From a virus, in IMG/VR virus record IMGVR_UViG_3300037560_000145, positions 1 to 44,687 of that record: a stretch of DNA of 44,687 nt; one strand, 5' to 3'. The position numbers were made by a program, and so were the translations under genes. Positions 1-44,687 of the stretch are shown one piece after another. The first letter of the stretch is position 1. Every line of letters begins with the position of its first letter. The notes beneath the pieces were generated by a model, which was not told where the DNA came from, did no database searches, and worked only from the letters and a program-made list of their open reading frames with translations.

Positions 1-127
1 AATACACAAGCTGTCGTCTGCAATTAAAGATGCCGGGCACGGCGACATAGCTGATATGGTTCACAAGTTACACGTTAAGCGAGAAAGAAGAAATGATATG
101 GTTCTTCGCGCATTAAGGGATATACAG
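1..127. repeat. Terminal direct repeat, left copy (circular closure overlap)
   Basis: These 127 bases are identical to 44561-44687. The reading frame of the gene starting at 44523 continues without a break from the right copy into 128-358, so the two ends are the same locus in a circle of 44,560 bp. A length of exactly 127 equals a widely used maximum assembly k-mer, so I infer an assembly overlap and not a packaging end. Confidence 0.95.
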
Positions 128-358
128 GACAATATGAAAATTGATAAAAGCCTTGTTGAGAATTTATCTGCTGGGTTCCCTGGCGACGATCCAAGGGGTC
201 ACCGGGAAGCGCACGAGGCTTGGATTCAAAGGGAAATGCTAAACAAAGAGTTAAAGAAATCAATCATCGATAAAAGTCTGGTGGCACTTATCTGGGCTGT
301 GCTGGCGTTTATAGCAAAATCCGTGTGGGAAAACGTTAAAAATATAACACCACTATAA
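1..358 (+). CDS. Small membrane-anchored late protein, 3' part (gene crosses the circle join)
   Basis: This is the distal part of a gene that begins at GTG 44523; joined, it encodes 131 residues and ends with TAA at 356-358. The N-terminal half is charged and helical; a GHREAHE-type segment follows near the middle, and a single hydrophobic helix (about residues 107-120, ALIWAVLAF) lies close to the C-terminus. Small phage proteins with a polar helical body and one C-terminal membrane helix often sit in lysis cassettes, and this one directly follows other membrane proteins at 43920-44547. A holin-accessory or membrane-anchor role is inference; I do not recognise a named family. Confidence 0.85.
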   Translation, partial: IHKLSSAIKDAGHGDIADMVHKLHVKRERRNDMVLRALRDIQDNMKIDKSLVENLSAGFPGDDPRGHREAHEAWIQREMLNKELKKSIIDKSLVALIWAVLAFIAKSVWENVKNITPL

Positions 359-586
359 ACTAAAATACCTCCATTCCTTTTGTTTAATTAAACTGTGGTT
401 TTATGCAATTTGACCTCGTATTGAATCGCCGGCCTTTACTTTCAATGAGCCCAAAAAAATATTCGGGGGAGACTCAAGAAAAGCATTGCACACTTTAAGT
501 ATATTAGACCACTGCATATCCTTTAAGGAGTGCCGCCGAAGCAGCTTGGCGAATCCCCCTGATGATCATCAATCTTAGCAGTAAAT
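359..586. other. Convergent intergenic region between late and left-arm operons
   Basis: Rightward late genes end at 358 and leftward genes end at 587, so transcripts converge here. I see no open reading frame with a ribosome site, no tRNA arms and no clean hairpin followed by a T-run; an imperfect inverted repeat around 533-552 is the only structure. It may terminate transcription in a way I cannot see by eye. Confidence 0.4.
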
Positions 587-718
587 TCATTTCTCGTTCT
601 CATACGGCGCCGTTATCGGGTGTTTAATATCCGTATCCGGTGCATGCATTACAGAGAATATAATAACAAATATAGCAAAACAGATCGCTGCTGCAATTGT
701 TGGTGTGTGCTTCGTCAT
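587..718 (-). CDS. 43-residue single-pass membrane protein
   Basis: The chosen start is ATG 718 because GAGG lies about 7 bases upstream and the start overlaps the stop of the upstream gene (ATGA). The product has a short polar N-terminus, one hydrophobic helix (about residues 8-24, AAAICFAIFVIIFSVM) and a polar tail. It is the last gene of the leftward operon, translationally coupled to the gene at 715. No family is recognised; together with its neighbour it could form a small membrane pair, but this is only context. Confidence 0.5.
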   Translation of the reverse strand: MTKHTPTIAAAICFAIFVIIFSVMHAPDTDIKHPITAPYENEK

Positions 719-885
719 GGCTGCCTCATTTCCTTGCAATCCTCTTTCGCCAAATCGCATAAAATATAAACTGGCAGGCACGGTGGATTAATTATTGACC
801 GGTAATACTCGATACTGAATAGACCGGCGCATGTGCAGATGGTTATGATTATGCATTGGGCGGCGAATTTAAACACTAAATTCAT
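715..885 (-). CDS. Small membrane protein downstream of thymidylate synthase
   Basis: Starting at ATG 885 it gives 56 residues with an N-terminal hydrophobic helix ([17 protein letters not shown]) and a cysteine-containing tail ([17 protein letters not shown]). An alternative ATG at 909 adds eight residues; neither has a strong ribosome site, so the start is uncertain. The gene overlaps the end of the thymidylate synthase gene (stop 869) and its own stop overlaps the next start, which suggests coupled translation. Function unknown. The paired cysteines after the helix could form a disulfide if the tail is periplasmic, but this is speculation. Confidence 0.45.
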
Positions 886-1720
886 ACTTAATGGCTGGGT
901 GATGTTCATATCCGACCAGTTCGAAGTCGTCCACTGTTACCCATGTTTCTAAATCCTCCAGAGACTTAATATCCGGATTTATTTTTAGTGTCGGTGACGG
1001 CATCGGCTCCCGCACGAGCTGAATGTCTCGTAATGTCTCCAGTTGGTCCTCGTAAATATGAGCATTCACGATCTTATGAAAGGCCTTGGCAGGCTTTAAC
1101 CCAGTGATTTGAGCCATGATCATTAGCAGCCAACCCACTTGCACCTGATTAAAACCATGACCCAAGGGAAGGTCGTCTGATCGCTGGTAGGACGTTAGAT
1201 ACAACTCGTCGCCGAGGATGCTAAACGTGTGCGTATGCATACAGGAATTTAGACATGCGCGATCGCGTTCGCCGGGATTCATAAAAGTCATAATCTCGCT
1301 ACGGTTATCGACGCCCCGGCGAAGGTCTTCATATACGCTGCCTAGCTGGTCGATCGATTCATTTTCAGGATTGCGCCAATCTCGACCTTGGGCTCCATAG
1401 CAACGCCCCATATCATCTTCACCATTACGGAAAGGGTTGGCGAGCCAAGCGGCGCTATCATTGGCGTTCGCATTCCATGTATTGCAGCCTATAGCTCGAA
1501 ACTGAGCGGCGCTGGTATAACCACGGAGATAGCCAAGCATTTCAGCGATTGCGGGCTTCCAGAACAGCTTTTTGGTAGTCAGCACTGGTAAGGTTCCGTC
1601 GCTGACATCATATTCGAGGTCTGCATTAATGACCGTCAGGCATCGCTTTCCGGTACGCTTATTTTCAACCCATTCGCCGCTTTCGATAACCCTTCGGCAC
1701 AACTCAATGTATTGCTTCAT
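869..1720 (-). CDS. thyA: Thymidylate synthase (ThyA type)
   Basis: Converts dUMP to dTMP using methylenetetrahydrofolate, supplying thymidine for phage DNA. The 283-residue length fits the family. Visible landmarks are the nucleophile Cys160 in LNSCMHTH, the phosphate-binding YQRSDD segment (Arg180), and GHGFNQ with Asn191, the asparagine that favours dUMP over dCMP. In bacterial ThyA the phosphate-binding motif is usually RSCD; here the Cys is Asp (RSDD). GGAG lies upstream of ATG 1720, and this start overlaps the stop of the DUF3310 gene. It sits in a leftward operon with other phage nucleotide and DNA genes. Asn191 argues against a hydroxymethylase; whether dUMP is the only substrate cannot be read from sequence. 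Confidence 0.93.
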
Positions 1721-1935
1721 TTTTTGTTCTCCAATTGTGTAATTTCACGATCCAGATACCATCTGGCTTTTTTTAAATCTTCGAGTGTGTTTTTCTTTTT
1801 ACCTGCCCTGGCAATATATTTGACGGTGTTGCCAAGACAGAAACCCAGCTCTAAAGCCTCAATTATTTTGATGGCCTCGTAAGGGTTGTTTTCGCCGCCA
1901 TAATGATCAGGGTGATTCACCGCTTCTTTTTTCAT
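1717..1935 (-). CDS. DUF3310 (SaV-like) nucleotide-associated protein
   Basis: This 72-residue protein shows the DUF3310 signature in order: VNHPDHYGG near the N-terminus, [10 protein letters not shown], then [14 protein letters not shown] and [10 protein letters not shown]. The family is common in phages, often next to thymidylate synthase or other nucleotide genes; its exact activity is not established, and distant relation to MazG-like helical folds has been suggested. Its stop overlaps the thyA start, so the two are likely made together. The assignment rests on motif recognition and is firm; function is only contextual. Confidence 0.85.
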
Positions 1936-2132
1936 TTCTCAAACTCCATCGCTTTGTAATAAAGGTTCTTCCAGATTTCCACATCGTCTGGACCTTCCTC
2001 AGTAATACACCGGCCATCCTTCACTAGTGATACGAAAAGGCATTTCTTCCCGTCGATTCGATAGTGGTTCATTCCACATATTGACCACTTATCTAACGGA
2101 TGCTGTTTCCATGCTGGTGTTGATTGGTGCAT
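1932..2132 (-). CDS. Hypothetical protein, 66 residues
   Basis: A small soluble protein rich in Trp, Cys and charged residues (WSICGMNHYRIDG, then [20 protein letters not shown]). It overlaps both neighbours by a few bases: its stop lies in the DUF3310 start, and its start at 2132 touches the stop of the DUF7220 gene, so it belongs to the operon. No family recognised. Confidence 0.6.
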   Translation of the reverse strand: MHQSTPAWKQHPLDKWSICGMNHYRIDGKKCLFVSLVKDGRCITEEGPDDVEIWKNLYYKAMEFEK

Positions 2133-2395
2133 TATTCCGACCTCAATTTATTTATTAATTTTGCCGCAATAGCCATTGCCACACGATGCAGTCCCGCATT
2201 AAACCATCGCCTTATTGAGTACGATCTTGCCAAGGATATTGCAGTATAAAGAATGCCTAGCTGTATGTTTTGGCCAAACGAAATACTCCATCCAAAAAGC
2301 GGAAATAAAAGCATGTTTGCCGTAAAATTTATAGAGAATCCGATTAAAATATTTATCAGCGCCTCGACTAATGACTCAATCTTTGTTTGTTGCAT
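2132..2395 (-). CDS. DUF7220-like membrane protein
   Basis: An 87-residue protein with an early helix (SLVEALINILIGFSINF), a hydrophobic hairpin through LLFPLFGWSISF and ILYTAISLARSYSIRRWF. The LVEA...GF...N.. / FPLFG / AISLARSYxxRRxF pattern is that of a small phage membrane-protein family (DUF7220) of unknown role, often found beside methyltransferase or nucleotide genes. The C-terminal tail is basic. It overlaps the stop of the gene at 1932 and starts where the methyltransferase ends. Identification is from memory of the pattern. Confidence 0.7.
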   Translation of the reverse strand: MQQTKIESLVEALINILIGFSINFTANMLLFPLFGWSISFGQNIQLGILYTAISLARSYSIRRWFNAGLHRVAMAIAAKLINKLRSE

Positions 2396-3018
2396 TAGAA
2401 TAAACTCTCCTGAGCTGTCTCACTGTCAAAACGGGCCATCATCGACTTAAAATAATCCTCATCTAGCTCGCATCCCACAAAGTCAAAGCCGCCGTAGTGA
2501 GCCGCTATTGCGCTGGAGCCGCTTCCAAGGTGGGTATCAAGTATACGGTCGCCTTCTTTGGCGTAGTTGGATAATAACCAGTCGTAGAGCTTTACAGGTT
2601 TTTGAGTTGGATGGATTTTGCCTTTGTCTGCATTGTGCTGGTGTATGCTGTATCGAAATACTTTTGCAGGCTTCTTGAGACCCATACTTACCCATGCGTA
2701 TTCAGCACTTGCGAAGTTATCAACTGTTTGCTGTTTATCCCATATGCAAAAATACTCGCTTGGTGGCATATTGAAATTATTGGCTCCCCACACAATTTGA
2801 TTACTGCTTATTCTAAATAGGTGATTCCAATATTCTTCTGTTGGAGCGTTGTTGTTCCATAATGTGTTGGTTGTTTTTATCGTATGCCTATCGTTTTTCC
2901 CTATTCCGTTCTTAAATCTTGCCAAGTTGTACGGAGGATCAACTATCGCAAGCTCAAAGGCATTATCATCAAGCCCTTTCATGTATTCCATGCAGTCGAT
3001 GTTTAGTAGCTCAATCAT
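2395..3018 (-). CDS. Site-specific DNA methyltransferase (N6-adenine/N4-cytosine, beta class)
   Basis: Transfers a methyl group from S-adenosylmethionine to an exocyclic amino group in DNA, probably to shield phage DNA from restriction. The catalytic DPPY motif is at residues 27-30; the SAM-binding motif (DTHLGSGSSAI, then VGCELD) follows at about 161-186. This motif order is the beta class. The middle (about 85-125) is the probable target-recognition segment. The protein has 207 residues and ends in QESLF (203-207), which fits the consensus of the beta sliding clamp-binding peptide. The stop overlaps neither gene's catalytic part; the start at 3018 overlaps the stop of the upstream gene (ATGA). 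Target sequence cannot be predicted. Confidence 0.9.
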   Translation of the reverse strand: MIELLNIDCMEYMKGLDDNAFELAIVDPPYNLARFKNGIGKNDRHTIKTTNTLWNNNAPTEEYWNHLFRISSNQIVWGANNFNMPPSEYFCIWDKQQTVDNFASAEYAWVSMGLKKPAKVFRYSIHQHNADKGKIHPTQKPVKLYDWLLSNYAKEGDRILDTHLGSGSSAIAAHYGGFDFVGCELDEDYFKSMMARFDSETAQESLF

Positions 3019-3491
3019 TTTAAATCCACCGTCACAGCATCAGACCATTTCGACTCAAGACCATCAGTATCGATAGCTCTAACCCTGCACACCGTAGGAC
3101 CGCTTTTAAGGCCGCTCACAGCGTATTGAGTGATATCCGACCCAACGGGATAGATAATACCGTCGCAATCAAGCTCATAGCGTAATATCTCGTCAGGATT
3201 GAGTATTGTGCCGTCTTCTCTGGCTGTCGGGATTTCCCAGGAAACAGTTATCGAAAATACTTCAGATTCGCAAACTCTCTCGATATATTTCCCAGTCAGC
3301 ACCATGTCAGATATCTGGCCGCTACCCTGCTTATACTTCGATGTCATGACAAGATCCACACCATGAGGGCAAGGTAGGATGCTGTTAACCAGCTTTTCGA
3401 TAGAAACGTGCAAAGATGTATGGGTAGTGGGTTCTTGCGCTGGTGCGGCAATAGGGAGTGATAGAATGACGTATATTGCTATGTTCTTCAT
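3015..3491 (-). CDS. Secreted fibronectin type III-like protein
   Basis: The 158-residue product starts with a Sec signal (MKNIAIYVILSLPIAAPAQ, probable cleavage after AxA near residue 18). The C-terminal half reads like a fibronectin type III domain: a beta-strand pattern with SVSWEIPT-type core, RYELDCDG, and TVCRVRAIDTDGLESKWSDAVTV. The gene lies between a methyltransferase and small hypotheticals in the leftward (non-structural) operon, so it is probably a periplasmic or surface protein made in the infected cell rather than a virion part. Four cysteines may form disulfides. Role unknown; superinfection exclusion is one possibility. Confidence 0.6.
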   Translation of the reverse strand: MKNIAIYVILSLPIAAPAQEPTTHTSLHVSIEKLVNSILPCPHGVDLVMTSKYKQGSGQISDMVLTGKYIERVCESEVFSITVSWEIPTAREDGTILNPDEILRYELDCDGIIYPVGSDITQYAVSGLKSGPTVCRVRAIDTDGLESKWSDAVTVDLK

Positions 3492-3492
3492 G

Positions 3493-3696
3493 TTAATTAC
3501 GCTCCGGTTTTTCCGCTTCTAGTTCGTTGTAAACATCAATAACCGTATTGTCGTTGTACTCGGCACCAGCGGCCACACGTTCTGCTGTGACGGCCCAAGC
3601 TTTCATCCATTCGTCACTACTGCCGCCACCATAATATCCTTCTGAATATAGTTCATTGCATAACTGAATCATGTTTTCTCTTATTGAGCCGCTCAC
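3493..3696 (-). CDS. Hypothetical protein, 67 residues
   Basis: A small acidic protein with a Gly-rich stretch (YYGGGSSDEW) between two helical parts. Its start at 3696 overlaps the stop of the gene at 3693, consistent with operon coupling. No recognised family or membrane segment. Confidence 0.6.
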   Translation of the reverse strand: MSGSIRENMIQLCNELYSEGYYGGGSSDEWMKAWAVTAERVAAGAEYNDNTVIDVYNELEAEKPERN

Positions 3697-3911
3697 CTCT
3701 TCCTCCTAATAAAATCTTTCTGTCTTGATCGTGCAAATTCGTGAAGCCATGCTTCTCGGTATGGCGATTTGCCATAAGGACAATGCGACACATCGCGGGA
3801 TAGCCTGGCATGTATCCAGCAATCTGTGAAAGGATTGCGTCGGAGCTTCTGCTCTGGTCTACGCAGAAACTTCGGAATGCCCAGGTATTCTTGATCGGCG
3901 CTGTCAGTCAT
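3693..3911 (-). CDS. Hypothetical basic protein, 72 residues
   Basis: The start is placed at ATG 3911, which overlaps the stop of the YopX gene (ATGA); a longer upstream extension would run inside that gene. The product is rich in Arg and Lys with two cysteines (FTDCWIHARLSRDVSHCPYG) and a basic tail ending in DFIRRKR. The composition would suit nucleic-acid binding, but no family is recognised. Confidence 0.55.
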   Translation of the reverse strand: MTDSADQEYLGIPKFLRRPEQKLRRNPFTDCWIHARLSRDVSHCPYGKSPYREAWLHEFARSRQKDFIRRKR

Positions 3912-4288
3912 TTTACTAATTCTGGGTTTTCGTGGATATTGCCGATTACCTCCAGCCAATGGTTAACATTAAATGGATAAATGATAATACCTGTCTCGTT
4001 ATCCTTAAAGCACAGGCAAGGACTTCCCATCCAATAGCGAACGACTACTGTTTCTGTAGCACCTATCTGGCCGTGACCATTATCTAGTGCAGTTGTTTTT
4101 ATTACATCGCCTTCATAAATCTCATTGCCACTCCTGTCGGTTAGTCCAGTGAATTGCATAGCAATATGGTGGTCATTTCTAAAGATCGAAGAAAAGTAAC
4201 CCTCGGCCTCCCATACCTCTTGTACTTCTTCCCATGAAGACATGAATTTCGATTCGATATCCCAGTCTCTAAATTTAATATCTCGCAT
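3908..4288 (-). CDS. YopX family protein
   Basis: ATG 4288 is preferred over the more upstream start at 4330 because GGGAG lies just upstream and the N-terminus then begins MRDIKFRDWD, the usual opening of YopX proteins. Further signatures are MQFTGLTDRSGNEIYEGDVIK, and VIGNIHENPEL at the C-terminus. The 126-residue length is typical. YopX proteins are frequent in phages and prophages of many bacteria and have no settled function; the beta-barrel core is thought to be oligomeric. Neighbours are small hypotheticals in the leftward operon. Confidence 0.88.
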   Translation of the reverse strand: MRDIKFRDWDIESKFMSSWEEVQEVWEAEGYFSSIFRNDHHIAMQFTGLTDRSGNEIYEGDVIKTTALDNGHGQIGATETVVVRYWMGSPCLCFKDNETGIIIYPFNVNHWLEVIGNIHENPELVK

Positions 4289-4351
4289 ATTATTCTCCCA
4301 ATTAGTCAGTCCAGTATGGCACCTAACCACCGGTGCAACATTACCAACAGA

Positions 4352-4573
4352 TTACAAATTCTTTAAGATATTAACGCTTGGCCATATATTTTCAGCGAGG
4401 TGCTTGTGGAATTTTTCGCTAATTGGCTGGATTGTCGTCATTCCGATATCAAAATCCACTTGCACGTCAAACTTCACAGTCAGGGCGTTGAATCTGTCTG
4501 CTATCTTCTGTAAATCCGAAAGAGATTGTGTTCTCGCTGTTTTCAGATCATCTTTTAGCTGTTCGATATCCAT
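4352..4573 (-). CDS. Hypothetical helical protein, 73 residues
   Basis: ATG 4573 follows AAGGTGA at a good distance; the GTG at 4582 overlaps that ribosome site and is unlikely. The N-terminal half (DIEQLKDDLKTARTQSLSDLQKIADRFNAL) is a predicted helix or short coiled coil, followed by a mixed segment. No family recognised. Confidence 0.55.
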   Translation of the reverse strand: MDIEQLKDDLKTARTQSLSDLQKIADRFNALTVKFDVQVDFDIGMTTIQPISEKFHKHLAENIWPSVNILKNL

Positions 4574-4587
4574 GTTATTCACCTTAT

Positions 4588-4938
4588 CTATGATTTATCG
4601 GGTACTGGAATCCAGTGGGTCATAGCGCCGAAAGGCTCATCCTTATCCCAAACTTCATCCCACACACCATGGGCTCCAGCCTCGTTTTCATGACAATAAG
4701 CAAAGCCCACAATCTTCTGGCCATGTTCTGGCTGCTGATCTTTAATACTTCTCCAGCCCGGGGCTGCGCGTTTATTCCACGCACTAACGGTGTAATCTTG
4801 AGTCATATCACCACTATCGCCGCTATTAACTTCAGCGCCACAGCTTACAGTGTCAGTGCAAATAACCATGTTCGGCGCAAACAGTTTGGCTGGCTTCCCG
4901 CAAAATGGGCAATTCTTAAGTTCTGGTGCATCGCTCAT
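4588..4938 (-). CDS. Lar-like zinc-binding domain fused to DUF551
   Basis: ATG 4938 has AAGGAG just upstream and starts MSDAPELKNCPFCG, so the upstream extension to 4983 is dropped. Residues about 8-52 form a Lar-type (restriction alleviation) zinc ribbon: CPFCG, a second cysteine pair (CTDTVSCGAEV), ending AWNKR. Residues about 60-115 match DUF551 (WRSIKDQQPEHGQKIVGF ... THWIPVPD). Such fusions are frequent in phages. Lar of the Rac prophage modulates type I restriction in E. coli; whether this protein does is inference. It lies downstream of a 426-bp non-coding gap. Confidence 0.82.
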   Translation of the reverse strand: MSDAPELKNCPFCGKPAKLFAPNMVICTDTVSCGAEVNSGDSGDMTQDYTVSAWNKRAAPGWRSIKDQQPEHGQKIVGFAYCHENEAGAHGVWDEVWDKDEPFGAMTHWIPVPDKS

Positions 4939-5233
4939 ATCATTCTCCTTAATTAACAGTGACAAGTACCCCACTATCCACACCTTGGTAAGTTACTACT
5001 TAACTGCTCTACAGGCTTTACCAGATAGCTGATCCACACCTCTCTTTCGAGACTATCACCAGACTGTTACCGTCCAATTAGTGATAGCAGGTCGGCTATT
5101 AACCGCCATATTTGTGGCCATGTTGTCAGGGGTTAAGACATTGCATGGACTTCCAGGTCTATTTGCGTTTTGTCCAGTGTCAAAAAATACTGCATTAAAT
5201 GAACTGGGCTATTTGGGTGTAACATCAACGAGA

Positions 5234-5262
5234 TTGACAAACATGATAAACAATTGAATAAT
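5234..5262 (+). promoter_or_regulatory. Rightward sigma70-type promoter inside the leftward operon
   Basis: TTGACA at 5234-5239, a 17-base spacer, and AATAAT at 5257-5262: six of six at -35 and five of six at -10. An inverted repeat CAATT-GAAT-AATTG (5251-5264) covers the -10 and could be an operator. Expected start is near 5269. It points against the flanking genes. Confidence 0.65.
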
Positions 5263-5268
5263 TGTCCC

Positions 5269-5320
5269 CGTTGGATTCTTTAACCGGCCTAGAGTTAGCG
5301 CTCAATGATGGCCGGTTTTC
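5269..5320 (+). ncRNA. Candidate short regulatory RNA
   Basis: Inferred from a strong promoter (5234-5262) followed within about 60 bases by an intrinsic terminator (5282-5320). The resulting RNA would be roughly 50 nt, with no room for a gene. It is transcribed opposite to the surrounding operon, so it would be antisense to the leader of the Lar/DUF551 gene transcript, in the manner of lambda OOP RNA. No sequence family recognised. Confidence 0.4.
5282..5320 (+). terminator. Intrinsic terminator, rightward
   Basis: Eight-base perfect stem AACCGGCC (5282-5289) with GGCCGGTT (5310-5317), a 20-base loop, and the T-run at its end (TTTTC). On the minus strand the stem is followed by AAAG, so it should act mainly rightward, against the flanking genes. 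Confidence 0.6.
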
Positions 5321-5364
5321 TATTTATACACCCATGACAAATAATTGCAAACCTGTTTTACCGA

Positions 5365-5631
5365 TTAATCAGCCGCTTCCTTATCGGGAATTGGTATTAA
5401 GTCGGGGGATAATTTAACGATGGTATATTTATCCGCAGTCAGCTTGCCGCGAGTACTGGCATACAGGTCTCCGTAAAACCCATCGTTCTCCATCGCAATA
5501 ATTACACCCTTCTCTCCGACAAGTTTTACCATGCCCTCCCATCGCTCAGAAATAGTAAACTCTCCCATATAAATATCATTAAGAGTTATGTCCATCGTCT
5601 CGAGCTTTTTTACTTCCATTTTTATTTCCAC
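5365..5631 (-). CDS. Hypothetical protein, 88 residues
   Basis: The GTG at 5631 has GGAG six bases upstream, which favours it over the ATG at 5619. The product is a mixed alpha/beta acidic protein (EFTISERWEGMVKLVGEKGVIIAMENDG) without cysteines or membrane segments. It is the last gene before the 426-bp gap and follows the DUF1364 gene by 12 bases. No family recognised. Confidence 0.6.
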   Translation of the reverse strand: MEIKMEVKKLETMDITLNDIYMGEFTISERWEGMVKLVGEKGVIIAMENDGFYGDLYASTRGKLTADKYTIVKLSPDLIPIPDKEAAD

Positions 5632-5643
5632 TTTACTCTCCAG

Positions 5644-5937
5644 TTATTTAATTGTAACAAGCCCTGTTTCAATCCAGTGAGCCCAGGTTCTTTTCAGTGC
5701 GCGTAGTTTAATTTGTTCAATCTCGATCGGTTCAATATCTGTTTGAAGCCTGCCATCTATAACGTCATGACACCGGTTACAGCCAAACGCAGCTATGTGA
5801 TCATCTTCTTTTTGACCCATGCCAGAATCAACATTTATGTGGCATAGAATCGTTGTTTCGGGATTGCCGTTACAGTATGGAAATATCTGCAAGTGGCAAT
5901 CTTGACCTCTGGCACTGTTTCGGAGCTTTTTAGTCAT
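5644..5937 (-). CDS. DUF1364 zinc-binding HNH-like protein
   Basis: This 97-residue protein carries the DUF1364 pattern: RNSARGQDC near the start, a CxxH-type middle (TTILCHINVDSGMGQKEDD), then FGCNRCHDVIDGR and a helical end with KLRALKRTW. The conserved Cys and His residues suggest a metal-binding, HNH-related fold; the family lies in lambdoid nin-like regions beside NinB, exactly as here (next gene at 5944). A nuclease role in recombination is commonly proposed but not proven. Confidence 0.85.
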   Translation of the reverse strand: MTKKLRNSARGQDCHLQIFPYCNGNPETTILCHINVDSGMGQKEDDHIAAFGCNRCHDVIDGRLQTDIEPIEIEQIKLRALKRTWAHWIETGLVTIK

Positions 5938-5943
5938 AAATCC

Positions 5944-6396
5944 TCAATACGGGTTGTCCAATATCATGCTGAAGTCACACCCGAGCTCGGTATATTTCTT
6001 AATCACCAAGTCGATGTATTCGCGACACTGCCGAATCCCCATGCATGACGTTACAGGGAATTCAAGCGGCGGGAGCATGAGTGATAATTTTATATCGTAA
6101 TCAAGACCTATGATCACCTGCATATATTTATGATTATAATCAACGTTGTCTCGACGCATTATAGGAACGCCGTGGTGTAACTTACACTCAGCCCTGGCTT
6201 GATCAATGTCGCCGCCGTAAAGCTGGTGCCCGATACGTGAGTAAAGCTCAAAGGTCATTTTGCGCTGGTCTTCCGACATATTTCTACCCACCCTCCAGCT
6301 AAACGTGACCTCTTCATTTTCCTCTGCGACCTTCGTGGCCCGGGCAATAAATCCAGTCAGTGTGCGGGCGTCGGTTACTTTCCATGTTTCGGACAC
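5944..6396 (-). CDS. NinB-like recombination protein
   Basis: NinB (Orf) of lambda binds single-stranded DNA and SSB and can substitute for RecFOR in phage recombination. This 150-residue protein matches the layout: an N-terminal strand-rich part, a core with GRNMSEDQRKMTFELYSRIGHQL, CKLHHGVPIMRRD, and a C-terminal PVTSCMGIRQCREYIDLVIKKYTELG. The position beside DUF1364 and downstream of the ERF, exonuclease and ATPase block supports a recombination role. Sequence similarity to lambda NinB itself is weak by eye, so the family call is moderate. Confidence 0.6.
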   Translation of the reverse strand: MSETWKVTDARTLTGFIARATKVAEENEEVTFSWRVGRNMSEDQRKMTFELYSRIGHQLYGGDIDQARAECKLHHGVPIMRRDNVDYNHKYMQVIIGLDYDIKLSLMLPPLEFPVTSCMGIRQCREYIDLVIKKYTELGCDFSMILDNPY

Positions 6397-6405
6397 GGTT
6401 ATTCC

Positions 6406-6777
6406 TTAGCATTCATGCATGATTACACGGGTTATCTTGTAGTATTTGTGCCAGAAAACATCTTCCCACTCTCCAGATTCTTCAAGCGTGACCGAAGTAG
6501 ATCCTTCCTTCGGCAAAATATCAAAATCCAAATCGTTTTCGATGCATTCTTTTATTAGCGAAATATCATCAACGCCACCGATCGGAGTTAAATCCAGAGC
6601 CCCGATAAACGAACAGATATAAATGCTATATTCGCCCTCTGAAGCATTGCAGCCTGATTCGGTACTGATGACAACCTGCACGGTGTTTATTTCCCTGTCT
6701 TCGATATTCTCCCTTACGATTTCGATATCATTATCAAGCGGCGCGTGAAACGGCTCGTTAAAATCTTCTTCGCACAT
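6406..6777 (-). CDS. Hypothetical acidic protein, 123 residues
   Basis: Strongly acidic (EEDFNEPF, DNDIEIVRENIEDREI, CIENDLDFDILPKEG) with several cysteines and no membrane segment. Such acidity would suit a DNA mimic or a partner of a basic protein, but no family is recognised. It is the first gene after the leftward terminator at 6794-6812, so it may have a lower or separately controlled expression. The stop is ten bases from the NinB-like start. Confidence 0.6.
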   Translation of the reverse strand: MCEEDFNEPFHAPLDNDIEIVRENIEDREINTVQVVISTESGCNASEGEYSIYICSFIGALDLTPIGGVDDISLIKECIENDLDFDILPKEGSTSVTLEESGEWEDVFWHKYYKITRVIMHEC

Positions 6778-6793
6778 GATTATTACCTTAGTT

Positions 6794-6814
6794 AAAAAGG
6801 CCCCCGAAGGGGCA
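6794..6814 (-). terminator. Intrinsic terminator, leftward, after the recombination block
   Basis: Read on the minus strand: GCCCC-TTC-GGGGGC followed by CTTTTTAAC. The tight five-base GC stem, short loop and T5 run make a good intrinsic terminator directly after the ATPase gene (stop 6828). It would separate the recombination genes from the downstream NinB/DUF1364 genes unless there is antitermination. Confidence 0.7.
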
Positions 6815-6827
6815 AGACCTGCGTTAT

Positions 6828-8108
6828 TTAAGCTTGATATTTACCGTCAACAATTACAATTTCCTGCGGCTCGACATCGTTGCGGCTAACCCGGGTAGAC
6901 AATACCTGAATGCCTTCGCCGTTGAATAAGCCCTGGAGTTTTATGAAATCGTCTTTTGACATCGATTCAACACCATCCATACGAACCACTTTGAGCGGAT
7001 GAGCCTTGATATCCTCGATCGCCAGCGCCGCACATACCAGCATTTGTTCAGACTCGCCGAGATTGGAAAGGTGGCAATCATTATAAATCACGTTACCCTC
7101 TTCAATCGTTAATCCAGGTATTGGCCATGCTGCGGACTCGAGAGCTTTGTTTTTAATCTCGACCAACTCCCTGACATCCGCGTCCGCTTTCCGGTGAGCC
7201 TCAACCGCATCATCATGGCGATTCGATTGATCCAGCCAGTTTTTATGGGTCAACGCTTTCTCATTGGTCAACTGGGAATTATTTATCTGCACGGTGATAT
7301 CATCCGTATTTTCGTCGACCAAAGCGGCAACCGTTTTATTTCCGGTTTTTATTCTTTCATCCAACTCGGTATATTTTGCTTTTGCCGCGTTTAGCTCGCC
7401 TTCTTTTTCTATCAATTCCTTGTTAAGTGATTTGATGTCATCCATCGCCTCGTTTATCTGTTCCTGGTGATCGTCTACTTGCGACACAAGACCATCGAGG
7501 AAATCGCGTTTTTTCTGATTGGCGGTATTGGCTACCTGCATTTCGTCACGCTTTGCAATCAGTTCGGTAATATCAACGGAGTCAACTTTTTCAGGCTCAT
7601 CGCCGACCTTCAGTAACTCAGCCTTTCGGTGTAAATCGAGTCTATTTACAGACAACGATTCAATCCTGTTTTCCGTTTCATCCAGGTTGATATCAATTTT
7701 TGCAGACTTTAATAGTGTTTCGGCCTGCGCCTTCGGTTTCAGATTCATTATCTGGTGGGGATTAACCGATAAGTCGCTAATCATTTTTTTGAAATCGGCT
7801 GCCGTAATCGATGTCTTTTTACCTTTTTCGTCAATGGCCGTGAGAGTGACATTAGACCCGCTGGGAGTGGTTCTGCGTTCAGCATATATGGTTTTGCTAC
7901 CGTCGCTCAAAGTCACGGCTATGGTGCCTTTCTTCTCGCCGTGGCGCAGCATATCACTACGCTTTGAGAGAATGTCGTGAAGCGCGGTGATGGCAGTGGT
8001 TTTTCCGGTACCGGTGCCGCCAGACATTTCCAGGTTATTGCCGTTCAACGCCACATCAAAGCATTCGATGACACCGGTGTTTACTATTTGAATTGAGGTT
8101 ATTTGCAT
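6828..8108 (-). CDS. SMC/RecF-like AAA ATPase of the recombination block
   Basis: A 426-residue protein with a Walker A loop GTGTGKTT at residues 31-38 after an N-terminal strand-rich start (ITSIQIVNTGVIECFDV), a long predicted coiled coil (about 150-310, rich in KEL, EKEGEL, KAKYTELDERI), then a C-terminal ATPase lobe with LGESEQMLVCAALAI (signature-like) and VVRMDGVESM (Walker B-like region). This is the layout of RecF/SbcC/SMC-type ATPases, but smaller. It is the gene after the exonuclease, with two bases between them. A role in DNA end processing or loading with the exonuclease and ERF protein is inferred from context. Confidence 0.8.
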   Translation of the reverse strand: MQITSIQIVNTGVIECFDVALNGNNLEMSGGTGTGKTTAITALHDILSKRSDMLRHGEKKGTIAVTLSDGSKTIYAERRTTPSGSNVTLTAIDEKGKKTSITAADFKKMISDLSVNPHQIMNLKPKAQAETLLKSAKIDINLDETENRIESLSVNRLDLHRKAELLKVGDEPEKVDSVDITELIAKRDEMQVANTANQKKRDFLDGLVSQVDDHQEQINEAMDDIKSLNKELIEKEGELNAAKAKYTELDERIKTGNKTVAALVDENTDDITVQINNSQLTNEKALTHKNWLDQSNRHDDAVEAHRKADADVRELVEIKNKALESAAWPIPGLTIEEGNVIYNDCHLSNLGESEQMLVCAALAIEDIKAHPLKVVRMDGVESMSKDDFIKLQGLFNGEGIQVLSTRVSRNDVEPQEIVIVDGKYQA

Positions 8109-8110
8109 TT

Positions 8111-8749
8111 TTATTTCTCCAGAGTGGATTTGTATTCTTCGACCAGGTTGTTAAAATCAAGCAACTCGACCTCCATTGCATCAATGAAACTGTCATCACG
8201 CTCAACACGGATTATGGTTAATTCTTTTCCAATCAGTTTTAATGCAGGGCAATATAAAACGAAGTCTGACCACTTGCGGCCGGTGATCCATAGTTGGCCT
8301 TGCACTTGATCTTCGCAGCTCGATACATCGCCATCTAACAAAATTGGCATTAATGACTTAGGACTGATAAAGCACTTGTATTCAGAGCTGCCGTCATCGC
8401 CAATCAAGCCGTCAGCACTGGCGCCAAACAATCTATCTTCGGTGAAAACTATGCCGGTTTGTTCTATCAGCATTCCAATTTTCTGCTCATGGAGAAACCT
8501 AGCATCTGGCTCCAGATCTCTACCCCGGCGCATTTCAAAGGTTTCAAACTTGTCCTCGTCGAGCTGTACACCGCTTATTCTTTCAATAGCCAATCTGAAA
8601 GCATATTCTTTTGCCTTCGCGGTGAAGTCGCCTTTGTTAGCACCAGACTTTAATCGCTTTCGGCATTCCCCGAAATTACTGGCTGTTATCGATCCAGAGC
8701 GTTCTAGAAACCATTCTGGGCTACCTTGTTCACATTCTATTATTAACAT
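8111..8749 (-). CDS. YqaJ/lambda-type exonuclease
   Basis: Degrades one strand of double-stranded DNA to leave a 3' tail for the annealing protein. ATG 8749 is the start because AGGAGG lies at 8755-8760 and the protein then begins MLIIECEQGSPEWFLERSGSIT, the usual opening of YqaJ nucleases; the longer frame to 8932 overlaps the HNH gene and is not needed. Key motifs: ITASNFG, GASADGLIG with the catalytic Asp, SSEYKC (E-x-K), QVQGQLWITGRKWSDFVLYCP. Length 212 residues is typical. The ribosome site and first residues lie inside the end of the HNH gene. It pairs with the ERF protein at 9260. Confidence 0.9.
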   Translation of the reverse strand: MLIIECEQGSPEWFLERSGSITASNFGECRKRLKSGANKGDFTAKAKEYAFRLAIERISGVQLDEDKFETFEMRRGRDLEPDARFLHEQKIGMLIEQTGIVFTEDRLFGASADGLIGDDGSSEYKCFISPKSLMPILLDGDVSSCEDQVQGQLWITGRKWSDFVLYCPALKLIGKELTIIRVERDDSFIDAMEVELLDFNNLVEEYKSTLEK

Positions 8750-9257
8750 GTTGACCTCCTTGAAGGCTGTATGTGTTGATGGGGCGTTTGTTTCTTTGCT
8801 GTTCTGACCTTGTCGACCATTTGCAATTAGACTTGCAATACCCTTTGTTGTTGTCTTTTCTGTCAATAGAGTGATCTTCGGAAGGCCTGCAGCCAACGTC
8901 ATTAATGAAATTTTCAAAAGAAAACCATTCACTGCATACCACTATCCCTCTACCGCCGTAATCACTAAAACGAGCATTGTTTTTGTTACAGCACCTTTGG
9001 ATTATTCCAGCCCAAACTCGATACTCTGGTGTTTTACTTAATCCGTGCGTTGTTTTTCTTTTAATATCAGCGCATCCACACGACTTTGTCTTTCCGTATG
9101 AGAGAGATATCCCGAGAGCTTCAGTTTCATTCCCACAGGAACATATACACTTCCAAAATCTGCGAAAAACGCCACAATATTTTTTTGATACAGAAAATTC
9201 AACAACAGTAAGTTGGCCAAATATCAATCCCCTAAGATCTACTTTTGTTCCAGTCAT
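8730..9257 (-). CDS. HNH endonuclease, probably free-standing homing type
   Basis: Starts best at ATG 9257, right after the ERF stop (9260); an upstream frame to 9296 overlaps ERF. The N-terminus (KVDLRGLIFGQLTVVEF, then WKCICSCGNE and KTKSCGCAD) is a zinc-binding DNA-recognition part; the C-terminal HNH region shows HGLSKTPEYRVWAGIIQRC, FSDYGGRGIVVCSEW, SIDRKDNNKGY, NCKWSTRSEQQRNKR. This class is common as mobile endonucleases in phages. It sits between ERF and exonuclease, genes that are normally adjacent, so I infer an insertion. Its 3' end covers the exonuclease ribosome site and start. Confidence 0.85.
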   Translation of the reverse strand: MTGTKVDLRGLIFGQLTVVEFSVSKKYCGVFRRFWKCICSCGNETEALGISLSYGKTKSCGCADIKRKTTHGLSKTPEYRVWAGIIQRCCNKNNARFSDYGGRGIVVCSEWFSFENFINDVGCRPSEDHSIDRKDNNKGYCKSNCKWSTRSEQQRNKRPINTYSLQGGQHVNNRM

Positions 9258-9259
9258 AG

Positions 9260-10012
9260 TTATTTTTCCATTAGTGACTGTAGGTGGTTCATGCACGGTG
9301 CGTATCGGGACACCAATAATTTATCAATGGAGGGTATACCTGCCTTTTTACAAATGTACTTCTCATCCTTACCAACCGATTTAGCTGCACCGATCAGTTG
9401 TTTGATATCTTTCTCTGTCACAAAAAGAGGCGTGTCTGGCATTTTATTGCCGTCATTGTCTTCGCCGCCGGTGGCAATATTAAGCAGCATGCACAAACAA
9501 TAGCGTTTACCGTAGCTGACGCTCGACCCTATGGCCTGCACATTGTTTTTTGACCCAGACTGGTCGAATGGTAGCCGCATCGTTGTTTGCTCGCTATGGC
9601 CCTGCTTGTGGCTGATAATGCCGATCACATCAAGCATTGATTCGACGAAATTTGTTTTAAATGAAACAGAGAAGCCGAACTTTTTAAGTGATGGCCGTAT
9701 CGATTCGATAATATCCTCGAATTTGGCATATTTACTCCGGAGTTCCCCCTTAACAATTATCTGGCCTTTCTCGTTTATCGTTGGCATTTCGGACTGCATT
9801 TTTGCCATTGCTGAGTTGTAAGCCATTTTCGCATCACGATTAAGCAGTTTTTCATGCATAACCATCATGCGTTCCATTTTGTCGATATCGACTTCAGGAT
9901 TCATCGCTGCCGTGCTGATTATTTGCAGCATTGCCGCTGACTCATTGGCTGGCAATGGCACTGCTACTTCCCTGGATTCTTCTTTGGTTACTAAATTAGT
10001 TTTATCATTCAC
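9260..10012 (-). CDS. ERF-family single-strand annealing protein
   Basis: ERF proteins (P22 Erf) bind single-stranded DNA and anneal homologous strands during phage recombination and circularisation. The 250-residue protein has the family core: AKMQSEMPTINEKG, YAKFEDIIESIRPSLKKFGFSVSF, QGHSEQTTMRLPFDQSGSKNNVQAIGSSVSYGKRYCLCMLLNIATGGEDNDG split over positions about 65-190. The C-terminal part is a helical domain. The cognate exonuclease lies downstream, separated by the HNH gene. The start ATG 10012 has AGAGGG about 11 bases upstream. Confidence 0.9.
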   Translation of the reverse strand: MNDKTNLVTKEESREVAVPLPANESAAMLQIISTAAMNPEVDIDKMERMMVMHEKLLNRDAKMAYNSAMAKMQSEMPTINEKGQIIVKGELRSKYAKFEDIIESIRPSLKKFGFSVSFKTNFVESMLDVIGIISHKQGHSEQTTMRLPFDQSGSKNNVQAIGSSVSYGKRYCLCMLLNIATGGEDNDGNKMPDTPLFVTEKDIKQLIGAAKSVGKDEKYICKKAGIPSIDKLLVSRYAPCMNHLQSLMEK

Positions 10013-10076
10013 GATATTTCCCTCTTATTAAAATCACATTGTATAACGGTAACAGGTGCTCGATTATTAAATATCG

Positions 10077-10472
10077 TTAATCTTCAGGTTGCCGCTCAAA
10101 GTCACAATGCTCTCTGCATTTTGGGCAGATGCCAATACCCTCAAAATCACCTAACGAAGCTCCGCAACAGTTGCTATACTTTTCCTCGCATGGATCAGGC
10201 TTGTATTCGATGGCCAATAGTCGCTGGATTTGTTCATCAAGGTTCTCTGCCTTCAAATGCGCCTCGGCCTGAATCTTAGACTTCTCAGCCTTTAGAATAT
10301 CAATGTGAGCGGTGTTAATGTCGAAGTCTTCAGGGATATCCATAGTGACTTCCATGGAATTAATTGTTATTTCGTCATCATGCTCAAAGGTGGTCATTCT
10401 GTAGACGTACCCATTGTTTTCATAAGATGCAGGCTGCGCTGTTAAGTAAACAGTTTTAGTTATTGATTTCAT
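10077..10472 (-). CDS. Hypothetical protein with C-terminal zinc ribbon
   Basis: 131 residues. A strand-rich N-terminus (TKTVYLTAQPASYENNG), a helical middle (HIDILKAEKSKIQAEAHLKAENLDEQIQRLL), and a C-terminal cysteine cluster (CEEKYSNCCGAS ... GICPKCREHC) that should bind zinc. Similar short zinc-ribbon tails occur in many phage early proteins. Good SD (GGAG) upstream of ATG 10472. No specific function recognised. Confidence 0.6.
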   Translation of the reverse strand: MKSITKTVYLTAQPASYENNGYVYRMTTFEHDDEITINSMEVTMDIPEDFDINTAHIDILKAEKSKIQAEAHLKAENLDEQIQRLLAIEYKPDPCEEKYSNCCGASLGDFEGIGICPKCREHCDFERQPED

Positions 10473-10473
10473 T

Positions 10474-10767
10474 TTATTCTCCAGGTCTTGTTATACAATT
10501 ATCACAAAAATAGCCTTCTTCTCTATCGTTTTGAGATTCAGGCACAAAATTCTTATCGCAGGAAAAGCAGCTAACCTCGGTGTACTCTTTCCAGTATTGA
10601 AATCCGCCGACAGGACCAACCCAACGCCCAGGCTTTCTTTCACTCGGCTCGACCACCTTCTCTGGCTCCATACGCTCGATATCAGCGATAGTATTTAATC
10701 TGGTGCCATTATCGAGATAATCGTTTAATTGATTGTCACGGTAACGCTGCTCGGCTTGGTGGTCCAT
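10474..10767 (-). CDS. Small zinc-finger protein
   Basis: ATG 10767 lies just after the deformylase stop (10769) with GAGAG upstream, so it is preferred to the TTG at 10782. The 97-residue product has a helical N-terminus and a C-terminal CFSCDKNF ... YFCDNCIT four-cysteine ribbon. It overlaps nothing and is followed after one base by the gene at 10472. No family recognised. Confidence 0.55.
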   Translation of the reverse strand: MDHQAEQRYRDNQLNDYLDNGTRLNTIADIERMEPEKVVEPSERKPGRWVGPVGGFQYWKEYTEVSCFSCDKNFVPESQNDREEGYFCDNCITRPGE

Positions 10768-10768
10768 T

Positions 10769-11194
10769 TCATGCGCTCTCAATAGTGATGCCGTTCAAAT
10801 GATCAACTTCGTGCTGAACACATCGTGCGGCAAGCTTGTTTAATTTAAAATGGATAGGGTTCCAGTCTTCGTCGAATCCCTCAACACGGACCTTTTTGCT
10901 GCGAATCTTTAATACGCTAAGTCCAGGGTACGAAAGGCATTCTTCTCGGTTAGTTGTATGACCTCCGAAGCTTCGAGTTATCACGGGGTTAATGATTACC
11001 TGTTTAAATGGCCCGCATTTGATATAGATCACTCTTTTCAATACACCGACCTGGTTGGCAGCAAGCCCTGCGCCACCATATTTTGTGGTCATTGCCTTCA
11101 TGTGAGCAATTAACTCTGATAAGTCCTCTCGGGTATGACATGGAACTGCAGTTTTCGATAGCTCCGGCGACCCCTTAAGCGAAATCTCACCCAT
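10769..11194 (-). CDS. def: Phage peptide deformylase
   Basis: Removes the formyl group from nascent protein N-termini. All three metal-site motifs are present: GAGLAANQ at residues 41-48, EECLS at 84-88 (usual EGCLS, here second Gly is Glu) with ligand Cys86, and HEVDH at 128-132 with both His ligands and the catalytic Glu. The protein has 141 residues and stops soon after motif III, lacking the C-terminal extension of bacterial Def, as reported for other phage deformylases. It overlaps by one base the upstream zinc-finger gene (TAATG). It probably supports fast late protein synthesis; that benefit is inferred. Confidence 0.92.
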   Translation of the reverse strand: MGEISLKGSPELSKTAVPCHTREDLSELIAHMKAMTTKYGGAGLAANQVGVLKRVIYIKCGPFKQVIINPVITRSFGGHTTNREECLSYPGLSVLKIRSKKVRVEGFDEDWNPIHFKLNKLAARCVQHEVDHLNGITIESA

Positions 11195-11400
11195 TATCCC
11201 GCCTCCGAAACAATCGAAACCTTATACTCAAGCTGTGTCCTGGTGCTGATCACGAAAGATTTGCCGCATCCCCGATCGTTGATTAGCTGGCATTGATGGA
11301 CAGTGCCGACATTAAACTCATTCGATATATGGGAAATGGTTACCTGCTTGAGCTGGCCTTGGCCGCAGTGAGGGCACTCTAGGTTGATATTTGCATGCAT
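11194..11400 (-). CDS. Ogr/Delta-like zinc-finger protein
   Basis: 68 residues with CPHCG near the start and QCQLINDRGCGKSF in the second half: the C-x2-C...C-x6-C layout resembles the Ogr/Delta late-transcription activators of P2-type phages, which bind RNA polymerase alpha. It lacks the full RTS motif, so the family is tentative. If correct it could act on the late promoters with good -10 but poor -35 boxes seen at 19468, 20211 and 24369. First gene downstream of a weak leftward terminator (11430-11449). Confidence 0.5.
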   Translation of the reverse strand: MHANINLECPHCGQGQLKQVTISHISNEFNVGTVHQCQLINDRGCGKSFVISTRTQLEYKVSIVSEAG

Positions 11401-11428
11401 TTTGTTATTCCTCGATATTTTCTACTGA

Positions 11429-11449
11429 CAAAGCCCCAATAAAGGGGCT
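11429..11449 (-). terminator. Leftward hairpin (weak terminator or attenuator)
   Basis: Minus strand AGCCCC-TTTATT-GGGGCT followed by only TT and G. The stem is perfect over six bases but the T-run is short, so read-through is expected; it separates the first leftward gene (11469) from the zinc-finger and deformylase genes. Confidence 0.45.
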
Positions 11450-11468
11450 GGTTAGAGCAGATTAGGGG

Positions 11469-11756
11469 TTAAAACAAAAGCTCTCGTATCCGTGAGATTG
11501 AATTATGGGCGGTGTCCAGCTTTTCCCTTATGTGGTCCGGTCCTGCCTCAAGAACATCAGAAAGACTGGGTGATTGTTGATCTGGCTTTGTAGAGGACTC
11601 CGGCGGTGTTCCGGTAATCTGACCAATTAGCTGACAAAGAGCGGAGTTGACAGAATCGACATGCTCAATAGCATTATGCAATTCTGTATGTTTTTCTCCG
11701 CGAACTTTGGCGCCAGCAGCAGTGTTTAATTTAACTTCTTCTTCATATGCAGACAT
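11469..11756 (-). CDS. First leftward early gene, hypothetical, 95 residues
   Basis: Starts at ATG 11756 with GAGG upstream; the longer frame to 11828 runs into the promoter. The product MSAYEEEVKLNTAAGAKVRG... is helical and acidic, with a Ser/Pro/Gln-rich linker in the middle (GTPPESSTKPDQQSPS) and a C-terminal helix ending RELLF. It is the first gene under the leftward promoter, followed by a weak terminator, a position where phages keep regulators. No family recognised. The C-terminal LF is noted with other proteins but lacks the Gln of a clamp-binding motif. Confidence 0.6.
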   Translation of the reverse strand: MSAYEEEVKLNTAAGAKVRGEKHTELHNAIEHVDSVNSALCQLIGQITGTPPESSTKPDQQSPSLSDVLEAGPDHIREKLDTAHNSISRIRELLF

Positions 11757-11796
11757 CTTCTTTTCCTCGTTGTTGTTTATTTGTTTGTGTGAAGTA

Positions 11797-11824
11797 ATAA
11801 TACACGAATTTGTGCTTGCGTCAA
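11797..11824 (-). promoter_or_regulatory. Leftward early promoter
   Basis: On the minus strand: TTGACG (11824-11819), 16-base spacer, TATTAT (11802-11797). Start expected near 11790, leader of about 35 bases to ATG 11756. Its -35 shares bases with the rightward -35 (see 11816-11844), so both promoters may compete. The spacer contains CACGAATTTGTG (11803-11814), a near-palindrome that could be an operator. Confidence 0.65.
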
Positions 11825-11844
11825 ACATTATTATGTATTATATT
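11816..11844 (+). promoter_or_regulatory. Rightward early promoter
   Basis: TTGCGT (11816-11821), 17-base spacer, TATATT (11839-11844). It should start near 11851 and drive the Cro-like gene at 11872. The -35 overlaps that of the leftward promoter in the 9-base element TTGCGTCAA. A perfect palindrome GATTTAAATC (11846-11855) sits at the expected start site, a likely repressor site. Confidence 0.65.
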
Positions 11845-11871
11845 AGATTTAAATCAAACGAGGGATAAAAC

Positions 11872-12087
11872 ATGAGCGATGGTATTTCAACTATTCAGTT
11901 TCTAAAAGAGCTGGAGTCGGCGGTAAAAAAACTAGGCGGTCACATGAAGGCCGCCGAAGAATGGGGCGTTAATCCCTCACAGGTTGGCGGTGCCATTCGT
12001 GGCGAGCGGACGCCGGGGCCAAAGATACTGGCTGCCATGGGATACGAGTCGGTAAAAGCGATTAGGTATCGCTATAGGAAGGTGTGA
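11872..12087 (+). CDS. Cro-like small DNA-binding protein
   Basis: 71 residues, helix-turn-helix pattern in LKELESAVKKLGGHMKAAEEWGVNPSQVGGAIRGERTPGPKILAAMGY: helix 2 (MKAAEEWG), turn, recognition helix (PSQVGGAIRGER), typical of Cro/CopG-size phage regulators that repress their own early promoter. It is the first gene of the rightward arm, directly next to the divergent promoters with palindromic candidate sites. Basic C-terminal tail (IRYRYRKV). Strong SD GAGGGA upstream. Target operators are inferred. Confidence 0.75.
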   Translation: MSDGISTIQFLKELESAVKKLGGHMKAAEEWGVNPSQVGGAIRGERTPGPKILAAMGYESVKAIRYRYRKV

Positions 12088-12088
12088 T

Positions 12089-12385
12089 ATGACACAGCCA
12101 TACTTTAGCATTGATGAAGAGGTGATTTTGCAAAGCAGGAATCATCCACAGTATAACGGCGATAACGTGGTTGAAAAAATAATAACACCTGGAACTAAAT
12201 TGAAATCTGGGCTTGGGGTGTATATAGGTATTCAATATGGGATTTATGGGATCGACCTTGGAAAAGATAGCGACGGTGATCAGTCTTATTTTAATCAATC
12301 AGCCCTCCGCAAAAAGCACAAGCCATCAGACGAGTCCTTCTCCGAGCTAATGACCAATTATAGAACCGTTAAGGTCCAGCCATGA
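12089..12385 (+). CDS. Hypothetical protein, 98 residues
   Basis: Follows the Cro-like gene after one base, with AAGGTG as ribosome site. The product is strand-rich (YFSIDEEVILQSRNHPQYNGDNVVEKIITP) with a Gly/Tyr-rich middle (IGIQYGIYGIDLG) and basic C-terminal. It overlaps the start of the RuvC gene by four bases. No family recognised. Confidence 0.6.
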   Translation: MTQPYFSIDEEVILQSRNHPQYNGDNVVEKIITPGTKLKSGLGVYIGIQYGIYGIDLGKDSDGDQSYFNQSALRKKHKPSDESFSELMTNYRTVKVQP

Positions 12386-12855
12386 AAATCGTAACAGGCG
12401 TCGATCCGGATTCAACAGCCCACGGCATTGCCATCTACAAAGACGGCGTTCTCGACCAGCTCGACCAGTTGCCGCTAATGGATATCATTGCCTTCATCGA
12501 AGAAATGCGCAGGAACCCACATATTGAGCTCCTGTTCAGCATTGAAAACGTCATGGCTAATCAGTTCATGTATGCCCGTAACACCAATGACAATCCCGCT
12601 ATTCAATCTAAAATGGCCATGGGTGTTGGTCGGTGCCAGCAGGCTTACGTAGAACTGGTGCGCGTTCTGATCCACTACGGCGTTAAATACGTGACATATA
12701 AGCCAAGCAAATCGAACTGGGCCAAGGCGAAGGATAAGCCGACGTTCGAGCGGTTTACCAATTGGAAGAAAAGCAGCAATGTTGATACCCGGTCTGCCGC
12801 CTACTTTGGCTATCTTGCCCTGGATAAAAACATTCACGACATTTTGCCATTTTAA
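12382..12855 (+). CDS. RuvC-like Holliday junction resolvase
   Basis: 157 residues with an RNase H-like fold signature: GVDPDSTAHG at the start (Asp8), SIENV (Glu55), and DTRSAAYFGYLAL (Asp135) supply the three acidic metal-binding residues expected for RuvC nucleases. It would cut branched DNA made during recombination and replication before packaging. The gene starts in the stop of the preceding gene. Part of the early rightward operon. Confidence 0.8.
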   Translation: MKIVTGVDPDSTAHGIAIYKDGVLDQLDQLPLMDIIAFIEEMRRNPHIELLFSIENVMANQFMYARNTNDNPAIQSKMAMGVGRCQQAYVELVRVLIHYGVKYVTYKPSKSNWAKAKDKPTFERFTNWKKSSNVDTRSAAYFGYLALDKNIHDILPF

Positions 12856-12867
12856 TTGGGGTGAAAC

Positions 12868-13194
12868 ATGGAAATTGAAATTATCACGACGAAGAAAAAA
12901 CTAACAAAGGGTTTAATCGCTCAGATGAAAAGAGCGTCTTTATCTCACATAAAAAACGGGGAATCCCTTGGCTACGTTATTAATTGCGTTAAAGGTTCAT
13001 ATAAAACGGTTTTAATAAAGTACCTTAGCGATTATTACATTCTTGAAACAAGCTGGGAAAAAGGGACACTCAGCGTTTATCGTAAAGTTGGAAAATGGTC
13101 TCAGTCAATAAAATTTGACTCTGAATCTGATTGTGATGAATGGTGGGGTGCGTTTCAGCCCGCTATAAAAACAGTGACGCATATATACATATAG
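12868..13194 (+). CDS. Hypothetical basic protein, 108 residues
   Basis: Lysine-rich (EIITTKKKLTKGLIAQMKRASLSHIKNG) with a strand-rich body and a Trp-rich end (DEWWGAF). The gene is visibly more A/T rich than its neighbours RuvC and the HTH gene, which hints at separate acquisition. Ribosome site GGGGTGA. No family recognised. Confidence 0.55.
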   Translation: MEIEIITTKKKLTKGLIAQMKRASLSHIKNGESLGYVINCVKGSYKTVLIKYLSDYYILETSWEKGTLSVYRKVGKWSQSIKFDSESDCDEWWGAFQPAIKTVTHIYI

Positions 13195-13235
13195 TGCAGC
13201 AATAATTCCTACCACCATATAAAGGGAGAAGATAA

Positions 13236-13484
13236 ATGAACTGTAATGATTGTGGTGTTGACATCTTTAAATGTACGTGTGCTATGGGTAAAGGTGATGA
13301 GTTTTTTACCAAGAAAAAAGAGCCAGTAGGCTGGACTCCAAAAAATGTCACAGCCCCTATCACCGTAAGCTGGATAGACGAAGAAGGAAACTTTGTTGGC
13401 GGTGTAATTGACCAAATAGAGGACGGAGTAATTTACGTAAAGTGTGATGACGGTAGAAAAATAGCCGCTCATACAAAACGATAA
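13236..13484 (+). CDS. Hypothetical zinc-knuckle protein, 82 residues
   Basis: N-terminal CNDCGVDIFKCTC cysteine cluster (four Cys in 13 residues) likely to bind zinc, followed by a strand-rich domain (APITVSWIDEEGNFVGGVIDQIEDGVIYVKCDDGR) resembling a small Tudor/SH3-like barrel. Preceded by AGGGAGA. No specific family recognised. Confidence 0.55.
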   Translation: MNCNDCGVDIFKCTCAMGKGDEFFTKKKEPVGWTPKNVTAPITVSWIDEEGNFVGGVIDQIEDGVIYVKCDDGRKIAAHTKR

Positions 13485-13486
13485 CC

Positions 13487-13780
13487 ATGTACAACCGGAT
13501 AAACAAAATGTCACCCAGCAGAAAACGAGTACTCGCCTTTATCGCAAGCCATCCGAATTCCGAGGTGACTGACCTGCTGGTACCTCTTCATCTGAAGCGT
13601 GGAGCAGTCAAACATCATCTCCTGGCGCTGACTCGATCGGATGACTTGGATTCTGAGTGGTCATTTTGCAAGCTAAACGGTAACAGGACATTTTTGCGGT
13701 ATTCTGTGAAGCCGAGGCCAGAAATTGAACGGCAGGTTTTTCCGAAGATTCCGCACAAGATACTGAGTCTTTTTATTTAA
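13487..13780 (+). CDS. Winged-helix DNA-binding-like protein
   Basis: MSPSRKRVLAFIASHPNSEVTDLLVPLHLKRGAVKHHLLALTRSDDL resembles a winged-helix domain of the MarR/ArsR kind (helix, HTH, wing). The start could be ATG 13487 or the internal ATG 13508, which has a GGA at better spacing. The C-terminus ends ILSLFI, similar to but not a full match of the clamp-binding motif. Likely a transcription factor or a DNA-bound accessory; no named family. Confidence 0.55.
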   Translation: MYNRINKMSPSRKRVLAFIASHPNSEVTDLLVPLHLKRGAVKHHLLALTRSDDLDSEWSFCKLNGNRTFLRYSVKPRPEIERQVFPKIPHKILSLFI

Positions 13781-13793
13781 CTGGAGAACGAAG

Positions 13794-13979
13794 ATGCAAC
13801 AAGTACAAGACAGATTGGATTTCAAAATAGACACACCTAGCGACGAAGAACTAAAGAAACGCTTTAGAGAAGAACGCGACTATGGCGCAGTTAGTTCGAC
13901 TCCAAAGTCAATGTTGTCGAGGAATAAAAGAAAGCGTCAACGCAAGGCGCAAAAGAAAGCTCGGAGGGTGACGGCATGA
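13794..13979 (+). CDS. Hypothetical very basic protein, 61 residues
   Basis: Acidic/charged N-terminus (QQVQDRLDFKIDTPSDEELKKRFREERD) and a strongly basic tail of Lys and Arg (RNKRKRQRKAQKKARR), which suggests nucleic-acid contact. GGAG upstream; its stop overlaps the next start (ATGA). No family recognised. Confidence 0.55.
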   Translation: MQQVQDRLDFKIDTPSDEELKKRFREERDYGAVSSTPKSMLSRNKRKRQRKAQKKARRVTA

Positions 13980-14212
13980 GAACTATTCAGGAGCATTGGG
14001 ATTCGTTTGAAAAAGCAGTTTTGCCAAAAGATGCTAGCCCGATACAGGTGCAGGAAACGCGTAGAGCATTCTACGGCGGAGCACAAAGTATGATATTTGC
14101 TCTTATGGAGATGGGTGATAGTGATGTTTCCGAGGAAGCTGGTGCGAATATTCTCGAAGGCTATAACCAAGAGCTCAGCGAGTTTTCTAAGCGGATTGGT
14201 ATTGATGTCTAA
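13976..14212 (+). CDS. Hypothetical helical phage protein, 78 residues
   Basis: Almost all helix, with the pattern WDSFEKAVLP ... QVQETRRAFYGGAQSMIFALM, seen in many small early phage proteins of unknown role (the RRAFYxGA segment is the recognisable part). Starts in the stop of the previous gene. No enzymatic motif. Confidence 0.6.
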   Translation: MRTIQEHWDSFEKAVLPKDASPIQVQETRRAFYGGAQSMIFALMEMGDSDVSEEAGANILEGYNQELSEFSKRIGIDV

Positions 14213-14369
14213 CAAATGCAACCACACACCAGCACCGGTAAACCCGATAGAGCGCGATATCTGGGAGCGGCTCATGTCCAAGACCCATATCAAGGCCAGG
14301 TGCGAGAATTGCGGTATGTGGCGCGTTTGGATTGAGAAATATAAACAGTATCGATCGGAGGATTTATAA
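14205..14369 (+). CDS. Small zinc-finger protein, 54 residues
   Basis: ATG 14205 overlaps the end of the preceding gene. Product MSNKCNHTPAPVNPIERD... has CNH near the start and CENCGMWRVW near the end, a C/H-C-C set that can bind zinc. Too short for a firm family; probable DNA- or protein-binding adaptor. Confidence 0.5.
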   Translation: MSNKCNHTPAPVNPIERDIWERLMSKTHIKARCENCGMWRVWIEKYKQYRSEDL

Positions 14370-14564
14370 GTGACCAGAGAGCTTTATTGCCGACACGGAA
14401 CCTTTACTGATAAGTGTTTTGCCTGTAAAGGTGAAGCAATTCAGCGTCTGCGCGGCCAGCTTCAAAATTGTGTCAACCATCTTGATAGAGCAAACCGCAG
14501 AGATGAATATGACGAGGTAATAGCATCGGCCAATAAGGCGCTTTACGAAACTCTGCATAGTTAG
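14370..14564 (+). CDS. Small cysteine-containing protein, 64 residues
   Basis: GTG start at 14370, directly after the previous stop, with GGAGG shortly upstream. N-terminal CRHGTFTDKCFACKG (zinc knuckle-like), then a helix (EAIQRLRGQLQNCVNHLDRANRRDEYDEV). This knuckle plus helix layout recurs in small early phage proteins. Function unknown. Confidence 0.5.
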   Translation: MTRELYCRHGTFTDKCFACKGEAIQRLRGQLQNCVNHLDRANRRDEYDEVIASANKALYETLHS

Positions 14565-14580
14565 CTATTAAGGATCAACC

Positions 14581-14676
14581 ATGAAACTCAACGTTTTCCA
14601 ATCAACCCTAATCATGCTGGTGCTGCAGATATCAGTGGCCGGTGTTATTTATTGTTCAATTGATTATGTGATATGA
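14581..14676 (+). CDS. 31-residue single-pass membrane peptide
   Basis: ATG 14581 has AAGGA six bases upstream; the product MKLNVFQSTLIMLVLQISV... is nearly all one hydrophobic helix, ending in IDYVI. The stop overlaps the start of the next gene (ATGA at 14673). Such tiny membrane peptides are easily missed. It could modulate an inner-membrane protein, which is speculation. Confidence 0.5.
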   Translation: MKLNVFQSTLIMLVLQISVAGVIYCSIDYVI

Positions 14677-14879
14677 CCTTTGAAATTCCAATGACCGATT
14701 CCGGAGGCTGGGGATGCACCGTTTGCGGCAGGTTCGTATCAGGCAAAGATGGCAAGCCTTCGTCGCACTACTGGAACCTAGAGCGCCAGGAGGTCTATTG
14801 TGGCGCAGTGGATAGCCTCGATCGACATGAAGAAATAGCGAAATTAACTGGAGAAAACCATGACACACCACAAACTTAA
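14673..14879 (+). CDS. Hypothetical zinc-binding protein, 68 residues
   Basis: Carries GWGCTVCGRFVSGKDGKPSSHYW and a later YCGAVDSL, a set of Cys and His residues typical of a small zinc-ribbon. It overlaps the gene before by four bases and the DUF3850 gene by 20. No family recognised. Confidence 0.5.
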   Translation: MTFEIPMTDSGGWGCTVCGRFVSGKDGKPSSHYWNLERQEVYCGAVDSLDRHEEIAKLTGENHDTPQT

Positions 14880-15144
14880 GACAGATTCAGACGTTTTCCA
14901 AAGCGTTTTCCTTGATATAAAAAAGTATGAAATCAGATTTAATGATAGAAAATTCTCTGTGGATGACAAATTAACACTGAAAGAAACAATATTTACCGGA
15001 GAAGAAATGTCGGATGGAAAGCCGCTGGAATACACAGGCAGCGAAATTTACGCCAAGGTAACCCATATTCTTGAGGGTCCGGTTTATGGCCTATCGCGTG
15101 ACTGGGTAATAATGAGTATTGTCGTCCTCGATCGTCGGAATTGA
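14860..15144 (+). CDS. DUF3850 (ASCH/PUA-like) protein
   Basis: The 94 residues match the DUF3850 pattern: HHKLKTDSDVFQSVFLDIKKYEIRFNDRKFSVDDKLTLKET, then GEEMSDGKPLEYTGSEIYAKVTHIL, and YGLSRDWVIMSI. This family has an ASCH/PUA-like fold thought to bind RNA or modified nucleotides; its role in phages is unknown. It is the last gene before a terminator (15237), closing the first rightward transcription unit. GGAG upstream. Confidence 0.85.
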   Translation: MTHHKLKTDSDVFQSVFLDIKKYEIRFNDRKFSVDDKLTLKETIFTGEEMSDGKPLEYTGSEIYAKVTHILEGPVYGLSRDWVIMSIVVLDRRN

Positions 15145-15236
15145 TCCAATAATTCCCACACCGTAATAATTCCAGCTTGACTTCGGGTGTCGTTGGATTA
15201 GTATCTACACAACGCCTTGATAAGCGTATGAATGGC

Positions 15237-15259
15237 GGGACTGAATTTTAGTCCCTTTT
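15237..15259 (+). terminator. Intrinsic terminator before the replication genes
   Basis: Perfect six-base stem GGGACT-GAATTTT-AGTCCC followed by TTTTG. It ends the first rightward unit and lies 87 bases before the replication genes at 15346, so early transcription may need antitermination or a new promoter to reach them. Confidence 0.65.
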
Positions 15260-15263
15260 GATT

Positions 15264-15299
15264 TCGGCTCCTGAGCCGACCCAGATCAACCAATTGATC
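15264..15299. repeat. Two adjacent perfect inverted repeats (possible origin or operator)
   Basis: TCGGCTC-CT-GAGCCGA (15264-15279) and GATCAA-CCAA-TTGATC (15284-15299) are each perfect palindromes with short loops, placed directly between the terminator and the first replication gene. Phage origins often have such dyads beside the initiator gene; they could equally regulate translation of the next gene. Function inferred. Confidence 0.45.
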
Positions 15300-15345
15300 G
15301 ACCCGCCCGGTAATTATCAACGGGAGTCGAATTCAAAGGGGATTT

Positions 15346-15678
15346 ATGAAAGTCCGCAAGAAAGTCACCATCTTAGAATGTCCAGTCTGCTACGATCAAT
15401 TAATCCACGTTCGATTGAATACCGGGCACGAATTCATCAAGTGCAAAAGCAACTGTGATCCGATATCGATCAATCTAAGAATCGCTGAAAAGTACAAATT
15501 ACCCACGCCAAAAAAACTCAAAGAGGTTGCATTCGGTCAATTCTTCCTCGATGTGATTAGTCACGCCAGGAGCATTGGTAAGCAGATATCGAACGAGGAC
15601 AAAGAGCAGGAGCGGGTTATCTGGCAGCGAATGAGGGCGATTAAATCAAGCCAGGAAAGGAGTCATTCTAGTGCCTAA
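15346..15678 (+). CDS. Zinc-finger protein upstream of replication initiator
   Basis: 110 residues; the start has CPVCYDQLIHVRLNTGHEFIKCKSNC, a four-cysteine ribbon, followed by a helical basic domain (AEKYKLPTPKKLKEVAFGQFFLDVISHARSIGKQI). It overlaps the initiator-like gene by eight bases and thus probably acts in replication. AAAGGGGA gives a strong ribosome site. No family recognised. Confidence 0.6.
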   Translation: MKVRKKVTILECPVCYDQLIHVRLNTGHEFIKCKSNCDPISINLRIAEKYKLPTPKKLKEVAFGQFFLDVISHARSIGKQISNEDKEQERVIWQRMRAIKSSQERSHSSA

Positions 15679-16399
15679 TGATTCATCTGGATGGATATGC
15701 CTCCATCGAGCTATAGTCGAATGGGACTGGTATGACGACGCAAACACCATGCGATTATTTATTCACTGCCTACTGAAAGCTAACCATACTGATAAGAACT
15801 GGCGAGGGATAGAAGTTAAAAGGGGGCAGTTCATAACGTCGCACGATACCCTATCAAAAGAGCTAAAGCTTTCAATAAAACAAATTAGAACATCGATAAC
15901 TAAGCTAAAAAGGACCGGCGAAGTGGCAGGCCAATCTAGCTCGCAACATACTGTTTTAACTATAAAAAACTATGAAGAGTATCAGGCGAGGGGCAAGCCA
16001 TCGGCAGACGAGGGGCAGGCTAAGGGCAAGCAAGGGGCAGCTACTAACAATGATAACAATGAAATAAAAGATCTTTCTCCGGATAAATCCGAAGAGAACA
16101 ATATTAAATATACCGATGATGACATGAAATTATCACAATGGATTTATGGACTGGTTGTGAACGTTGCACCTAAAACCAAAAAACCTAATTTCTGCAAGTG
16201 GTCTGAAACTGTTCGATTGATGAGAGAAAAAGACAAATTAACTCATCGGGAAATAGCCGAGGTTTTCAAGTGGGCGAATAACGATGATTTCTGGAATACC
16301 AATATTTTGAGCACTGAAAAACTGAGAAGAAAATTTAGTGTATTACACGCCAAATATGAAAGCCAAAAAGTAGAAAAACAAACAGAGTATTTTGTATGA
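15671..16399 (+). CDS. Replication initiator/helicase loader-like protein
   Basis: GTG 15671 with GGAG about eight bases upstream. The N-terminal ~110 residues (WICLHRAIVEWDWYDDANTMRLFIHCLLKANH ... RGQFITSHDTLSKELKLSIKQIRTSITKLKRTGEVAG) match the winged-helix domain of phage replisome organisers; a polar linker follows (about 113-150, KGKQGAATNNDNNE), then a C-terminal helical domain (about 160-235). It directly precedes the helicase gene, so it probably binds the origin and loads that helicase, as in lambdoid O/P and DnaD-type pairs. Specific family name uncertain. Confidence 0.75.
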   Translation: MPNDSSGWICLHRAIVEWDWYDDANTMRLFIHCLLKANHTDKNWRGIEVKRGQFITSHDTLSKELKLSIKQIRTSITKLKRTGEVAGQSSSQHTVLTIKNYEEYQARGKPSADEGQAKGKQGAATNNDNNEIKDLSPDKSEENNIKYTDDDMKLSQWIYGLVVNVAPKTKKPNFCKWSETVRLMREKDKLTHREIAEVFKWANNDDFWNTNILSTEKLRRKFSVLHAKYESQKVEKQTEYFV

Positions 16400-17367
16400 A
16401 TATAATTCCAAACATAGATTACAACGATCGAGAACTGATGAACTTCATTGGCAAACAGGAAGCTCAATCAATCCAGTCAACCTTGTTTTACCGCGAACAG
16501 GTAGAGCACCGGCTTAAACATGGCTGGCAGCTTCGAGGTGATCCGTTGCCGTGGAAAAAGACACACGACCTGATTAAGTTCGGACCAGGCCAAGTTTCAA
16601 TATGGGCAGGAATCAACGGACATAAAAAATCGTTACTGTCAGGAATGGTGATGCTATGGCTTGCCCAATACACAAAGGTCGGTGTCGCATCCTTTGAAAT
16701 GCCGGTTATCGACACCATGGAAAGAATGATTTCTCAGGCCGCTGGTTGCATGCCTTCACCTGACTTTGGCCAACAGTGGCTGCAGTGGGGCCAGAATAGG
16801 CTGTTTTTCTACGATCAGCTGGATTCTGTACCAACGGAGCGGGTATTGGGCGCGTTGTACTACATGGCCCACGAATGCGGCTGCACTCACGTGATGGTCG
16901 ACTCACTAACAAAATGCGGGCTTAGAAGCGGCGATCGAGACGCAGAGAAAAAATTCCTCGATACACTGGCTGCCGCTGCAAAGGCGCTCGGTATCCATAT
17001 CCACCTGGTTGCCCACGTAAGAAAGCCACCACAAGGGGGTGATGAGCATATCCCCGGGCGCTTCGATGTTCGTGGAGCTGGTGAAATAACCGACATGGTC
17101 GACAATGTTCTAATCGTCTGGGCTGATAAGAAAAAAGATAAACTGAGAAATAAAACAAATGCCGGTTTTCCCCTCAGCGATCCGGAACAGGAATATTTCA
17201 ACAACAGGCCAGACCAGCGATTGATAGTCGCCAAGCAAAGGTTTGGCCGGTGGGAAGACACGATCGCACTGTGGTTCGATTCTGAATCAATGCAATTCAC
17301 CGGCGACGGTTTTGGCAACAAACTTCCCTTTGATGTAAATCCCCCGCAGGAGCTGGATTATGGATAG
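16396..17367 (+). CDS. DnaB/RecA-fold replicative helicase
   Basis: 323 residues covering the RecA-like motor only; the DnaB N-terminal domain is missing. Motifs: Walker A GINGHKKS at residues 72-79 (the usual glycine before the lysine is itself a lysine), SFEMP, a Walker B-like HVMVDSLTKCG, HLVAHVRKP, then GAGEITDMVDNVLIV and KQRFGRWEDTIALWFD, the order of the DnaB/Twinkle/T7 gp4 family. The start overlaps the stop of the initiator-like gene (ATGA). It would unwind DNA for the host polymerase, since the window has none. Confidence 0.88.
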   Translation: MNIIPNIDYNDRELMNFIGKQEAQSIQSTLFYREQVEHRLKHGWQLRGDPLPWKKTHDLIKFGPGQVSIWAGINGHKKSLLSGMVMLWLAQYTKVGVASFEMPVIDTMERMISQAAGCMPSPDFGQQWLQWGQNRLFFYDQLDSVPTERVLGALYYMAHECGCTHVMVDSLTKCGLRSGDRDAEKKFLDTLAAAAKALGIHIHLVAHVRKPPQGGDEHIPGRFDVRGAGEITDMVDNVLIVWADKKKDKLRNKTNAGFPLSDPEQEYFNNRPDQRLIVAKQRFGRWEDTIALWFDSESMQFTGDGFGNKLPFDVNPPQELDYG

Positions 17368-17608
17368 CACACAAGTACTCGAGTGGTCACAAAAGCTAAA
17401 TGCATTCCGAAGGCGGTCAATGTCCACCATGATCGAATGTAATTTGAGCTCGTTTCGGGGTGATGTGATATCAGATTATGTGCCAATTTGTATCGGTGAC
17501 AAAGAGATATGCGACAGGGCTGCAGCTGTATTCAGAGACCGGCTAAAAGACAGAGAGGGGCACCGCGGGCCGGATACAATCCAATATCATAGACGGAGGA
17601 ATAGATAA
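17360..17608 (+). CDS. Hypothetical protein, 82 residues
   Basis: Overlaps the helicase end by eight bases. The product is Arg-rich at its end (DTIQYHRRRNR) with SQKLNAFRRRSMS near the start and a small strand-rich middle. Its position suggests a replication accessory, but no family is recognised. Confidence 0.55.
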   Translation: MDSTQVLEWSQKLNAFRRRSMSTMIECNLSSFRGDVISDYVPICIGDKEICDRAAAVFRDRLKDREGHRGPDTIQYHRRRNR

Positions 17609-17931
17609 TGAATTATAGGGAAATGACCGATCTCGAAATTAATAAGGCTGTGGCTGAAATTAATGGTTATACCTTCACGATAGACGGCACTGTGGTATTA
17701 GGTATGCTCGCCAATGTTCCATTGCCTGAATACTGCAACGTAGCCAATGATGCATGGCCGATTATTTTGGGGAACAGGATAAGCGTTTTTGATACTGGTG
17801 AGAATGTTTATGGATGGGCGGCATCCACAAGCGTATTTGATTTTTATTCTCACGGCGATCAAATCAGCCATTTCGACAAAAACCCACTGCGCGCAGCAAT
17901 GATCGTATTCTTGAAGATGAAAGAGCAGTGA
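17608..17931 (+). CDS. NinX-like DUF2591 protein
   Basis: MNYREMTDLEINKAVAEINGY, CNVANDAWPIILGNRIS and the ending NPLRAAMIVFLKM are the recognisable conserved blocks of the DUF2591/NinX family, common in lambdoid phages and of unknown function. 107 residues is the usual size. Start overlaps the preceding stop by one base (TAATG). Confidence 0.8.
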   Translation: MNYREMTDLEINKAVAEINGYTFTIDGTVVLGMLANVPLPEYCNVANDAWPIILGNRISVFDTGENVYGWAASTSVFDFYSHGDQISHFDKNPLRAAMIVFLKMKEQ

Positions 17932-18113
17932 ACGTTTCAGATATCAAGCATGGCCTATTCCAAATGACCACCAGCGAAGAGATATCGAAATACACAATTG
18001 CTCTGAACAAGGCAGAGCTTGACGAAAAAGTAGTTTTAACGAATTCCGATGCCGATGAAATAGATTCATTCATTCGGGACAATAGAGAAGCCCTTCACGG
18101 GGCATTACATTAA
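17928..18113 (+). CDS. Hypothetical acidic protein, 61 residues
   Basis: GTG start overlaps the stop of the NinX-like gene. Contains MTTSEEISKYTIALNKAELDEKVVL and is helical and acidic. No family recognised. Confidence 0.5.
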   Translation: MNVSDIKHGLFQMTTSEEISKYTIALNKAELDEKVVLTNSDADEIDSFIRDNREALHGALH

Positions 18114-18129
18114 CCGAGAGGTTCAACCA

Positions 18130-18537
18130 ATGGAAGATATTGATATGGGCGTAGCAGCAGAAGCACAGAAAATACTCGACAACGAGGCGGGACCAGGTAC
18201 ACCGAAAGATCCCGCCATAAAATTAACCTCAGTAGATCAAATACCAGACGCGGAAAGGGTGCACAACATCAACGTTGATAAGCTCCGGAGCGTCGACGAC
18301 AAGAAAATCGTTGAAGCATGCAAAGCGATGGAAGCGATCGACTAAGAGCGCTCCAATCTGAACGACAAAGCCAGCGAAATTAGGTCTGGTTTAGAAATGC
18401 TCGGTATTCCTTCGGCTGCATTCAACGCTGCCTATGCCCGGTACAAGATGGGTGAAGCCAAGCGAGCTGAATTGGGCCCAGCCATCGCCAAGTGTTTTAA
18501 GGCTTTAGATGCTGGCTACCAGCCAGGGTTATTCTAA
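18130..18537 (+). pseudogene. Gene broken by one in-frame stop (GapR/DUF2312-like)
   Basis: One continuous frame from ATG 18130 to TAA 18535-18537, interrupted only by TAA at 18343-18345. The protein before the stop ends KKIVEACKAMEAID and resumes at once with ERSNLNDKASEIRSGLEML ... IPSAAFNAAYARYKMGEAKRAE and ends YQPGLF. The helix pattern resembles phage proteins near the GapR/DUF2312 class, which bind DNA. The downstream 63 codons keep good coding character with a terminal QPGLF that fits a clamp-binding peptide, so the break looks recent, or the stop is read through, or it is a sequencing error. Good ribosome site (GAGAGG). Restart at ATG 18397 is possible. Confidence 0.65.
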
Positions 18538-18570
18538 CTATCACGCACAAGGACGTGCAAAGGATTCCAA

Positions 18571-18699
18571 ATGACTAAACCAACAAAAACACAAATAGAC
18601 CGCTGCGCATCTATGGGGTGGGAATACCAGGGCGATGGGATATTTATTCGGGGAGAGGAAATTGGGTGGTTCACTACTGATGGGTTTGTGAAGGAATAA
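18571..18699 (+). CDS. Small hypothetical protein, 42 residues
   Basis: ATG 18571 is preceded by AAAGGA; the product MTKPTKTQIDRCASMGW... has YQGDGIFIRGEEIGWF, a compact strand pattern. It lies 33 bases after the broken gene and before the promoter at 18736. Short but with a clear start and stop. No family recognised. Confidence 0.5.
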   Translation: MTKPTKTQIDRCASMGWEYQGDGIFIRGEEIGWFTTDGFVKE

Positions 18700-18735
18700 A
18701 TATTGACATACATCAACGAAATACGCTCATAATCC

Positions 18736-18763
18736 TTGCAGATGTACGATATACGTGTATAAT
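18736..18763 (+). promoter_or_regulatory. Rightward promoter for the 18797-19430 genes
   Basis: TTGCAG (18736-18741), 16-base spacer, TATAAT (18758-18763). A second possible site upstream has TTGACA (18703-18708) with CATAAT (18728-18733) at a longer 19-base spacer. Either could drive the three small genes that follow. Confidence 0.6.
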
Positions 18764-18796
18764 ACTTACATCAACTAAGGAAACGGAGCAAACGAA

Positions 18797-19006
18797 ATGA
18801 GCAAATATACAGTAGAGGGTACAGAAGGCGAGCTAGTAGGAACTACAACTAGTGTTGAGAGGGCTAGAAGAATGTGTGAAGAATATTTCCAAAATGGTGT
18901 TACCCCATCAGCAAAAGAGATTAGAGCAGACTTAAAAATCATTGGAACTTCAAGAGTCCCTACTAACATGGATGACAGCTACGCTTGCTGGATTAAGGAG
19001 GCATAA
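18797..19006 (+). CDS. Hypothetical protein, 69 residues
   Basis: MSKYTVEGTEGELVGTTTSVERARRMCEEYFQNGVTPSAKEIRADL: a strand-turn-helix start then helix. Promoter at 18736, GGAG upstream of the start. Its product overlaps the next start by one base (TAATG). No family recognised. Confidence 0.55.
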   Translation: MSKYTVEGTEGELVGTTTSVERARRMCEEYFQNGVTPSAKEIRADLKIIGTSRVPTNMDDSYACWIKEA

Positions 19007-19218
19007 TGAACAACTCACAATTTAAGATCATCTTAGACGGCAAGGATGCAGGGCATGCGGGCTCTGAAACCGAGGCAAGGAAGCTGCTTGGCAAAATGGG
19101 CTGCATATCGCCTCTTAAGGATTTTAAGGACTGGCAGTGGGGCTCCGACCATATCAAGGGCTACGTAATCCGGGGCGACAGACATAGCTTTGAACTCATC
19201 AAAGAGTCGCAGGCATGA
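19006..19218 (+). CDS. Hypothetical protein, 70 residues
   Basis: Very strong ribosome site AAGGAGG five bases before ATG 19006. Small mixed alpha/beta protein with a KIILDGKDAGHAG start and GSDHIKGYVIRGDRHSFELI end. No family recognised; co-transcribed with its neighbours. Confidence 0.55.
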   Translation: MNNSQFKIILDGKDAGHAGSETEARKLLGKMGCISPLKDFKDWQWGSDHIKGYVIRGDRHSFELIKESQA

Positions 19219-19430
19219 ACATTAGAGAAAATGCACCACTACCAGACGACGCGCAACCGCCTACACCATCCCAACAAGCCAAAGCGATGGGACTGAAAAA
19301 CCTATCGCAAGTCATAGAGCTATCAGGCTGGCCACGATCCACGCTTGTCGATATGCACCGCAATCATCCAAAGCGATTTGAGATTGTATTGCTTGGCTGT
19401 TTGGCAAAAGTGCAAATGCCGCCACATTAA
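19215..19430 (+). CDS. Small helix-turn-helix-like regulator
   Basis: PSQQAKAMGLKNLSQVIELSGWPRSTLVDMHRNHPKRFEIVLLGCLAKV has the layout of a small phage HTH regulator: helix, turn with SGWPRSTL recognition helix, and a second helix. Such proteins are frequent in phages beside promoters. Start in the preceding stop (ATGA). DNA target unknown. Confidence 0.55.
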   Translation: MNIRENAPLPDDAQPPTPSQQAKAMGLKNLSQVIELSGWPRSTLVDMHRNHPKRFEIVLLGCLAKVQMPPH

Positions 19431-19497
19431 ACTTTCGTAATGTCGGCTAAATCTGAAATGGTTGGTTTATACTGAGCGAAATCAACGGGAGAACAAA

Positions 19498-19692
19498 GTG
19501 AACAGACTAACCGAGATAAAAGACCTGGCACTACAAATAAACCGATCGGACGATGCCCTGGTCATAGCCGCATCTGCCGCAAGGATTGAGCAATTGGCGC
19601 AGGAGGAAATCGATAACCGAGAGTCGTTCAAATCAACCCTCAGCGACCTGGTTGACATATCCCAGGACATACTCGGGACTAATCTTCAATAA
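19498..19692 (+). CDS. Hypothetical helical protein, 64 residues
   Basis: GTG 19498 has GGGAG about seven bases upstream, favoured over the upstream frame from 19462. Product almost entirely helical (LTEIKDLALQINRSDDALVIAASAARIEQLAQEEID), likely a small coiled-coil dimer. It ends six bases before the next promoter. No family recognised. Confidence 0.5.
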   Translation: MNRLTEIKDLALQINRSDDALVIAASAARIEQLAQEEIDNRESFKSTLSDLVDISQDILGTNLQ

Positions 19693-19697
19693 GAAAT

Positions 19698-19726
19698 GTG
19701 ACACTTTGCAAAACCGGTGTTATATC
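19698..19726 (+). promoter_or_regulatory. Promoter of the secreted-protein cassette
   Basis: GTGACA (19698-19703), 17-base spacer, TATATC (19721-19726). Expected start near 19733; the leader then carries AAGGAG at 19756-19761 before the TTG start at 19768. Confidence 0.55.
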
Positions 19727-19767
19727 TAAAACCTCAGTGAAAACTGACCAACAGAAGGAGATCTACC

Positions 19768-20133
19768 TTGAGAAAGAGTAAATTTTTGCTAATCGGAGTA
19801 ATTACGGCATTCTTGTCGCAATCGCTCATGGCACTCGGACACGATGTCGTGACGATGGAAGAGGTCCAGGTACCAGCGATCGTGCTGCATATCGAAGACC
19901 TGAAAGCCGTTGCGAGCAATACCACATCATACAAATTAACCGGCTATGAAGAATCGACTGCAATCCCAGTCACTGAACAGTTTGGCGGTGCTGTTCTGGC
20001 TTATACCGGTAATGCTGCGACCATGAACTACCACGGACCCACTGAGAATATACTAACCCTCGCCCTGCTTTCTGTTGCTGATACAAACTTCGAACGGTAC
20101 ACGGCGGCCGTCCCGTTTCGTTGGCGGGGATAA
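19768..20133 (+). CDS. Secreted protein in its own transcription cassette
   Basis: TTG start at 19768 with a very strong AAGGAG seven to eight bases upstream, similar to the T7 gene 10 ribosome site. Residues 1-22 form a Sec signal (KFLLIGVITAFLSQSLMA, cleavage near ALG); the mature part is a small beta-rich protein (about 95 residues) with no cysteine. It is preceded by a promoter (19698-19726) and followed 33 bases later by an intrinsic terminator (20166-20193), so it is a self-contained unit like a 'moron'. A periplasmic role such as superinfection exclusion is inference; no family recognised. Confidence 0.6.
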   Translation: MRKSKFLLIGVITAFLSQSLMALGHDVVTMEEVQVPAIVLHIEDLKAVASNTTSYKLTGYEESTAIPVTEQFGGAVLAYTGNAATMNYHGPTENILTLALLSVADTNFERYTAAVPFRWRG

Positions 20134-20165
20134 CTCCTAAAAAATGAAGATAAAAACGTAGACAG

Positions 20166-20193
20166 AAAGCCCGGGTATGATCTGGGCTTTTTT
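20166..20193 (+). terminator. Strong intrinsic terminator ending the early region
   Basis: AAAGCCCGG-GTATGAT-CTGGGCTTTTTT: seven to nine paired bases with a T6 run. It closes the cassette at 19768 and separates the early from the late region. Confidence 0.85.
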
Positions 20194-20210
20194 GCGTCTG
20201 GAATGTGGTC

Positions 20211-20216
20211 TATACT
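20211..20216 (+). promoter_or_regulatory. Possible late promoter (-10 only)
   Basis: TATACT lies just after the terminator and 54 bases before the first late gene, but the -35 position is the T-run of the terminator, not a TTGACA. A similar TATAnT with no good -35 precedes other gene groups (19468, 24369), so an activator may be needed. Confidence 0.35.
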
Positions 20217-20269
20217 CTGGTAATTATTATGTGAATGTAATCAACAAGCCATTAAACTAGACATAAATT

Positions 20270-21667
20270 ATGCTTATACAATCTCTCACAGGCCCATTAG
20301 TAACGAGTTTGATATCATCGTTGACTGGTATTATCCAGCGCATATTCATCACTCTCGACGCCGCGCAGAATGGGAACTATTTACTGGCTTCGACGTGGAC
20401 AGCTACAGCAGATTTCAGCGTTCCCGGTGAATTCTCTACCACATCAACATCTTTCCCTCTGTCCTTAGCGGGCAACACAGGAAGCGCTAATCATAGAATA
20501 CGGGTAGAGAGCGCTACCACGATAGGCGCAGTGGTAAACGGTACGGCCCTTACTTACACAGTTCCAGCAGTTAATGATGGTAAGTTGCGTACATATTCCC
20601 TTGAGAGAACGGGAACCGTAGTAAACCTTATTCTGGACGGTGTTACCTATTTTGACGCAACAGCGGCGGCAGGTAGTTTTATACTAGATGCTATCGGACG
20701 AGATAGTGTGGGCAACTACTTTGACGGCGTAATAGCCAACGTCAAATTCACCGATCTGGACACCCCAAGCACTCTTACATTCGCATTGGATGAGACTACA
20801 GCTAATATTGAGTTACCTGCCGAGAATGTGTTTGGTAGTGAAGAGATTATCAACGGCGATTTCAGCAATGGCACTACAGATTGGCAGGAGCCTAGAGGCG
20901 CAACAACATTATCTATCGAAAGTGGCAATCTAAGGTCAACTTCTGATGGCACGGGTACTTTCGGCGTAGCTCAAGAGTTAACAGGATTAACAATTGGACA
21001 ATCATTTATACTCTCAATGCCGATAGATATTGGTAATATCTCTACCCCAACAACCTTTGAAATACGTGTTGCAGAAAACCTAGCTTTAGGTGCTGCTGTG
21101 CAGGCTATTGCATCTTCAATATCTGTTTCGGATACGTACACAGGAACATTTATAGCAACAGCAACCACTATGTTTGTTGGTGTACTCGTAGCTGGTCACT
21201 CTAGTGGGGAATTCTTTGAACTTGAACCCAATACCTCAGTCAAATCTGTCACCAACGCCGTAACCTACACCAACATACCCACAGGCGCACCAGACCGCGA
21301 ATTATTTGCTTTGGTTGGTGCTAATTGGATAGAGGGAGAGTTGTGGGATAATACGCCGACGCTGGGTTCTCAATGGACTGATAATGGTGGGGGTAGCTAT
21401 AGCTATGCAGGTGATGGGGCTTTTAATGATATGAGTGAGGAGCTGATGGATACAGGAAATGTCTATCAAGTATCTTTTGATGTTCAGTCAATATCTGGGT
21501 TAATGAAAGTATTCTCAGGGAGCGTCACAGAAGCCTATAGCAGTACAGGCATAAAATCATTCATTATGATAGCAGGGTCTGACTTTCTTGCATGGACTAG
21601 AAACAGCGGGGTTGCAAGCACTACTATGGATGCCATATCAGTCAAACGAATTCTGGAGGCTCCATAA
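20270..21667 (+). CDS. Receptor-binding/adhesin-type protein
   Basis: 465 residues. The start MLIQSLTGPLVTSLISSLTGIIQ is a recurrent opening of phage surface proteins; then a concanavalin/LamG-like beta domain (about 60-165, GKLRTYSLERTGTVVNLILDGVTYF), and a C-terminal pair of beta-sandwich carbohydrate-binding-like modules (FGSEEIINGDFSNGTTDWQ ... and a repeat near 365-455). This looks like a protein that contacts host surface glycans. It lies upstream of the terminase genes, not at the tail end, so it may be a head or neck fibre or tail fibre; placement is uncertain. No clear ribosome site. Confidence 0.65.
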   Translation: MLIQSLTGPLVTSLISSLTGIIQRIFITLDAAQNGNYLLASTWTATADFSVPGEFSTTSTSFPLSLAGNTGSANHRIRVESATTIGAVVNGTALTYTVPAVNDGKLRTYSLERTGTVVNLILDGVTYFDATAAAGSFILDAIGRDSVGNYFDGVIANVKFTDLDTPSTLTFALDETTANIELPAENVFGSEEIINGDFSNGTTDWQEPRGATTLSIESGNLRSTSDGTGTFGVAQELTGLTIGQSFILSMPIDIGNISTPTTFEIRVAENLALGAAVQAIASSISVSDTYTGTFIATATTMFVGVLVAGHSSGEFFELEPNTSVKSVTNAVTYTNIPTGAPDRELFALVGANWIEGELWDNTPTLGSQWTDNGGGSYSYAGDGAFNDMSEELMDTGNVYQVSFDVQSISGLMKVFSGSVTEAYSSTGIKSFIMIAGSDFLAWTRNSGVASTTMDAISVKRILEAP

Positions 21668-21996
21668 TGTACTCACTATACGAAGTATCAGTAGCGCCAG
21701 AAGAGCTATTAGCTAAACACCCATACCGCGCTCTCTATACTCATCAAGGGACAGACTTTTATCTGTTCTGTGAATCATTGGAAGATGTAACAAGTGTAGC
21801 AGTGGTAGACCCTGAAGAGGTGGACAAGCAAGGCTTTAATTATCCATATGATGCAAATGGTACAGGGCTGACAGAAGCCGCATTGAATGGTAGGATGAAC
21901 GCATTATTTCAAGGTCCATCATCAACGAAAGAGATACATTTGAGCAGGGCACAGGGTAGGCACATGTGGAAATCAAAATGGAAGCCGGAAGATTAA
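21667..21996 (+). CDS. Hypothetical protein coupled to the adhesin gene
   Basis: Starts in the adhesin stop (TAATG at 21667) with GGAGG six to ten bases upstream. 109 residues, mixed, without signal or membrane helix (SLYEVSVAPEELLAKHPYRALYTHQGTDFYLF). The position suggests a chaperone or partner of the adhesin, as seen for tail-fibre pairs. No family recognised. Confidence 0.55.
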   Translation: MYSLYEVSVAPEELLAKHPYRALYTHQGTDFYLFCESLEDVTSVAVVDPEEVDKQGFNYPYDANGTGLTEAALNGRMNALFQGPSSTKEIHLSRAQGRHMWKSKWKPED

Positions 21997-22044
21997 TGAG
22001 ATATGCTATAGTAAAACAATGTCGAACTTAACAGAGTTAACATT

Positions 22045-22326
22045 ATGAGCAGAATATCTATAGATGTCATATTGAAAACAGGAACTTTGGTTTATCAGGC
22101 AAGTACTTACGAAGCCGTTGAAGTAGAAATGACTGGAACTTTTGGCAGCGTTGCCACTGAAACCGAAGGCGGTGTACTGCTAAAAACAAGCACCGAAGAA
22201 GATGCATTTAAATCTGAAATTGTAAACCCCAAGTTCACGCTTACCGGCACTGGGCCAGTGGTGATAAAATTGTCCACAATCAGCGGTAAAGCTAAGATTG
22301 ACGGTGGCGTGTTATCGGCTTCTTAA
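22045..22326 (+). CDS. Hypothetical beta-rich protein, 93 residues
   Basis: SRISIDVILKTGTLVYQASTYEAVEVEMTGTFGSVATETEGG is strongly strand-rich with no cysteines, like a small virion decoration or stabiliser. A TATAGT (22010-22015) precedes it by 29 bases. No family recognised. Confidence 0.55.
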   Translation: MSRISIDVILKTGTLVYQASTYEAVEVEMTGTFGSVATETEGGVLLKTSTEEDAFKSEIVNPKFTLTGTGPVVIKLSTISGKAKIDGGVLSAS

Positions 22327-22454
22327 TACAATATAGATCAATGAGTTAGTGCAATTAAAAGCCAATAACATCCGTGATATGTTGGCAGACCTAATCGATA
22401 CCAGTGGCGTCGGTTGCAGATAAGGCTAATCGAGGTTCGATAGCCGGTGAGATA

Positions 22455-23018
22455 ATGAGCCAAAGAACGCCAACCAAGGCAGAAATCAATAGGTATGCTG
22501 AAAGTTTTGTGCTGTATGGCGATAAAACAAAGGCCGCTAAAGCCGCATATCCCAAGACCAGGGCCCGTCCAAAAGCCATTAATGAGCTAGGATCCAACCT
22601 ATATGCCATGGCAAAGGTACGCCAAAGGATTGAAGCACTCCAAATAAAAAAGCACGAAATAGCCGACAAAGAATTCAATATCAATGCCAAATATGTTCTT
22701 GGCAGACTTCACGAGATAGACACCCTAGACATCCTTGACATCATCAATGACGATTTTTCAGCGTTCAAAAAACTCTCGGAGTGGCCAAGGTCTTGGCGAA
22801 TATCTATAAGCTCGATTGACCTTAAGCGCATTATCTCCAGAGAAGGCAAGGACGATATTGAGTCACTTATCCAAAAAGTTCGGTGGCCGGATAAAACAAA
22901 GAATCTTGAAATTATGGGTAAGCATGTCGATGTCAATGCATTCAAGGAGGACGGCCAAGAGCCTGCAGCCGATTTAGCGAAAGCCCTCTATGAAATAGCC
23001 CAGAACCTACCTGGATGA
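22455..23018 (+). CDS. terS: Terminase small subunit
   Basis: Recognises phage DNA for packaging and regulates the large subunit. ATG 22455 has GGTGA upstream; the frame extends to 22404 without a good start. 187 residues: N-terminal helix-turn-helix (TPTKAEINRYAESFVLYGDKTKAAKAAYPKTRARPKAINELGSNLYAMAKVRQRI), central oligomerisation helices, C-terminal tail. It overlaps terL by four bases. Confidence 0.85.
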   Translation: MSQRTPTKAEINRYAESFVLYGDKTKAAKAAYPKTRARPKAINELGSNLYAMAKVRQRIEALQIKKHEIADKEFNINAKYVLGRLHEIDTLDILDIINDDFSAFKKLSEWPRSWRISISSIDLKRIISREGKDDIESLIQKVRWPDKTKNLEIMGKHVDVNAFKEDGQEPAADLAKALYEIAQNLPG

Positions 23019-24328
23019 ATGCCGCTCTCGATCGCCAGATGGAGAGGTGGTACCCACTTAAGGACCATCCAGTACAGTTGGCACTTGTCGCCGCCGTATC
23101 AACCGGTATCAGGTTCCCAGTAGTTCCAGCAGGCCGTCGAAGCGGCAAGACAGAAAGAGCAAAAAGGTTTGTCGCTAAGCAGGCAATGACCAACCCAAAT
23201 GAGAAATATTTCCTCGCAGCTCCAACCCGGGCCCAGGCAAAGAAGATATTTTGGCAAGATATTAAGCTTCTCACATTGTCAGCATGCCATCCCAAGCCCC
23301 CGGGCGAATCAGAGCTCATTGTTTTTCTTCCAAACGGCACAGAGATACACGTACTAGGCCTTGATAAGCCTGCACGGTTTGAGGGTACGAATTGGACAGG
23401 CGGCGTGATCGATGAGATTGCGGATATCAAAGAGGACTCGATCGATGAGAATATTATGCCAGCGCTTGATACTGTCGACCCGCGGCGCCCAGATTATCGA
23501 GCCTGGTGTTGGTTTATCGGTGTACCTGATGGGCTTGGCAAATATTACCGAATGGCTACCTATGCCGAATTCAGTGGTGATGAATTGTGGGAGCTTTTCC
23601 ATTGGAAGTCTGCAGAGATATTGCCCGCTGATGTCATCGACGCTGCAAAGCGCAGAATGTCGAAGCGTCAATTTCAGCAGGAGTATGAGGGCAGCTTTGA
23701 AACGGCCACCGGTAAGATCTACGAGGACTACAACAAAGAAAATGCCACCGATACCGCCATATTGCCACACGAAGAAATCCACTGGATGCACGATCAAAAC
23801 TACACGCCACTGTCGTCTGCCATCGGCGTGATCAGGGAAGACAGCCTATATCTGCTCGATGAGATTGTGCTAATCTCTGCAATAAGCCGCCAGTCAGCCA
23901 TGGAATTCGTCGAGAAGTACGCAGACCACGAAAACAAGATATGCAATCTTTACGGTGATCCAGCGGGCAGAGCCGGTGAAAAGCATGGTCACAGTTCAGA
24001 TTATACCGAAATCAAAGATGTCCTCGGGCACAATGGCTGGGAGGTGGTCGACATGGTCCAAGCGAGTCACCCAGCGATCAAGGACCGGCAGAATGCGGTA
24101 AGGGCCAAGATTTGCACGGCAGCCGGCGACAGGTCATTATTCGTCAACCCAGTCACTGCGCCATGGTGTCACGAGGGCCTGGCCACAGTTCAATTGATGG
24201 ATGGCTCGACCTACCAAGAAGATCAGCGCAATAAATACCAGCACATAACCACAGCGATAGGCTATTGTATAGATACGCTGTATCCGACCACCGGCGAATT
24301 CTTTGCGCCACCAGTTAGAAGAGCCTGA
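23015..24328 (+). CDS. terL: Terminase large subunit
   Basis: The packaging motor and nuclease. Walker A GRRSGKT at residues 40-46 (deviant, as usual in terminases), Walker B with catalytic Glu GVIDE at 130-134, and a C-terminal RNase H-like nuclease region (about 245-430, LYGDPAGRAGEKHGHSSDYTEI). 437 residues, a normal size. It overlaps the terS stop. The terminase type cannot be inferred to cos or pac from sequence alone; the circularly closed assembly gives no physical end. Confidence 0.93.
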   Translation: MNAALDRQMERWYPLKDHPVQLALVAAVSTGIRFPVVPAGRRSGKTERAKRFVAKQAMTNPNEKYFLAAPTRAQAKKIFWQDIKLLTLSACHPKPPGESELIVFLPNGTEIHVLGLDKPARFEGTNWTGGVIDEIADIKEDSIDENIMPALDTVDPRRPDYRAWCWFIGVPDGLGKYYRMATYAEFSGDELWELFHWKSAEILPADVIDAAKRRMSKRQFQQEYEGSFETATGKIYEDYNKENATDTAILPHEEIHWMHDQNYTPLSSAIGVIREDSLYLLDEIVLISAISRQSAMEFVEKYADHENKICNLYGDPAGRAGEKHGHSSDYTEIKDVLGHNGWEVVDMVQASHPAIKDRQNAVRAKICTAAGDRSLFVNPVTAPWCHEGLATVQLMDGSTYQEDQRNKYQHITTAIGYCIDTLYPTTGEFFAPPVRRA

Positions 24329-24397
24329 TTTGTAATGAAACCGTAATGTCTGATCTGAGGAAGAGATCTATAATTGGGCTTTCACTGGGAGGATATT

Positions 24398-24595
24398 ATG
24401 AGAATTGAAATAAAATCAGACTTACCTTTTGATGAAGGCACTTGCGATGCAGCGTTTGGATTCGCCAAAAGGATGATTATTAATGGTGTTCGCTGCAAGG
24501 CAGTTTCAAGGCGAAAGGGTTTTGTTTTGAGCGCTACACTAAAGCCGCGAAAATCTTCTATTGTTGTTACTATACACAAAGAGCCGGCAGGATGA
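24398..24595 (+). CDS. Hypothetical protein, 65 residues
   Basis: ATG 24398 has GGGAGGA five to ten bases upstream. A TATAAT (24369-24374) without a good -35 precedes it. The product is basic and strand-rich (KSDLPFDEGTCDAAFGFAKRMIINGVRCKAVSRRKGF). First of four small genes between terL and the Ntn hydrolase. No family recognised. Confidence 0.5.
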   Translation: MRIEIKSDLPFDEGTCDAAFGFAKRMIINGVRCKAVSRRKGFVLSATLKPRKSSIVVTIHKEPAG

Positions 24596-24804
24596 TTATA
24601 ATTATGAATTTTTCTAAAGTTGGTGAGGTCGAGGTGGCAACCGGAAAGAACTTCAAATATGAGCGCATCGATCAATTACATGTATTTAGCCAATCTGGTG
24701 TATTGGGCTCGCGTCGAAAGATCAGATCAACGATTAAACACCTTTCAAGAATGGGTGAGATTGTCGTCTCTCGCGGCGCAAAAACAGAAAGCATAGGGTA
24801 TTGA
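24592..24804 (+). CDS. Hypothetical basic protein, 70 residues
   Basis: Overlaps the previous stop (ATGA); an internal ATG at 24604 is an alternative start. Basic with a possible helix-turn-helix (DQLHVFSQSGVLGSRRKIRSTIKHLSRMGEIVVSRG). Probable DNA binding; no family recognised. Confidence 0.5.
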   Translation: MIIIMNFSKVGEVEVATGKNFKYERIDQLHVFSQSGVLGSRRKIRSTIKHLSRMGEIVVSRGAKTESIGY

Positions 24805-24805
24805 T

Positions 24806-25078
24806 ATGAAACTTAAAAGTTATACAACCGTTCAGTTAATTGCCGAATTAATCAGCAGGAATAAAGTCGTCGACTCTCCGAGGTCAACGAGTTATGGCTA
24901 CGGAATGAGGATTATCGATATTGGCCTTGGCAAAGACGAAATTGCCACAATTTCAATACATGATAATGGTATCGAATATTTAAAAAATTATGGAGGATCA
25001 CCTGCTGCCAGAGTGCTAAGAAATAAAGGAAGCTCCAAAGCGGCAAAGACAGCCAGAGGGAGTGCCTTAAGCCAATGA
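24806..25078 (+). CDS. Hypothetical protein, 90 residues
   Basis: Starts one base after the preceding stop. An N-terminal helical part (TTVQLIAELISRNKVVDS), a strand-rich middle and a basic C-terminal tail (GSSKAAKTARGSALSQ). Its stop overlaps the next start (ATGA). No family recognised. Confidence 0.5.
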   Translation: MKLKSYTTVQLIAELISRNKVVDSPRSTSYGYGMRIIDIGLGKDEIATISIHDNGIEYLKNYGGSPAARVLRNKGSSKAAKTARGSALSQ

Positions 25079-25251
25079 AAACAAAAGAGTTAAAAATACT
25101 CATCGAAGCCGCGGAAAGTCTCGGGCATGATGACATCGACATAATGATCGATCAATCCAGAGACGGTCAAACGAGCTACGTAAAAGCAACTGCAAGGCTG
25201 GAAAGAACTGGCGACCAAAGAGACGAAGTTGTGGTATTGGTAGTTTCTTAA
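25075..25251 (+). CDS. Small hypothetical protein, 58 residues
   Basis: Begins in the stop of the gene at 24806 (ATGA). Product MKTKELKILIEAAESLGHDD..., then DIMIDQSRDGQTSYVKATARLERTGD and VVVLVVS; a compact helix-strand protein. The following gene starts 20 bases later. No family recognised. Confidence 0.5.
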   Translation: MKTKELKILIEAAESLGHDDIDIMIDQSRDGQTSYVKATARLERTGDQRDEVVVLVVS

Positions 25252-25270
25252 TTATTAATGGGGGTGATTT

Positions 25271-25702
25271 TTGACAACAATTGCATGGGATGGAAAGAGT
25301 TTAGCAGTAGACAGCCGGACAACTTGCGGTGGCAATGTAATGACAGACAACACCGTAAAGTTACACAAAAATGTAGGAAGATTTTTAGCTGTAGCATTCT
25401 CTGGGGATCATGCTCCAATGTCTGATTTTCTTGAGTGGATTAAAGGAGGAGAAAAAGGTGACGCACCAAAAGGCGATGTTAATATAGTGGCGATAGGAAA
25501 GAACAAAAAAGCGTATGCATTGTGGCGAGAGCAAAGCAGTAAGTTTATTAATATCGATGCACCTTATACCGATGGCACAGGCCACCAAATAGCACAGGGA
25601 GCTATGGATGCCGGAGCCACTGCCGTCGAAGCTGTCAAGATATCAATCAAGCGCGACGTTTATACTGGTGGGAAAGTTAGATCATATACTCACAAGGGGT
25701 AG
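25271..25702 (+). CDS. Proteasome beta/HslV-like Ntn hydrolase
   Basis: TTG start with GGGGGTGA close upstream. After removal of Met the protein begins TTIAWDGKSLAVDSR: Thr1 is the expected nucleophile, AVDSR carries Asp13 and NTVKL Lys29, spaced 16 apart exactly as Asp17 and Lys33 in proteasome subunits; GFLAVAFSGDHA follows as the next strand. At 143 residues it is shorter than HslV (about 175), the usual size for phage-encoded relatives. It lies among small genes between terminase and the head genes. It should be a Thr-dependent peptidase or amidase; whether it acts in head assembly or on host proteins is unknown. Confidence 0.8.
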   Translation: MTTIAWDGKSLAVDSRTTCGGNVMTDNTVKLHKNVGRFLAVAFSGDHAPMSDFLEWIKGGEKGDAPKGDVNIVAIGKNKKAYALWREQSSKFINIDAPYTDGTGHQIAQGAMDAGATAVEAVKISIKRDVYTGGKVRSYTHKG

Positions 25703-25705
25703 ACC

Positions 25706-25969
25706 ATGACCATTACAATCGTATTGCCAGAAGGCGAAGGCGTTAAAGTTGGCACAGGAACTACTGTTTTTAACCATAAGGGCGATGAGATAAAAAACAT
25801 CACGAACATCAAATTAGAGATAGGTTTGGATTTGATTGTATACGCCCGCGTCGAGATTGCTGTAGGCAGCATAGAAAACATGGATAATATTCACGCACTG
25901 CTTGGCACGGAAACACTGGAACAGATTGCAGGACTTCACGGTTTCAAAATGGTCCCGATAGATGGCTGA
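25706..25969 (+). CDS. Hypothetical acidic protein, 87 residues
   Basis: Strand-rich, acidic (ITIVLPEGEGVKVGTGTTVFNHKGDEIKNI) with a helical end (IENMDNIHALLGTETLEQIAGL). AGGGG precedes the start; overlaps the MuF gene by eight bases. Probably made with the hydrolase and head proteins; no family recognised. Confidence 0.5.
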   Translation: MTITIVLPEGEGVKVGTGTTVFNHKGDEIKNITNIKLEIGLDLIVYARVEIAVGSIENMDNIHALLGTETLEQIAGLHGFKMVPIDG

Positions 25970-27191
25970 TTCAGTACTCGATGCAGAAATACGGCGGGAC
26001 GTCCAACGACAACGGTTCGGAACAGGTATTGTGCGCAATGAAATCAAGCCGACAGCGCAAAAGCTAAGCCGTTCACTTGTTCGCATCATGTCAGATTTCG
26101 ATACAGACGACATGACAAACACCGATCTGAAAAGGCTTACCGCGGAGATACGTGCAGAATTCAAGGGCGAATGGTCCGGAATGTGGGAAGATATCACCGA
26201 TGAGCTCACTGAAATGGCTGTTGTTGCCGGCGAAGATACAGCGGCCGTATACAACGACCTGACACCAGACACGATGGCAGCACCCACAGCCAAGTCAATT
26301 GAGACCGGCGTGAGAACAGCTCAAATGACACTGACCACACCAACACCACAAACCGGAGTCTGGTCTCAGTTTGTCACAACCAATATCGATTCAACTTCAA
26401 AGGCGGTTATCGGCGTTGTCCGCGACGGCTTCAATAACAACCTACCACTGTCAGAAATCACCCAGCAGCTGCGCGGTAAATTTAACCGGAAAACAAAGAC
26501 ATACGTGGGCGGCGTGCTGAATGGCGTTTCTACGTCCCGGGCTGAAGCTTTGGCCAGGACAGGTATTTCCCATCACGCCAACGTTGCCCGGGATAAGTTT
26601 GCTGACGCCAACAAAAATATTATTGAGTCAAGGATTCTATTCGCAACACTGGACAATGTAACCACAACTATTTGTTTTAGAAGGCATTTAAACGAATACA
26701 AGACCGGCGAACGATTCCCGCCACTGCCATTTCATTACAACGAGCGATCGCAGTACGTTTTCAAGACAGCAAACTTTGATCCTCTGGATACTGATCGGCC
26801 GGCTGTCGGCGGGCAAGAAGGCAAAGAAGCAGAGGAAGAATTCAACAAGCGCAAATCCAGGCAGGATAATCTGCGCGCCAACCGAGCTGAAAAGCGCGCA
26901 GACGGCGAGGCAACACCAGAAACCAAATCAAAGGTCACATTCCGAGGTAGAAAAGACACTGATATTTTTGATGTTGAGCAGATCAGTGCTAAAAAAACCT
27001 CAGATGCGTGGCTCCGGGATCAGCCGACATGGTTTGTAGAGTCATCTTTGGGGAAAAGTCGTGCTAAACTCTTTATCGATGGGGATTTACATATCGACAA
27101 CTTCACAGACATGACAGGTCGGCAGCTGACGCTCGACGAATTAAAACAGACTAGCGCAGGGTCTGCGGCATTCAATAAGGTGGACAAATGA
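25962..27191 (+). CDS. MuF-like minor head (morphogenesis) protein
   Basis: 409 residues. The C-terminal half of the N-terminal domain shows the Mu F/SPP1 gp7 pattern: SRAEALARTGISHHANVARDKF, then SRILFATLDNVTTTICFRRHLNEYKTGERFPPLPFHYNERS. The usual HPNCR becomes FHYNERS. These proteins sit inside the head and may be ejected with DNA. The C-terminal 100 residues (from SKVTFRGRK) are an extra domain. It precedes the portal gene, while in many phages MuF follows it. Confidence 0.8.
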   Translation: MADSVLDAEIRRDVQRQRFGTGIVRNEIKPTAQKLSRSLVRIMSDFDTDDMTNTDLKRLTAEIRAEFKGEWSGMWEDITDELTEMAVVAGEDTAAVYNDLTPDTMAAPTAKSIETGVRTAQMTLTTPTPQTGVWSQFVTTNIDSTSKAVIGVVRDGFNNNLPLSEITQQLRGKFNRKTKTYVGGVLNGVSTSRAEALARTGISHHANVARDKFADANKNIIESRILFATLDNVTTTICFRRHLNEYKTGERFPPLPFHYNERSQYVFKTANFDPLDTDRPAVGGQEGKEAEEEFNKRKSRQDNLRANRAEKRADGEATPETKSKVTFRGRKDTDIFDVEQISAKKTSDAWLRDQPTWFVESSLGKSRAKLFIDGDLHIDNFTDMTGRQLTLDELKQTSAGSAAFNKVDK

Positions 27192-28654
27192 GCACCACAA
27201 ACATTTTTAATACTCATCATTCCGATTATGACGACACGATTGATGCGGTAAAAACAGTGCGCGACACAATCGAGGGTTCGAACAGGATTAAGACAGGGCC
27301 GCGCGCGGAAAAATATCTTCCTGATCCGTATGGCTGCGGCGACAAGGAAATAGACCAAAGGACAGGGTTAAGCGAGAGATATGGGGTTTACAAGGCTCGT
27401 GCAGAATACGACAACTTTCCAGGCAAAACACTTTCCAGTTATCTCGGGTCGATAAACGCAATCCCGCCAAGCGTTGAAGAGATACCTCCTGAGGTCGATT
27501 ACCTGATCGACAACTCCGATGGAAACTCGACGCCATTGACCGAGTCGATCGAAATGACTCAATCCAATTTGCTGCAGGTAAAATTCCACGGTCTTTTGTC
27601 TGATTTTAATGGGCTGTCTGATACTGATGTTGCCATGACCAGGCTGCAAGCCCAAGAAATAGGGCTTCTTTCAACAATAAAGCATTACCCGAGGGAGTCG
27701 ATTATCGATTGGGAGTTCAGTTCTGCTAATGGCAAAATACAGTTAACCTTTGTTAAACTTGCCGAAAGCGTAAGCGAGATTGATAAGACTACATACAATC
27801 GAGTGGAAACAGAAAATCAGTTGATTCTGTCTCTTGATGGCAATGGTCAATACAACCAGCGGCAGGTTACCAAGGACAAAAAAGGAAACGAGGTTGTTTC
27901 AGAGGCGCTTTACCCAGAGAACCGCGGCGGCAAGATGGACTTTATACCGTTTTGTTTTGTGATAGATCAAAAATCTGAATCGTTTTCCATTCCCCGGGGG
28001 CTTGGCCTTGTTTACCCGATATCTCTCAAAGCAATCTCTCGGTACCAGGTAAACGCAGACCTGAAAGAATCATTGCATGAAGGCGCATCACCAACATCGT
28101 ACTCAAGTGGCTGGACCGAAGCCAAATGGAATCTCTATAAAAAAATGACCGGGCGCAGTAGCATCGCTCTTGGGGTTCGTGCTCACAATCCACTACCTGA
28201 AGGCTCAGTGTTCGATTTTGCGCAGTGGAACGCCAATGACAATGGTTTGTTCAAGTACATGGATGAAAACCAGAAGGAAGCCAAGGCTCTGGGCGCACGA
28301 TTCGACACATCGGACGCCAGGGATGAGGCTGTCGGTGTTGCTGAAATACGCAGCGCTGAAGAGCAGGCCGCTTTTATCAATATTCAAACATCAGTTGAGT
28401 CAGCATATAAAAAGGTTGTTTTGTGGTGCTTTTGGTTTATGGCAACAGGAACAGAAGATCCAGAAATCGATATCAAACTAAATAAAGATTTCACAGAAAT
28501 TAAACTATCAGCTCAAGAGCAGGCCGAAATTCGAAACAACGTCCAATTTGGAATTTTCGATAGAGAAGAAGGGTTGCGACAGCTTCAGCTCGGCGGTGTA
28601 CTCACTGAGACCGCGACCGCTTTACTTGACAGGCTGGAACGCAACGGACTATGA
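27188..28654 (+). CDS. Portal protein (DUF4055)
   Basis: 488 residues, with the DUF4055 portal pattern: DTIEGSNRIKTGPRAEKYLPDPYGCGDKEIDQRTGLSERYGVYKARAEYDNFPGKTLSSYLGSINA at the N-terminus and SIALGVRAHNPLPEGSVFDFAQ ... MDENQKEAKALGARF in the middle. The ring at one head vertex through which DNA is packaged; 12 copies in known systems. Overlaps the MuF stop by four bases. Confidence 0.8.
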   Translation: MSTTNIFNTHHSDYDDTIDAVKTVRDTIEGSNRIKTGPRAEKYLPDPYGCGDKEIDQRTGLSERYGVYKARAEYDNFPGKTLSSYLGSINAIPPSVEEIPPEVDYLIDNSDGNSTPLTESIEMTQSNLLQVKFHGLLSDFNGLSDTDVAMTRLQAQEIGLLSTIKHYPRESIIDWEFSSANGKIQLTFVKLAESVSEIDKTTYNRVETENQLILSLDGNGQYNQRQVTKDKKGNEVVSEALYPENRGGKMDFIPFCFVIDQKSESFSIPRGLGLVYPISLKAISRYQVNADLKESLHEGASPTSYSSGWTEAKWNLYKKMTGRSSIALGVRAHNPLPEGSVFDFAQWNANDNGLFKYMDENQKEAKALGARFDTSDARDEAVGVAEIRSAEEQAAFINIQTSVESAYKKVVLWCFWFMATGTEDPEIDIKLNKDFTEIKLSAQEQAEIRNNVQFGIFDREEGLRQLQLGGVLTETATALLDRLERNGL

Positions 28655-28717
28655 TTCTCACATCGCAGCCAAAGTTTGACTGCATTATTTTCATAAACAA
28701 CCAGTTAGGGTCTAACA

Positions 28718-29473
28718 ATGCCAATAGAATTTGCGAACGAATCGGATATTCCAGTGGAATCCCGAACAGAATTTGTAGAGTTTACCAGGGACGACAAAAC
28801 AGTATTTATGCACAAGGATTATGCGGAGTCTTTAAAGTCAGGGTTCCGAATGCAGGGAAATTTAACGAAACTGCAGACAGATTTTGATAGCTTTAAAACA
28901 TCGTCCGACAAACAAAAGTCCGATGACGCGACGGCAGCTGCTGCCGCACAAAAGGCCGCTATTGACGCGAAGATTGAAGAGCTGAAAGGAGAGGGCAACC
29001 ACTCCGAGATACACAAGCTTGAACTTCAGCAGCGGGATGATCGTATATCTTCGTTGACGGAAGAAAATGAAACACAGAAGACAGAATTCGGCGAGCTTAA
29101 AACGTCGATGGTTGAGAAAGAGAATCAAGTACTGGCTACCAGCATTGCCAGTCAATATGTACCTGCAGAGCTCGTTGAGTCTTTTAGCAAGTTGCTAATG
29201 ATGGGACATATCAAAAATGTTGAAGGAAAGTCAGTTTTTACTAATGCCAGTGGCGAAGCAGTAGACAATGACATAGCGCGAATCGTTGAGGTTTTAAACA
29301 AGGATCCGCAGCTAAAACATTTTGCTAAATTCCCCGGGTCGAAAGGGGGCTTTGGAGCTAAAGGTGGTGCCACCGAAACTGATGGGAAAGTTATTTCTCG
29401 GAAGGATTACGAAGCCAAAACACCAGCCGAAAAAGCCACTCTTATGGAGTCCGGGGTCCAACTTATTGATTAA
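28718..29473 (+). CDS. Scaffolding protein
   Basis: 251 residues, acidic and mostly helical, with a long coiled-coil stretch (about 45-140: FDSFKTSSDKQKSDDATAAAAAQKAAIDAKIEELKGEG, EIHKLELQQRDDRISSLTEENE), the normal form of a phage scaffold, directly upstream of the capsid gene. C-terminal Lys/Gly-rich tail would touch the coat. No protease domain seen. Confidence 0.8.
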   Translation: MPIEFANESDIPVESRTEFVEFTRDDKTVFMHKDYAESLKSGFRMQGNLTKLQTDFDSFKTSSDKQKSDDATAAAAAQKAAIDAKIEELKGEGNHSEIHKLELQQRDDRISSLTEENETQKTEFGELKTSMVEKENQVLATSIASQYVPAELVESFSKLLMMGHIKNVEGKSVFTNASGEAVDNDIARIVEVLNKDPQLKHFAKFPGSKGGFGAKGGATETDGKVISRKDYEAKTPAEKATLMESGVQLID

Positions 29474-29487
29474 ATAGGGCTTTACCC

Positions 29488-30630
29488 ATGGCTAATACAT
29501 TAACTCGACTGATTCCAGATCTATACGCAGCTGCACGGCAAGTATCTCGCGAAATGGTGGGTTTTATTCCTGCCGTTGGCAGTAACTTCAATGATCAGCC
29601 TGCAGCAGTAGGTGAGGCAATCGTTATTCCTATTGCTCCTGCCGCAACTGCTGGCGATGTTGTTCCGGCGATGACCCCAGCAACGGCTGGTGATCAAACC
29701 ATCGGCAACACTACCGTTACCATTACCAAGTCCCGATCAGCTGCATTTGCCTATACTGGCGAAGAGCAGATGGGATTAAAAAATGGCCCCGGCCGCCTTA
29801 CCATCCAAGCCAAACAAATTGCCCAGGCAATGCGCACACTGGTCAACGAAATCGAAACCGATGTTGCGGTTGCTGCACAGCTTGGCGCTTCTCGCGCTTT
29901 CGGTACTGCTGGCACCACGCCTTTCGCGTCTGATCTTTCCGATACTGCGAATATATTGCAAATCCTGAAAGATAATGGCTCGCCTATGGGTGACTTGCAG
30001 CTGGTTATCAACTCAACCGCTGGCACTAAAATGCGTACGTTGACGCAGTTGACCAAGGCGAATGAAGCCGCAAGCGAAGACCCGTTGCGTCAAGGTGTAT
30101 TGCTGGATGTTCATGGTTTTGATATTCGCGAGTCTGCCCAAAACGTTGCTGTAACCAAGGGTACTGGTACATCGTACACCTCCAGCACCGCTGGCTTCGC
30201 TGTCGGCGTGACTGATATTGCGATAATCACCGGTTCCGGCACTGTTGTTGCTGGCGATGTTGTTACGTTCGCTGGTGACCTCAACAAGTATGTTATCGAG
30301 ACGGGTGTTTCCGCTCCTGGTACCATTTCTCTGCAAGAGCCTGGTTTGCGAGAAGCTATTGCGGCATCTGCCGTAGCGATGACTATCGGTGGTGATTACT
30401 CAGCTAACGTTGGCTTCGATCGAGATGCTATCCAGCTGGTTACCCGCGCACCCGCAATGCCCGAAGAAGGCGATCTGCGAATCGACACCACTATGATCAC
30501 TGATCCCGTCTCTGGGCTGTCTTTCGAGATCTCAGTGTGGGCCGGTGCTCGCATGGTCAAGTACGAGGTTGCAATGGCATGGGGTGTTGATAGCGTACAC
30601 CCAAACCACATCGCCACTTTGCTGGGCTAA
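29488..30630 (+). CDS. Major capsid protein, P22 coat family
   Basis: 380 residues, with the P22-type signature: LTRLIPDLYAAARQVSREMVGFIPAVG, AVGEAIVIPIAPAATAGDV, AFAYTGEEQ, VNEIETDVAV, RESAQNVAVTKGTGTSYTSSTAGFA, ITGSGTVVAGDVVTFAGD, AIQLVTRAPAMPEEGD, WAGARMVKYEVAMAWG, HPNHIATLLG. Start MANTLT with AGGG upstream. Followed by a strong terminator at 30654-30679. Neighbouring scaffold and portal support the call. Confidence 0.92.
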   Translation: MANTLTRLIPDLYAAARQVSREMVGFIPAVGSNFNDQPAAVGEAIVIPIAPAATAGDVVPAMTPATAGDQTIGNTTVTITKSRSAAFAYTGEEQMGLKNGPGRLTIQAKQIAQAMRTLVNEIETDVAVAAQLGASRAFGTAGTTPFASDLSDTANILQILKDNGSPMGDLQLVINSTAGTKMRTLTQLTKANEAASEDPLRQGVLLDVHGFDIRESAQNVAVTKGTGTSYTSSTAGFAVGVTDIAIITGSGTVVAGDVVTFAGDLNKYVIETGVSAPGTISLQEPGLREAIAASAVAMTIGGDYSANVGFDRDAIQLVTRAPAMPEEGDLRIDTTMITDPVSGLSFEISVWAGARMVKYEVAMAWGVDSVHPNHIATLLG

Positions 30631-30653
30631 TATCTACTTGCAGCATTGTTAGT

Positions 30654-30679
30654 AAGGGAGCCATTCGGTTCCCTTTTTT
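30654..30679 (+). terminator. Strong intrinsic terminator after the capsid gene
   Basis: AAGGGAGCC-ATTC-GGTTCCCTT with T6 run. Stem nine pairs (one G:U). Likely lowers transcription of the downstream tail genes relative to the capsid gene. Confidence 0.85.
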
Positions 30680-30704
30680 CTAATTTAATCAAGAGGTTAA
30701 TACC

Positions 30705-30878
30705 GTGGGATGTCCTACAGTAAAAGTTAAGTGTGAAAATGAGCAGGGATTCATGATTATCAATGAGTCTGATTTTGATAGCGGTTCGCAGGAGGTGTAT
30801 ACACCCAAGGTCGAAGCCAAGGCAAAGACCGAAGCAGAACCCAAGGTCGAAGCCAAGGCAAAAAAAGACGATAAATAA
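30705..30878 (+). CDS. 57-residue protein with repeated basic-acidic tail
   Basis: GTG 30705 with AGAGG about seven bases upstream. Product VGCPTVKVKCENEQGFMIINESDFDSGSQEV... ends in two near-identical PKVEAKAK units encoded by two identical 23-base repeats (30804-30826 and 30840-30862), 36 bases apart. Small proteins at this place (after the coat gene) are often head-tail or capsid accessory proteins. Stop overlaps the next ATG (TAATG). Confidence 0.6.
   Translation: MGCPTVKVKCENEQGFMIINESDFDSGSQEVYTPKVEAKAKTEAEPKVEAKAKKDDK
30804..30862 (+). repeat. 23-base tandem repeat within the 57-residue gene
   Basis: Two identical 23-base copies, 30804-30826 and 30840-30862, spaced by 36 bases (12 codons) and in frame, giving PKVEAKAK twice. 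Likely a recent unit duplication, able to expand or shrink by recombination. Confidence 0.8.
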
Positions 30879-31726
30879 TGCCCAGGATTAAGCCGTTTAA
30901 ATTACCGGTCCCCGATGACAGGGAAGTTGTTGCTGGAATGTGGCTGGACATTATTGACAACTGGTCACTTTTATCAGATGCATCGCCCATGATTGTAGGG
31001 CTTGGACTGTCGGTAACATCATCGAATATCATTAAGTTTGCCACTAGCGTATCAATACCGACAGGTCAAACGCGAGATATATGGGACAATGCGACAGATT
31101 TAGTGTATTTGGATAGTGCTGAAACGATTAATATCGCATCAACAAGCATACAAGATGATGTTGGTGGTACTGGCGCTTTCATTGTTATGGTATCTGGGCT
31201 AACTGATGATCTGACAGATACGACCGAACTTGTCACGCTAAATGGCCAGGCTGACGTTCCAACGGTCAACCAATATAAACGAATTTATCGAATGAGGGTG
31301 GTAACGGCAGATCAGGCTGCCGGTGCTGATGCTGGCGCTGTTGGGACAATTACAGCAACTGCTGCGGTCGCAGGAACGATCCAAGCATCAATGGATAATG
31401 GCAATAATCAGACATTAATGAGTCAGTTCACGATACCAAAGGGTAAGGTTGGCATGGTAATGGGTGGGGCTGCATCTGTTGGGAGGAATGACGATGCCAC
31501 GTTTCTGCTAAAAACAAGAGTTCCTGGCAGCGTGTTTAATCTTGGCCTGACCCTTAAATTATATCAAGCGACACAGCAGATAGTCGCTTCTATCCCATTA
31601 GGCCCATTGCCAGCAGGTACAGATATTAAATTTCAGGCGATCGCAGGAACAAACAATACCGTTGCACATGTATCATATACAGTTCAATTAATCGATGCTG
31701 ATGTGTTGACTAGAGGTGCTCAGTAA
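30878..31726 (+). CDS. Virion structural protein (capsid-associated)
   Basis: 282 residues, beta-rich with Thr/Ala/Gly low-complexity (TATAAVAGTIQASMDNGNN). The block TINIASTSIQDDVGGTGAFIVMVSGLTDDLTDTTELVTLNGQADVPTVNQYKRIYRMRVV and QTLMSQFTIPKGKVGMVMGG matches a family found after the coat gene in many phages and likely part of the virion. No function named. Immediate overlap with the preceding gene supports co-expression. Confidence 0.7.
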   Translation: MPRIKPFKLPVPDDREVVAGMWLDIIDNWSLLSDASPMIVGLGLSVTSSNIIKFATSVSIPTGQTRDIWDNATDLVYLDSAETINIASTSIQDDVGGTGAFIVMVSGLTDDLTDTTELVTLNGQADVPTVNQYKRIYRMRVVTADQAAGADAGAVGTITATAAVAGTIQASMDNGNNQTLMSQFTIPKGKVGMVMGGAASVGRNDDATFLLKTRVPGSVFNLGLTLKLYQATQQIVASIPLGPLPAGTDIKFQAIAGTNNTVAHVSYTVQLIDADVLTRGAQ

Positions 31727-32244
31727 TGTCATTTACCGTAGAAGATGGAACCGTTGTCTCAGGCGCGAACGCATACGAAACGGTCGCAGAATTCAAGTCC
31801 TATTGGACCGATCGCAATGTCTCGTTCTCACAGGATGATGCAGTAATACAGGCGGCAATAATCATCGCCACGCAATACGTCGACCTGAACAACTCTTGGA
31901 AAGGCTGGATAGTCATCGATACACAGTCACTCGACTGGCCAAGAAGTGGTGTTGTTGACGATGAGCGTCGATGGCTGGCAAACGACGCCATTCCTCAGCA
32001 GCTGAAAGACGCCGTTTCAGAATACACGTCCAGGCAACTCGCATCAGCCATCCAGCCAGACGTATCGACAGACGGCATTATCACTGAGACAAAAAATAAG
32101 GTTGACGTCATCGAGGAAACAATCAAGTATGCCGAGGGCTCTGGCTATTTCGGGCTTGCATCATATCCTCTGGCTGACAATTATCTGATTGGATTGATCA
32201 CTGGCGGTGTTCTTGGAGGCTTCGGCCAAGTGAGCCACTGCTAA
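31726..32244 (+). CDS. Head-tail connector (DnaT-like adaptor)
   Basis: 172 residues matching the phage head-tail adaptor family misnamed DnaT-like: FTVEDGTVVSGANAYETVAEFKSYWTDRN, IIATQYVDLNN, LDWPRSG, RWLANDAIPQQLKDAVSEY, then a ring-making end. It sits on the portal to build the neck. Overlaps both neighbours by one base. Confidence 0.8.
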   Translation: MSFTVEDGTVVSGANAYETVAEFKSYWTDRNVSFSQDDAVIQAAIIIATQYVDLNNSWKGWIVIDTQSLDWPRSGVVDDERRWLANDAIPQQLKDAVSEYTSRQLASAIQPDVSTDGIITETKNKVDVIEETIKYAEGSGYFGLASYPLADNYLIGLITGGVLGGFGQVSHC

Positions 32245-32597
32245 TGTCTACTTTCGATTATGACAAGGCGCGCGCAACATCACTCAGATTATTAAACAAA
32301 TTCGGCAATGCGCTGTCTCTAATAAGGGTAAATACTGATCCAGACGATTATGACCCAATTGCCGGGACTTTCTTTCCTGCGCCTGATACTACTTTAACCG
32401 GTGTTGGTGTTTTGTTAAATTTCGATAAAAAAGAAATCAATAATGACACTATTAAAGCGACCGATAGAAAGTTACTCTATCAGGGTGAAGAGATAAAGAT
32501 TGGCGATAAGTACAATGGGTGGCGCGTTCACAATATTGATAATCTTGACCCAGACGAATCTGGAACTATCCTTACTACAGCACAAATGAGGAAATAA
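32244..32597 (+). CDS. Head closure / neck protein
   Basis: 117 residues beginning MSTFDYDKARATSLRLLNKFGNALSLIRV, mixed alpha/beta with WRVHNIDNLDPDESG. Gene order (adaptor, this, terminator, tail-completion) is the usual neck order, so a head-closure role is inferred. Overlaps the adaptor stop by one base. Confidence 0.65.
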   Translation: MSTFDYDKARATSLRLLNKFGNALSLIRVNTDPDDYDPIAGTFFPAPDTTLTGVGVLLNFDKKEINNDTIKATDRKLLYQGEEIKIGDKYNGWRVHNIDNLDPDESGTILTTAQMRK

Positions 32598-32600
32598 ATT

Positions 32601-32960
32601 ATGGCTACTATCCCAACAGCACAACGATCTGCTTCAGAAACCACTATTGCAATATTGGATTTAAGCGGTGGCCCTCATGCATTTGTTTATGATGTGGGCG
32701 GCGAGCAGACTTTATGGATCGACAACCAGGAAGTAGGAAACCTTACGGTAAACCTATTGGGTGACGCTGTCGTGTCATTTCCTTGTGATGGTATCGAAGA
32801 TATCGATGTCAGTGGCGGCTATGACTTTGTTCTAGCTACCGGTATTCTAAGCTTTCTACGTACTAATGAGCGGAAAGGTTATCTTGGCGCTACTGGTAAT
32901 AGTGTTGTCGTGACCATTACTGGTGCGACCGGATTGTCAAATGCATGGATTACAAAGTGA
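32601..32960 (+). CDS. Hypothetical beta-rich virion protein, 119 residues
   Basis: GPHAFVYDVGGEQTLWIDNQEVGNLTVNLLGDAVVSFPCDGIEDIDVSGGYDFVLATGILSF: a regular strand pattern typical of a head-stabilising or decoration protein. Overlaps the next gene by 16 bases. No family recognised. Confidence 0.55.
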   Translation: MATIPTAQRSASETTIAILDLSGGPHAFVYDVGGEQTLWIDNQEVGNLTVNLLGDAVVSFPCDGIEDIDVSGGYDFVLATGILSFLRTNERKGYLGATGNSVVVTITGATGLSNAWITK

Positions 32961-33352
32961 GCCAGACGAACGTAAGTGCAGCTCTTGATAAGCATTTAGA
33001 AGAAATGCCTGGTAGACCAGCTGTGGCATGGGAAGACGTTATTTTTGAACAGACCGACGAGCTTTATTATGAGCAGACTATTCTTCCTGTAGAGCCCACA
33101 TCTGTTGGCATTGAATCAGGTGGCACTGATGTACTCGCTGGCATTTACCAGATAATGATTAATGCGCCAAAGGGTCTCGGGAAAGCTAGTTATCTGGTTG
33201 AAGTCGAAAAGATAAAGGCAAGATTTGCTAGAAGCCAGGTATTAACTTTCGATGGAACAAGGGTTGTATTACAAAAGGTCTGGAGTAATTCTGCTGTGCC
33301 TGACGCAACTTTTTATAAAATACCTGTTTCGATTCGGTACCGGGGAATATGA
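32945..33352 (+). CDS. Tail terminator protein (DUF4128)
   Basis: 135 residues. Features: SAALDKHLEEMPGRPAVAWEDVIFEQTDELYYEQTILPVEPTSVGIESG, GIYQIMINAPKGLGKASYLVEVEKIKARF, and VPDATFYKIPVSIRYRG, the DUF4128 layout, which acts as the ring that ends tail-tube growth and joins the head. Overlaps both neighbours. Confidence 0.8.
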   Translation: MDYKVSQTNVSAALDKHLEEMPGRPAVAWEDVIFEQTDELYYEQTILPVEPTSVGIESGGTDVLAGIYQIMINAPKGLGKASYLVEVEKIKARFARSQVLTFDGTRVVLQKVWSNSAVPDATFYKIPVSIRYRGI

Positions 33353-33735
33353 GTTTCGGTTCTGACATTAGAAAGTACGCAGAAGCTAAAAAGATTTCAA
33401 TGTTCGAGGCTGCAACAGTGGCTTTGGTCAATACCAGCTCAAAAGTTATTATTAAGACTCCAGTATTAACGGGTGTATTAGCAAACAGCTGGACACCTAC
33501 GAAAGATATACCTGAAGGTGCTATAATTGTTTCACCTGGTAGGGAAGCACAGTTAGAAAGCATCAAAAAAACAGTGGCGGCCTCGATTGGGGCAGTATAC
33601 TATTTGGTAAATAATCAGCCTTATGCTAAAAGGGTTGAATTTGAAGGTCATTCTTCGAAAGCGCCCGGTGGGATGTTAAGAATAGCCATAGAAGAGTTCC
33701 AACAGGAATTAGACAAAGCAATTAACAACCTTTGA
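33349..33735 (+). CDS. HK97 gp10-like tail completion protein
   Basis: 128 residues with the gp10-like core: VNTSSKVIIKTPVLTGVLANSWTP, and YYLVNNQPYAKRVEFEGHSSKAPGGMLRIAIEEFQ. In known phages these proteins finish the head-tail neck. Overlaps the DUF4128 gene by four bases with GGGGA upstream. Confidence 0.78.
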   Translation: MSFGSDIRKYAEAKKISMFEAATVALVNTSSKVIIKTPVLTGVLANSWTPTKDIPEGAIIVSPGREAQLESIKKTVAASIGAVYYLVNNQPYAKRVEFEGHSSKAPGGMLRIAIEEFQQELDKAINNL

Positions 33736-33745
33736 GGGTTAAATC

Positions 33746-34195
33746 ATGGCAGTCCAAACAAACGCAAGCACGGCATTAGCAATTTTTGCTGGTAGCCCCG
33801 CTACTTATGATGCCGCTGGATTCGGTGCAATTACTTACGTTGTTGTTGCAGAAGTAGTATCTATCGGTGAACATGGCGGCACAACAGCACTAGTGACTCA
33901 CAATCCACTATCAACACGGCGCACAGCTAAATTCAAAGGCTCTATCAATGATGGCTCTATGCCTGTTGGTTTGGGTATGGATTTAACTGACGCTGGTCAA
34001 GCAGCTCTCATTGCTGGTGCACTTGGCGCTAACATTGATGTTGATCACTCGGTGAGAATTATTTATCAAGATGGATCAATCGAGTATTTCGAAGCTAAGA
34101 TTATGTCTTATTCTCGGAATCCCGGTACAGTTGATCAGATTGTTGCGGCAAATACAGTGCTAGAGCTAGTCAATGACATTGTTGATGTCCCATAA
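33746..34195 (+). CDS. Major tail tube protein
   Basis: 149 residues; beta-rich with the phage tail-tube pattern (STALAIFAGSPATYDAAGFGAITYVVVAEVVSIGEHGG, LVTHNPLSTRRTAKFKGSINDGSM, QAALIAGALGANIDVDHSVRIIYQDGSIEYFEAKIMSYSRN). Position before the tail chaperones and tape measure fits. Good SD (GAGGG). An intergenic gap holding a hairpin and a reverse gene follows. Confidence 0.82.
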   Translation: MAVQTNASTALAIFAGSPATYDAAGFGAITYVVVAEVVSIGEHGGTTALVTHNPLSTRRTAKFKGSINDGSMPVGLGMDLTDAGQAALIAGALGANIDVDHSVRIIYQDGSIEYFEAKIMSYSRNPGTVDQIVAANTVLELVNDIVDVP

Positions 34196-34209
34196 ACCCT
34201 AAACGGGTA

Positions 34210-34237
34210 GGGGTGCCGGTCTTATCAGCGGTGCCCC
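34210..34237 (+). terminator. Hairpin terminator after the tail tube gene
   Basis: GGGGTGCCG pairs with CGGTGCCCC (nine pairs, two G:U) round a 10-base loop, followed by GACTTT. A short T-run, so termination may be partial. It protects the reverse gene at 34242 from convergent reading and lowers tape-measure transcript. Confidence 0.55.
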
Positions 34238-34241
34238 GACT

Positions 34242-34496
34242 TTACCTGTAAATTGAAACGATTATGTTTCTGTCGTTGAATTTATAAGCCGGCATGTAAC
34301 CACCATATTCGTAAACAGCAGTGCACGATTTATAATTACCCGATTCGTAACATTTAATTGAATAGGGCTCCTTCCCAATTTTCGCAATCATTTCGTTGTA
34401 ATCATCCCCAACATTGACAGATCTTACCTTGTCAAAGAACGTAGGTTGATTCGTCGCGCATCCGGAAATAAGCAAAATAGCGAGTAATATTTTCAT
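34242..34496 (-). CDS. Small lipoprotein 'moron' on the opposite strand
   Basis: ATG 34496 with AAGAGG upstream; the extension to 34523 lacks a ribosome site. 84 residues: signal KILLAILLISGCATN with lipobox ISGC, then a small domain VRSVNVGDDYNEMIAKIGKEPYSIKCYESGNYKSCTAVYEYGG resembling the SmpA/BamE-like fold seen in outer-membrane lipoproteins. It is the only leftward gene in the late region, a hallmark of a separately expressed cargo gene. A superinfection exclusion role is inference by analogy to T5 Llp and similar lipoproteins. Confidence 0.72.
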   Translation of the reverse strand: MKILLAILLISGCATNQPTFFDKVRSVNVGDDYNEMIAKIGKEPYSIKCYESGNYKSCTAVYEYGGYMPAYKFNDRNIIVSIYR

Positions 34497-34526
34497 TGTT
34501 AACCTCTTAATTTTGATAATCACATA

Positions 34527-34555
34527 TTGAGTGCTAGAATCATTATCGTTATTAA
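34527..34555 (+). promoter_or_regulatory. Candidate rightward promoter restarting the tail operon
   Basis: TTGAGT (34527-34532), 17-base spacer, TATTAA (34550-34555), placed 18 bases before the tail chaperone gene and after the reverse lipoprotein. Four-of-six matches at each box, so moderate only. Confidence 0.4.
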
Positions 34556-34573
34556 CTGATAAGAGTAAAGATT

Positions 34574-34945
34574 ATGTTTGAAGAATTAGCTATTGGAAAG
34601 TCTGCAAAACTAGCCAAGAAATTCACACCTGTGCATCCTGATCCAAAAATTGGCAAGAAACACGGCGTATCACTGATGCTATACGGAAAGCACAGTTCTG
34701 AATATCAGAACGCTATAGCGGCCACCATGCGTGCCAGGCAGGAAGGTGAAATGACCCTCGATGAAGGAATCGAGCAAGGTGCAAAATTAATTGTTGCATG
34801 CTGTGCTGGCTGGGCAAACACTAATGCAGAGTCAGAAATAAAATATGACCCTGAAAAACTATTAGAAATATTAATTACTCCTGATTACAAATGGATGCGG
34901 CTGCAGGCTGATCGATTCATACAGCAGGATGACAATTATTTTTAG
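34574..34945 (+). CDS. Tail assembly chaperone, short form (gpG-like)
   Basis: 123 residues ending at TAG 34943-34945. Helical with a central IVACCAGWANT, in the position of the lambda G gene, between tail tube and tape measure. It binds the tape measure before tube assembly. The frame that follows (to 35376) has no strong start and abuts the tape-measure start, so a frameshifted longer form is expected. The stop is reached after TTTTT. Confidence 0.78.
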   Translation: MFEELAIGKSAKLAKKFTPVHPDPKIGKKHGVSLMLYGKHSSEYQNAIAATMRARQEGEMTLDEGIEQGAKLIVACCAGWANTNAESEIKYDPEKLLEILITPDYKWMRLQADRFIQQDDNYF

Positions 34946-35376
34946 CAGCCAAGCAGGAATTAATTAAATATGTATCGCGTCTTGCTTGGCTAAATGCGCA
35001 AATCGAGGGTGACGTTTCAGGCAGACGCGGTGATTTATTGCCAGATAGTAACCCTCATAAACAACTACCACCTATAGATCGTGTACCCCATTTATTAAAA
35101 TATTGCATGGAAGCCGGATTATGTAAAAGCGGAGGGATGAGTATTGTCGCCATCGAATGGACGGATATTATGGCCTGGTCAGTACTAACAGAGACTGCTG
35201 TCCATCCAGAAGAGGCACGATTAATGATAGCTGCTTCGTCTGCTTACGTATCAGTTTCCATGACTTCCAAGGACCAGGGCTCCCCGGCGCCGTTCCCCGA
35301 CAAAGTGACAGAATCACAATCTGGTGATAAGATTAAGCAACAAATGGCAAAGTTCAAGAATAGGCGTAAACGATGA
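34574..35376 (+). CDS. Tail assembly chaperone, frameshifted long form (gpGT-like)
   Basis: After about codon 123 a -1 slip moves translation to the frame encoding LAAKQELIKYVSRLAWLNAQIEG..., which ends at 35376 with ATGA overlap to the tape-measure start. That frame has been open since 34933 and lacks a ribosome site of its own (first start is TTG 35038). This is the standard G/GT layout of siphophages. The T domain would bind tube protein. The slip site differs from lambda's GGGAAAG. Confidence 0.7.
34939..34945 (+). other. Probable -1 frameshift site at the chaperone stop
   Basis: T5 run (34939-34943) ending in the TAG stop: zero-frame codons are TAT TTT TAG. A TTT codon in the P site can re-pair one base back, reading TTA next. 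The heptamer is not a classical X XXY YYZ, so this is a shift on a T-run beside a stop codon. Exact site is inferred. Confidence 0.5.
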
Positions 35377-38300
35377 CAGACATTTTTACCCTTGGGCTAA
35401 AAGCTGACACTACCGACATAGACCGCGGCGCTAAGTCCCTTGATAAGTTTGCCGACAGTGCAGACGGCGCAGACAAATCTACTTTAGACCTTCGTAAAGG
35501 CGTCAATGACACCGCCAAAGCCATTGCTGCTTTCGGTGTTACAACTGTTGTCGCGCTTGGTGGTATAACGGTTGCGGCCGCCAATACTGCCAGGGAAATA
35601 ACCAATCTAGCCACACTCTCAAATTTAACCACTGAAGAATTCCAAAGGGCTGCATTCGCGGCCAGAGCCTACGGTATAGAGCAAGATAAACTTTCTGACA
35701 TACTGAAAGATACCCAGGACAAAGTCGGTGATTTCTTGACTACCGGTGGCGGTCCAATGATTGATTTCTTTGAGACTGTCGCGCCGCTGGTTGGTGTCAC
35801 CGCTGACGAATTCAGAGGATTAAACGGTAAAGATGCGCTTCAGCTGTATGTAACGAGTTTGGAAAAAGCCAACTTATCACAGGCAGAAATGGTTTTCTTC
35901 CTCGAGGCTATAGCAAGTGACGCTTCGTTATTACAGCCACTTTTAGCAAATAATGGCGCTGAGTTTGAGCGTTTAGCAAACAGGGCAAGTGAGCTTGGCA
36001 CGGTCCTTGACGATTTGGATATTAAGAATTTGCTGGAAATGAAAACAGCAATGTCTGAATTAACATCGATATCAGCCGGTCTATCCAATGTAATCGGCGC
36101 TACTCTCGCCCCGTTCGTCTCAGACTTAACCACTAAATTCAACGAGAACGCGATTGAAGGCCAGAATGTCAGGGACATGATGACTGAGCTGGTTGGTGTT
36201 GGCGTTGCTGTTGCCGGTGTTTATGCCAATGCTGCCAGGACGTTTGAAATATTCGGCGAATCACTTGCTGTTGTCGCTGTTGCTACCGAGAATTCAATTA
36301 CATTCATTGGCGCTCAATTAGATATTCTCTCTTTAAAGGCTAAGGAAGCGAGTGGCGAAATTGGCTTGGCAATAGCAGAAGGCTTCAATGAAGGATGGAT
36401 ATTAGCGATAGAAGGCCTCGAGCAATTCGCGAACGCAACGAGCCCTCTGGTTTGGTTGGGAATAATCGATAAATGGGAATTCCCAACACCAGAAATAGAT
36501 ACTGCAGGTTTCACTGCATCGACCGACGAAGTAAAAGAAGAGCTTCTTGCTTTGGAGAAAATAGCAGCAGAGGCATTCGACCCGTTAAGTGATGCGTTTG
36601 ACGATATTAAAAAATCATTAATGGAACCTCTACCAAGTAATGCTTTTGATGAGTGGTTTGATTCAATTAACAAAATTATTAAACAGCAAAGAGAGCTACA
36701 AAAAGAGGTTGCCAAGACAGGCAAAACAGCAGACGACACGACTGGCAAGACATCAAAAGGAGAAATAGATGCGACATTCAAAAAAAGGAATGCAGAACTA
36801 TCCAGCTTTAAAGAGATAGCTCAGGGCGCGTCTCTGTTGTTTGATGAGCAAAGTAAAGGCCGTGAGGCACTCGCTAAGGCAGATGAAGCATTCACAGCTA
36901 TTCAGATGGCACTATCCTTTCAAAAAGCCAGCGCCAACGCGCTTGAGGCCGTCAGCTCTGCATTTGCAGCACCCTTTCCTATAAATTTCGCTGCGGGCGC
37001 GGCTATGATCGGCATTATGTCAGGGCTTGGATTATTTAGCGGTAGTGGTGGAGGTGGCGGAGGGCCTTCTGTTGCCAGCGCTGATGAACTGCAGAAGACA
37101 CAAGGCACCGGTACAGTTTTTGGCAGCGATGACCAATCGCAATCAATACTTAGATCACAAGAGCGGTTCGAAGATATATCCATCGATCAACTTTCTGAGC
37201 TGCGCAGCATCCGTCAATCAATGTCCGACTTGACCAGTGTCATGGAACAGGTGACAAAAACCATTATCGGTGGTCCCGGTATCGGTGAGTTCGCAGGAAG
37301 CAGAAAAGTGCACGATGAAGGCATATCGTTTGTTAGCCAGTCCCTCGGAGATGTTATTGACCAAGGCATAGTTGAAGCTGAATCGTTCTTTACCGTCAGA
37401 AAAGGCGGCAAGCTTAGACTGAGAATTCAGGATCTCGACGATTCTATTCAACGTGAAATGAGTGGAATTTTTGAGCAGATAGGAAATACCATTAATGTTG
37501 GTATTGATACATTGGGCCTCGATACCACAAAAGCTCTTGAGTCGTTTATTATCGACATAGGTAGGGTTAGCTTTGAGGGGATGTCTGGCGAAGAAATTCA
37601 GAATGAGCTTAATGCTATATTCAGCACCCAAGCAGATTTAATAACTGAATTTCTTGTTCCTAGCCTTGAAGAATATCAACAAATTGGCGAGGGTCTATTC
37701 GACACATTGACCCGGGTTACCCAGGAGCAGGCTGTATTTAATGACTCGATCGACAAGATGGGAAGAAGCCTAAGCGACTTGTCGAGCATTATTCAAATCG
37801 ATATCGCTCAGTCAATAATAGAGTTGACCGGTGGCGCTGAAAGATTTGCAGATTTAACCAGTGTTTTCTTTGAGGAGTTTTTCACCGAAGAAGAAAAATT
37901 CGAACACCTGTCAGGGTCTTTAAATGATGCCGTTGGCGATCTTGGTTTGTCGATGTTTGAAACCAGGGAACAATTCAGGGCAATGGTTGAGGGTGTTGAT
38001 TTAACGACAGAATCTGGACAGATGTTATTCGCTTCTCTTTTAGAGCTTGCCCCGGCAATGGATGACTTTTTTGATGTTCTCGAATCTGGATCCGAAGAGA
38101 TAGTTATTGCTGAAAATAGAATAACTGAAGCCAGAAGTGAAACTTTACGGTTATTGGCTGAAGAGTCAAAGTTAATCAAATCCACTCAAAGAGATTTAGG
38201 ATCAGAATTAAAAACCACTCTCAAGGGTATTTCCACAGATTTCAATGAACAAAGAAAGGCTGTTTCTGATTTAGAGCGCGAGCGCATCTCTATGATGAAC

Positions 38301-39071
38301 GGCCAGTTATCTCTCGTTAATGGCAGGATATCCGAATTAGCAGGCCTTTCGAGTTCATTGGATAGGTCTATATCAAGCCTGTCAGGTTCACAGAGAGACG
38401 CAGCGAAGAGCACTATCCAGTCTGCGATAATGGCGGGCCGTGCTGGTCGTTCGTTAACAGGGCTTGATCTGGGTGGCTCAATAGAGTCGCTGACCAATAT
38501 CGATGAAAGCAAATTCTCTTCAGAGTTCGAACTTAAAGCAGAGCGCGCGCGTACAGCCAACGAACTGAAAGAATTAAAGGATTTAACTGAGGGGCAACTG
38601 AGTGAAGCTGAAAAAAATGCATTGTTGATCGAGCGGCAAATTGAAACAATAAAATCAGCATCAGAAAGAGAAATTGAAGAGCTCAACGAATTACAGGGCA
38701 TTGCCGAAGAAGAAGCACAGCGAAGGTTTGACGAAGAATTCCAGGTACTTCAAGGTATTCTCGACGAATCAACGCTGCAGGTTAATGCTCTGCTTGGTAT
38801 TGAGACAGGAATTACTACCTTGGCTGATGTCCAAGCTGATCTTGCTGCGGCCATCGAGGCACTAAAGGAACAAATAGCAGCCAATGCAATTGCGGTTGCC
38901 ACAGCAGAGGCCGAAAATAAAGCACAATCAGCAAGTGTCGAAGCCCCGGAAACAGAAAATGAGAAAAAGAATGAAGAACTCCTGACGTTTATCGCTCTCA
39001 AGACTCAGGACAATAATGACATATTTGAAGATTTCAATCGTTTAGGTATGCCGGTCAGGGTTATTTCATGA
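35373..39071 (+). CDS. Tape measure protein
   Basis: 1232 residues, by far the largest protein here; in siphophages this protein sets tail length (roughly 0.15 nm per residue, so near 180 nm here, an estimate). Features: N-terminal DIFTLGLKADTTDIDRGAKSLDKFADSADG pattern typical of tape measures, hydrophobic segments (about 48-68 and 270-285), a central Gly-rich turn (FSGSGGGGGG near 555), and long coiled coils to the C-terminus (about 930-1200). Overlaps the chaperone GT stop by four bases. Confidence 0.93.
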   Translation: MTDIFTLGLKADTTDIDRGAKSLDKFADSADGADKSTLDLRKGVNDTAKAIAAFGVTTVVALGGITVAAANTAREITNLATLSNLTTEEFQRAAFAARAYGIEQDKLSDILKDTQDKVGDFLTTGGGPMIDFFETVAPLVGVTADEFRGLNGKDALQLYVTSLEKANLSQAEMVFFLEAIASDASLLQPLLANNGAEFERLANRASELGTVLDDLDIKNLLEMKTAMSELTSISAGLSNVIGATLAPFVSDLTTKFNENAIEGQNVRDMMTELVGVGVAVAGVYANAARTFEIFGESLAVVAVATENSITFIGAQLDILSLKAKEASGEIGLAIAEGFNEGWILAIEGLEQFANATSPLVWLGIIDKWEFPTPEIDTAGFTASTDEVKEELLALEKIAAEAFDPLSDAFDDIKKSLMEPLPSNAFDEWFDSINKIIKQQRELQKEVAKTGKTADDTTGKTSKGEIDATFKKRNAELSSFKEIAQGASLLFDEQSKGREALAKADEAFTAIQMALSFQKASANALEAVSSAFAAPFPINFAAGAAMIGIMSGLGLFSGSGGGGGGPSVASADELQKTQGTGTVFGSDDQSQSILRSQERFEDISIDQLSELRSIRQSMSDLTSVMEQVTKTIIGGPGIGEFAGSRKVHDEGISFVSQSLGDVIDQGIVEAESFFTVRKGGKLRLRIQDLDDSIQREMSGIFEQIGNTINVGIDTLGLDTTKALESFIIDIGRVSFEGMSGEEIQNELNAIFSTQADLITEFLVPSLEEYQQIGEGLFDTLTRVTQEQAVFNDSIDKMGRSLSDLSSIIQIDIAQSIIELTGGAERFADLTSVFFEEFFTEEEKFEHLSGSLNDAVGDLGLSMFETREQFRAMVEGVDLTTESGQMLFASLLELAPAMDDFFDVLESGSEEIVIAENRITEARSETLRLLAEESKLIKSTQRDLGSELKTTLKGISTDFNEQRKAVSDLERERISMMNGQLSLVNGRISELAGLSSSLDRSISSLSGSQRDAAKSTIQSAIMAGRAGRSLTGLDLGGSIESLTNIDESKFSSEFELKAERARTANELKELKDLTEGQLSEAEKNALLIERQIETIKSASEREIEELNELQGIAEEEAQRRFDEEFQVLQGILDESTLQVNALLGIETGITTLADVQADLAAAIEALKEQIAANAIAVATAEAENKAQSASVEAPETENEKKNEELLTFIALKTQDNNDIFEDFNRLGMPVRVIS

Positions 39072-40006
39072 AAATAATTATTCCAACTGAAATCAACGAT
39101 GACAGACTGACAAGCACAAATGTTGCCGAAGACAACGCGCCTGGTGTCGACCCGCCCGAATGGCTCATAGGTACCGCTTACAGCACAGATGACCAAGTAA
39201 AGGTAACCAATACCACTGAGCCAAATATCCACAGGATATATCAGGCGCTGCAGGCTACAACCGGTGATGAGCCTTGGCTGGAGCCTGATGAGGAAAACCC
39301 TGTAAACTGGATCATAGTCGGCTCGACCAATGCGTGGAGAATGTTCCGCAGTGAAGCGAACGACATAACTGTGAACGCCAGTACCATTACTGTGAAAATA
39401 ACACCGGACGCGCGCGTTACATCAATGGCATTCTTCCAGCTTTTAGCGTCAAGCGTTCAAGTAATTGTGAATTCTGTCACGGGCGGAGGTGAAGTTTTCA
39501 ACGAGACAATCGATCTCAATAGCTCAGCTGGAATTAATTCATGGTGGAATTGGCTATGGACGCCGTTGACCAGAAAGCAAACGCTGACTGTCTTTGGTAT
39601 CCCTAATTTCAAAGATAATATTATCGATATAATCATCACCGGGTCGCCAAATGCTGAATGTGGTATATTTGTATTGGGCAACGAGAAAGAAATAGGCGAA
39701 TCTCAATACGGCTTAAACGCTGGAATAAGAGACTTTTCAGTCAAGGAAACCACTGCGTTCGGGAAAGTAAGGGTATCTGACCGCGGCTTCTCTGACACGC
39801 TTCAAGATGCTGTGTTTTTGCAAACCAATCGCTTTGACGACGTAAAGAAAACATTAACAGACTTGCGTGGCACACCTGTTGTGTGGGTTGCTTCTGAAGA
39901 GTTCGAGGCTACAATTGTTTATGGGTTCTACATTCGATTCGATCCGATATTATCCAACCCGTCAACATCATTATGTAATTTAAAAATTGAGGGTATTGTG
40001 CAATGA
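39068..40006 (+). CDS. Tail tip/baseplate protein
   Basis: 312 residues. The start MKIIIPTEINDDRLTSTNVAEDNAP and HRIYQALQATTGDEPWL plus NPVNWIIVGSTNAWRMF are recurrent in phage tail proteins placed after the tape measure. Beta-sandwich look with the WNWLWTPLTRKQTLTVFG core. It overlaps the next gene by four bases. The exact tip role and the missing classic tip-hub genes are noted under findings. Confidence 0.65.
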   Translation: MKIIIPTEINDDRLTSTNVAEDNAPGVDPPEWLIGTAYSTDDQVKVTNTTEPNIHRIYQALQATTGDEPWLEPDEENPVNWIIVGSTNAWRMFRSEANDITVNASTITVKITPDARVTSMAFFQLLASSVQVIVNSVTGGGEVFNETIDLNSSAGINSWWNWLWTPLTRKQTLTVFGIPNFKDNIIDIIITGSPNAECGIFVLGNEKEIGESQYGLNAGIRDFSVKETTAFGKVRVSDRGFSDTLQDAVFLQTNRFDDVKKTLTDLRGTPVVWVASEEFEATIVYGFYIRFDPILSNPSTSLCNLKIEGIVQ

Positions 40007-41154
40007 CAACACCAGCCACACCGGTAACCCCGATTACAGAGTCAGTGCCCACGCTTTCAGACGCACCCAATAGGGCAACAGATTTAGAATCAGTTTATGA
40101 CGACAAGGCTGATCAGTTCGCTAGTGAATGGATAGATATACCTCCAAGCCAGAACACACTTTCAGGACAGGTAAATGTTATTGCTGTTGAGATTAACGCC
40201 AACGCTTCAGCGTCTTTTACTAACGCTACAGAATCGGCGGCTAGTGCTGCACTATCTCAATCATCAGCTAATTTTGTAGGCCTATGGTCTAATCAGACCG
40301 GTGCCGCTAACATTCCTTACAGTGTCGAGCATAATGACGCAAATTGGCAGTTAACAAATAATCTTGCTGACGTAACACTATCAGAGCCAGGTGTTACATC
40401 AGACTGGTCAGAAACAGGTCAACATATGAAAACACAAGTATTCACGTCATCAGGTAACTTCACCGTTCCAGCGGGTGTCACTGTTTTAAAGCTAAGCGGT
40501 TGTGCGGCCGGTGGTGGTGGTGGTGGAGGTAGAGATATTTCGTCAGCTAATGTCCCTGGTGCATCTGGTGGTGGTTCTGGTGAATCGTGTATTGATCACG
40601 AGGTAGTTGTAACTCCGGGTGACGTGATAGCCGTAACGATTGGGGCTTTTGGTACAGGCGGTGTTTCTGCTGATGGTACACCCGGTGGTTCTGTTTCTTT
40701 CGGGTCTTTGTTGACTTTGGAAGGTGGGACAAATGGAATATCAACAACATCGCCATCAGCAAGATTATTTGGAGGCGATGGAGGTGGACCTTATGCCGGT
40801 TCGACGTCTATTACAGCCGATAGTGGAAACGCCGACGATAACGGTGATTTTATTGGCGGTGGTTCTGGTGGTTTTGGCGGCCAAGCGGTTGCTGACCAAG
40901 GAAAAGGCGGTCCATGTGGGAATAACGATGGTGGTGCGGTGATAGCATCTACTGGAAATACTAACGCTGCGGGGTCTGGTGGATCTTCATACTTTGGTAT
41001 AGGAGGATCAAGCGGAACGAACGCAATAGATGGATTGCCGGGTAATGATTTTGGTTCAGGTGGAGGTGGTGGTGCAACAGATGAAACTGCTGGCGGTGCT
41101 TTTGGTGATGGCGGCGATGGCGCTCCCGGATTCCTAAGAATGGAGTGGTTATAA
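40003..41154 (+). CDS. Glycine-rich tail adhesin
   Basis: 383 residues. N-terminal part (about 1-140) is a coiled/helical stalk with SAALSQSSANFVGLWSNQTG; then FTSSGNFTVPAGVTVLKLSGCAAGGGGGGG starts a domain of long Gly-rich, Asp/Asn-rich stretches (about 165-380) such as GGGGGG and GSGGFGGQ, as in the polyglycine-II sandwich tips of phage S16-type adhesins. These tips bind host outer-membrane proteins. GGxG density would suit variation under receptor pressure. Overlaps the next gene by one base (TAATG). Confidence 0.75.
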   Translation: MTTPATPVTPITESVPTLSDAPNRATDLESVYDDKADQFASEWIDIPPSQNTLSGQVNVIAVEINANASASFTNATESAASAALSQSSANFVGLWSNQTGAANIPYSVEHNDANWQLTNNLADVTLSEPGVTSDWSETGQHMKTQVFTSSGNFTVPAGVTVLKLSGCAAGGGGGGGRDISSANVPGASGGGSGESCIDHEVVVTPGDVIAVTIGAFGTGGVSADGTPGGSVSFGSLLTLEGGTNGISTTSPSARLFGGDGGGPYAGSTSITADSGNADDNGDFIGGGSGGFGGQAVADQGKGGPCGNNDGGAVIASTGNTNAAGSGGSSYFGIGGSSGTNAIDGLPGNDFGSGGGGGATDETAGGAFGDGGDGAPGFLRMEWL

Positions 41155-41585
41155 TGAGATACGCTGAATTGAGATTAAACGTTGTTCGATACATCGGTGA
41201 TGCTCCAAGCCTTCCACAAATGTCAGGTAGAATCACGGCGGTAGCGATAACCGGCGATGACCCAGCAATTGGTGATGTTTGGGATGGCACAGATTTTTCC
41301 ACGCCTCCCGCTGTCCCTGTTGTTGATCACAAACTTATTGATATGGGTAGACTCGCAGAACTATTGCCAGATATCGTTATTTTAGAGCTCGAAGACTTTA
41401 AATCAAACACTAGCGCAACAACATCCAAACGCAAAGCGGCTGCCAGAATATTGCTAATCATTGCGTCTGGTCGACAGTGGGACGTGTATGGCAATGACTA
41501 CACGGCACTGATGACTAAGCTGGCATCGAATACAGCGCTGACAGGTGCGCAAGCTACGGCAATCACAAGTACATTGAAGGGGTAG
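41154..41585 (+). CDS. Adhesin-linked hypothetical protein, 143 residues
   Basis: Start at ATG 41154 overlapping the adhesin stop, with GGAG about eight bases upstream (an earlier GTG at 41145 is possible). Residues include LRLNVVRYIGDAPSLPQMSGRITAVAITGDDPAIGDVW, and ARILLIIASGRQWDVYGNDYTALMTKLA. Could be a tail-fibre assembly or tip chaperone by position. No family recognised. Confidence 0.55.
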   Translation: MRYAELRLNVVRYIGDAPSLPQMSGRITAVAITGDDPAIGDVWDGTDFSTPPAVPVVDHKLIDMGRLAELLPDIVILELEDFKSNTSATTSKRKAAARILLIIASGRQWDVYGNDYTALMTKLASNTALTGAQATAITSTLKG

Positions 41586-41634
41586 GCTGGGTATTTACAT
41601 TAAAGTAGTAACAACTTAAAACGGAGTTTTATTT

Positions 41635-42042
41635 ATGAAGTATTTAATCAGTGTTTTATTTTCATTTCTTTTAGCTTGTTCTCCCGTATTTGCTGGATAT
41701 ACACCGGAGGATGCAGGAGCTAAATACGAGTTTACTGTAGATCAAGAGAAGCTGTGTTTTGGGCTTTATATGAATTCCGGTGGATTGCATATTGTTCTTA
41801 TCCATGAGGTTATGGGGAATTGGGACGTTATTTATGGGCCGGCGTTTTTGTCCCAAGGAAATTACAATGGGTTCGGTAGTGCAGAGGCTTATATATCAGA
41901 TTTCTTATATACACTGAATTTAAAAATTGATGAACTGGAGGATGGTGGAATTCAAGCAGGTACTCCAGAGTGGATTCAGGAGGTAAAGGATTTTATCAAT
42001 AATGGATTAGTTTATGCGGACGGGGAGTTAATAGTGCGATGA
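41635..42042 (+). CDS. Secreted protein, 135 residues
   Basis: KYLISVLFSFLLACSPVFA is a Sec signal; LLAC resembles a lipobox but cleavage after VFA is equally possible. The mature part is acidic with aromatic pairs and no further helix (GGLHIVLIHEVMGNWDVIYGPAF). Strong SD (GGAG). Part of the envelope cassette before the lipase. No family recognised. Confidence 0.6.
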   Translation: MKYLISVLFSFLLACSPVFAGYTPEDAGAKYEFTVDQEKLCFGLYMNSGGLHIVLIHEVMGNWDVIYGPAFLSQGNYNGFGSAEAYISDFLYTLNLKIDELEDGGIQAGTPEWIQEVKDFINNGLVYADGELIVR

Positions 42043-42308
42043 ATAAATTATTTTACGTTTGGTTAATATCTCTTATGGGTTGCGGCACTACAGGCATAGG
42101 ATCGGAAAGCGAATCGACAGACTATGTAATGAATTCCTGCGGCGAATCCAGCTTTATTTCTTCGATATTTACTGGCGATATTAGTTATTGCAAGGCGACG
42201 AAAAAAGGAGACTGGTCGATGTTTGATGTGCACATGAAAGGTGTTGGCGATCTTTTGACCGCCGATAAAGGTGAGAAAGAAGCATCACCAGGGATTGATT
42301 TACAGTGA
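42039..42308 (+). CDS. Small lipoprotein
   Basis: MNKLFYVWLISLMGCGTTG with lipobox LMGC and a short acidic mature part (89 residues in all). Contains CGESSFISSIFTGDISYCKATKKG. Translationally coupled to both neighbours. A lysis-related (spanin outer part) or exclusion lipoprotein is possible, but no family recognised. Confidence 0.6.
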   Translation: MNKLFYVWLISLMGCGTTGIGSESESTDYVMNSCGESSFISSIFTGDISYCKATKKGDWSMFDVHMKGVGDLLTADKGEKEASPGIDLQ

Positions 42309-42904
42309 AATTCCCACAGATCGACAAAGATTTAGTTCAATTCTCGGTCGAGGCCTACGAAAAATGCAATATTCGTGATGGTAATGTCGAGGCTTACTAC
42401 AGAGATTATGCCGGAGGATTATCATTTTCATTCCGCGGTACCCATAAAAACAGCCATTCCACATCGTCACTTCTGAAAGACATTCTCACTGATATTCGTT
42501 TTTTCCCACTATGGACTCCGGGGTTTGGGTTTCATCCTGCAGGCTTTACCCGTGCAGCTATCCGAATATGCGATGACATTGAGCGTATTATCAAAGACAA
42601 ATCAAAGCCCTTGTATGTCGATGGCCACAGCCTTGGTGCTGCCATAGCTTTAATTGTGGCCGCTTTCCTAGCAAGGCGGGGACATAATGTCCACGCAGTA
42701 AGGGTATTTGCCCCGCCCCGCGTAGGCCGCTTAAAATCGCTCAGAGGGCTTGATGTCATCGGCTATCGATACGGCAATGATATCGTTACCTCCTTGCCGC
42801 CGATTTTTAAACACGATATCAAAATTAAGAAAATTGGTGGTAAGCTTGGCCCGATAAAAAGCCACGATATGGACAACTACTCCGGCGAGATTTGTGGTGA
42901 ATAA
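42305..42904 (+). CDS. Class-3 lipase/esterase
   Basis: 199 residues with a full serine-hydrolase triad: VDGHSLGAA (GxSxG, Ser109), GNDIVTSLPP (Asp159) and SHDMDNY (His187), the order of the Lipase_3 family; N-terminal GLSFSFRGTHKNS contains the oxyanion-hole segment. No signal peptide. It lies between envelope lipoproteins and the amidase, so I infer a membrane-lipid-attacking role in lysis, analogous to mycobacteriophage LysB only in position. Overlaps the next gene by 11 bases. Confidence 0.85.
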   Translation: MKFPQIDKDLVQFSVEAYEKCNIRDGNVEAYYRDYAGGLSFSFRGTHKNSHSTSSLLKDILTDIRFFPLWTPGFGFHPAGFTRAAIRICDDIERIIKDKSKPLYVDGHSLGAAIALIVAAFLARRGHNVHAVRVFAPPRVGRLKSLRGLDVIGYRYGNDIVTSLPPIFKHDIKIKKIGGKLGPIKSHDMDNYSGEICGE

Positions 42905-43244
42905 ATCACCGGAAACCTGGAAGACAATAGCCACTGTGCTGGTATTTATTGGCACCATTGCTGTCGGTGTCGCTGGCGGCGTATGGGCTGCTGATGAAAA
43001 GTATGATCAAAGCAATGATGTCAAGGAGATAAAAAAGGAAGTGGTGGATGTCGAGCAAAGAGCTGTCACCGCACTTTCATCGGTGATTGTTATAATGCAG
43101 TCACAGCGTATAGATGATCTAATGGATCGGGTAGAAGAGCTGGAAGCCAGAGCAAATAAATCAGAGCCCGAACTAAAGGAGCTATTCAAGAAAAGGCGAA
43201 AGGTTGATTCTGCCCAAAAGATGATTGACAGGTATGAGAAGTGA
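42894..43244 (+). CDS. Membrane-anchored coiled-coil protein (i-spanin or holin-like)
   Basis: GTG 42894, overlapping the lipase end. One N-terminal membrane helix (TIATVLVFIGTIAVGVAGGVWA, about 10-31) then a long helical domain (DVKEIKKEVVDVEQRAV ... DRVEELEARANKSEPELKELFKKRRKVD) to the end. The topology and its place before the amidase fit an inner-membrane spanin or a XhlA-like accessory. The two cannot be told apart here. Overlaps the amidase start by four bases. Confidence 0.6.
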   Translation: MVNKSPETWKTIATVLVFIGTIAVGVAGGVWAADEKYDQSNDVKEIKKEVVDVEQRAVTALSSVIVIMQSQRIDDLMDRVEELEARANKSEPELKELFKKRRKVDSAQKMIDRYEK

Positions 43245-43636
43245 ATATCAAAAAAATTGTTGTTCATTGCTCAGCATCACCACAAGGCCGCGGCGATAAC
43301 GCTGAAACTATTCACCGGTGGCATCTGAAAAGAGGTTGGTGGGGCATTGGATATACCGAAGTGATACTCGAGAGCGGCGAAATCGAACACGGAAGGCCGC
43401 CATACTGGCCAGGCGCGCACGTTAACGGACACAACGAACACTCGATAGGCGTTTGCTTGATCGGGCTTGGTGGCGATGCTACGCGCGATCAGCTACAGTC
43501 TCTGCGATATTACATAACAACCATTCTTGAAAAATTCCCAGCCGCCGAGATACTCGGACATTGTGACCTAGACTCAAATAAATCCTATTGCCCGGGCTTT
43601 GATGTAAAAGCCTGGTGGCAAGCAGAAGTGGAATAA
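43241..43636 (+). CDS. N-acetylmuramoyl-L-alanine amidase endolysin (T7 lysozyme-like)
   Basis: 131 residues, the size of T7 gp3.5. Zinc ligands are visible: His9 in VVHCSAS, His107 in LGHCDLD and Cys117 in SYCPGFD; Tyr38 (GIGYTEV) is at the T7 Tyr46 position, spaced equally. It cuts the amide between muramic acid and stem peptide. No signal or SAR helix, so it needs a holin. T7 lysozyme also inhibits T7 RNA polymerase, but no such polymerase is in this window. Confidence 0.92.
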   Translation: MNIKKIVVHCSASPQGRGDNAETIHRWHLKRGWWGIGYTEVILESGEIEHGRPPYWPGAHVNGHNEHSIGVCLIGLGGDATRDQLQSLRYYITTILEKFPAAEILGHCDLDSNKSYCPGFDVKAWWQAEVE

Positions 43637-43656
43637 AAATAGTTTTCGGATATAAT
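43628..43656 (+). promoter_or_regulatory. Candidate promoter after the amidase gene
   Basis: TATAAT at 43651-43656, perfect -10; the -35 position holds GTGGAA (43628-43633), 17-base spacer, a three-of-six match. Would give a transcript for the following membrane-protein genes starting near 43663. Confidence 0.45.
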
Positions 43657-43697
43657 AAAATCACTACATAATCTTAAACAACCTAAGAGGCGCCACA

Positions 43698-43916
43698 ATG
43701 ACGATTAATATCACTATTACCATGGATCACGATCACGAAAATGATGTGCTGATAACCGAATCAACCGGTAACGAGCACCGATTATCGGATGAAGGCGACA
43801 GTGCCACGGTTGCCGTGTATGACATTAACGATATAACCATCAAAGAAGTTGACCCAATACTAGAAGGGTCAGGCGGTGCATCGACCAATGCGGCTGGTAT
43901 CGGCGGCGGCGACTAA
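43698..43916 (+). CDS. Hypothetical acidic protein, 72 residues
   Basis: Preceded by AAGAGG. Low-complexity acidic protein (ITITMDHDHENDVLITESTGNEH) with a Gly-rich end (GGASTNAAGIGGGD). Begins the last cassette. No family recognised; could be a small beta decoration or a metal-binding HDH/ENDV segment, unproven. Confidence 0.5.
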   Translation: MTINITITMDHDHENDVLITESTGNEHRLSDEGDSATVAVYDINDITIKEVDPILEGSGGASTNAAGIGGGD

Positions 43917-43919
43917 TCA

Positions 43920-44522
43920 ATGCTGCATCTGGCGCTTATCTTTCTTGCATTCGTTGCACTCAACCTAAACAGTGAAGCGGGTAACCGGGCTATCTGTAAG
44001 CGCTGGATTATTGTTTTTATTTCCGCAAGTCTAACTATCATCCTTTTATCGAAATCACTGGCATTCTTCAACGATGATACAGTCCGCGGATTCATCATAG
44101 GGCTTGAATATTATATACCTGCACTAATGAACCTGGCGGTCGCCAGATTTATCATGAAACAAAAATTAACCTATGACTATGATGCATTGATTTGGCTATT
44201 GGCCGCTGAGGGAATTGTCTATTCAAGTGTCATGCTTGAGAGGTCTATTTTATCAAGTGAAAACATTTGGGTTATCCATCAGCCGATACTCGTAATACTT
44301 ACCGTAATTGAACTTATCATATTACTGGTGAACTCAAATGAAGTCAGAGATTACATGGTTAAAAAATACGGCAATAAAGGCGTGTATTCTGGTGTCACTC
44401 ATATTCGCTGGGTCCGCTTGCTTAGATCTGGATTTGGCAAAATGGTTACAAGCTACTATATCAACCGGCATTATCGCAAGCTCACTAAAGATGCTTTGGT
44501 CGAGCAGAGGAAGGTTGCTTAA
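43920..44522 (+). CDS. Multi-pass membrane protein
   Basis: 200 residues with four to five hydrophobic helices (LHLALIFLAFVALNL, IIVFISASLTIILLSKSLAF, ALIWLLAAEGIVYSSVML, PILVILTVIELIILLV). Basic C-terminal tail. Proteins of this kind at the end of a lysis block are often holins or antiholins. Its last 185 bases also encode a second membrane protein in another frame (44338-44547). Stop precedes the next GTG by one base. Confidence 0.6.
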   Translation: MLHLALIFLAFVALNLNSEAGNRAICKRWIIVFISASLTIILLSKSLAFFNDDTVRGFIIGLEYYIPALMNLAVARFIMKQKLTYDYDALIWLLAAEGIVYSSVMLERSILSSENIWVIHQPILVILTVIELIILLVNSNEVRDYMVKKYGNKGVYSGVTHIRWVRLLRSGFGKMVTSYYINRHYRKLTKDALVEQRKVA

Positions 44523-44547
44523 GTGGTTGACGAAGACGAAAAAATAA
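44338..44547 (+). CDS. Overlapping small membrane protein (nested frame, holin-like)
   Basis: 69 residues with two hydrophobic helices (AIKACILVSLIFAGSAC and LQATISTGIIASSLKMLW) and a strongly basic C-terminus (SSRGRLLKWLTKTKK), typical of small holins. ATG 44338 follows GGTGA at seven bases. It lies out of frame inside the end of the 43920 gene and runs 25 bases into the next gene (from 44523). Coding in both frames looks plausible; if real, this is the best holin candidate in the window. Confidence 0.5.
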   Translation: MKSEITWLKNTAIKACILVSLIFAGSACLDLDLAKWLQATISTGIIASSLKMLWSSRGRLLKWLTKTKK

Positions 44548-44687
44548 GCACAGATGACGAAATACACAAGCTGTCGTCTGCAATTAAAGATGCCGGGCAC
44601 GGCGACATAGCTGATATGGTTCACAAGTTACACGTTAAGCGAGAAAGAAGAAATGATATGGTTCTTCGCGCATTAAGGGATATACAG
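44523..44687 (+). CDS. Start of the junction-crossing membrane-anchored protein
   Basis: GTG 44523 starts one base after the stop of the 43920 gene. The frame begins VVDEDEKISTDDEIHKLSSA and continues across the join into 1-358 (see the first entry). The upstream region overlaps the end of the nested frame, so coupled translation with it is likely. Confidence 0.8.
   Translation, partial: MVDEDEKISTDDEIHKLSSAIKDAGHGDIADMVHKLHVKRERRNDMVLRALRDIQ
44561..44687. repeat. Terminal direct repeat, right copy
   Basis: Identical over all 127 bases to 1-127, with the reading frame of the junction gene continuing across it. See the left copy for the interpretation as an assembly overlap of a circular molecule. 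Confidence 0.95.

Follow-up and report, generated by a model that had tools for sequence, protein, structure and literature searches.

RNAs of the GOLLD and ROOL type assemble into multimeric RNA cages, and the HK022 putRNA suppresses termination in cis. To our knowledge, few structured phage RNAs show deep covariation, and for several of them, GOLLD and ROOL included, no function is known. GOLLD possesses a conserved 3' region and a variable 5' region, with tRNAs sometimes present in the linker (PMC12286853), and the HK022 putRNAs, located downstream of early promoters, are ~70 nt in length and fold into two stem-loops (PMC9378689). Here, we describe RNA B, a conserved and structured RNA of uncultured viruses that bears comparison to both.

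The window analysed is the entire 44,687-nucleotide stretch of the IMG/VR virus record IMGVR_UViG_3300037560_000145. The original prediction concerned a block at 5234-5320, read as the promoter and terminator of a ~50-nt small RNA. In the nearest IMG/VR relative, IMGVR_UViG_3300009788_000180 (TerL 95% identical), this promoter-hairpin block has no match, while the adjacent non-coding sequence 4936-5133 is shared at 74% and lies upstream of a different leftward gene; conservation thus pointed away from the block and led to RNA B. A consensus fold of the two copies on the leftward strand had an energy of -40.9 vs -18.9 +- 3.5 for 300 column shuffles; in six pairs both partners differ between the copies, and the only unpaired cell falls in P4. 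The core model R1 confirmed a third copy located by a DNA pattern (L080/L086, 75 bits), and a second DNA pattern, for the 3' end, furnished eight more loci, all confirmed by R1 with E of 4e-14 to 2.5e-9. The homologues L133-L140 scored 45-63 bits with R1, a model built without them; with a model built from them, the 11 homologues gave rough E-values of 3e-41 to 5e-53. The family was defined by a covariance-model match together with conserved Pa, Pb, P1-P3, P5 and CCCC/GGGG, all of which the window possesses. It comprises at least 11 uncultured viruses, a lower bound, with one copy per virus, and the 11 sequences are 61-96% identical (median 70%).

Searches further afield returned little. Among 44 TerL-related and other records R1 detected only G001, also the sole find of the first DNA pattern with rep1. 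Patterns for the P3 loop yielded one further true locus alongside chance matches that the model rejected, a weak match at L071 resembling coding sequence. In 369 genomes of the MAG's class, R2 and R3 (the model of sRNA candidate C, below) returned the already-known MAG and, in a bacterial genome (G110, L142 1300-1381), one weak R2 match of 25 bits, which resembles the Pa/Pb hairpin alone and is probably due to chance. Querying 50,697 phage records with the region by blastn gave nothing meaningful, and RNA B was absent from cultured phage records when five members served as blastn queries. The 88-aa and Lar proteins led to no homologues or distant ones, and ERF to loci lacking the conserved region. 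Against Rfam 15 (4227 families), the window had no match at gathering and 4850-5400 none at E up to 5; the homologues had weak matches below gathering only, none usable. RNA B appears not to have been described before, although its absence from Rfam 15 leaves room for an unindexed earlier description.

Table 1. Coordinates of features at the RNA B locus; positions refer to the window unless a relative is named.
Feature	Position	Strand	Details
RNA B, conserved structured RNA (R2 span)	4967-5158	-	R2 186 bits, E 2e-50, window itself included in model; 11 homologues; covariation; no Rfam match
Core, four-helix junction (P1, P2, P3, P4)	5030-5120	-	R1 106 bits; 13 double-changed pairs
5' hairpin, Pa (CCAUG/CAUGG) and Pb (UGUC/GACA)	5118-5148	-	Loop with CCCC 5132-5129
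3' domain, P5, P6 and variable hairpin	4974-5028	-	P5: 5028-5022 with 4980-4974
GGGG, proposed partner of loop CCCC in pseudoknot joining both ends	4969-4972	-	Complementarity only
Promoter-like element of RNA B	5156-5183	-	TTGACA 5183-5178; 16 nt with AAAACGCAA; TAGACC 5161-5156
Shine-Dalgarno and start codon, Lar_restr_allev gene	4936-4950	-	AAGGAG 4950-4945; start 4938-4936; 30 nt past GGGG
Flagged block, closed domain	5214-5334	-	TGGGTGTA 5214-5221 / TACACCCA 5327-5334; dG -37.2, z -3.56, 1/200
Flagged promoter-like site, TTGACA-17-AATAAT	5234-5262	+	-35 5234-5239; -10 AATAAT 5257-5262; 11/12 consensus
Palindrome ACAATT-GAAT-AATTGT	5250-5265		Spans -10 box of flagged promoter
Flagged hairpin (5282-5317) and T-tract, terminator-like	5282-5325	+	dG -15.7; tail TTCTATTT
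sRNA candidate C adjoining RNA B	L131 15153-15282; L133 1433-1561; L135 6801-6924; L138 2389-2511	-; +; -; +	
sRNA candidate D	L062 about 5342-5530	-	Promoter TTGACA-16-CATAAT 5524-5497; terminator AGGGCTTCGATTCATAAGAGCCCTTTTTT
tRNA-like pieces	L140 about 153-320; L137 upstream of B; L062 about 5100-5270	+;; -	

From these alignments an architecture for RNA B emerges. The RNA is probably ~185 nt long (about 4967-5150), with a transcript start near 5150. A stack of two helices at the 5' end comes first, a four-helix junction and then a stem at the 3' end follow, and the sequences CCCC and GGGG, which match, are invariant. Pa and Pb are 100% paired across the 11 sequences, with double changes at four pairs. 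Within the junction, P1 pairs 5117-5113 with rep1 (GUGUG), the P3 loop reads GGUAACA, and the P4 loop is GNRA-like. P5 is paired in 11/11 sequences, and one of its positions reads C-G, U-A, U-G or A-U. Neither CCCC in the 5' loop nor GGGG at the 3' end varies in any of the 11 sequences, so the two offer complementarity but no covariation; a pseudoknot between them that would join the two ends is plausible. Another pseudoknot, GGUAA/UUACC, was dropped as a general feature because L137 is without the loop.

The structure is borne out by covariation. For the core of the 11 sequences the measure was 0.490 vs 0.180 +- 0.023 (0/500). Aligning the whole RNA with plain MAFFT gave 0.230 vs 0.111 +- 0.013 (0/500), a signal abolished when the pairing partners were shifted by 1-3 columns. 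The model-fitted alignment (12 rows, the weak L142 included) held 17 double-changed pairs (0/500 shuffles), and, as L135, L136, L140 and L133 are close to one another, the double changes are not all independent. Read on the leftward strand, the paired cells included 39 G-U and no A-C, which identifies an RNA of that strand. Direct repeats at 4976-4985 and 5032-5041 (ATCCACACC, also noted as ATCCACACCT) change together in G001 and L138. Separate pairing of the copies in P1 and P5 explains most of this linked change and makes the switch between the two GGUGUGRAU repeats that we had considered unnecessary; the GGUGUG common to both is not accounted for in this way.

The promoter-like element of RNA B is a single site in the window (chance 0.01). 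A similar element is present in L062, L131, L133, L135, L136 and L140, directly before RNA B except in L131 and L133, where an extra domain intervenes. RNA B and the gene that follows it are on one strand in all 11 viruses, with the start codon 24-47 nt downstream in eight of them and 79-155 nt away in L131, L135 and L137, and no sense terminator was found just after it. The genes that follow are unrelated: Lar_restr_allev in the window (Pfam PF14354, E 4e-10), and a DNA methylase, helicases, and unknowns elsewhere. Their functional types (replication, recombination, methylase, anti-restriction) suggest that they are early genes. In translation, the methylase that follows RNA B directly in L136 and L140 (MIELLNTDCMEYMKGL..) has a start that resembles that of a window methylase (MIELLNIDCMEYMKGL..), the gene of which (2395-3018) lies 2 kb downstream of RNA B.

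We favour, with a probability of about 0.5, the reading of RNA B as a cis-acting leader RNA of early operons. The intergenic region 4939-5364 would represent a phage non-coding RNA island, with RNA B as its constant part on the leftward strand. Transcription would initiate at the promoter-like element and continue into the early genes behind RNA B, Lar in the window. RNA B has a compact fold, the ends of which probably meet via CCCC/GGGG immediately ahead of the ribosome-binding region, and it would most likely control in cis how the operon behind it is transcribed or translated. Two observations weigh against the leader reading: i) the -10 hexamer of the proposed promoter, TAGACC, is poor, and ii) in L131, L135 and L137 the start codons are distant and the genes unrelated, which a stand-alone RNA fits as well.

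Such a stand-alone phage RNA, trans-acting or architectural in the manner of GOLLD and ROOL, is a possible but doubtful alternative. It would possess a constant 3' part and variable 5' modules, sometimes with tRNA-like pieces, and processing, not a terminator, would free it. Unrelated downstream genes, one copy per virus, and variable upstream domains, some of them tRNA-like, speak for this alternative, and GOLLD likewise combines a conserved 3' with a variable 5' region (PMC12286853). The small size of RNA B, the absence of an Rfam match and of a 3' end signal, and the start codon with a Shine-Dalgarno directly behind RNA B in most members argue against it.

Put-like antitermination, a specific sub-case of cis action, would have the nascent RNA fold just past an early promoter and modify RNA polymerase to pass far terminators, with the identity of the genes irrelevant. 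The promoter-like element directly before RNA B in the window, L062, L135, L136 and L140 fits this mechanism, as does the lack of a conserved downstream gene, the HK022 putRNAs being likewise placed downstream of early promoters (PMC9378689). We nevertheless hold it to be improbable, since strong sense terminators within 5 kb downstream are lacking in the window, L134 and L135 and few elsewhere, and since RNA B is larger than putRNA and differently built. That the conserved region is a DNA-level element, an origin or operator array, as its direct repeats might suggest, is very remote given the 39 G-U and 0 A-C cells and substitutions that leftward-strand pairing explains.

Upstream of RNA B, the island is variable. 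Rightward (divergent) terminators of -15.7 to -17.2 kcal/mol recur there in the window, L131, L133, L135 and L137 (5/11). The divergent sRNA candidate C, ~125 nt long and conserved in sequence among L131, L133, L135 and L138, carries the hairpin GAACCGTA..TACTGT and an intrinsic terminator; the L131 copy had no match to Rfam at gathering. Candidate D, on the sense strand and likewise ending in a terminator, is common to L062, L136 and, partly, L140 (L062 vs L136, 62% identical across 182 nt). Stem-closed domains, termed module A, lie upstream of RNA B in five relatives with z of -4 to -7, their boundaries having been picked on stems. T-arm-like sequence occurs in or near L062, L137, L138 and L140, and the tRNA-like pieces unite a T-arm (GGTTCRAATCC) with an acceptor-like helix (GGGCTAA..TTAGTCCACCA in L140) and are located at the apex of a long stem. 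Beside RNA B, ARAGORN detected no proper tRNA, with one untyped call in L139.

The flagged block is most likely one of these variable modules, either a divergent (rightward) short transcription unit or an insulating terminator, the putative positional counterpart of the divergent sRNAs of the relatives. Its predicted features were all found in place: the near-consensus promoter is exactly as claimed and is the best promoter-like site within 1-12000, the inverted repeat on its -10 box is a palindrome, and the rightward hairpin with its T-tract follows. The hairpin arms, AACCGGCC/GGCCGGTT (5282-5289/5310-5317, 8 bp), enclose a 20-nt loop containing a 4-bp inner stem, and TTTTCTATTT comes next; a simple terminator scan missed the hairpin because it permits loops of <=8 nt. 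Folding 5268-5325 gave dG -16.2 with a z of only -1.74, so the hairpin region alone is unexceptional. A single promoter of >=11/12 in the whole window has a T-tailed stem of >=8 bp in the 60 nt after it, and no such case arose in 40 first-order resampled (shuffled) windows or in 25 intergenic-composition sequences; the pairing is seldom to be expected by chance, by criteria that were fixed after the case had been seen and are fitted to it. A spurious 51-aa frame runs across the block, which is explicable without any ORF.

The original prediction took these features for a free-standing ~50-nt regulatory sRNA gene controlled by a DNA-binding protein, a reading we consider possible but doubtful. 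In its favour are the near-consensus promoter and the terminator-like hairpin 20 nt apart, a pairing seldom expected by chance, and the divergent sRNAs that occupy the same place in relatives. Against it, the sequence is conserved in no relative, the loop sequence was found in none of the genome contigs, compensatory changes in the stem are lacking, and a ~50-nt RNA would be barely more than a terminator hairpin. Nor does the predicted antisense overlap with the Lar/DUF551 leader hold if that leader starts at the conserved leftward promoter 5183-5156, which lies beyond the predicted RNA. What survives of the small-RNA locus is that the region is non-coding and holds many RNA elements, and what survives of the divergent unit is the recurrence of rightward terminators and sRNAs upstream of RNA B; the sequence of the relatives' sRNA is absent from the window by model R3, and the block is not C by sequence.

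As the block also closes as a leftward-strand domain, its hairpins have a second possible reading, in which the 'promoter' and 'terminator' are two arms of one fold, a member of module A. The 8-bp closing stem and a z of -3.74 in a second run (0/300; z -3.5 is reached by 0.3% of 358 background windows) are consistent with this, and L131, L133, L136, L140 and L062 have analogous domains, closed by a stem and in some cases tRNA-like, at -92..-4 to -260..-52. We regard it as rather unlikely, for the boundaries were picked on stems, no sequence is shared, the T-tract is on the + strand, and the + strand folds nearly as well (z -2.87 and -3.10). The preferred reading as a divergent module meets its own difficulty in that the block shares no sequence with the relatives' divergent sRNA and folds well on the other strand.

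Viewed as a whole, the locus suggests, at a little short of even odds, that RNA B represents a new class among phage RNAs. Such an RNA, constant, pseudoknotted and ~185 nt long, would have a promoter of its own, head early operons in diverse viruses and anchor a modular island in which tRNA-like domains and divergent or sense sRNAs are exchanged upstream. The likeness to GOLLD and ROOL is in the phage-borne, highly structured RNA with a pseudoknot (proposed in RNA B), in the lack of a conserved protein neighbour, in the constant 3' and variable 5' parts, and in the association with tRNA-like sequence. RNA B differs in matching no Rfam model, in its ~185 nt vs 600-800 nt, below the ~600 nt that marks those RNAs, and in standing directly before same-strand start codons. 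Like the HK022 putRNA, it is a structured RNA close behind a phage promoter and independent of the downstream genes; its consensus structure contains a four-helix junction, with a pseudoknot proposed to join the ends, and is unlike the ~70-nt pair of stem-loops. The block shares a promoter and terminator-like hairpin with intrinsic-terminator sRNA genes, but the window copy is ~50 nt, unconserved, and without the hairpin of candidate C, and the relatives carry the better divergent sRNA candidate. Differing from leader RNAs and riboswitches in having no conserved downstream gene class, Rfam class, or visible expression platform, RNA B shares their 5' leader position, compact fold, and, in most members, a start codon 24-47 nt downstream. 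With 11 natural variants that carry compensatory changes and a length that puts synthesis, probing and reporter assays within reach, it is a defined object for asking whether phages employ leader RNAs to drive early operons whatever genes follow.
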